Below, piece after piece: positions 1-32,968 of a DNA stretch of 32,968 bases. The notes beneath the pieces are model-generated. The model had not been told where the DNA came from, did no database searches, and worked only from the letters and a program-made list of their open reading frames with translations. The number at the start of each line of letters is the position of its first letter. Position 1 is the first letter of the stretch. A program made the position numbers and the translations under genes. Source of the stretch: Pseudomonadota bacterium (GTDB taxonomy: Bacteria; Pseudomonadota; Alphaproteobacteria; Micropepsales; Micropepsaceae); NCBI GenBank assembly GCA_018242105.1, contig JAFECP010000019.1:23278-56245 (forward strand), in the 5' to 3' direction.

Positions 1-803
1 GCTTCCACATATTTCACCAGCAGCGGGCAGGGGCGGTACTTCGAATCCGCGAGGCCTTCATACAGCACCTGCATCACCGACAGGCAGGTATCCAGGCCGA
101 TGAAGTCCGCCAGTTCCAGCGGGCCCATCTTGTGGTTCGCGCCCAGCTTCATCGCCGTGTCGATGGCTTCGACGTTACCGACGCCTTCATAGAGCGTGTA
201 AACCGCTTCATTGATCATCGGCATCAGGATGCGGTTCACGATGAAGGCCGGGAAGTCTTCGGCGTAAGCGACGGTCTTGCCAACGCGGCGCACCATTTCG
301 AGCGCGGCCTGGAAGGTGGCGTCGTCCGTGGCGATGCCGCGGATCACTTCCACAAGCTGCATCAATGGCGCCGGGTTCATGAAGTGCACGCCGATGAAAT
401 GCTCGGGGCGATCCGTCGATGCGGCAAGGCGCGTGATGGAGATCGAGGAGGTATTCGACGCCAGCATCGCGGTCTTGGACAGGCGCGGGCACAGATCGGC
501 GAAGATCTTGCGCTTGATGGCTTCGTCTTCGGTCGCCGCTTCGATGACGAAGTCGCGGTCCTTCATGTCGTCCAGGCTGGTGGATGGACGGATGCGCGCC
601 AGCGCGGGCGCCACCGCATCGTCCTTGATCATGCCGCGCGCCGCCTGGCGGTGCATGTTCTTCTCGATGGTGCCGCGGGCTGCCGCAAGCGCATCCGGAT
701 TGATGTCTTCCAGCACGACATCGATCCCGGCCAGGGCCAGAACATGGGCGATGCCCATGCCCATCTGGCCTGCGCCGATTACGCCAACTTTCTCGATAGC
801 CAT
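1..803 (-). CDS. 3-hydroxyacyl-CoA (3-hydroxybutyryl-CoA) dehydrogenase, C-terminus cut off by window edge
   Basis: NAD-dependent oxidation of a 3-hydroxyacyl-CoA to the 3-ketoacyl-CoA in the cytoplasm. The 267 visible residues begin MAIEKVGVIGAGQMGMGIAH, a Rossmann fold with the GxGxxG turn at residues 10-15. The family motifs follow: NTSS near 117-120, the catalytic-histidine motif HFMNP at 140-144, and FIVNRILMPMINEA around 187-200, which begins the C-terminal helical domain. Usual family length is about 290 residues, so only a few tens are missing beyond base 1. The ATG is preceded by GAGGA at good spacing. It lies 21 bases behind etfA, so etfB-etfA-dehydrogenase is probably one operon supplying electrons from acyl-CoA oxidation to the ETF. 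The frame has no stop inside the window. Substrate chain length is inferred from family only. Confidence 0.93.
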   Translation of the reverse strand, partial: MAIEKVGVIGAGQMGMGIAHVLALAGIDVVLEDINPDALAAARGTIEKNMHRQAARGMIKDDAVAPALARIRPSTSLDDMKDRDFVIEAATEDEAIKRKIFADLCPRLSKTAMLASNTSSISITRLAASTDRPEHFIGVHFMNPAPLMQLVEVIRGIATDDATFQAALEMVRRVGKTVAYAEDFPAFIVNRILMPMINEAVYTLYEGVGNVEAIDTAMKLGANHKMGPLELADFIGLDTCLSVMQVLYEGLADSKYRPCPLLVKYVE

Positions 804-824
804 ACGCGTGTCCTCTGCCGGTGC

Positions 825-1766
825 TTAATAGCCCAGCTTTGTCAGCTCTTCGTCCATTTCCGGGATCGCCTTGAAGAGATCGGCGACGAGGCCGAAATCG
901 GCAACCTGGAAGATGGGCGCTTCTTCGTCTTTGTTGATCGCGGCGATGACCTTGGAGTCCTTCATGCCGGCCAGATGCTGGATCGCGCCGCTGATACCCA
1001 CGGCGATGTAAAGCTCCGGCGCCACGACCTTTCCGGTCTGTCCGACCTGGTAGTCGTTGGGCACAAAGCCCGCATCGACCGCCGCGCGGCTCGCGCCGAC
1101 GGCGGCGTGCAGCTTGTCCGCGATCTTGTCGAGCATGTGGAAATTCTCGCCCGACTGCATGCCGCGTCCGCCGGAGATGACGATCTTGGCGGAGGTGAGT
1201 TCGGGACGTTCGGATTTCGACAGCTCTTCATGCATGAACTTGGAGATGCCGTCGTCGCCTGCCGATGCGATCTTTTCGACGGTTGCGTTGCCCGCAGCTT
1301 CTGCGGGCTTAAAAGCCGTGGTGCGCACGGTGATGACCTTCTTGCCCGCGGGCGCCTGCACGGTGGCGATGGCGTTGCCGGCATAGATCGGGCGCTCGAA
1401 CGTGTCCGGCGAATCCACTTTCAGGATTTCGGAGATCTGCGGCACGTCCAGCTTCGCGGCCACGCGCGGCATATAGTTTTTGCCGTTGGTCGTGGCCGGG
1501 GCGAGGATCGCGTCATATTTTCCGGCAAGCGACAGGATCAGCTTGGCCACCGGCTCGGCGACCAGCTTCGCGTAAGTCGCGTCGTCGGCATAGATCACCT
1601 TCTCCACGCCCGTAAGCTTGGAGGCGGCTTCCGCCACAGCATCCGCGCCCGAACCGGCGACGAGCACATGCACCGGCGTCGAAACCTGCGCGGCGGCGGT
1701 GACCGTCTTGTTGGTGGAATCCTTCAGAACCTTGCCGTCATGTTCGGCGATAACGAGCGAAGCCAT
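825..1766 (-). CDS. etfA: Electron transfer flavoprotein alpha subunit
   Basis: The FAD-carrying alpha subunit of ETF, which takes electrons from acyl-CoA dehydrogenases and hands them to ETF-ubiquinone oxidoreductase. The 313 residues match the family length. The C-terminal FAD domain shows SGGRGMQS (198-205), [20 protein letters not shown] (242-261), NKDEEAPIF (278-286) and DFGLVADL (290-297), all diagnostic flavin-contacting segments. The N-terminal part is the usual alpha/beta domain. Its ATG shares one base with the etfB stop (TGATG), a typical translationally coupled arrangement that favours equal subunit output. Assignment is secure from motifs and from the pairing with etfB. Confidence 0.97.
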
Positions 1767-2512
1767 CAGATCGCCCCCACTTCTTTGAGTTTGGCGAGCA
1801 ATTCGGAAACCGACTTCACTTTGATGCCGGCCTGGCGTTTCGGCGGCTCGGTCACTTTCAAAGTCTTGAGGCGCGGCGTGACATCGACGCCGTAATCGGC
1901 CGGCGTCTTCTCGTCGATCGGCTTCTTCTTCGCCTTCATGATGTTGGGCAGCGAGGCATAGCGCGGCTCGTTCAGGCGCAGATCGGTGGTCATCACCGCC
2001 GGAAGCTTCACTTCGACAGTTTGAAGGCCGCCATCGATTTCGCGTTCGATGTCGGCCTTGCCGTCGCCCATTTCCAGTTTGTGCGCAAAGGTCGCCTGCG
2101 GCCAGCCAAGAAGCGCGGCCAGCATCTGGCCGGTCTGGTTGCTGTCGTCGTCGATCGCCTGCTTGCCGGTGATGACAAGCTCGGGCTTCTCGGCTTCGCA
2201 GATGGCTTTGAGGATCTTCGCCACCGCGAGCGGCTCAACCTCGCCGTCGGTTTTCACCAGGATGCCGCGGTCGGCGCCCATGGCGAGCGCGGTGCGGATG
2301 GTTTCGCTGGCTTGTTGCGGCCCGATGGAAACGGCGATGACCTCTGTGGCCTTGCCCTTCTCTTTCAGGCGGATCGCTTCTTCGACGGAGATTTCGTCGA
2401 ACGGGTTCATGGACATTTTGACATTGGCGAGATCGACGCCGGTCTGGTCCGCTTTCACACGAACCTTCACGTTGTAGTCGATCACCCGCTTGACGGGCAC
2501 GATAACTTTCAT
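1766..2512 (-). CDS. etfB: Electron transfer flavoprotein beta subunit
   Basis: Beta subunit of ETF, which binds AMP structurally and carries the recognition loop that docks partner dehydrogenases. The protein starts [20 protein letters not shown] and is 248 residues, the usual size. The beta-ETF signature is seen near the C-terminus, around residues 180-205, with [18 protein letters not shown] followed by a lysine-rich stretch. The open frame continues 32 codons upstream, but that extension (rich in Arg/Ala, no family similarity) is rejected because MKVIVPVKR is the conserved family start and AGAAGG/GAG precede it. First gene of the etfB-etfA-dehydrogenase unit; its promoter should lie in the 2513-2684 gap. 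Confidence 0.96.
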
Positions 2513-2684
2513 GGCTGCTCGATTGCCTTCTTGGAATGGCGGCGTCTTATCCCCGGAAGCCGATAGCGTCCGAGCCCCTGCCGCCGCTCGCTCTTTTGTG
2601 CGGCGCAAAAACTAGGTCCGGGCCTGACCGCCTGTCAACGAAGCTTCATCCCATTCCATGGGGCAAAGCTGACGCTCCGTAACC

Positions 2685-2718
2685 CTGAAAAGTCATGCTG
2701 CGTCGCAGCATTTTTCAG
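2685..2718 (-). terminator. Hairpin terminator behind the cytochrome c gene
   Basis: ATGCTGCG and CGCAGCAT form an 8-bp perfect inverted repeat, flanked outside by CTGAAAA and TTTTCAG that also pair. Read on the minus strand, the stem is followed by GACTTTTC, 22 bases past the cytochrome c stop. Because both flanks are A/T tracts it could work in both directions, but only the minus-strand gene ends here. Confidence 0.6.
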
Positions 2719-2739
2719 ATATGCGTCATTCCGCCGCAG

Positions 2740-3114
2740 CTATTTCAGGGTGGCGAGATATTCCACAAGTTCATGTGCGTCCTTCTTGCTGGTGATCCCG
2801 GCAAACGCCATGCGATTGCCCGGGACGACCTGCTGCGGATGCTGCACATAGGCCATGAGCTTGTCTGGAGTCCAAACGAAGCCCGCTTTCTTCATCGCCG
2901 CGGAATAAGGAAAGTCCGGCATGGTGCCGGCCTTGCGGCCGACGACGCCAAAGAGATTGGGGCCGATCCTGGCGCCCGCACCCCTGGTATTGGAATGGCA
3001 GATCGCGCAGCGCTGGAAAACGGTCGCGCCGTTCTCGGCGTCCGCCGCCTGCGCCTGCGATGCAAGCATTCCAGCCACCGCGACCACGGCCATCGACTTT
3101 ACGAACCGAAGCAT
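2740..3114 (-). CDS. Periplasmic class I cytochrome c (monoheme)
   Basis: Small soluble electron carrier of the c2/c550 type. The 124-residue product begins with a signal peptide (basic MLRFVK, hydrophobic core, AQA cleavage before residue 24). The heme-attachment motif CAICH is at 36-40, the conserved GPNLFGVVGRKAG at 51-63, and the likely axial methionine is M102 in PGNRMAFAG. A strong GGGGAG site precedes this ATG. The frame stays open for a further 117 codons upstream into the divergent transporter gene; that extension is rejected because the signal peptide and ribosome site both mark the internal ATG. It probably serves as an electron shuttle to a terminal oxidase; the actual partner is not visible here. 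Confidence 0.93.
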   Translation of the reverse strand: MLRFVKSMAVVAVAGMLASQAQAADAENGATVFQRCAICHSNTRGAGARIGPNLFGVVGRKAGTMPDFPYSAAMKKAGFVWTPDKLMAYVQHPQQVVPGNRMAFAGITSKKDAHELVEYLATLK

Positions 3115-3193
3115 AGTTTTCTCCCCGCCCTGCTGTGCGAACCGTCTCACGGGATTCTTAGCGCGGCTTTTGTGCCGGGAATAGGGACAAGCC

Positions 3194-4438
3194 GTGGCCC
3201 CCGTTGAATTACACAGAGCGGGATTGCCGCGAGAGCATGCTGGCAAGCTCGCCTCCACGCGACGGATCGAGCTCATCATCGTGCTGGGCGCGCTGACGGC
3301 CTTCGGCGCGCTCTCCATCGACATGTATCTGCCTGCGCTGCCGTCCATCGCGCGCGATTTCCATGTTCCCATCGGATCGGCGGAGCACACGCTGGCCTCC
3401 TTCTTCCTCGGCTTCGCGGCGGGGCAGGCGTTCTTCGGGCCGATGGCGGATCGCTTCGGCCGCAAGCCTCCGCTTTATGCCGGGTTGCTGCTTTATCTGG
3501 CGATGTGCGCAGCCTGCGCACTTTCATCGAGCGTCGAGATGCTGATGGCGGCGCGTTTCTTCCAAGCGGTCGGCGCTTGCGCAGGCGGCGTGGTGGCGCG
3601 CGCCTGCGTGCGCGATCTCTTCGGTCCGGAGGAAACGCCGCGTATTTTCGCCTACATGATGCTGGTGCTGGGCGTGGCGCCGCTGATCGCGCCATTCCTC
3701 GGCGGCTACTTTCTCATCTGGGCGAGCTGGCGCGCGATCTTCTGGTTCCAGTTCGCGTTCGGCGGCGCGGTGGCGCTGGCGGTGGCGATCCGCTTGCCGG
3801 AGACGCATGGCGGCGCGCATCGCGCGCTGCATCCTTTCGCCATTATCGCGGATTATGCCCGCATCTTCCGCGACCGGCGCTTCATCGCCTATGCGCTATC
3901 GGCATCGGTGAGCAACGCATCGCTCTATGCCTATCTCACCGGCTCCGCCCATGTGTTCATCGACATCTTCCATATCGCGCCGCAGAATTTCGGCTGGTTC
4001 TTCGCCGCCAACGCCGCCGGCTTGATCGGCACCGCGCAGATCGCGGCGCGTCTCGTTCATGGCCGCTTGCCCGAAGCCATCATGCTGAGAGGCCAGTTTG
4101 CGCATGTCGTGGCCGGCGTTTTGCTCGTCGCCATTTCGTTGACCGGTATTGGCGGGGTATATGGCGTCGGCGCCTCGCTGTTCGTCTTCCTCTCCTTCAA
4201 CGGCGCGATCAATCCGATGGGCACCGGCGCCGCGATGCGCCACTATGGCGTGAACGCGGGCATGGCGAGCGCGCTTCTGGGTTCGCTCAATTTCGCGATC
4301 GGTTTCGGCGTGTCGCTGGTGATGGGAGCGTTCAACGCCACGACACCGCTGCCGCTTGCTGCCGTGATGGCGGGTTGCGCGCTGACGGGATTGCTGCTGC
4401 ACATTCTTCTGCGGCCGCAGGATGCCGCTAAACCGTGA
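3194..4438 (+). CDS. Bcr/CflA-family MFS drug exporter
   Basis: Inner-membrane proton antiporter of the DHA1 drug-export group, 414 residues with about 12 hydrophobic segments. The first membrane segment carries SIDMYLPALPSIA (41-53), the hallmark of the Bcr/CflA subfamily. The loop 2-3 motif GPMADRFGRKP (82-92) is MFS motif A. A GTG start is used; the first hydrophobic helix starts about 25 residues in, so a start slightly downstream would also give a full transporter. Substrate cannot be read from sequence; family members export bicyclomycin, chloramphenicol or sulfonamides. It is divergent from cytochrome c with an 80-base gap, and its 3' end overlaps the convergent oxidoreductase gene by 11 bases. 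Confidence 0.9.
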   Translation: MAPVELHRAGLPREHAGKLASTRRIELIIVLGALTAFGALSIDMYLPALPSIARDFHVPIGSAEHTLASFFLGFAAGQAFFGPMADRFGRKPPLYAGLLLYLAMCAACALSSSVEMLMAARFFQAVGACAGGVVARACVRDLFGPEETPRIFAYMMLVLGVAPLIAPFLGGYFLIWASWRAIFWFQFAFGGAVALAVAIRLPETHGGAHRALHPFAIIADYARIFRDRRFIAYALSASVSNASLYAYLTGSAHVFIDIFHIAPQNFGWFFAANAAGLIGTAQIAARLVHGRLPEAIMLRGQFAHVVAGVLLVAISLTGIGGVYGVGASLFVFLSFNGAINPMGTGAAMRHYGVNAGMASALLGSLNFAIGFGVSLVMGAFNATTPLPLAAVMAGCALTGLLLHILLRPQDAAKP

Positions 4439-6533
4439 ACCCGCTGTTCGCGAACGGCAGCGTGCGGATGCGCTTGCCGGTGGCGGCGAAGATGGCATTC
4501 GCCAGCGCGGGCGCAACCGGCGGCACGGGCGGTTCGCCGACGCCGCCTGCTTCCGCACCCGGGCTTTCCATCACAAGCACTTCGATCTGCGGAATCTCCT
4601 TGAGCCGCAATACAGGGTAGGTATCGAAATTCGACTGCTCCGCGCGGCCATCCTTCAGCGTGATCTGTTCGCGCAGCGCCGCGGACAATCCCATGACGAT
4701 GCCGCCTTCCGCCTGCGCCTTGATCTGATTGGGATTGACCGCAAGCCCCGGATCGATGGCGCAGCAGACCTTGTGCAAGGTGATCCTGTTCTGTGCATCC
4801 ACCGACAGTTCGATGACATGCGCCACCGCGGTGCCCCAACTGTGCTGGTTGAAGAACGCGATGCCCTGATGATGGCCGGCGGGGGCATTGCCCCAATTGG
4901 CCATCAGCGCGGCGGCATTCAGCACGCGAAGCCCCCGTGCATCCTTCGCCAGCAGCAGGCGGCGATAGGCGAGGGAATCGAGCCCTTCGCCATGGGCGAT
5001 TTCATCCACCAGGCTTTCGATGAAGAAGATGGTAATGCCCGGATCGACCGAGCGCCACGACCCCACGGGAAATTGCAGTTTGGTGTTCTTCTGCCGCAGC
5101 ACGACATCGCCATAAGGGTAATTCCAGCCGATGCCGCCCAGCGCGCGGTCGTTCGACGTCGCGCCGGTATAATCGAGCGCGCGGATCGTCTTGTCGCCGT
5201 TCAGCGCTGCGCGCAGCTTGCACAGGCTCGCGGGACGATAGACGTCATGCGTCATGTCCTCTTCGCGCGTCCAGATGAGCTTCACCGGAACGCCGCCCAG
5301 CGCCTTGCTCGCTTTCGCCGCGACGATTCCGTAATCGGTTTCCAGCCTGCGCCCGAAGCCGCCGCCCACATGCGTCAGATGCAGGGTGACGGCGTCCTTC
5401 GGCAGCGCCAGTTCCTTCGCCAGCGCATCGCGCATATCGCCCGGCACCTGTGTGGAAACCCACATCTCGCAGGACGCCGGCGTCACATGCGCGGTGGCGT
5501 TCATCGGCTCCATCGGCGAATGCGACAGAAGCTGCACGCCATAATCCGCTTCGTAAATTTTCGCCCCGCTCGCGAGCGCGGCGTTCACCGCCGCGACCGT
5601 CTTCGCCTTGTCCTTGCCGGGCAGCACGGCAACGGAAGAATCCGCGGCGCCAATCTGCGCGCGCAAAGCGTTTGTCACCGCATCGGCGGACGCCATGGCG
5701 TCCGCCGGCTTCGTCCATCGTGGCGTGAGAGCATCGAGGCCCTTTTTCGCGGCATGGAAGCTTGTCGCCGCCACGATCACGGCGTTGTCGAGTTTCACCA
5801 CCTGGCGAACGCCTTTCACCGCCAGCGCGGGCTTCTCATCCACGCCCGCCAGCTTGCCGCCGAAGAAGGGGCATTGCGCGAGCGTCGCGGTCAGCATGCC
5901 CGGCACCTTCACGTCGATCCCGTAGATCGCTTCGCCAGTCACCTTCTGCGGAATGTCGAGACGCGGGACCGGCTTGCCGATCAGCTTGCGGTCCTTGCGC
6001 TCCTTCAGCTCGACCTCGTTGGGCATCGCCATGTGAACCGCCTTGCGCACCAGCGATCCATAGCTTCGCTTCATTTTGCCATCGGGACTGTGGACGATGC
6101 CGTTTTCGGTCCAGCAATCGTCGCGCTCCACGCCCCAATGCTGCGCCGCCGCCGCGACGAGCAGGTGCTTGGCGGTGGCGCCCGCTTTCGCGAACATGTC
6201 GAATTGTCCGCGAATGGAGCTGGAGCCGCCGGTGTAATAACCGCTGCCGTCCTTGATCATGTAGCTGTCGGTGACAGGCGCCATCTCGACGCGCACCTTG
6301 CTCCAGTCCGCGTCGAGTTCGTCGGCGACGATTTGCGCAAGGCCGGTCTGCGCGCCCTGTCCGATATCGCTGGCGTTCACGCGGATGGTGGTGATTCCGT
6401 CCGGCGCGATCGCGATCCACATGGTGAGTTCATCGCTGGGCGGCGCCGTCTTGCGCGCGCATCCGGCAATGCCGAGCATCAGCCCTGCGCCTGCGGCGCT
6501 GCCGGTAATCAGGAATATGCGGCGAGAGAGCAT
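4428..6533 (-). CDS. Molybdopterin-binding hydroxylase large subunit (isoquinoline 1-oxidoreductase beta / IorB type), Tat-exported lipoprotein-like
   Basis: Xanthine-oxidase-family catalytic subunit that hydroxylates N-heterocycles or aldehydes at a molybdenum-cytosine-dinucleotide centre. The 701-residue protein opens with SRRIFLITGSAAGAGLMLG, a twin-arginine export signal, followed by IAGC (residues 22-25), which resembles a lipobox, so periplasmic and possibly lipid-anchored. The Mo-binding features include THVGGGFGRRLETDYG in the middle and, near the end, GGVGEPPVPPVAPALANAI with the expected catalytic glutamate at 667. IorB proteins normally work with a 2Fe-2S subunit (IorA) encoded next door; none is present within several genes, so electron acceptor and partner are unknown. 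Start is the ATG before LSRR; the ribosome site is weak. Substrate is not inferable. Confidence 0.9.
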   Translation of the reverse strand: MLSRRIFLITGSAAGAGLMLGIAGCARKTAPPSDELTMWIAIAPDGITTIRVNASDIGQGAQTGLAQIVADELDADWSKVRVEMAPVTDSYMIKDGSGYYTGGSSSIRGQFDMFAKAGATAKHLLVAAAAQHWGVERDDCWTENGIVHSPDGKMKRSYGSLVRKAVHMAMPNEVELKERKDRKLIGKPVPRLDIPQKVTGEAIYGIDVKVPGMLTATLAQCPFFGGKLAGVDEKPALAVKGVRQVVKLDNAVIVAATSFHAAKKGLDALTPRWTKPADAMASADAVTNALRAQIGAADSSVAVLPGKDKAKTVAAVNAALASGAKIYEADYGVQLLSHSPMEPMNATAHVTPASCEMWVSTQVPGDMRDALAKELALPKDAVTLHLTHVGGGFGRRLETDYGIVAAKASKALGGVPVKLIWTREEDMTHDVYRPASLCKLRAALNGDKTIRALDYTGATSNDRALGGIGWNYPYGDVVLRQKNTKLQFPVGSWRSVDPGITIFFIESLVDEIAHGEGLDSLAYRRLLLAKDARGLRVLNAAALMANWGNAPAGHHQGIAFFNQHSWGTAVAHVIELSVDAQNRITLHKVCCAIDPGLAVNPNQIKAQAEGGIVMGLSAALREQITLKDGRAEQSNFDTYPVLRLKEIPQIEVLVMESPGAEAGGVGEPPVPPVAPALANAIFAATGKRIRTLPFANSGFTV

Positions 6534-6584
6534 GCGGCAGCTTCGCGCCTTTCGCGGAGCGGGACAATCAACTCGCTATGAAAT

Positions 6585-6998
6585 CTAGCGGGTATAAGTG
6601 CCGGACTTGGCGGTTTCGATCGCGGCGCGGAAGGCAATGGGATCGGCGATATCGGGGATCTCCACAAAATCCACGCCCGAGCCCTCGATGCGCAAATGGC
6701 CATAGCCGAGCATCCGGCCCCAGAAGGTCTGCTCCACCTTGACGCCTTCGATGTTCGGCAGCGCGATCTCATAGGTCTTGAGCGAGAAGAAGCCCGTCTT
6801 CTCGACGAAGCGGTGCGTGGTCACGCCGATCTCGGTAGTCCATTTCTTCAGCATCATGGAAAGGAAGATGACGATGCCGATGATGAAGATGCCCAGGAAG
6901 ATCAGCGCCAGCAGCGCCTTGAACATATACCACCAGTGAAAACGCGCCCGCATGACAAGCGTTTCGCCCTGGCCGAGCGACTGTTCGATATAGGACAT
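6585..6998 (-). CDS. Membrane PH-domain protein (bacterial PH, YdbS/DUF304-like)
   Basis: A 137-residue protein with an N-terminal cytoplasmic stretch, one long hydrophobic region (about residues 24-50, WWYMFKALLALIFLGIFIIG and on) long enough for one or two membrane passes, and a C-terminal bacterial pleckstrin-homology-like domain. The typical pattern is visible: TTEIGVTTHRFVEKTGFF, then LPNIEGVKVEQTFWGRMLGY and GHLRIEGSG. Such proteins are common but have no firmly established activity; membrane-stress or scaffold roles are proposed for relatives. GGAGGGG directly upstream supports the ATG. It stands alone between the hydroxylase and the small-protein pair behind ftsK. Confidence 0.85.
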   Translation of the reverse strand: MSYIEQSLGQGETLVMRARFHWWYMFKALLALIFLGIFIIGIVIFLSMMLKKWTTEIGVTTHRFVEKTGFFSLKTYEIALPNIEGVKVEQTFWGRMLGYGHLRIEGSGVDFVEIPDIADPIAFRAAIETAKSGTYTR

Positions 6999-7061
6999 GA
7001 ACCCCTCCGGAATCGCCTTACCTTATATAGATACGCGATCAGGATTTCGCGGGGTGAATTT

Positions 7062-7086
7062 CCACCCTCCTTCAGGGGGAGGTGGG
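7062..7086. repeat. Imperfect CT/GA-rich palindrome, REP-like
   Basis: CCACCCTCC, TTCA loop, then GGGGGAGGTGGG: an imperfect hairpin in the gap between the DUF2283 gene and the PH-domain gene. It resembles the CCCTCTCCCCC...GGGGGAGAGGG units at 11355 and 15137, so it may be a degraded member of the same dispersed family. Confidence 0.5.
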
Positions 7087-7130
7087 CTGACTCTGTTCCT
7101 GGCCCGTGACCCGGCAGACGTATTCCGCTT

Positions 7131-7358
7131 CTATTCGGCGGCCAGCCGATTATCGCGCTGAAGGATTTGCAGAGCCTCGGCGATCACGTCGGGATGCTTG
7201 CTGGCGAATTGGATATTGTAGCCGATGGGCTTGTCATCTTCTCCGATGTCGATGGCGAAATCCCTTTCGTCGTGAGCCACCGTGTACGCCACGCGGCCTT
7301 CGCGCAACGTAATGTACATGCTGTCAGTGCTCCGGTCGTAAATGATAGGTTCGCTCAT
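7131..7358 (-). CDS. DUF2283-family small protein, putative antitoxin-like partner
   Basis: A 75-residue soluble protein that starts MSEPIIYDRSTDSMYITLRE and carries the family pattern: a D-x-x-x-D-x-x-Y-I-x-L opening, a central RDFAIDIGEDDKPIGYNIQF (31-50) and an acidic/hydrophobic C-terminal helix. DUF2283 proteins are small, widespread and have no proven biochemical role, but often sit next to a second small gene. Here the ATG overlaps the stop of the 91-residue gene by four bases (ATGA), so the two are translated as a pair. The same frame stays open upstream through that gene, but the extension has no similarity to the family and is rejected. Confidence 0.85.
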   Translation of the reverse strand: MSEPIIYDRSTDSMYITLREGRVAYTVAHDERDFAIDIGEDDKPIGYNIQFASKHPDVIAEALQILQRDNRLAAE

Positions 7359-7630
7359 GGCTTGAAGTTCCGGTCGAGGAAGGCGTTGTGGACGGTCTCT
7401 CCATCTTGGAGGGTGACGACGCGCAACCAGCGGTCCAGTTCCGCGATATAGCCCCAATGGCGGATCCGGCCATTGTCCTCCGGTTGTTTTTGCACCGGAG
7501 CTGTCATAACAGAAATTACCATGCCGGAGGTGATCATCCAACGGTCAGTGCGCTTGATCACGGCATTCTCGAAATAGCGTGTCCGCCAGAAGGGTGGCGG
7601 CGGCAGGCGTTCCGGCTCGATTTCGGCCAA
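7355..7630 (-). CDS. Small basic protein of a coupled pair, putative toxin-like (DUF4258-like)
   Basis: A 91-residue protein with RLPPPPFWRTRYFENAVIKR (8-27) at the N-terminus and a C-terminal half RHWGYIAELDRWLRVVTLQD followed by GETVHNAFLDRNFKP. The order helix, then three strands ending in a conserved D-R pair, is reminiscent of small DUF4258/RelE-like proteins, but I cannot prove membership. The start appears to be TTG, six bases after the ftsK stop, with AGAGG/GGGA upstream; the first ATG lies 31 codons in and would cut the conserved part. Its stop overlaps the DUF2283 start (ATGA). The placement in an ftsK operon, the size and the coupling suggest a toxin-antitoxin-like module; function is inference. 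Confidence 0.72.
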   Translation of the reverse strand: MAEIEPERLPPPPFWRTRYFENAVIKRTDRWMITSGMVISVMTAPVQKQPEDNGRIRHWGYIAELDRWLRVVTLQDGETVHNAFLDRNFKP

Positions 7631-7636
7631 TGGCCT

Positions 7637-10090
7637 CTATTCCCGCCCGTGATCCGGTAGCAGGACTTCGCGGATGCCCTTGTGGTTGGGCTTGGAGACG
7701 ACGCCTTCTTCTTCCATCCGTTCGATGACGCGGGCCGCGCGGTTGTAACCGATCTCCAGACGCCGCTGGATGTAGGAGATGGTCGCCTTGCGGTCGCGCG
7801 CGACGATGGCGAGCGCCTTGTCGTAGGTGTCGTCGCCCGACGAGGAGTTGCCGCCCATCATGCCGTAGGAATCGTCCATCTCCTCTTCCGGCTCTTCGGT
7901 GACTTCGTCCAGATATTCCGGCGCGCCCTGAGACTTGAGGAACTTCACCACGTCTTCGACTTCGTGGTCGGTCACGAACGGGCCATGGATGCGGCGGATA
8001 CGCCCGCCCGTCATCATGTGCAGCATGTCGCCCTGGCCGAGCAATTGCTCCGCGCCCTGTTCGCCAAGGATGGTGCGGCTGTCGATCTTCGAGGTGACCT
8101 GAAAAGAGATGCGTGTCGGGAAGTTCGCCTTGATGGTGCCCGTGATGACGTCCACCGACGGGCGCTGCGTCGCCGCGATCAAATGAATGCCCGCCGCGCG
8201 CGCCATTTGCGCCAGGCGCTGCACCGCGCCTTCGATTTCCTTGCCGGAGATCATCATCAGATCGGCCACTTCATCGACCACCAGCACGATATAAGGCATC
8301 GGATCCAGTTCGAGCAGTTCGTCTTCGTAGATCGGCTTGCCGGTTTCGCGGTCGAAGCCGGTCTGCACCGTGCGCTTGAGCTGCTCGCCCTTGTCCTTGG
8401 CCTTGCGGACGCGTTCGTTGAACGCTTCGACGCCACGCACGCCCAGCTTGGACATCTTGCGATAGCGCTCTTCCATCTCGCGCACCGCCCATTTGAGCGC
8501 GACCACCGCCTTGCGCGGATCGGTCACGACCGGCGAGAGCAGATGCGGAATGCCGTCATAGACGGACAATTCGAGCATCTTCGGATCGATCATGATGAGG
8601 CGGCACAGTTCCGGCGGCATGCGATAGAGCAGCGACAGGATCATGGTGTTGAGGCCGACTGACTTGCCCGAACCGGTGGTGCCCGCAATGAGCAAGTGGG
8701 GCATTTTCGCCAGATCCGCCATCACCGGCTCGCCGCCGATGGTCTTGCCGAGCGCCAGCGTCAACGGCGCGCGCGCCTTCTCGAAATCGTTGCTCGACAG
8801 AAGCTCGCGCAGATAAACGGTTTCGCGGTGCTGGTTCGGCAATTCGATGCCGATGACGTTGCGCCCCGGAATGGTCGCGATGCGCGCGGCGACCGCCGAC
8901 ATCGAACGCGCCACGTCGTCGGAGAGCGAGATCACGCGGCTGGATTTGACGCCCGCCGCCGGTTCGAATTCGTACAGCGTCACCACCGGGCCGGGGCGCA
9001 CTGCCTGGATGCGTCCGCGCACGCCGAAATCGGAGAGCACCGCTTCCAGCATGCGCGCGTTTTCTTCCAGCGCTTCGTCGGTGATGTCGGAATTGTCCGT
9101 CACGCGCACCGGTTCGGCGAGAAGGCCGAGCGCCGGCAGTTGATATTCGCTATGCGCCAGGTTCAGCGCCGGTTGCTTGGCGGGTTTGAGTGGCGTGACT
9201 TTCTTCTGTTCTTCGCGCTTCACGCGCACCGGGCCCTTGCGCTCGCCGATTCCGGTATCGACGCCGGGCGTCACCGCAATGGGTTCGGGACGAATCTTCA
9301 GTTCGTAGCCGTCGTCTTCGTCCTCATCTTCATCGTCATAATCGTGATCGCCGTCATCGTCGTCATTGTGGTGATTGTAGAATTTCGGCCGGCTGTCGCG
9401 CAGTTCCTGCACCGCGCTCATCGTGCGCCCGTGCGCCCACAGGAAGAAGGCGGGAATGTTCGCGATGCCGCGCATGAAGCGGAAGAAGTGGATGCCTGTC
9501 GCGAGGAACGCGAGCGGCAATCCCGTCAGCAGCAGCAGCAAGGGCAGCGCCGTCGCCAGCCAGGGCGCGCCGTAGAAATGCGCGGCATGGGTGGAAAGCC
9601 CCGCCACCGCGAGGCCGATCAATCCACCCGCGCTGGTCGTCGGCAAGGATGCCGGGCCGTTCATCAGTCCAAGCCCCGCGGCGACGAAGATCGTTCCCAG
9701 AAACCACGCGAAGGCGCGCCAGATGGCATAGGACAAATGTTTGCCCGTCATCGCGCGCACGCCCCAGAAGGCGGGCGGGGCGAGGAAGGCGAGGGCGGCG
9801 ATGCCGAATGTCTGCAACAGCAAGTCTGCGGCCGTTGCGCCGAAGCCGCCCAGAAGATTGGTGGGTGCAGCCCCGGTGGCGTTGTTGATGCTGCCGTCGG
9901 CGGAATTGTAGGTCGCCAGCGCGATCAGCGCCGCCACAGAACCGACGAACAAGAGCAGCCCCGCGCCGCGCAGCGCCACGATCGAAAGCGCGCGGCCCAG
10001 TTTCATCCGTGCGTCGGTCATCGCATCGGCAAACGCCGCCTTGCGCGTCCGTGGCTGATACACGCCCATCGCCCGCCGTGACGCGCCCAT
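7637..10090 (-). CDS. ftsK: DNA translocase FtsK
   Basis: Septal DNA pump that clears the chromosome terminus during division and activates XerCD at dif. The 817 residues contain an N-terminal membrane domain with about four to five hydrophobic helices (residues 35-205), a short acidic linker (D/E-rich 243-260), the alpha/beta RecA-like motor with Walker A GTTGSGKS (470-477) and Walker B LVVDEVADLM (603-612), and the C-terminal winged-helix gamma domain (about 755-812, SYIQRRLEIGYNRAARVIER) that reads KOPS and contacts XerD. The linker is much shorter than in E. coli, normal for Alphaproteobacteria. The ATG shares one base with the stop of the upstream aminotransferase (TGATG), which fixes the start; the alternative Met8 is less likely. 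Confidence 0.97.
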   Translation of the reverse strand: MGASRRAMGVYQPRTRKAAFADAMTDARMKLGRALSIVALRGAGLLLFVGSVAALIALATYNSADGSINNATGAAPTNLLGGFGATAADLLLQTFGIAALAFLAPPAFWGVRAMTGKHLSYAIWRAFAWFLGTIFVAAGLGLMNGPASLPTTSAGGLIGLAVAGLSTHAAHFYGAPWLATALPLLLLLTGLPLAFLATGIHFFRFMRGIANIPAFFLWAHGRTMSAVQELRDSRPKFYNHHNDDDDGDHDYDDEDEDEDDGYELKIRPEPIAVTPGVDTGIGERKGPVRVKREEQKKVTPLKPAKQPALNLAHSEYQLPALGLLAEPVRVTDNSDITDEALEENARMLEAVLSDFGVRGRIQAVRPGPVVTLYEFEPAAGVKSSRVISLSDDVARSMSAVAARIATIPGRNVIGIELPNQHRETVYLRELLSSNDFEKARAPLTLALGKTIGGEPVMADLAKMPHLLIAGTTGSGKSVGLNTMILSLLYRMPPELCRLIMIDPKMLELSVYDGIPHLLSPVVTDPRKAVVALKWAVREMEERYRKMSKLGVRGVEAFNERVRKAKDKGEQLKRTVQTGFDRETGKPIYEDELLELDPMPYIVLVVDEVADLMMISGKEIEGAVQRLAQMARAAGIHLIAATQRPSVDVITGTIKANFPTRISFQVTSKIDSRTILGEQGAEQLLGQGDMLHMMTGGRIRRIHGPFVTDHEVEDVVKFLKSQGAPEYLDEVTEEPEEEMDDSYGMMGGNSSSGDDTYDKALAIVARDRKATISYIQRRLEIGYNRAARVIERMEEEGVVSKPNHKGIREVLLPDHGRE

Positions 10091-11295
10091 CAGTCTGCCC
10101 CGCTCAGAATTTCGCCCATCCTTTGAAGTGCTGTCCGAATGGTTGACAAATCGCTAACGAGCGCTACCCGGAGGAAGGAAAAGCCAGGGTTTGACTGGGG
10201 TTTTCCGGTTAGGATTTCCCTGCCCATATAGGCGCCGGGCAGGGTCCGGATGCTGCCTTCGCGCCACAGCTTGAGCGCTGCTTTCTCCCCGTCGCCCACA
10301 TCCAGCCACAGGAAGAACCCGCCTTCGGGCATGCGGAACCCGGCGTGGTTGCCGATCACCCGCCGCGCTTCCTCGAACCGTTCCTTGTAGGTCTGCCGGT
10401 TGGCGGCGACATGCGCTTCGTCGCGCCAGGCTGCTGCGCTCGCCGCCAGGATCGGCATCGGCACCTGCGGCCCGGCGTAATTGCGCCACTGGCGGAACGT
10501 CGCCATCAGCTTCGCATCGCCCGCGACAATGCCCGAGCGCAGGCCCGGCAGCGCCGAGCGCTTCGACAGCGAGTGGAAGGTGAGCAGGCGCGAGAAATCG
10601 CCCGTCATCGCATAACGCGCGGTCAGCGCGCCGACGGGTTTCTTGCCGAAATAGATGTCGGCGTAGCACTCGTCGGAGAACACCGTGAATTCGTATTGAT
10701 CGGCCAGCGCGAACAATTTGCGCCAATAGGGTTCATCCGCCACCGCGCCTTCGGGATTGGAGGGCGAGCAGATGTAAACCGCGACAGCGCGCTCCAGCGT
10801 CGCCTTCGGCAGCGCGGCATAGTCCGGCAGGAAGTTCGTCGCGGCGGTGGCCGGCACGAACACTGGCTCCGCGCCGCATCCCAGGATCGCGGCGGAATAG
10901 GCCTGATAGAACGGATTGGGCAGCAGGATCACCGGCCGCGCACCGGCTTTTGTCTCCGGGGTCACGATGTAGGGCGCGAGAAACAATCCTTCGCGCGTGC
11001 CGTTCAGCGGCAGCACATGCTTTTCGGGATCGATGGAATTTGCGGGTAGCTCAAACCGCCGCTGCACCCATGCCGCCGCCGCATCGCGCCAGTCCTTCGT
11101 GCCGTTCACCGCCGGATATTCGCCGAACTCGCCCGCGTGGCTGTTCAGCGCTTCCATCACGAAGGCCGGCGGCGTTCCACGCGGATCGCCCACGGCCAGG
11201 CTCACCACCGGCGCGCCCGGTTTCTCGTTGTCGAGCAGCGTGGACAACATGGCGAAGGAAGAGGGCGGCAAAGCCGCCAGACGGCCGGGAAGCAT
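10090..11295 (-). CDS. Class I/II PLP-dependent aminotransferase (DapC-like)
   Basis: Fold-type I aminotransferase, 401 residues. Visible PLP features are CSPSNPEG (around 176-183), the SDECYAD segment (207-213), and the Schiff-base lysine in FHSLSKRSALPGLRSG (K245). The family is typically annotated N-succinyldiaminopimelate aminotransferase in Alphaproteobacteria, a lysine/peptidoglycan precursor step, but activity on other acceptors cannot be excluded. Two starts are possible: GTG at 11301 or ATG at 11295; AAGGA lies nine bases from the ATG and only three from the GTG, so the ATG is chosen. It is translationally coupled to ftsK, a pairing seen widely in Alphaproteobacteria. Confidence 0.88.
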   Translation of the reverse strand: MLPGRLAALPPSSFAMLSTLLDNEKPGAPVVSLAVGDPRGTPPAFVMEALNSHAGEFGEYPAVNGTKDWRDAAAAWVQRRFELPANSIDPEKHVLPLNGTREGLFLAPYIVTPETKAGARPVILLPNPFYQAYSAAILGCGAEPVFVPATAATNFLPDYAALPKATLERAVAVYICSPSNPEGAVADEPYWRKLFALADQYEFTVFSDECYADIYFGKKPVGALTARYAMTGDFSRLLTFHSLSKRSALPGLRSGIVAGDAKLMATFRQWRNYAGPQVPMPILAASAAAWRDEAHVAANRQTYKERFEEARRVIGNHAGFRMPEGGFFLWLDVGDGEKAALKLWREGSIRTLPGAYMGREILTGKPQSNPGFSFLRVALVSDLSTIRTALQRMGEILSGAD

Positions 11296-11354
11296 GGTCA
11301 CGCGTCCTTGTGAGAGGCGCGAATCCTAACCGTGTGCGGAGTGATTAAAAAGAT

Positions 11355-11382
11355 TCCCTCTCCCCCAAAAGGGGGAGAGGGA
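11355..11382 (-). terminator. Intrinsic terminator of the outer-membrane protein gene, built from a REP-like palindrome
   Basis: A perfect 12-bp stem TCCCTCTCCCCC / GGGGGAGAGGGA with an AAAA loop. On the minus strand it is followed by ATCTTTTTAATC, so it works as a terminator six bases past the stop of the barrel protein gene. The stem is the same CCCTCTCCCCC unit found in the doublet between glnK and amtB. Confidence 0.75.
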
Positions 11383-11388
11383 GACATG

Positions 11389-12120
11389 TTAGAAGTGGTA
11401 CGCCACCGCCACGCGCAGCGCGCTGTTGCGCACGCCGATGCTGCGGCCGTTCCACTCCGGCGCCTGCCCCGCATAGGCCGTGCGGCCGAAATCCTCGAAC
11501 AGATATTCGGCGCGCAACGTGATGTGCTCGGCGATCGGCGTTTCCATGCCGAGGCCCAGATTGAAGCCGGAGAGCGTCTTTTTGCGCGCAAAGTTGAAGA
11601 CGTCCGGTGTCGCCGGATGGGCGGCGTCGTAGCAAAGCCCGACCAGCGACAGCTTGGTGTCGGCGAAGGAATAACCACCCGCCGCGTAGAACAGCGTGTC
11701 GCCGCTCGTCCAGCCGATGCGCGCGCGCAGCCGGCCGCTCATGTCCGTCTTCAGGTGGTTGAGCGTGGTGAAGGAGTCGTGCGCGGAGGTGAAGCAGCCA
11801 TCGATCTTGGTGCAGGCCGTGACGCTGGAGGTGCCGTTGCCGGAGGTCAGGTCGCCTTCCAGGCCATAGACCATAGCGCCGCTCTGCCAGTTGACGCCGA
11901 GAACACCGCCGCCGGCGAAGGCCGTGTGCTTGTCATGGGTTTGCTGCAGCACGTCATGCGTGTCGCCCGGCAGCGCGAAATGCGTGTTGCCGAAATTCGC
12001 ATCCGCGACGGCGCCGGCATAGAAGCCGCTCCAGTCCATCGGCGCTTCGTCAGCGAGCGACGCCGCGGAAGACAAAAGAAGAGACGCCGCCGCGAGCGGC
12101 AGCAGGTTTCGAAGTTGCAT
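11389..12120 (-). CDS. Outer-membrane beta-barrel protein (porin/Omp25-like family)
   Basis: A 243-residue protein with a signal peptide (MQLRNLLPLAAASLLLSSAA, cleavage after SLA, residue 23) followed by DWSGFYAGAVADANFG, the usual first strand of small alphaproteobacterial barrels (WSGFYAG). Alternating amphipathic strands run throughout, e.g. TAFAGGGVLGVNWQSGAMVYGLEGD and LRARIGWTSGDTLFYAAGGYSF. The last residues VAVAYHF end in the terminal phenylalanine recognised by the BAM machinery. Four cysteines near residues 104-180 are unusual for a barrel and could form loops with disulfides. The frame is open eight codons further upstream, but the ATG with the signal peptide is preferred. Physiological role unknown; relatives act as small porins or adhesins. 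Confidence 0.86.
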   Translation of the reverse strand: MQLRNLLPLAAASLLLSSAASLADEAPMDWSGFYAGAVADANFGNTHFALPGDTHDVLQQTHDKHTAFAGGGVLGVNWQSGAMVYGLEGDLTSGNGTSSVTACTKIDGCFTSAHDSFTTLNHLKTDMSGRLRARIGWTSGDTLFYAAGGYSFADTKLSLVGLCYDAAHPATPDVFNFARKKTLSGFNLGLGMETPIAEHITLRAEYLFEDFGRTAYAGQAPEWNGRSIGVRNSALRVAVAYHF

Positions 12121-12295
12121 CGTGAGAATTCCCCAGTTGGACAATGACAGCGTCCGGCCCCGCCCGGATCAGGTGGCGTGATTACTCCCGCGGCGCGGTT
12201 ATCGCCAGTGAAACTTGCAACCGGTTTTGGCCACCCTGCTATTGGGGATTGCTATCAGGTCAGAGCCTTGCGGACAGACAGCATCGATCAATTCG

Positions 12296-12584
12296 TCAGG
12301 ATCGGTGTTCACGGCCATGCCAAATTCGCAGGATCAGGACTGTCTGGCGCGAACGCGAATGGTGATAACGGATAACATAAGCGGAGTTTCCAAACGGCGC
12401 ATAAAGCTCATGCAAATCGGTCCGGCCCGATGCGCCGTCCCAGCCCCGGAAACTGCCCAAGCAGACCGATGCGGTCTCGCAAAAGTGCAATTGCGCCATC
12501 GGCGGCGCCAGCATCGTTTTGGGCAAGAAAAAGTTTTAATCGCTCCAGATCGCCGCCTGCGCGCGGCGATAGAACGATTCTCAT
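12296..12584 (-). pseudogene. RelE/ParE-family toxin gene broken by a one-base insertion
   Basis: The first frame encodes MRIVLSPRAGGDLERLKLFL and on to FPGLGRRIGPD, the N-terminal two thirds of a RelE/ParE-type toxin, then meets a stop at 12408. The C-terminal third (DLHELYAPFGNSAYVIRYHH, then VLILRIWHGRE) continues in the frame one base over and ends at 12296. Removing one C at about base 12419 (the GGTCC/GGACC run) would give one 95-residue protein reading GRRIGPDDLHELYAPFG, which matches the family layout and length. The ATG overlaps the antitoxin stop by four bases (ATGA), the canonical order for this module. Options are a true inactivating mutation, a sequencing or assembly error, or less likely programmed frameshifting. 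Confidence 0.8.
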
Positions 12585-12898
12585 AATTTGCGCGGCTGCG
12601 GCAGCGGCAATTCCCGCGTCGTTCCCCAGCTTTCCATCCAGGCAATAACGTCGTCGAAAGGAATACCCTCGCCTGTGCGTTCGAAGTCCGCCGCGGCGCG
12701 CGCATCTTCCGCCAAAGCTTGAGGCGACCAAGGTCCACGCCCCTGCTTGCGCAGAATATCCAAATGAGATGGCAATGGCGCTTCAATGCCAGCCAGCTCA
12801 TGCAGGAATTGCGTCAAGGTCTGCCCACGGGTTTGCGCCACACCTTCCAGCGCTTCGGCAGTTTCGCTATCGATCTCGATCGTTCGGGACTTTGCCAT
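12581..12898 (-). CDS. RelB/CopG-type antitoxin (ribbon-helix-helix)
   Basis: A 105-residue protein that opens MAKSRTIEIDSETAEALEGV, a strand followed by two helices as in ribbon-helix-helix DNA-binding antitoxins. The C-terminal tail GIPFDDVIAWMESWGTTREL (79-98) is the toxin-wrapping helix motif common in antitoxins of RelE/ParE systems. It would neutralise the neighbouring toxin and repress its own operon. Its stop overlaps the toxin ATG. The frame begins 7 codons earlier at a TTG, but the ATG at MAKS is the normal family start. It is intact although the toxin is frameshifted, as expected if the toxin decayed first. Confidence 0.85.
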   Translation of the reverse strand: MAKSRTIEIDSETAEALEGVAQTRGQTLTQFLHELAGIEAPLPSHLDILRKQGRGPWSPQALAEDARAAADFERTGEGIPFDDVIAWMESWGTTRELPLPQPRKL

Positions 12899-12937
12899 GT
12901 AGGAATTTTGCGCCCACAATGGGGAAAAGAAAAGGGG

Positions 12938-13384
12938 TCAGAAGTTCTTGCGGTACTGCAGGAAGCCGGATTTGTCCGCGATGTTGTCGTAGAGCTTCAT
13001 CGCCGTCGTGTTGGTTTCGTGCGTCATCCAATAGACGCGCGCCGCGCCCGCGTCCTGCGCACGCGCATACACCGCTTCGATCAGCGCGCGCCCCACGCCT
13101 TTGCCGCGCAGACCCTTCTCCGTGAACAGATCCTGCAGATAGCAGACCGGCGCGATCAGCGAGGTGGAGCGGTGATAAAGATAGTGGACGATGCCGGCGA
13201 TGCGCCCGTCCATCTCCGCGACGACGATGTGTATCGGCTCATAAACATCGAAGGCGCGATGCCACAGCACGCGGGTGATCTGCGCATCCGGCTCGCGTTC
13301 GTAAAAGCGGGTATAGCCATCCCACAACGGCTCCCATTGCTGGAAGTCGTCCTTGCGCGCCTCGCGCACTGTGATCTTTGTCAT
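12938..13384 (-). CDS. GNAT-family N-acetyltransferase
   Basis: Acetyl-CoA-dependent acetyltransferase of 148 residues. The acetyl-CoA pyrophosphate-binding loop (motif A, R/Q-x-x-G-x-G/A) is LRGKGVGRAL (92-101), preceded by the strand YLQDLFTEKG; motif B is THETNTTAMKLYD (121-133) and the C-terminal strand GFLQYRK. The acceptor substrate cannot be predicted; relatives modify small amines or protein N-termini. GGAGG seven bases before the ATG confirms the start. A single-gene unit next to the toxin-antitoxin remnant and upstream of a cluster of palindromic repeats. Confidence 0.92.
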   Translation of the reverse strand: MTKITVREARKDDFQQWEPLWDGYTRFYEREPDAQITRVLWHRAFDVYEPIHIVVAEMDGRIAGIVHYLYHRSTSLIAPVCYLQDLFTEKGLRGKGVGRALIEAVYARAQDAGAARVYWMTHETNTTAMKLYDNIADKSGFLQYRKNF

Positions 13385-13486
13385 GGCATGTCCTCCCGCC
13401 GCCTTGATAGCAGAGGTGTGGAAGAGCGGAAGATGCGCGAAGCGCAGAGCCGCTAGTCTTCACGATTTCTTGCAAAGAACACCATC

Positions 13487-13532
13487 CTCCGCGTCTCCGC
13501 GTGCAAAAAATTCCTCACGCGGAGCCGCGGAG
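13487..13532. repeat. GC-rich hairpin, CTCCGCG-type palindrome
   Basis: CTCCGCGTCTCCGCGTG and CACGCGGAGCCGCGGAG are inverted copies (16 of 17 matches) with a 12-base AT-rich loop. The stem consists of two CTCCGCG half-units. It is a different palindrome family from the neighbours at 13579 and 15137. It sits in the gap between the GNAT gene start and amtB; no reading frame of interest overlaps it. Confidence 0.75.
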
Positions 13533-13578
13533 TCTCATCGATCGTTGGACGTTGGGGTTGATCTCGCCAAATACAGGT

Positions 13579-13708
13579 TGTCATGGCCCACCGGAGTGTG
13601 GGCCACCCAGGTGCAATCTGTTCATTCGGTGCAGGAAAAGCTGCGCTCAATTCTTAGATACCGCGTCTCGCATCACCTGGGCGGCCCACACTCCGGTGGG
13701 CCGTGACA
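13579..13708. repeat. Inverted pair of palindromes (REP doublet, REPIN-like)
   Basis: Two 35-base arms (13579-13613 and 13674-13708) are inverted copies with 33 of 35 matches, separated by a 60-base unrelated spacer. Each arm is itself a hairpin, GGCCCAC-CGGAGT-GTGGGCC. This hairpin-spacer-inverted-hairpin layout is that of REP doublets mobilised by RAYT-type transposases. No transposase gene is in the window. The two arm differences are transitions, one of which keeps G-U pairing in RNA. The doublet lies 20 bases beyond the amtB terminator, in the gap with the GNAT gene. Confidence 0.75.
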
Positions 13709-13727
13709 GCGGTGTGGTGGAAAGAGC

Positions 13728-13760
13728 AAAAAAAGGGCGCGTCCGGTGAAGGACGCGCCC
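13728..13760 (-). terminator. Intrinsic terminator of amtB
   Basis: A perfect 10-bp stem GGGCGCGTCC / GGACGCGCCC with a six-base loop; on the minus strand it is followed by a run of seven T. It begins 21 bases past the amtB stop and should end the glnK-amtB transcript. Confidence 0.9.
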
Positions 13761-13781
13761 CAGTTCAGAAGGGAAAAGCTC

Positions 13782-15077
13782 TCAGCCGTGCACGGTCTCT
13801 CCGTGCAGGTTGATGTCGAGACCCTCGATCTCCACATCGCGCGGCACCCGCAGGCCGATGACCAGATCGATCGCCTTGAGAATGATGAACGTGCCAACCG
13901 CACAGTAAATGAACGTCGCCGCCACGTCGTAAAACTGGATCAGCATCTGATGGCCGTTGCCGTCATAGAGCCAGCCATGCGCGGTGGAATTTATCGCGTT
14001 CTTCGCAAAGACGCCGGTGAGAAGCGCGCCCAGCGCGCCACCCACGCCATGCACGCCCCAGGCATCGAGTGCATCGTCATAGCCGATCCACTTCTTCACC
14101 CACACCGCCGAGAAATAGCAGACGATGCCGGCGGCGAAGCCGATGATGAGCGCGCCCTGCGCATCCACGAAGCCCGATGCCGGCGTGATGGCGACGAGAC
14201 CGGCCACTGCGCCGGAGATCATGCCCAGCACGCTCGGCTTCTTGCCGATGAACCATTCGACGCCCATCCAGCCAAGCGCCGCCGCCGCGGTGGCGATCTG
14301 CGTCGCCGCCGCCGCCATGCCGGCGTTCACGTTCGCGCTCACCGCGGAACCCGCGTTGAATCCGAACCAGCCGACCCAGAGCAGCGATGCGCCGATCACG
14401 GAAAGCACCAGATTGTGCGGCGCCATGTCGGTCGAGCCGAGGCCCACGCGCTTGCCGAGCACAAGGCAGGTGACAAGCGCCGCGGTGCCCGCGTTCAGAT
14501 GCACCACCGTGCCGCCGGCGTAATCCAGCGCGCCCAGCGATCCCAGCCAGCCGCCGCCCCACACCCAATGGGCGATGGGGCAATAGACTAGCAGCAGCCA
14601 CAGAGACATGAACCACATGAAGGCGGAGAACTTCATGCGGTCCGCCAGCGCCCCCGCGATCAGCGCGGGCGTGATGATGGCGAAGGTCATCTGGAAGAAC
14701 ATGTAAACGGATTCCGGGATCGTCGCCGCCAGCGGGTTCACCGCGTTCAACCCCATCTTGCCCAAGAGGAACTGATCGAAGCTGCCGATGAACTGGTTGG
14801 CGGATGAATTCGCATTGGTGGTGAAGGCGAGCGAATAGCCGATCGCCATCCACAGCACCGTGATGATGCAGGTGGCCCCGAAGCTTTGCGCAAGCGTGGC
14901 CAGCACATTCTTCTTGCGCACCATGCCGCCATAGAACAGCGCCAGGCCCGGAATGGTCATCATCAGAACCAGTGCCGATGAGGTGAGCATCCACGCCGTG
15001 TCGCCGGAATCGATCTTGGATGTTGCGGCGAGGGCGGGCGTGGCAAGAAAAGTTAGGCAGCTTGCAATAAGCGCCAT
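13782..15077 (-). CDS. amtB: Ammonium transporter AmtB
   Basis: Inner-membrane trimeric ammonium channel, gated by the PII protein GlnK. The 431-residue product has a cleavable signal peptide (MALIASCLTFLATPALA) and the eleven membrane helices of the family. The pore twin histidines are H193 (DYAGGTVVHLNAG) and H343 (DAWGVHGVGGALG). Start choice: the frame is open 90 codons further upstream, but that stretch is made of the CCCTCTCCCCC palindrome doublet translated (Gly/Pro/Glu-rich), so the internal ATG with a signal peptide and GGAGG/GGAAG upstream is taken. The gene follows glnK, and regulation by nitrogen status is implied by the sigma-54-type promoter before glnK. Confidence 0.96.
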   Translation of the reverse strand: MALIASCLTFLATPALAATSKIDSGDTAWMLTSSALVLMMTIPGLALFYGGMVRKKNVLATLAQSFGATCIITVLWMAIGYSLAFTTNANSSANQFIGSFDQFLLGKMGLNAVNPLAATIPESVYMFFQMTFAIITPALIAGALADRMKFSAFMWFMSLWLLLVYCPIAHWVWGGGWLGSLGALDYAGGTVVHLNAGTAALVTCLVLGKRVGLGSTDMAPHNLVLSVIGASLLWVGWFGFNAGSAVSANVNAGMAAAATQIATAAAALGWMGVEWFIGKKPSVLGMISGAVAGLVAITPASGFVDAQGALIIGFAAGIVCYFSAVWVKKWIGYDDALDAWGVHGVGGALGALLTGVFAKNAINSTAHGWLYDGNGHQMLIQFYDVAATFIYCAVGTFIILKAIDLVIGLRVPRDVEIEGLDINLHGETVHG

Positions 15078-15136
15078 CGCAAACTTCCACCCTCCGCCCA
15101 AAGACAGACGATCGCGAAGAGCAAAGCAAAAACTTT

Positions 15137-15264
15137 CCCTCTCCCCCTTCAGGGGGAGAGGGCAGGGTGAGGGGGCCTCTCCACCGGCACTCTGCACGGC
15201 GCATCGCGCTAGCGGCACCACCCCCTCACCCCAACCCTCTCCCCCACCTTCGTGGGGGAGAGGG
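15137..15264. repeat. Inverted pair of CCCTCTCCCCC palindromes (REP doublet) between glnK and amtB
   Basis: Left unit CCCTCTCCCCC-TTCA-GGGGGAGAGGG followed by a CAGGGTGAGGGGG tail (15137-15175). Right unit is its inverse, CCCCCTCACCCCAACCC leading into CTCCCCCACC-TTCG-TGGGGGAGAGGG (15221-15264). Each arm can fold alone, and the two tails pair with each other across a 45-base spacer. The element lies inside the operon, in the 266-base gap between glnK and amtB, and may affect expression or stability of the downstream amtB message. Single copies of the core are at 11355 and, degraded, at 7062. Confidence 0.8.
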
Positions 15265-15343
15265 AGGATGAGTGAGCAAGGAGGGCGGGACATTGAGTTG
15301 CTCTCGTCGAAATTCATTCTCTTCCCCTTCGTGATTTCAAAAT

Positions 15344-15709
<366 letters not shown>

Positions 15710-15720
15710 TTAAGACTTTC

Positions 15721-15735
15721 TCAAGAACCGTGCCA
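15721..15735 (-). promoter_or_regulatory. Sigma-54-type promoter for glnK-amtB
   Basis: Minus strand reads CTTGGCACGGTTCTTGAG: the -24 element TGGCAC and the -12 element TTGA spaced by five bases. This matches the sigma-54 consensus (TGGCAC-N5-TTGC) except A for C in the last core position. The predicted start is about 30 bases before the glnK ATG, where nitrogen-controlled promoters are expected. Confidence 0.65.
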
Positions 15736-16210
15736 AGCGTGTGCGATGCGGTAAGCTACTGATAAAGATAGATATTTTTTGAATCTCGGGCGCGCAGAGC
15801 GATGCGTGGCCCCCCAAATCTGCCAAAATATTGGGCAGAGTGGCTGCAGTGCATAAATTTCAGTCGCAGAATTGCAGCGGCAAGAAACTTTCTGGAATGG
15901 GCTTGCCAACTCCCCAATTGTTCTCTATATGTTCCTTCCGCTTGGCGCATCCGGCCGAGCAAGGAGGCTCTCACGCAACAGAAGCGAAAATCGCAATTCA
16001 ACAGTCCAGGTTTTCTGCGGATCGCCCCGCAAAAGATCCATGCAATGCCGGACTCGAAAAAATCGGCAAACAACCTCCGGGAGGAGGGGGGGATAGTGAA
16101 GACCGTGAAAACGACTGCCTTTCCCGGTCTGCGACCACAAGATCTGGTGTTTGCGCAAATTCCGCCGATGAAAAATCGACATTCAATTCGGCATCGCTAG
16201 ATTGCTCCGC
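15736..16210. other. Intergenic control region between glnK and the UbiH-type gene, no gene recognised
   Basis: AT-richer than its surroundings. Short open frames exist on both strands but they overlap each other, lack ribosome sites and have no recognisable protein pattern. An imperfect palindrome CTGCCAAAATATTGGGCAG (15820-15838) lies about 110 bases upstream of the predicted glnK transcription start, a position where an enhancer-binding activator could sit, though it is not a clear match to the NtrC site as I know it. The possible plus-strand promoter is listed separately. Confidence 0.5.
15903..15931 (+). promoter_or_regulatory. Possible sigma-70-type promoter
   Basis: TTGCCA, 17 bases, TATATG on the plus strand: a near-consensus -35/-10 pair in an AT-rich stretch. 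It would start a transcript near 15938, giving a leader of about 270 bases before the UbiH-type hydroxylase gene. No start site evidence beyond the match. Confidence 0.35.
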
Positions 16211-17434
16211 ATGAGCAGACAGGCAGATGTGGTCATCGGCGGCGGCGGCATGGTGGGCGCCACTTTGGCGCTGGCGCTGGCCCAGGGTGGCCTGAAGGTC
16301 ATCGTGGCCGATCCGGTGCCTCCGGCGGCCGCGACCGACGCCAAATTCGACGGCCGGGTCTCCGCGCTCTCCTATTCCAGCCAGCGTATGTTCGAAGCCT
16401 TGGGCGTGTGGCCGAAGCTTCAGCGGGACGCGCAACCGATTCTCGACATCCTGGTGACAGACGCGCGCCTCGGCGGTGCGCCATCGCCCTTCTCGCTCCA
16501 TTTCGATTCGGACGAGATCGGCCGCCCCATGGGCGCCATCGCCGAGAACCGCCACACCCGCCGCTGCCTGTTCGATGCGCTGGACGCGCAAAAGAACATC
16601 ACCCTCATCGCCCCCGCCGCGATGACAGGTTTGGAAGACGAAGGCGGAAAGATCGTCGCCTCGCTGTCGAATGGCGAGAAAATTTCCGCGTCGCTTGCCG
16701 TCGCCGCCGACGGCCGCGAGTCGCCGATGCGCGAAGAGATGGGATTGGGCGTGATCGGCTGGTCCTATCCGCAAATGGGCATCGTCGCCACCGTCGCGCA
16801 TGAGAAGCCGCACGAAGGCGTGGCCTACGAGCATTTCCTGCCATCGGGCCCGTTCGCGATTTTGCCGATGACGGGAAACAAAAGTTCGTTGGTGTGGACG
16901 GAGAAAGACGCCGTCGCGCCGGCCATGATGAAATTGCCCGAAAACGAATTTAATGCCGAGATCGCAAAGCGTTTCGGCGATCACCTCGGCGCCACGAAAG
17001 CGGCAGGCCCGCGCTGGTCCTATCCGCTGAAATTCCATCTGGCGCGCGGCTTTGTGAAATCGCGTTTCGCCTTGTGCGGCGACAGCGCGCACGGCATCCA
17101 TCCGATCGCCGGGCAAGGTTTGAATCTCGGTTTGAAAGACGCCGCGGCGCTCGCCGAAACCTTGCTGGATACGGCGCGGCTCGGGTTGGATATCGGCACG
17201 CTCGATGTGTTGAAGCGCTACGAACGCTGGCGCCGTTTCGATTCGGTGACGATGGGCTTCACCATGGATGCGTTCAATCGCTTGTTCTCGAACGACATCG
17301 CACCGCTGCGGTTTGCGCGCGATCTGGGATTGGGCATCGTGGATCAGGTCGCGCCGCTGCGCCGTCTCTTCATGCGCACCGCAGGCGGCGATGTCGGCAA
17401 GCTTCCACGCTTGTTGAAAGGCGAAGCGGCTTAG
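16211..17434 (+). CDS. FAD-dependent ubiquinone-ring hydroxylase (UbiH/UbiF/VisC family)
   Basis: Flavin monooxygenase adding a hydroxyl to the ubiquinone precursor ring in aerobic ubiquinone synthesis. The 407-residue protein has the N-terminal dinucleotide-binding GGGGMVGATLALALAQ (10-25), the mid-protein AADGRESPMREEMG (DG motif for NAD(P)H and FAD) and the C-terminal FAD motif LCGDSAHGIHPIAGQGLNLG, the pattern of UbiH-type enzymes. Which ring position it hydroxylates cannot be told, because Alphaproteobacteria use promiscuous members (UbiL, UbiM) besides UbiH. An in-frame TTG lies nine bases before the ATG; the ATG is preferred. The stop overlaps the convergent membrane-protein gene by four bases. 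Confidence 0.9.
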   Translation: MSRQADVVIGGGGMVGATLALALAQGGLKVIVADPVPPAAATDAKFDGRVSALSYSSQRMFEALGVWPKLQRDAQPILDILVTDARLGGAPSPFSLHFDSDEIGRPMGAIAENRHTRRCLFDALDAQKNITLIAPAAMTGLEDEGGKIVASLSNGEKISASLAVAADGRESPMREEMGLGVIGWSYPQMGIVATVAHEKPHEGVAYEHFLPSGPFAILPMTGNKSSLVWTEKDAVAPAMMKLPENEFNAEIAKRFGDHLGATKAAGPRWSYPLKFHLARGFVKSRFALCGDSAHGIHPIAGQGLNLGLKDAAALAETLLDTARLGLDIGTLDVLKRYERWRRFDSVTMGFTMDAFNRLFSNDIAPLRFARDLGLGIVDQVAPLRRLFMRTAGGDVGKLPRLLKGEAA

Positions 17435-17820
17435 TTCAGCCGATCCTTGCCGCGATGGGCGAGGGCCGCGGGAAGCTCGCGATAGAAGCCGCGCGCGATG
17501 TCGCCGATCTTCTGGGCGCGGGCTTTCTCCGCCTCCCAGCGTGTCGCGAAGCGTTCGCCTTCGAAGACATAGCGCGTGACCGATGAGGCCGTGTGCGGGT
17601 CCAGTTCGGTGATTTCCGAAACATCCTCGACCTGTTCTTCGGCGGTGCCCAGCGTGTGGCGGAAATGGGCGAGCTGGTCGTTGCGGTCCATCTGCTCTTG
17701 CTGGATGCGCGCGATATTGTTGGCATCGAATTGCCTCAGCCACGCCAGGATGCGCGGCCAGAATCGCAGCAGCACGATAGCGGCAAGCAGGACGGCGGCG
17801 GTGGCGTACAGGCGGCTCAT
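17431..17820 (-). CDS. Small membrane-anchored protein of unknown function
   Basis: A 129-residue protein with one N-terminal transmembrane helix (about residues 5-20, ATAAVLLAAIVLLRFW) and a charged, mostly helical cytoplasmic or periplasmic remainder (AHFRHTLGTAEEQVEDVSEI, then ERFATRWEAEKARAQKIGDI). Composition and heptad-like spacing suggest a coiled coil. I do not recognise the family. It starts 18 bases past the zapE stop, so it is probably the last gene of the asd-to-zapE run, and its end overlaps the convergent hydroxylase gene. Confidence 0.75.
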   Translation of the reverse strand: MSRLYATAAVLLAAIVLLRFWPRILAWLRQFDANNIARIQQEQMDRNDQLAHFRHTLGTAEEQVEDVSEITELDPHTASSVTRYVFEGERFATRWEAEKARAQKIGDIARGFYRELPAALAHRGKDRLN

Positions 17821-17838
17821 GGCCCGATTATATAGGCG

Positions 17839-18939
17839 CTAAACTGCGCCATGCACCCCATGGCCGCGCTTGAGATAATCCTCGCTGCGCATCTCCACCA
17901 GCCGCGAGGCGGTCCGGCGAAAGGCTTCGGCCCCAGTGCCCGCCGGGTAGAGGTTTTCGGGCGGCGTGGCGGCGGAGCAGATCAGCTTCACCCCGTCGTC
18001 ATAGAAGGTATCGATCAGAAGGGTGAAGCGCCGCGCCTCGTTCCGCATGGTCTCGTTCATCTGTGGAATGTGGTCGATAAGCACCGTGTGGGAATGCCGG
18101 GCGATCTCCAGATAGTCCGGCGCCGCCAGCGCCCGGACGCAAAGATCGTCGAAGGTGAAGCGGGCCACATGCTTGGCCGCTTGCGGCACGATCAGCTTGC
18201 GGCCCAGCACCGTCAGCGTCTTGGCATCACCGCGCGGCTGGTCCGTGAGCCTGAGCCACGCCGCATCCATCTTCGCATCGGCCAGCGGGCCGAGCGGCGT
18301 GATGTAGATATCCAGCCCGCTCATCCGCTGCAGGCGATAGTCATGCGTGCCGTTCAATTCGAGAACGTCGAGTTTCTCGTCGATCAGCGCGATGAAAGGC
18401 AGGAAAAGCTGGCGATTGAGGCCGCCTTCATAGAGCCGGTCCGGTTCGGTGTTGGAGGTCGCCACGATCACCACGCCGCGATCGAAGAGTTGCTGGAACA
18501 GCCGGCCCAGGATCATCGCATCGGCGACATCGGTGATCTGGAATTCATCGAAGCAGAGCAGCGTGGCGTGGTCTGCGATCGTCTTCGCCACCGGCGGAAT
18601 GGGATCGGGATGTTCACCGCGCTGGCGTTCTTCATGGATGCGCGCATGCACATCGGCCATGAAGGCGTTGAAGTGCACGCGCTGTTTCTTTTCGGCCGGC
18701 GCCAGTTCGAAGAACAGATCCATCAGCATGGATTTGCCGCGCCCGACATCGCCCCAGATATAAAGCCCGTGCGGCGCGGGCTTGGGGCCGAAGAAGAAAC
18801 CGCGGCGTCCGGGTTTGTAATCTGTCAACGCCGCCGCCAGTTGTTGCAGGCACTTTGCGGCCGCTTCCTGCGCCACATCCGGCTTGATTTCGCCTGACGC
18901 AATTGCGGCGCGGTATCGCTCGATCAGTTCGTTGGGCAT
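17839..18939 (-). CDS. zapE: Cell-division AAA+ ATPase ZapE (AFG1 family)
   Basis: ATPase of the AFG1/ZapE family, reported in E. coli to act on the Z-ring under stress and in mitochondria on membrane-protein quality control. The 366 residues show Walker A GDVGRGKS (63-70), preceded by GLYIWGDVG, and Walker B LLCFDEFQ (127-134) followed by ITDVADA, with sensor-type ATSNTEPDRLYEGGLNR further on. The upstream frame extends 62 codons but is antisense-like and low in family similarity; the ATG of MPNELIERYR shares one base with the mch stop (TGATG), which fixes it. It is translationally coupled to a CoA-ester enzyme, a curious partner. Confidence 0.93.
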   Translation of the reverse strand: MPNELIERYRAAIASGEIKPDVAQEAAAKCLQQLAAALTDYKPGRRGFFFGPKPAPHGLYIWGDVGRGKSMLMDLFFELAPAEKKQRVHFNAFMADVHARIHEERQRGEHPDPIPPVAKTIADHATLLCFDEFQITDVADAMILGRLFQQLFDRGVVIVATSNTEPDRLYEGGLNRQLFLPFIALIDEKLDVLELNGTHDYRLQRMSGLDIYITPLGPLADAKMDAAWLRLTDQPRGDAKTLTVLGRKLIVPQAAKHVARFTFDDLCVRALAAPDYLEIARHSHTVLIDHIPQMNETMRNEARRFTLLIDTFYDDGVKLICSAATPPENLYPAGTGAEAFRRTASRLVEMRSEDYLKRGHGVHGAV

Positions 18940-19994
18940 CAGTTCTTTCGGGGAATGATCGCCCAATAGTCGAAATCGAGGATGACGTTTTCGGGATAAT
19001 TTCCGTCCGCGCCTTTGTCCGGAAATGCCTCGCAAGGAAGGTTCTTGGCCGCGACGAGACGAAGCCGCAATGCTCCGCAATCCTTGCGTCCGGCAATCTC
19101 CGCCTTGTCGAGCACTTCGCTCCACGCAAAAACGGTGTCGCCGGCGAAGAGCGGATTGACGTGCCGCCCGCCATTGATCGCCGCGATGGAGACGGCGTTG
19201 GCGAGCCCATTGAACGACAGCGCCCGCGCCAAACTGATGACATGGCCCCCATAGATCAGCCGCCGGCCGAAGCGGCCCTGGCCTTCGCTGAACTGGTTGA
19301 AATGCACCTTGGCGGTATTCTGATAAAGCCGCGTCGCCAGCATGTGGTCGGACTCTTCGACCGTCATGCCATCGGCGTGATCGATCTTCTCGCCGACCGC
19401 ATAATCGTCCCAGAAATGCGGACTCCCGGACACCGCAGAATCGAATTGGGCAAAATCGGCAACCGGTGCAACCAGAGACTCGGCAGCGACGACATTCGCC
19501 AATTTCGGCACCGGAGATTCCGAAATGACGGCACTCGCATCGCGCTTGCGCACCATCACCCAGCGCACATAGGCAAGAACCTTGTCACCGCCTTCATCGA
19601 AGCCATCGGTGCGGACATAGACGACGCCGGTCTGCCTGTTGGAATTCTCCTTGAGGCCGATCACTTCGGAGGCCGCCGATAGTGTCGTTCCCGGATAGAC
19701 CGGCTTCAGGAAGCGGCCTTCGGCATAGCCCAGATTGGCGACGGCATTGAGCGAAATGTCCGGAACCGTCTTGCCGAAGACGGTGTGAAACACGAGCAGA
19801 TCGTCGATCGGAGCGCCCGGCAGGCCGAGCGCTCCGGCAAAGCTATCCGCCGATTGCAGCGCAAAGCGTGAGCCATAGAGCGCGGTATAGAGCGAAACAT
19901 CGCCTTCGGTCAGCGTGCGCGGCGTAGCGTGGACGAGCTTCTGCCCGAGGCGAAAATCCTCGAAGAAATTGCCCGGATTGGTTTTTCCGCTCAT
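18939..19994 (-). CDS. mch: Mesaconyl-CoA hydratase (MaoC-like dehydratase)
   Basis: Hydrates mesaconyl-CoA to beta-methylmalyl-CoA in the ethylmalonyl-CoA pathway, which replaces the glyoxylate shunt in many Alphaproteobacteria. The 351 residues have two MaoC/hot-dog halves. The opening KTNPGNFFEDFRLGQKLVHA and TLTEGDVSLYTALYGSRFAL are characteristic of this enzyme. The C-terminal half has RRLIYGGHVISLARALSFNG and INGGRHVNPLFAGDTVFAW, the hydratase-2 type motif. Its ATG overlaps the stop of the upstream lyase by four bases and its stop overlaps zapE by one. Together with the adjacent malyl-CoA lyase it makes a two-step block; the earlier enzymes of the pathway (crotonyl-CoA carboxylase/reductase, mutases) are not in this window. 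Confidence 0.9.
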   Translation of the reverse strand: MSGKTNPGNFFEDFRLGQKLVHATPRTLTEGDVSLYTALYGSRFALQSADSFAGALGLPGAPIDDLLVFHTVFGKTVPDISLNAVANLGYAEGRFLKPVYPGTTLSAASEVIGLKENSNRQTGVVYVRTDGFDEGGDKVLAYVRWVMVRKRDASAVISESPVPKLANVVAAESLVAPVADFAQFDSAVSGSPHFWDDYAVGEKIDHADGMTVEESDHMLATRLYQNTAKVHFNQFSEGQGRFGRRLIYGGHVISLARALSFNGLANAVSIAAINGGRHVNPLFAGDTVFAWSEVLDKAEIAGRKDCGALRLRLVAAKNLPCEAFPDKGADGNYPENVILDFDYWAIIPRKN

Positions 19995-20866
19995 AGGTCC
20001 TGCAACGCCGCTATCGCGTTCGCCATGGCCACGGTCTGCCGTGCGATCTCTGCGTGGAGAAGCTCGACCATACGGCCATCCAGCGATATCGCGCCTTTGC
20101 CCTTGTTCTCAGGCAACTCGAAAGCCGCAATGATCTTCTTTGCTGCTTCAACTTCTGCCTTCGCGGGCGCAAAGACCTCGTTGCAAGGCTCGATCTGCGA
20201 GGGATGGATCAAAGTCTTGCCGTCAAAGCCGTAACTCTTCGCCTGCTTGCAGGATTCCAGAAAGCCGTCCGCGTTCTGGATGTCGTTATAGACACCGTCA
20301 ATGACAGTCAGCCCGTAGGCTCGCGCTGCGGCGACCGAAATGCCGAGCGCGGCGGAAAGATTGGCGCGATCCGGCGTGTGCGTGCCGCGAAATTCCTTGA
20401 TGAGATCGTTGGTTCCCATCACGAAGCAGCGCAATCTTCCGCCGGAGCCGGCGATCTGCCCCGCATTCAGGATCGCCATCGGTGTTTCCATCATCGCCCA
20501 GATGGCGACGGACCGTTCCGGATCATGGCCGGAGAAGCGTTCTTCGATAGCCTGCAGATCGGATGCGGAGGAGACTTTTGGCACCAGCACGGCATTGGGT
20601 TTTGCCGCGATGGCGGCGGAAAGATCTTCTTCGCCCCATTGCGTCCAAAGCCCGTTTACGCGGATAACAATCTCGCGCTTGCCGAAGCCGCCGGTCTTCA
20701 CCGCGTCGCAGACCTGCCTGCGGGCAAAGTCTTTGGACTCGGGCGCAACGGCATCCTCAAGGTCGAGAATAAGTGCATCGGCGGCCAGTGCGCGGGCCTT
20801 TTCGATAGCGCGGGCGTTCGATCCCGGCATGTAGAGCACCGATCGGCGCGGGCGGATGACGGTCAT
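19991..20866 (-). CDS. CitE-like malyl-CoA lyase or malyl-CoA thioesterase
   Basis: HpcH/HpaI-type TIM-barrel enzyme acting on malyl-CoA or beta-methylmalyl-CoA. The 291-residue protein opens RPRRSVLYMPGSNARAIEKA, the CitE-family entry, has LILDLEDAVAPESK (33-46) carrying the metal-linked Glu/Asp, and later MMETPMAILN and VMGTNDLIKEFRGT as further substrate and Mg2+ contacts. The length is closer to the shorter Mcl2 ((3S)-malyl-CoA thioesterase) than to Mcl1 lyases of about 318, so either the lyase (yielding glyoxylate plus propionyl-CoA or acetyl-CoA) or the thioesterase step is possible. Adjacent mch supports a role in the ethylmalonyl-CoA pathway. GGGGA precedes the ATG. Confidence 0.86.
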   Translation of the reverse strand: MTVIRPRRSVLYMPGSNARAIEKARALAADALILDLEDAVAPESKDFARRQVCDAVKTGGFGKREIVIRVNGLWTQWGEEDLSAAIAAKPNAVLVPKVSSASDLQAIEERFSGHDPERSVAIWAMMETPMAILNAGQIAGSGGRLRCFVMGTNDLIKEFRGTHTPDRANLSAALGISVAAARAYGLTVIDGVYNDIQNADGFLESCKQAKSYGFDGKTLIHPSQIEPCNEVFAPAKAEVEAAKKIIAAFELPENKGKGAISLDGRMVELLHAEIARQTVAMANAIAALQDL

Positions 20867-20908
20867 GGAAATCCCCGAAGAACCTGCCAGAGACCTAGCA
20901 ATTGCAGG

Positions 20909-21397
20909 CTATTTGCGGAAGCCCTTGGCATATTCCGCCGCTTCCGGCTGGTTGAGGAAACGCTCGCTCCAGCGCTTCATCACCTTGGCCATGCGCTCGG
21001 GTGCGACACCAAGCTGCGCCTGCGCCACGCCGCCATTGACGCTCTCGTGGTACTCCACGATCAGCCCATCTTTCAGCACGAAGCGGCTGATGCCATCGAT
21101 CACGACCTTGCGGTCCTTGAATTCGGCAATGGTGGAGACAAAGCGGGATAGCGATCGCGCATAGCCGAGATCGCCCTTCACCACGGGGTCGAAAAAGGTC
21201 CAGTCGTAATCGGCCGCATCGCGATGGAACAGATTCTCCAGCATGCTGGCGATGGACGCGCGGCCTCGATGCGGGCCGTAGATGTAATCGAAATAAATGC
21301 CGTCTTCGGTGAAGCAGGCGGCAAGCGCCTTGCCATCGCCAGCGGTCGCCGCGGCGCCGAAGCGCGCGACGAGCGCCGCGAAGTCCTCCTGCGTCAC
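20909..21397 (-). CDS. NTF2-like (SnoaL-type) fold protein
   Basis: A 162-residue protein with the NTF2-like cone fold pattern: an N-terminal helix pair FAALVARFGAAATAGDGKAL, a beta-hairpin CFTEDGIYFDYIYGPHRG, then LENLFHRDAADYDWTFFDPV and strands FVSTIAEFKDRKVVIDGISR and EYHESVNGGV. Members include ketosteroid isomerases, SnoaL cyclases and limonene epoxide hydrolases, but many are unassigned. No catalytic residue set can be claimed. Its ATG overlaps the asd stop (ATGA), and the lyase gene starts 42 bases after its end, which puts it between an amino-acid enzyme and CoA-ester enzymes; function is unknown. Confidence 0.83.
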   Translation of the reverse strand: MTQEDFAALVARFGAAATAGDGKALAACFTEDGIYFDYIYGPHRGRASIASMLENLFHRDAADYDWTFFDPVVKGDLGYARSLSRFVSTIAEFKDRKVVIDGISRFVLKDGLIVEYHESVNGGVAQAQLGVAPERMAKVMKRWSERFLNQPEAAEYAKGFRK

Positions 21398-22416
21398 GCC
21401 GCTTTCTTCAGAAGCTTGCGGTTCATCAACACTTCGGCGATCTGCACCGCGTTCGTGGCCGCACCTTTGCGCAGATTATCGGAGACGACCCACAGGTCGA
21501 GACCGTTATCGACCGTCGGGTCCTTGCGGATGCGCGAGACATAGACGGCGTCTTCACCGGCGGCTTCCACAGGCGTGACGTAGCCGCCGTCTTCGCGCTT
21601 GTCGACGACGAGAATGCCTGGCGCCGTCCGCAGGATTTCGCGCGCCTTGGAAGCGGTGATGGGGTTCTCGAACTCGATGTTCACCGCTTCGGAGTGGCCA
21701 ATGAATACCGGCACACGTACGACGGTGCAGGTGAGCCGGATATCAGGGTCAAGAATCTTCTGCGTCTCCGCCATCATCTTGAATTCTTCGGTGGTGTAGC
21801 CGCTGTCGAGATAGGTCCCGCCTTGGGGGATCACGTTGAAGGCGATCCGCTTGGGATAGATTTTGGGTTCGATCGGATCGGTGACGAAAACGGCGCGGGT
21901 CTGCGTGAACAGCTCATCCATCGCATCCTTGCCCGTGCCGGAAACCGATTGGTAGGTTGAAACCACGACGCGCTTGATGGTCGCAGCATCGTGCAGAGGC
22001 TTCAGCGCGACAACGAGCTGGATTGTTGAGCAGTTCGGATTGGCAATGATGCCCTTCTTCACATCGTTCAACGCGTCGGCGTTCACTTCGGGAACGACCA
22101 GCGGAACGTCGCGGTCCATGCGCCAGGCGGAGGAGTTATCGATGACCAATGCACCTTGCGCTGCAATCTTCGGCGACCATTCCTTGGAGACGTTGCCACC
22201 CGCGCTCATCAGCACGATGTCGGTGCCCTTAAAGTCGTAATATTCGAGCGCCTTCACCTTTAGCGCTTTGTCGCCAAAATAAACGTCTTTGCCGACCGAG
22301 CGCGTGGAAGCTAGCGCTACAACTTCGGAGACGGGGAATTGGCGCTCGGCGAGGACGTTCAGCATCTCTCGTCCGACATTTCCGGTCGCGCCGACAACGG
22401 CGACCTTGTACGACAT
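21394..22416 (-). CDS. asd: Aspartate-semialdehyde dehydrogenase
   Basis: Reduces beta-aspartyl phosphate to aspartate semialdehyde (NADPH), the branch point to lysine/diaminopimelate, threonine and methionine. The 340-residue protein starts MSYKVAVVGATGNVGREMLN with the GATGxVG nucleotide motif. The catalytic cysteine is C129 in ANPNCSTIQLV, and the conserved QSVSGTGKDAMDEL and PVFIGHSEAVNIEF (histidine-containing) segments follow. AGGAAG precedes this ATG; the 16 codons further upstream in frame are not part of the family. First gene of a minus-strand run of six genes. It is coupled by ATGA overlap to the NTF2-like gene. Confidence 0.95.
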   Translation of the reverse strand: MSYKVAVVGATGNVGREMLNVLAERQFPVSEVVALASTRSVGKDVYFGDKALKVKALEYYDFKGTDIVLMSAGGNVSKEWSPKIAAQGALVIDNSSAWRMDRDVPLVVPEVNADALNDVKKGIIANPNCSTIQLVVALKPLHDAATIKRVVVSTYQSVSGTGKDAMDELFTQTRAVFVTDPIEPKIYPKRIAFNVIPQGGTYLDSGYTTEEFKMMAETQKILDPDIRLTCTVVRVPVFIGHSEAVNIEFENPITASKAREILRTAPGILVVDKREDGGYVTPVEAAGEDAVYVSRIRKDPTVDNGLDLWVVSDNLRKGAATNAVQIAEVLMNRKLLKKAA

Positions 22417-22545
22417 GGCAATTCTTCCTTCGGCTAGAAACCCGCAATTTCGCGAGTGCAGCAAATCATTACGCCATGCTGGCGCGCCGGAAAAGAGGCT
22501 GATGAGCCAGGCCCGGTAAAGAGTGCCGATGCGGGCAAGTCTGGT

Positions 22546-23772
22546 TCAGCGAAGCGCGATAATCTGGCGCTTCCGGAGCGTTTCGATCTCCCCGGCCCCC
22601 AGCCCAAGGATTTGGGAAAGTATCTCGCCCGTGTGCTGGCCAAGAAGCGGCGGTGCCATGCGGTATTCCGGCGGTGTCTTTTCAAGCTTTAGCGGGCTCG
22701 CCACCAGATCCAGGTTCCCGCTTCCTGCGCGCGGCATGGAGACTGTGAGTTCACGCGCTTGAGCCTGCGGATCGGCAAACACCTCGTCGATGCGGTTAAT
22801 CGGGCCGCAGGGGACGTTCGCCGCTTCGAGCATTGCGATCCATTCAACATTACTGCGTGTGGTGAAAATCGGCGTGAGCAATGCGATCAGCTCTTCGCGA
22901 TGGCCAACCCGTTCGGCATTGGTCGCGTAATGCGGATCGCCTCCCAGATGCTCCAGCCGGGCTGCTTTGCAGAAGCGGCGAAACTGTCCATCATTGGCGA
23001 TCGCCAGGATAAGATGGCCATCCGCTGTCGCGAACACTTGATAAGGTACAATGTTGGGATGCGCATTGCCCATGCGTCCCGGCACCATGCCGCCGGAAAG
23101 ATAGTTCATCGCCTGATTGGCGAGTGCCGCCACTTGGCAATCGAACAGCGCCATATCGATGGCTTGCCCTTCGCCTGTTCGCGCCTGATGGATGAGCGCG
23201 GCCTGTATGGCGTTGGCGGTATAGAGCCCGGTTACGAGGTCGGAAATCGCGACGCCAACTTTCATCGGCTCAGCACCCGGCGCGCCATCCGGCAGGCCGG
23301 TGATACTCATCAATCCGCCCATTCCCTGGATCAGATAATCGTAACCTGCCTTGTCCTTGTAGGGCCCCGTGTGACCGAAGCCGGTGAGTGAACAATAAAT
23401 CAGCGCCGGATTCTCGGCTTTTAGCGCCTCATAATCGAGGCCATATTTGGCAAGCGTTCCGGTCTTGAAGTTTTCGACTACGACATGGGCTCGCCGGGAC
23501 AGCCTGCGAATGAGAGCCGCGCCTTCCGGCTTGCCGAAATCGATCGCTACCGATTTCTTGTTGCGGTTGGCGGTCAGAAAATAGGTAGCGTCGCCACGCT
23601 CTCCATTTTGGTCCTGCAGAAAGGGCGGACCGAAGGCGCGGGTTTCATCGCCTTCGCCAGGTTTTTCGATCTTCAATACTTCGGCGCCGAGATCGCCCAG
23701 AATCTGGGTGGCAAAAGGCGCAGCCAGCACCCGGCTTAAATCCAGCACACGAATATGCGACAGCGCGCCCAT
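22546..23772 (-). CDS. Class III CoA transferase (CaiB/BaiF family)
   Basis: Transfers CoA between carboxylic acids through a covalent aspartyl intermediate. The 408 residues open with HIRVLDLSRVLAAPFATQIL and LGAEVLKIEKPGEGDETR, the family's nucleotide-type entry. The catalytic aspartate is D145 in KAGYDYLIQGMGGLM. NFKTGTLAKYGLDYE and DMALFDCQVAALANQAMNYL are further conserved blocks. Acid substrates cannot be read from sequence; relatives act on formate/oxalate, carnitine, succinate or mesaconate. Neighbouring mch and malyl-CoA genes make a C4-C5 dicarboxylic acid substrate attractive, but that is inference. GGAGGG just before the ATG fixes the start; the 70 codons of upstream open frame pass through the terminator hairpin and are rejected. 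Confidence 0.9.
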   Translation of the reverse strand: MGALSHIRVLDLSRVLAAPFATQILGDLGAEVLKIEKPGEGDETRAFGPPFLQDQNGERGDATYFLTANRNKKSVAIDFGKPEGAALIRRLSRRAHVVVENFKTGTLAKYGLDYEALKAENPALIYCSLTGFGHTGPYKDKAGYDYLIQGMGGLMSITGLPDGAPGAEPMKVGVAISDLVTGLYTANAIQAALIHQARTGEGQAIDMALFDCQVAALANQAMNYLSGGMVPGRMGNAHPNIVPYQVFATADGHLILAIANDGQFRRFCKAARLEHLGGDPHYATNAERVGHREELIALLTPIFTTRSNVEWIAMLEAANVPCGPINRIDEVFADPQAQARELTVSMPRAGSGNLDLVASPLKLEKTPPEYRMAPPLLGQHTGEILSQILGLGAGEIETLRKRQIIALR

Positions 23773-23822
23773 AGACCCTCCGATGGCGGGACCTAACCAG
23801 CCGAGTGGTTGCGACGCAAACA

Positions 23823-23852
23823 AAAAGGGCGGGCCTTGTGGCCCGCCCTTTT
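23823..23852 (-). terminator. Intrinsic terminator of the first OmpA-family gene (bidirectional form)
   Basis: A 13-bp stem AAAAGGGCGGGCC / GGCCCGCCCTTTT with a TTGT loop. T tracts are present on both strands. It lies just past the minus-strand OmpA-family stop and before the CoA transferase start, so it separates the two transcripts. Confidence 0.88.
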
Positions 23853-23875
23853 CTCGCGACGGCTTTTGGGGGCTG

Positions 23876-24916
23876 TCAGCCGCCGAGATCGATGACCGCA
23901 CGCCGGTTTTGCGGCTCGCGAACATTGGGACCGGTCGCAACCAGCGGATCGTGGAAGCTCTTCCCGACAGTGCTGATCTCATTGGCGCTCAGTCCGTCCG
24001 CGACCATCTGGCTCTTCACGGCCGACGCGCGCCGCTCAGACAAAGCCTGATTATAGCTGTCAGAGCCGACGGTATCGGTATGGCCAGTGACGAGGATGCG
24101 GACGGCTTGCGATTGCTGTGCCGCCCGCACGGCTTCACCGACAACGCTCACAGCCTCTGGCGTCAGGTTCGATTTGTTGAAATCGAAGAAGACGATGAAG
24201 GTTTTAACCGGCGCAGGCGGGGGCGGCGGAGGCGGAGGAGGTGGTGGCGGCGCCGGCGGCTCCTGATAAGCGACGCGTTCGCCAGAGGATGGATACCAGC
24301 GAATGCCCGCCATCACGACGTGTTCGGCAAGGTCATGGCTTTTGAGAGGCGCAGCAAAGTTGTCGTTCGAGCCGTTGCGCAGATTGCGATAGTGATAATC
24401 GACGTACAGATCGAGATTGGGTGTCGCTTCGTAAGTCAGCCCGCCGATGCCTTGCCACATGAACCTGGCGCCGCTGCCGGTGCTGAAATGTCCTGCACCG
24501 AACGGATTGTCGAATTTGATTCTGGAATTTCCAACGCCCGCGCCAGCGCCGAGTGAGAGCCGAAGACGGGGCATCAGGCGCACATCATAGATACCATTGA
24601 TCATCGCCGAGCGGACTTCCGCGTGGCCACTTGACGGGACCGATGCGCCCCCGCTCGTGAAATCGTTCGTGCTGTGCCGGTCCCAGGCATCTTCGAACTC
24701 GATACGGAACGGCGCATCGAACTTATATCCGAATGCGGCGGAAAGAATCGCCGTGTCTTTTGTGCTCAGTTTGCCATCGATTCCGTCGCCAACGACTCTT
24801 GGGTTTCTCAAATGATCCCATCCGGCCCCAAGGCCGATGTACCAACCGTCCGCCGCGAGCGCTGGCGAAACGAAAAGCGCTGCCACACCGGCCAGCATAA
24901 TTGTACGCAACTGCAT
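23876..24916 (-). CDS. OmpA-family outer-membrane protein with polyproline linker
   Basis: Outer-membrane barrel joined to a peptidoglycan-binding domain. The 346-residue product has a signal peptide (MQLRTIMLAGVAALFVSPALA, cleaved before ADGWY), a beta-barrel region (about 22-215, GWYIGLGAGWDHLR at the entry), a PPAPPPPPPPPPPPPAP linker, then the C-terminal OmpA domain KTFIVFFDFNKSNLTPEA, ILVTGHTDTVGSDSYNQALS and ERRASAVKSQMV, with the Asp and Arg of the diaminopimelate-binding site. GGAGG is six bases before the ATG; the six codons further upstream are not needed. A paralogue lies at 26155-27186. Confidence 0.93.
   Translation of the reverse strand: MQLRTIMLAGVAALFVSPALAADGWYIGLGAGWDHLRNPRVVGDGIDGKLSTKDTAILSAAFGYKFDAPFRIEFEDAWDRHSTNDFTSGGASVPSSGHAEVRSAMINGIYDVRLMPRLRLSLGAGAGVGNSRIKFDNPFGAGHFSTGSGARFMWQGIGGLTYEATPNLDLYVDYHYRNLRNGSNDNFAAPLKSHDLAEHVVMAGIRWYPSSGERVAYQEPPAPPPPPPPPPPPPAPVKTFIVFFDFNKSNLTPEAVSVVGEAVRAAQQSQAVRILVTGHTDTVGSDSYNQALSERRASAVKSQMVADGLSANEISTVGKSFHDPLVATGPNVREPQNRRAVIDLGG
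24215..24250. repeat. Run of twelve proline codons in the first OmpA-family gene
   Basis: Twelve consecutive proline codons (CCN on the minus strand), interrupted just outside by alanine codons. The DNA is a GGN-rich tract on the plus strand. Tracts of this sort are prone to replication slippage, so linker length could vary between strains. Confidence 0.85.
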
Positions 24917-25379
24917 GGATACCTCCTCATACACACAGGAGGATCGCTCCCCCGACCACGCGCTTTCTGAAGCTGCGGCACAGAGCTAACGGGTTGAGTG
25001 CACGAAGGTTTCCGCATTGCAGCGTGTTTAACTGTGGCTGTTGCGGCGTTGAATGTCTGGAAGGTTGCGCGAAGATTTCCGTCTGAGAGACGGTGAGAGC
25101 TCCGCGCCGGTGCCAGATGCGCCATCCCCGCAGGGAATAAAAGTTGCTTTGAAACTTCGTCTGTGGGTGTCGAGCGTTGGCTGCTCGGGAAACCGCGTCA
25201 TGGTGAAAAGTTCGGCGGTCGGGACAACTTCAGATAGTCTGTGTAAGGCTGGGTAGCAATTTCGATACTGATCGTCGCTGGTTTCGCAGTGGAACTTAAC
25301 GATATCCCGCCAGAAAGAGTCGCGGGGCATTTCGTGTGATGCTATGGTCCGCGCCGCAGCGAGACATGTGGGTATTCGA
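24917..25379. other. Divergent promoter region, no gene recognised
   Basis: Separates the minus-strand OmpA-family gene from the plus-strand secreted protein gene. Open frames here lack a ribosome site or a recognisable protein pattern. A small hairpin CCGTCT-GAG-AGACGG lies at 25079-25093. A motif pair GGAATAA (25134) and CGTCTG (25158) resembles ECF-sigma promoter elements on the plus strand, but the spacing (17 bases) is at the loose end of what I would expect, so this is only a suggestion. Confidence 0.4.
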
Positions 25380-25970
25380 ATGGGTGTCATGGTGAAAGCG
25401 GGCGCGCTCTCGCTTGCCGGAATTCTGGTGGCTGGCAATGCGCTGGCTGCCTCTTCGAACAAATGTGCCAAGGCGGATGAGGTCACGGCTATCCAGGTTG
25501 CAGCGGTCCAGCAGGAACTGATGGTTGCGGCGCTGACCTGCGACCAGATCACGAATTTCAACGCCTTCCAGACCGGCTATGGGCCGGAACTGCGGACATC
25601 CGATGCGACATTACACAAGATGTTCAAGCGGATATTCGGCGCCAGACAGGGCGAAGCTGAGTTCCATGCTTTTAAAACCCGCATGGCCAACGATTCATCG
25701 ATCCGTTCCATTCACGATAATCAGGGTTACTGTCACGAGACAGCGGCTGTTTTTGCCTCAGCTTTGGCTCCTGCCAAGCCGACCTTGGCCGCGTTTGTTT
25801 CCGGCGTTACCGTTCAGGAAGAAAGCCCGGTCAATAGCTGCGATATTCGCGTGGCTTCGGCGCTGCCCGGCTTGACTGGCGGCAGCGGGGCCTCATTGTC
25901 GTATATTCTACCCAAGCCAAAGCCGATGGTGGATGGCGTAGTGGCTCCAGCGGCAGCCCGGGCTCAGTAG
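25380..25970 (+). CDS. Small secreted protein with four cysteines, unknown function
   Basis: Exported 196-residue protein. Signal peptide MGVMVKAGALSLAGILVAGNALA with cleavage before ASSNK. Four cysteines remain after cleavage (NKCAK, LTCDQ, GYCHE, NSCDI), consistent with two disulfides in the periplasm or outside. The C-terminal 25 residues are Pro/Ala-rich and end PAAARAQ, a likely disordered tail. I do not recognise the family. The start is uncertain: ATG codons at 25344, 25380 and 25389 are all in frame and none has a strong ribosome site; 25380 gives a clean signal peptide. It lies between two OmpA paralogues and has its own terminator. Confidence 0.7.
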   Translation: MGVMVKAGALSLAGILVAGNALAASSNKCAKADEVTAIQVAAVQQELMVAALTCDQITNFNAFQTGYGPELRTSDATLHKMFKRIFGARQGEAEFHAFKTRMANDSSIRSIHDNQGYCHETAAVFASALAPAKPTLAAFVSGVTVQEESPVNSCDIRVASALPGLTGGSGASLSYILPKPKPMVDGVVAPAAARAQ

Positions 25971-25992
25971 CAAGCACAACCGGTTTTGCGGA

Positions 25993-26030
25993 CAAAAGTC
26001 CGGTGCGGTCGCACCGGACTTTTGTTTTTT
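25993..26030 (+). terminator. Intrinsic terminator of the secreted-protein gene
   Basis: A perfect 15-bp stem CAAAAGTCCGGTGCG / CGCACCGGACTTTTG with a two-base loop in the fully paired drawing (in practice a wider loop), then TTTTTT. It lies 23 bases past the stop and fits a strong terminator. Confidence 0.92.
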
Positions 26031-26098
26031 GGATGAGCAAACTGGATTCGTTGGACGACGTCGGCCGGAGAGCCGTGCCGCCTTTTGAGTTAGGCCTC

Positions 26099-26131
26099 AA
26101 AAAGAAAGGGCGGACCGAAGCCCGCCCTTTC
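26099..26131 (-). terminator. Intrinsic terminator of the second OmpA-family gene
   Basis: A 10-bp stem GAAAGGGCGG / CCGCCCTTTC around an eight-base loop, with a run of five T on the minus strand after the stem. It lies 24 bases past the stop of the OmpA-family gene. The stem core resembles that of the first OmpA-family gene terminator. Confidence 0.88.
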
Positions 26132-26154
26132 CATTTCTTATTTTCAGGAAGCGA

Positions 26155-27186
26155 TTATGTACCGCTGCCTTCACCGAGCTGGATCACAGCACGGCGGTTC
26201 TGAGGCTCGCGAACGTTCGGGCCGGTCGGAACCAGCGGATCGTCGAAGCTCTTACCAACTGTCGAGATACCGGCACCGTCGATGCCCTGGGCAACCAGGC
26301 CATCCTTCACAGCAGCAGCGCGGCGCTCAGAGAGAGCCTGGTTGTAGCTGTGCGAGCCGACCGTGTCGGTATGACCCGTCACGAGGATCTTGACCATGCC
26401 CGTGGACTTCGCCGTCGATGCGGCCTGCGCCACGACCGACTGAGCTTCCGCGGTCAGGTTCGACTTGTTGAAGTCGAAGAAGACGATGAACGTCTTCACC
26501 GGCGGCGGGGGCGGCGGAGGCGGCGGGGGCGGCGGGGGCGGCGGAGGCGGCGGGGCCGATTCCAGATACCAACGAACACCGATCATCGCGACCTGCTCGT
26601 TCATGTCACGCGGCTGCGCGTTATACAGAACGAAGCTCGTGCCGTAGTTCTTGTTCACGCTGAGCGAGCGATAACGGTAGTCCAACGTCAGGTCGACATT
26701 GTCCGTCACGGAGTAGGAAACACCTCCGATGAACTGGTACATGAAGCCGCTGTGCTTGCCGGTCATGTAGGTGAACGGCGCGATCGAGGTGTTGATGTCC
26801 GCACGGCCAATACCGGCGCCGGCGCCAAGGCTCACGTCCCAGCGATCGGAGAGCGGAATATCCCAGATCACGTTGAAGAGATCGGAAAGAATGCTGACGC
26901 GGCCATTAAAGGCCCCCTTCACGTCGTGGCGGTCCCACCCAATTTCATCTTCGACGCGGATGTTGTTGCCAAAACGATAACCGAACGTACCAGCGACGAG
27001 CGCCGTGGAGTCGGTAGGGGTATTGATGCGTACATTTGTCGGGCCCGAGAAAGTCTGCTCGAAAGAACCCATGCGGTCCCAGCCGACGCCCAGACCAAGA
27101 TACCAACCAGTGGCATCACTCGCGACGGCCGGCGCGCTCAGCGCCATCGCCGCAACGCCCGCCAGGGCGATCATTCGAATTTTCAT
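26155..27186 (-). CDS. OmpA-family outer-membrane protein with polyproline linker, paralogue
   Basis: A 343-residue paralogue of the OmpA-family protein at 23876-24916 with the same plan: signal peptide MKIRMIALAGVAAMALSAPA (cleaved near VAS), barrel (GWYLGLGVGWDRMGSFEQTF), 18-proline linker, and OmpA domain KTFIVFFDFNKSNLTAEA, ILVTGHTDTVGSHSYNQALS, ERRAAAVKDGLV. The C-terminal domains of the two copies are nearly identical around VGKSFDDPLVPTGPNVREPQ (copy 1 VGKSFHDPLVATGPNVREPQ), pointing to a local duplication. GAGGG precedes the ATG. The barrel surfaces differ more, so loops may have diverged in exposure or ligand. Confidence 0.94.
   Translation of the reverse strand: MKIRMIALAGVAAMALSAPAVASDATGWYLGLGVGWDRMGSFEQTFSGPTNVRINTPTDSTALVAGTFGYRFGNNIRVEDEIGWDRHDVKGAFNGRVSILSDLFNVIWDIPLSDRWDVSLGAGAGIGRADINTSIAPFTYMTGKHSGFMYQFIGGVSYSVTDNVDLTLDYRYRSLSVNKNYGTSFVLYNAQPRDMNEQVAMIGVRWYLESAPPPPPPPPPPPPPPPPPPVKTFIVFFDFNKSNLTAEAQSVVAQAASTAKSTGMVKILVTGHTDTVGSHSYNQALSERRAAAVKDGLVAQGIDGAGISTVGKSFDDPLVPTGPNVREPQNRRAVIQLGEGSGT
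26500..26553. repeat. Run of eighteen proline codons in the second OmpA-family gene
   Basis: Eighteen consecutive proline codons (CCG/CCC/CCT) between the barrel and the OmpA domain, seen as a GGCGGCGGGGG-type tract on the plus strand. A nine-base register repeats (CGG-CGG-GGG/AGG). It is six prolines longer than in the paralogue, consistent with slippage at this tract. Confidence 0.9.
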
Positions 27187-28555
27187 TTTTTACCCTCGTT
27201 TCAAAAACCGACGGGCAGGGACCCCCCCACCGTGACGTCCGGGATGTAAACTTCTATAGCCTCTATACTGGCGGATGTGGAAGAGACCTGTCCATCGGAA
27301 GCCTGGTTATTAGTCCCGATTTGGCCGAATTCCCCGCATCCTGTGACCAGGGTGCAACATTCAAAGTGCAAGACTTTGTAACGTTTTGCCGCGCCCCTGC
27401 CAGACAAAGGCATAGTGTGCAGGCAATATGCGCGGGCTTGTCGATTGTTCCTCCAACTGCCGCAAGGATTCGATCTTTTGGAGGATTTCATCGCGAGGTG
27501 TGACATGAAAAAGACGATGTGAGAATCTCAAAGCCCCTGCCGCCGCTGCTCCCGGCCCTTGGAGATCTCCAAAGTCCACATTGTGGATGCGGCTATCGCC
27601 GGCACCTCCAGGGATTCGGTTAAGAGGCTGTTTTCAATAAGGAATCATTGAAAGGCTATAAGAGAGACTGGCCGCACTGCAGGAGCCTTCCGAGACCGGC
27701 ATTGCGGGCGAAAGCTCTTGGCAAAGCCGTGTGCTAGCCAGATTCGATCCGAAAGGCCTGCCCGTTCTGTGGCTATTTCTGCGTTCTTAAGCATTTCGCG
27801 CGATGCATCGAACCTGCAAAAGCGAACTTCTCTCAGCCCCCAAAGGTAATATTTCTTAGTAAAATCACATAGATAGACTTCAGTCGATGGGCCAAATCCA
27901 TCAACTTGGCGTGGTTTCGGAAAAAGCTCTTCGCCGGGTCATCAAGAAAGAGGCGGGGCTGGCAAAGATCAAATCCGCCATAGATCGAGGATCGATCCTG
28001 CCGATGAAGGCAGAGGCTTTCCTCCTTGCTGTAGGCCTGCGGCTTCAAAAGCGCGCCGGTAGCTCATGCGGCAAAGGCGATACTGCAACGGCAGATCACG
28101 CGTGTACCGCACCTGCGGCGGTGCCATTGACCTCTCTTCAAAGCTTTTCAAGCGGGGCGGGATCATCCAATCCTGCGCACCCAGCAGCACGAAACGATGA
28201 AGTGATTGTGCAGGCGCTGCTGCGCGATTCAGATAAGGGGGAATGGCTTCGCATTTGCGCATGTCGTCGCTGCGCGCGAAGGCTTGCCACGCAAACTAAT
28301 TGTCATGCATCGGAAAATCGCAGGCGAGTTTTTCGACGCGATAACGCGAAATATCGATCGGATTTATCTGCGATCTTGCGACCAGTTCATCATATTGGCC
28401 GGAGGAATCCCGATGGCATGGAACGATATGGGCAACTTTGAAAACACGTGAATCGCCTTGCTTTTCAACATTGGGCCGCCTGCCGCTTCCATTCAAGATC
28501 CTTCGCGGTTTTGTGACTCCTTGCATCCGGCCTCATGCTTCGACTATGGACAGCC
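27187..28555. other. Long stretch with no convincing gene
   Basis: About 1.4 kb between the second OmpA-family gene and tesB. Open frames on both strands overlap each other: on the plus strand 27887-28441 (184 codons) and 28206-28451; on the minus strand 27833-28048, 27969-28262 and 28296-28526. None has a clear ribosome site or a recognised pattern, and base use at third positions is mixed instead of strongly G/C as in the flanking genes. The first 170 bases should hold the ompA promoter. A hairpin TTTCAAT-N8-ATTGAAA lies at 27632-27653. It may be a decayed gene remnant, a small-RNA locus or plain spacer. Confidence 0.5.
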
Positions 28556-29440
28556 ATGGCCGCGCCAACCGATGACAATGAACCGGTAAAAGAGCTTCTT
28601 GCTCTCCTCGATCTGGAAAAGATTGAAGAGAATATCTTTCGCGGCGTATCGCCGAAGGATCGTTCGCAACGTGTGTTCGGCGGGCAGGTTCTGGGTCAGG
28701 CGCTGGTCGCTGCCGGACGCACGGTCGAAGATCGAATCGCACATTCGCTGCACGCCTATTTTCTTGTGGCAGGCGATCCCAAGGTCCCGATTCTTTATGA
28801 AGTCGATCGCAGCCGGGACGGATCGAGCTTCAGTTCGCGGCGTGTGGTGGCGATCCAGCACGGCCGCCAGATCTTCCACATGTCGGTGTCGCTGCAGAAG
28901 CCGGAGACGGGACTCGAACATCAAATCGAGATGCCGAAGGTGCCACCCCCCGAAGAACTTCCGAGCGAGGATGATTTTCGCGCCAGGATAGTGGACACGA
29001 TTCCCGAGCAGTATCGAGATCATTTTCTGCGCAAGCGGCCGATCGAACTGCGTCCTGTGGATCGCGCCGATATCTTCGCGCCGCAGAAGCGGCCGCCCCA
29101 TCAGTCGGTGTGGGTTCGCGCGACGGGTGCATTGCCGGCCGATATCGCGCTTCAGCAATGCGTGCTCGCCTATGCATCGGACATGACGCTGCTCGATACC
29201 AGCCTGCTTCCGCACGGCATCGGCTGGTTCGACAATCGCGTTCAGATGGCGAGCATCGATCATGCGATGTGGTTTCACCGTCCATTCCGCGCCGATCAAT
29301 GGCTTCTCTATGTGCAAGACAGCCCCAGCGCCTCAGGTGCGCGCGGGTTCAATCGCGGCCTCATCTTTTCGCAAGATGGGAAGCTGGTCGCGTCCGTGGC
29401 CCAGGAGGGCTTGATGCGAATGCGCCCTGAAAAGAAATGA
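28556..29440 (+). CDS. tesB: Acyl-CoA thioesterase II
   Basis: Double hot-dog thioesterase that hydrolyses medium- to long-chain acyl-CoA. The 294 residues match TesB length. The N-terminal half has FGGQVLGQALVAAGRTV (41-57) and HAYFLVAGDP; the C-terminal half has LAYASDMTLLDTSLLPHG with the active-site D209, SIDHAMWFHRPFRADQW with S233, and SVAQEGLMRMR with Q283, the catalytic triad layout of E. coli TesB (Asp/Thr/Gln) with Ser for Thr. An in-frame ATG seven codons upstream exists; MAAPTDDN is preferred. It lies back to back, with zero spacing, against the convergent TadE-like gene. Confidence 0.93.
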   Translation: MAAPTDDNEPVKELLALLDLEKIEENIFRGVSPKDRSQRVFGGQVLGQALVAAGRTVEDRIAHSLHAYFLVAGDPKVPILYEVDRSRDGSSFSSRRVVAIQHGRQIFHMSVSLQKPETGLEHQIEMPKVPPPEELPSEDDFRARIVDTIPEQYRDHFLRKRPIELRPVDRADIFAPQKRPPHQSVWVRATGALPADIALQQCVLAYASDMTLLDTSLLPHGIGWFDNRVQMASIDHAMWFHRPFRADQWLLYVQDSPSASGARGFNRGLIFSQDGKLVASVAQEGLMRMRPEKK

Positions 29441-30037
29441 TCAGCTCGGCGCCGGTATGATCGCGACTTTGCGCGGGCGCTCATAGAAGACGTCGGTCAT
29501 TTCTTGTGATCCGACCAGAAATCTCCCGATCGGCGATGTGTAGTAATACGTCACTTCGGCGAGGATAACACTGCAGGTATTTGCCTTACAGGGCGTAAAA
29601 GCCCCTTTGGTGCTGTCCCAGGTGGACATGATGGGCTGAGTAAGCGTGATGGGGCTGTTTACGGCGCGGCCGCTTACGGCTTTGGGGGCGCCGCCGGACC
29701 ATGTTTGACCTTGGCTCCACGCCACCGTGCCGTTTCCTGTTCCATCGCTTTGAACGCTCGAAATGATGATCGTTATATTATTTACCGAAAACGGCGCGAT
29801 GATCGCAGACGCGGCGTTGAAAATATCCGACATATCGCTGCTCGATACTTTTGACGCCTGCGCAACAAGGTCCGCGGCGCTTGACGCCATCATCGTCACC
29901 TTCTGATGGCATTCCAATGCGTCGCAGATTTCAATCGTGCCAAGAAGCAGCGTTCCCATCACCGGAGCGATCAGCGCAAATTCGACGGCGGCCAGACCGC
30001 CGCGCGCCTTCATGAGATCGCGTATGCGCATCAGCAT
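29441..30037 (-). CDS. TadE/TadG-like pilus assembly protein (second gene)
   Basis: Pseudopilin-like membrane protein of the Flp/Tad system. The 198 residues contain the N-terminal transmembrane motif GGLAAVEFALIAPVMGTLLL (13-32) with the conserved Glu in VEF, as in TadE, followed by a periplasmic domain with three cysteines (residues 43-160 region). It starts seven bases inside the end of the upstream TadE-like gene; a second ATG two codons later gives a TGATG overlap instead, so the exact start is uncertain. It pairs with the upstream gene, and no Tad motor or secretin genes are in the window. Confidence 0.88.
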   Translation of the reverse strand: MLMRIRDLMKARGGLAAVEFALIAPVMGTLLLGTIEICDALECHQKVTMMASSAADLVAQASKVSSSDMSDIFNAASAIIAPFSVNNITIIISSVQSDGTGNGTVAWSQGQTWSGGAPKAVSGRAVNSPITLTQPIMSTWDSTKGAFTPCKANTCSVILAEVTYYYTSPIGRFLVGSQEMTDVFYERPRKVAIIPAPS

Positions 30038-30606
30038 GGGGCGCCCGCGTTAAAAGGCTCCGTGCGGAACGCCGACGAGGAAAAAAGCATGTAGAATCCC
30101 GTCGTCGTGTTCTGGAGCAGCGTGGACATCAGGGGCGTGAGGATTTTCCACGGGTAGAAACTCCGGAGCAAAACCACGCTGCAAGAGGTTGTTGGGTCGA
30201 TTTCCAGCTTTGTGGGGTCGATCATGCCGGTTCCATCGGTCACGCTGGGATAACTCGACGAGCCAAACGAGGCATAGGAGCGCAAATCCACCTGGAGATT
30301 TTGGGAGCAGTCGGTGCTGCTGATGAGCCCCTGCACCTCGCTGCAAATGCTATCCGTCAACTGCTTCTGTGTAAGCGTCCCGGACAGCGTGCCCGTGCGT
30401 ATCTGGCGGGCGGTGTCATCGGTTGCATTCTGCAGCATCGCGCTGCCGAAAAAAATCACACCAGTCTCGATGATGCCGAACAGAAACAGAAATAGCACTG
30501 GCGCGACCATCGCGAATTCAATCGCAGCCGATCCTTTTTCACCATCTTTGCGCCAACGCCGGCGCAGGCGCTTGCACGATTCGGCGATCGCAAAGCTCAG
30601 GCCCAT
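30031..30606 (-). CDS. TadE-like pilus assembly protein (first gene)
   Basis: A 191-residue TadE-like protein. A basic N-terminus (SCKRLRRRWRKDGEKG) is followed by SAAIEFAMVAPVLFLFLFGI (26-45), the pseudopilin-type membrane helix with the conserved Glu, then a periplasmic part with cysteines (ICSEV, STDCSQ, TTSCSV, GAPC at the very end). It is translated together with the second TadE-like gene through a short overlap. It is divergent from the VWA protein gene across 250 bases that must carry promoters in both directions; I see no clear consensus there. Confidence 0.9.
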   Translation of the reverse strand: MGLSFAIAESCKRLRRRWRKDGEKGSAAIEFAMVAPVLFLFLFGIIETGVIFFGSAMLQNATDDTARQIRTGTLSGTLTQKQLTDSICSEVQGLISSTDCSQNLQVDLRSYASFGSSSYPSVTDGTGMIDPTKLEIDPTTSCSVVLLRSFYPWKILTPLMSTLLQNTTTGFYMLFSSSAFRTEPFNAGAPC

Positions 30607-30856
30607 CGGATGCCCCGTAACCTAGGTGCGTATTAGGCCGCAAAAACATTTAAGCGAAGGAAAACGGAGCCACATGCTGAACGTTTCCTTAATTCAGGCG
30701 AATGGCTCCCGCGGCTTTTGGCGTCTTCGGCATCGTTAGCGAAAACGGCATCTTTCGTGTTGGTATAAGGATTCGATAACCATGGCCGCGGAACGGAAAG
30801 GTTTTCCCAACGCTTGTGACCGATGATGGCGTGTGGAGAAATTTCCGGGGCTGGTT

Positions 30857-32764
30857 ATGCGATTGGAAAATTCTTGGGGCGTCTTCAAGACGCAACTGAG
30901 AAAGTTCGCGCGCGAGCGCCGCGGCAACGTTGCAATGATTTTCGCAATGTCGCTTATCCCGATCACGATTGCTGCAGGAGCAGGACTGGATCTTTCGCGC
31001 GCCCTTATGGTGCGCGCACGTCTGGCCGAAGCTCTCGACGCGGCGGGCCTTGCGGTGGGCGCCACCCAGAATCTGACCAACGATCAGATGACAAAGCTTG
31101 CCAACGCGTATTTCGACGCCAATTACACCGCCGATTCATCCTTTGGCGCCATGCCCGTTGTTTCGGTTGTTCCGGGCAATGGGAGCGTTACTCTTACAAC
31201 TACTGTCAACATGCCAACCACGCTGATGCATGTGGTTGGCATAGACAATCTGACAGTCGGCTATTCTTCGAAAGTCGTTTGGGGTGAGACGAAACTGTGG
31301 GTGTCTCTGGTGCTCGACAACACCGGCTCTATGTGCGAGCCGGACAGCAGCCCATGTCCGAACGACACAAACCCCAACACCAAGATCAACGCGTTGAAAT
31401 CGGCGTCGCACAGCTTGCTGACGACATTGCAGAACGCTTCCGCCAATCCGGGGGACGTCATGGTGTCGGTCGTGCCTTTTGCGAAAGACGTCAATGTGGG
31501 CACTTCCTACGTCAACGCAGCCTGGATCGATTGGACGGATTGGGAAACCGCCGCTCCGGCGAGCGACATACCGAGCTCATCGGTAGGCCCTGGGAGCAGT
31601 TGCCCATGGGGCGGCTACAGCAAATATAACAGGTGCCTCAGCCAGCCTGGCGGAACGATGGGTTCTGACGGCGTGACGATGAACACAGTAAGCACCGTAC
31701 CGAGCACCGGCACCTATGCCGGTTATATTTGCCCGGGTTCGATTCAATCTTCGAATTCGGGACAAGCCGGACATTATTATAACGGCTGCTGGACAAGCAC
31801 GCCCACCAAGACACAGTCCAGCGTCCGGACGGTGACCCAGCCGACCAAGGACAAACAGACCTGTTCGCAGACCGGCAGCGGCCCTGTCACTTGCGTCGAG
31901 CAAAGCGGCTACCCTCAAAACAACGGTTCCAGCAGCACCTCAACCTCGACATCGACCTCGTCCGGATATTCGGGCGATAGCGTCGTGAATTCGTCATCGA
32001 CGACAAACGTCAACACCAGCGACGGAAGCAAGAGCTGCAGCGGCTCTGGCAGCGCCAGGAAGTGCACTTGGACGCGCACCATCACCGAGAATAAAAACAC
32101 CATTACAACAACCAATACGGGGATCGGGCCCTACAATCACAACTGGGTCGTCAACAGTCATTCGACGTGGCGCGGCTGCATCATGGACCGCGATCAGAGC
32201 GACGACGTCAATGACGCGACGCCAGGCACGAAATTTCCGGCCGAAAATTCCGACTCCTGTCCGCTCGCCCCGGTATTTCCGATGACAAGTCCGTTGCCGG
32301 CCACCCAAACGGATATGGCGGCAATGTTCACCAATGTGGGCGCTGCGATCGATGCGATGGTGGCCAATGGCGGTACGAACCAGACAATCGGCCTGGCGCA
32401 CGGCATGCAAACGCTGGTGAGTGGCTTGCCCTACAGCGCGCCTGCGCTGCCCGCCAATACAACGCGCTACATCATCCTGCTGAGCGACGGTCTCAACACG
32501 ATGGATCGCTGGTACGGAAACGGCTCTTCGCAGTCGAGCAGCGTCGATAGCCGAATGTCCGCGGCATGCACGAACGCCAAGAGCCAGGGTTTTGTGATTT
32601 ACACAATCTTCCTGGATCTGAACGGAACGCAGGGCAACTCATCGGTGCTGCAGAATTGTGCGACCGACTCGAGCAAATATTTCGATCTGACGACAACGGG
32701 CTCGGTCATCACCACCTTCAACAACATCGCCCAGCAGATCACCCAGCTACGCGTCGCACAATAG
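30857..32764 (+). CDS. TadG-like von Willebrand factor A protein with large Ser/Thr-rich insertion
   Basis: Membrane-anchored VWA protein linked to Tad pili. The 635 residues start with RRGNVAMIFAMSLIPITIAA (21-40), the TadE/G-type helix (PF13400-like), then a periplasmic region with the MIDAS entry VSLVLDNTGSMCEP (D154, S158). A long insertion, roughly 240-470, separates it from the second half of the VWA domain, which has ANGGTNQTIGLAHGMQTLVS and TTRYIILLSDGLNTMDRW. The insertion contains many cysteines and Ser/Thr repeats (SSSTSTSTSTSSGYSGD) and is low in hydrophobic residues. A GTG start eight codons upstream is possible; GGGG spacing favours the ATG. Divergent from the two TadE-like genes, so probably part of one locus. 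Confidence 0.88.
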   Translation: MRLENSWGVFKTQLRKFARERRGNVAMIFAMSLIPITIAAGAGLDLSRALMVRARLAEALDAAGLAVGATQNLTNDQMTKLANAYFDANYTADSSFGAMPVVSVVPGNGSVTLTTTVNMPTTLMHVVGIDNLTVGYSSKVVWGETKLWVSLVLDNTGSMCEPDSSPCPNDTNPNTKINALKSASHSLLTTLQNASANPGDVMVSVVPFAKDVNVGTSYVNAAWIDWTDWETAAPASDIPSSSVGPGSSCPWGGYSKYNRCLSQPGGTMGSDGVTMNTVSTVPSTGTYAGYICPGSIQSSNSGQAGHYYNGCWTSTPTKTQSSVRTVTQPTKDKQTCSQTGSGPVTCVEQSGYPQNNGSSSTSTSTSTSSGYSGDSVVNSSSTTNVNTSDGSKSCSGSGSARKCTWTRTITENKNTITTTNTGIGPYNHNWVVNSHSTWRGCIMDRDQSDDVNDATPGTKFPAENSDSCPLAPVFPMTSPLPATQTDMAAMFTNVGAAIDAMVANGGTNQTIGLAHGMQTLVSGLPYSAPALPANTTRYIILLSDGLNTMDRWYGNGSSQSSSVDSRMSAACTNAKSQGFVIYTIFLDLNGTQGNSSVLQNCATDSSKYFDLTTTGSVITTFNNIAQQITQLRVAQ

Positions 32765-32968
32765 TCAGGCGCGGGAGGCGCCTATGGCTTCCTGCTCCGT
32801 CGCATGACGCGATATGCGATAACGCTCGCACGCACGGGCGATAACGCCTGCGGTAATCCAAAATAGCGCGGCGAGGACTATGCCTGCGATTCCATCGACG
32901 GCATAGTGCCAAGCTAGATGGATCGAACCAATGACGATGACAACCGAGAAAACGCTCAGCGTCCAGCC
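32765..32968 (-). CDS. PAP2-type membrane phosphatase, C-terminal part, cut by window edge
   Basis: Sixty-seven C-terminal residues of a membrane protein that runs off the right edge with no start inside the window. SIHLAWHYAVDGIAGIVLAA carries the HxxxD of the third PAP2 motif and is followed by a membrane helix ALFWITAGVIARA and a charged tail ending ATEQEAIGASRA. PAP2_3-type proteins are lipid phosphatases or phosphotransferases (for example inositol-phosphorylceramide synthase relatives). Substrate unknown. The stop is one base past the VWA gene stop on the other strand. Confidence 0.72.
   Translation of the reverse strand, partial: GWTLSVFSVVIVIGSIHLAWHYAVDGIAGIVLAALFWITAGVIARACERYRISRHATEQEAIGASRA

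Follow-up and report, generated by a model that had tools for sequence, protein, structure and literature searches.

A nested insertion in the split VWA domain of a TadG/CpaL-type protein, a candidate contact arm of a Tad pilus tip

The 224-aa insertion found in a TadG-like VWA protein is best explained as an exposed contact arm of a Tad pilus tip protein of the TadG/CpaL type, a reading to which we give a probability of roughly 0.6. The identity of the gene product as a TadG-type minor pilin, encoded at its locus, is more certain than the arm role. The gene resides in a stretch of 32,968 nucleotides, which was analyzed as a whole (the window), and its features are listed in Table 1. The product would be the large tip subunit of the Tad pilus. 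Together with two neighboring TadE-like minor pilins, its pilin-like N-terminus would dock on the Flp filament end, and its VWA domain would point outward with the metal site. The insertion would exit the VWA near the metal site and form a disulfide-bearing fold (module A), with a long, two-stranded, Ser/Thr-rich arm (module B) projecting from it. Module B would be the surface meeting ligands, i.e. substrate polysaccharide, surfaces or other cells, and the length and type of the arm may be tuned species by species.

Table 1. Position of the TadG gene, its segments and the adjacent minor pilin genes in the window
Feature	Coordinates	Strand	Details and evidence
TadG/CpaL-type VWA protein gene	30857..32764	+	Intact ORF, ATG 30857, stop 32762-32764, 635 aa
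N-terminal helix (25-69) and pilin-like module, aa 1-146	30857..31294	+	PF13400, AF2 model
VWA first half, aa 147-209	31295..31483	+	Weak VWA_2 match; structural matches begin at residue 142
MIDAS DNTGS, D154/T156/S158	31316..31330	+	Alignment A1
Insertion in the VWA, aa 210-433	31484..32155	+	Boundaries from 51-row alignment and alignments A2, A3
Module A, aa 230-314, Cys 249, 260, 292, 311	31544..31798	+	4 Cys kept in A3
Module B, aa 315-425, Ser/Thr-rich, Cys 336, 346, 394, 403, nested in module A	31799..32131	+	Alignment, models
Ser/Thr-rich low-confidence stretch, aa 357-385, far end of module B	31925..32011	+	pLDDT
VWA second half, aa 434-635, with T507 and D544 of the MIDAS	32156..32761	+	Alignment A1; VIA-align ranges 142-633
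TadE-like minor pilin B	30031..30606	-	PF07811, E 1.4e-15; G-x4-E site GSAAIE; divergent from the TadG gene
TadE-like minor pilin A	29441..30037	-	PF07811, E 6.2e-9; G-x4-E site GLAAVE; overlaps the end of minor pilin B

A TadG-type protein at a tad locus

The first-pass annotation took the ORF for a VWA TadG-like protein in which an insertion divides the VWA between the MIDAS DxTxS motif and the second half of the fold, and both points are borne out. The Tad domain PF13400 is matched at aa 23-68 with 24.8 bits, above the Pfam cut-off of 22.3. VWA_2 is matched at aa 151-214 with a score of 20.5 vs. a cut-off of 27, and falls below it because the VWA domain is split; NCBIfam gave no meaningful match to the 635-aa TadG. 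In the 39 rows of alignment A1, the MIDAS residues located before the insertion are kept in 39 (D154), 37 (T156, replaced by S in two) and 38 rows (S158), those located after it in 38 (T507) and 39 rows (D544). The aligned residues indicate a MIDAS that is complete and split across the insertion.

The canonical prepilin site G/A-x4-E/F has no match within the first 45 residues. G-x5-F is found in its place, the F at position 29 being present in 31 of 39 A1 rows, and the exact motif is also missing at the start of most A1 relatives. On these sequence grounds, TadG is not classed as a canonical, peptidase-processed type IV prepilin.

The genome of the organism (3.2 Mb, 93.7% complete) encodes one VWA-TadG, which is its one PF13400 protein above cut-off, and two PF07811 proteins above cut-off, both beside TadG on the opposite strand. 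TadG is thus linked to TadE-like minor pilins and, as the same contig reveals, to the tad/cpa locus. A Flp pilin maps just past the window end, along with Pfam signatures of a prepilin peptidase, RcpC/CpaB, a CpaC-type secretin, CpaD, a CpaE-like AAA protein, a CpaF-type ATPase and two T2SSF proteins (TadB/TadC-type); CpaC, CpaE, CpaF, TadB and TadC are presumed names, assigned from domain and gene order. The divergent TadE-TadE/TadG trio is found in 27 of 30 family loci (L001-L030), no TadE being detected in L010 and L011, and one in L024, cut by the contig end. In a second set, TadE genes matching these two sequences are found in 8 of 29 loci, but the other loci belong mostly to other families, for which the two TadE queries may be too distant.

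The tip-subunit reading is supported by the presence on one contig of TadG, two TadE, the Flp pilin and the tad machinery, by the recurrence of the trio, and by the Tad domain, the complete MIDAS and the match of the VWA fold to pilus adhesins (see below). Against it count the missing exact prepilin site and the confidence of the structural models, which is modest for the full-length protein and poor for the insertion.

Three further features of the region were noted. A 169-aa protein featuring the N-terminal pilus-secretin domain PF13629 only, without the secretin part, is encoded just past the window end (L062:5167-5673, - strand), with TadG and the Flp pilin on either side of it. A different contig (G000:C23:3702-3836, + strand) holds a further Flp/Fap pilin match above cut-off. 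Two neighboring OmpA-family outer-membrane proteins (23876-24934 and 26155-27186, both - strand; Pfam OmpA, OMP_b-brl) each have a poly-proline linker (more than ten prolines) joining the barrel to the OmpA domain.

Architecture of the insertion

Alignment of the relatives sets the boundaries of the insertion at aa 210-433, columns which make up a slot of 224 aa in the 51-row alignment. The first ~20 slot residues (VNVGTS..WIDWTDW) are common to nearly all relatives, hence the truly variable part is restricted to ~196 aa (230-425). The insertion is nested, an outer module A of ~100 aa with four Cys (249, 260, 292, 311) hosting an inner module B of 111 aa with four more (336, 346, 394, 403). 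Ser and Thr account for 44% of residues in aa 315-425 vs. 25% over the whole protein, a 111-aa maximum reached in none of 2000 shuffles of the protein. The description of a ~230-residue insertion rich in Ser/Thr and Cys was therefore close to the mark, the term "repeated" excepted: no tandem or direct DNA repeats were found in the insertion, so that the feature is one of composition, and an origin from repeat arrays is rejected. All four Cys of module A are present in 17/17 rows of alignment A3, rows picked because they have module A; the four Cys of module B are retained in 13-16 of the same 17 rows. At E <= 10, Pfam matched nothing in the insertion.

Two AlphaFold2 models were obtained, which share most sequences and are not independent. 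The full-length model (18 sequences, pLDDT 65, pTM 0.45) is modest, and predicts a long N-terminal helix (25-69), pilin-like strands and a split VWA, with two long strands in module B (310-339 and 402-432). The model of the insertion alone (17 sequences, pLDDT 59, 96 of 243 residues below 50) is poor, and strands are predicted again at 321-339 and 402-420. Residues 357-385 have pLDDT values below 50 in the insertion-alone model, and fall in blocks of 53-69 in the full one. The pairing of the two strands of module B as an arm, and of the Cys as disulfides, is presumed.

VIA-align of the full model retrieved SpaC (Z 20.4, 206 residues, 2.5 A), Mfa5 (20.2), PilB (18.2), RrgA (17.8), GBS104 (17.4) and integrin I domains (about 18). 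PilB is aligned from model residue 40-41 on, and the VWA matches start at residue 142. Many VWAs unrelated to pili score alike, and the matches support the VWA fold, not a function. A search of PDB sequences returned nothing significant, the best match being Mfa5 (E 0.17). The insertion-alone model found no PDB match at E <= 0.001 with Foldseek (best 0.18), and with VIA a best Z of 5.0, a level common without relationship. A known fold for the insertion was thus looked for with no useful PDB match; the model being weak, this is no proof of a new fold. The first-pass annotation would have been contradicted by the same insertion recurring, with a known fold, in all close TadG homologues, which applies in half: the closest relatives do share the insertion, but no fold was matched to it, and more distant relatives carry other inserts in the slot.

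Selection was estimated on one pair, TadG and its nearest relative (L031). The dN/dS values are 0.05 for module A plus leader, 0.09 for module B, 0.06 and 0.08 for the first and second half of the VWA, and 0.13 for the pilin module, ratios which are rough because dS exceeds 1 in three of the five segments. The pilin module diverged more (74% identity) than either insertion module (82% each). Positive selection is rejected for this pair, dN/dS ranging from 0.05 to 0.13 in all five segments, and both inserted modules appear to be under purifying selection, as far as so rough an estimate from coding sequences tells.

Module B may be regarded as a mere Ser/Thr-rich spacer, disordered and perhaps O-glycosylated, whose sole task is to lift or shield the VWA. 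Its composition, the low confidence of aa 357-385 and the widely varying length between relatives would suit such a spacer, which we nonetheless deem unlikely: the conserved Cys, the dN/dS of 0.09, which speaks against a freely drifting segment, and the two long strands predicted in both runs argue that module B is not simply disordered, and no glycosyltransferase was found among the ORFs run through Pfam, which covered the tad locus only. Of the two options initially proposed, a disordered region or an extra adhesive domain, disorder fits ~30 residues at best (aa 357-385), and a folded, potentially adhesive module is the better one, favored by the conserved Cys, the dN/dS of 0.05-0.09 and the predicted long strands.

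Diversity of the VWA slot

The family search gave matches in 69 of 96 genomes, and 103 of 290 genomes of a class sample match the family profile. Fifty-one of the 72 listed ORFs were aligned, same-gene duplicates, truncated ORFs and most second copies being left out. Slot lengths were taken from this alignment, since the distribution over 90 ORFs is inflated where the second half of the VWA is matched only partly. They range from 48 to 224 aa, the protein of the window and its nearest relative having the longest slots, and 11 of 51 rows feature a slot of at least 187 aa, corresponding to the long module B form. Insert types were assigned by hand and reflect our judgement: among rows with module A, 12 have no inner piece or a tiny one, 11 a middle-sized and 11 a long one, while 17 of the 51 rows have no module A and host short or different inserts. 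Module A extends to other families, occurring in records titled Caulobacteraceae, Microvirga, Tardiphaga and Bradyrhizobiaceae. Among named relatives, a Rhizomicrobium MAG is the nearest (84% identity), and a gene with the same match is placed in the genus of the window, so that the organism is probably a Rhizomicrobium or close to that genus. Across the alphaproteobacterial relatives examined, an insertion in the VWA slot is general. The feature is mostly ordinary in kind, a long nested variant of a piece differing greatly between relatives, and the notion that it is unusual for TadG finds no support, both on account of this range and because an insertion in the slot has been described for CpaL (PMC12607857).

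On a tree of the core built without the slot (51 rows), insert types require at least 16 changes, presence of module A six, and long B five. The long-B rows fail to form a single clade (AU p about 1e-51). What the AU rejections establish is limited to insert types being spread over more than one clade, be it via gain, loss or exchange. Module A distances partly track core distances (Spearman 0.50, a value reached in 0/999 permutations, 33 rows), as expected if A descended mainly vertically and the changes fell in B. A recent exchange of module A finds no support here.

The many changes of insert type could also denote slot diversity driven by pilus-dependent phages, the inserts being decoys or variable patches escaping phage contact. 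No excess of amino-acid change is seen in the insertion between the two closest relatives, and to our knowledge no phage of this organism has been reported, both of which make a phage-driven origin quite improbable.

Two or more complete TadG-VWA ORFs are present in 10 of 90 fetched loci, a set which includes some genes twice (L008 and L034 are the same gene pair). The tandem copies at L041:3446-7476 and L045:128-3301 (both + strand) have clearly different inserts, those at L034 have inserts that are alike. In L022:1432-3207 (+ strand), the slot hosts about six tandem units of ~24 residues with two Cys each, units resembling the single one of short inserts in other families. Inserts rich in Gly/Asn/Trp or Gly/Asn/Tyr, without module A, are found in L029:1426-2850 (+ strand) and L020:823-2265 (- strand).

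As a more tentative reading, the split point of the VWA could be a general docking slot, in which unrelated small disulfide modules might be exchanged, also between tandem TadG copies of one locus, and one pilus could carry tips with different binding arms. The candidate modules would be the Cys-module A, A with the nested arm B, the tandem ~24-residue Cys units, and the Gly/Asn/Trp-rich segments.

Comparison with known pilus tips

CpaL of Caulobacter crescentus is the closest counterpart (PMC12607857). It is 626 aa long. Its pilin-like module extends to about residue 147 and its VWA begins at 148, where shortly behind the MIDAS DxTxS a beta-rich region of ~180 aa interrupts the domain; an AlphaFold3 model places CpaL at the pilus tip. 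TadG has similar length (635 aa), the same split, a 224-aa insertion, and the same MIDAS pattern (D154/T156/S158/T507/D544 vs. D160/T162/S164/T470/D515 in CpaL); the split position was matched via the printed residue numbers and our own alignment, not by insert sequence. The shared split and the tip model favor a tip subunit. Differences concern the location of cpaL, which lies outside the main pilus cluster, while the TadG gene lies at it, and the insertion, modeled in CpaL as two six-stranded beta-barrels and predicted here as a module with a nested long-stranded arm.

The same source reports that cpaL was recovered in a phage-resistance screen, and that its deletion lowers piliation, enhances adherence and the synthesis of holdfast, and stimulates the pathway for surface sensing (PMC12607857). 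The gain of adherence is a poor fit to a simple adhesin, and the loss of piliation and the stimulated pathway would agree with an insertion that serves chiefly in force sensing or in assembly of the tip complex, the role suggested for VWA parts of CpaL and PilY1, and not as a ligand arm. Module B is wholly missing in some same-genus relatives that keep the rest, which is unexpected for an essential assembly part, and we consider this role rather unlikely. The contact-arm reading finds a parallel in PilB of Streptococcus sanguinis, which has a role in adhesion, and in which arms flank the MIDAS and host proteins are bound via the VWA (PMC8179133). With the purifying selection on modules A and B, this argues for a ligand arm. 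PilB, RrgA and GBS104 match the TadG model (Z 17.4-18.2), and PilB and RrgA are pilus-adhesin VWAs with extra arms around the MIDAS. Yet the three belong to pilus systems of other kinds, and their arms, known from solved structures, may be unrelated to modules A and B.

Another counterpart are the KilN tip pilins of Myxococcus xanthus, whose description proposes that TadEFG-type minor pilins widely form variable tips (PMC12075869). Likenesses are a TadG homologue whose outer domain varies, its production together with two smaller minor pilins, and the disulfides predicted in KilN. In the consulted portion of that report, the KilN4 outer domain is said to resemble no characterised PDB protein, and VWA is not mentioned for it. 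M. xanthus has four KilN tips with a predation function (PMC12075869), the organism analyzed here one trio: a KilN-type set of alternative tips was not found in its genome at 93.7% completeness.

The split-VWA layout of CpaL, the variable tips and the PilB arms mean that the architecture is already in print. No description of the comparative diversity of the TadG insertion slot was found by title and start of abstract, in a search mostly outside subscription journals and preprints. The split-VWA layout of Tad tip proteins has been described for one protein, CpaL, in the part of the literature covered (PMC12607857). The protein of the window and its relatives indicate that the split point is where the tip proteins of this group differ most, in both length and type. 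Should the inserts bind ligands, the slot would give a clue to the targets of a Tad pilus.
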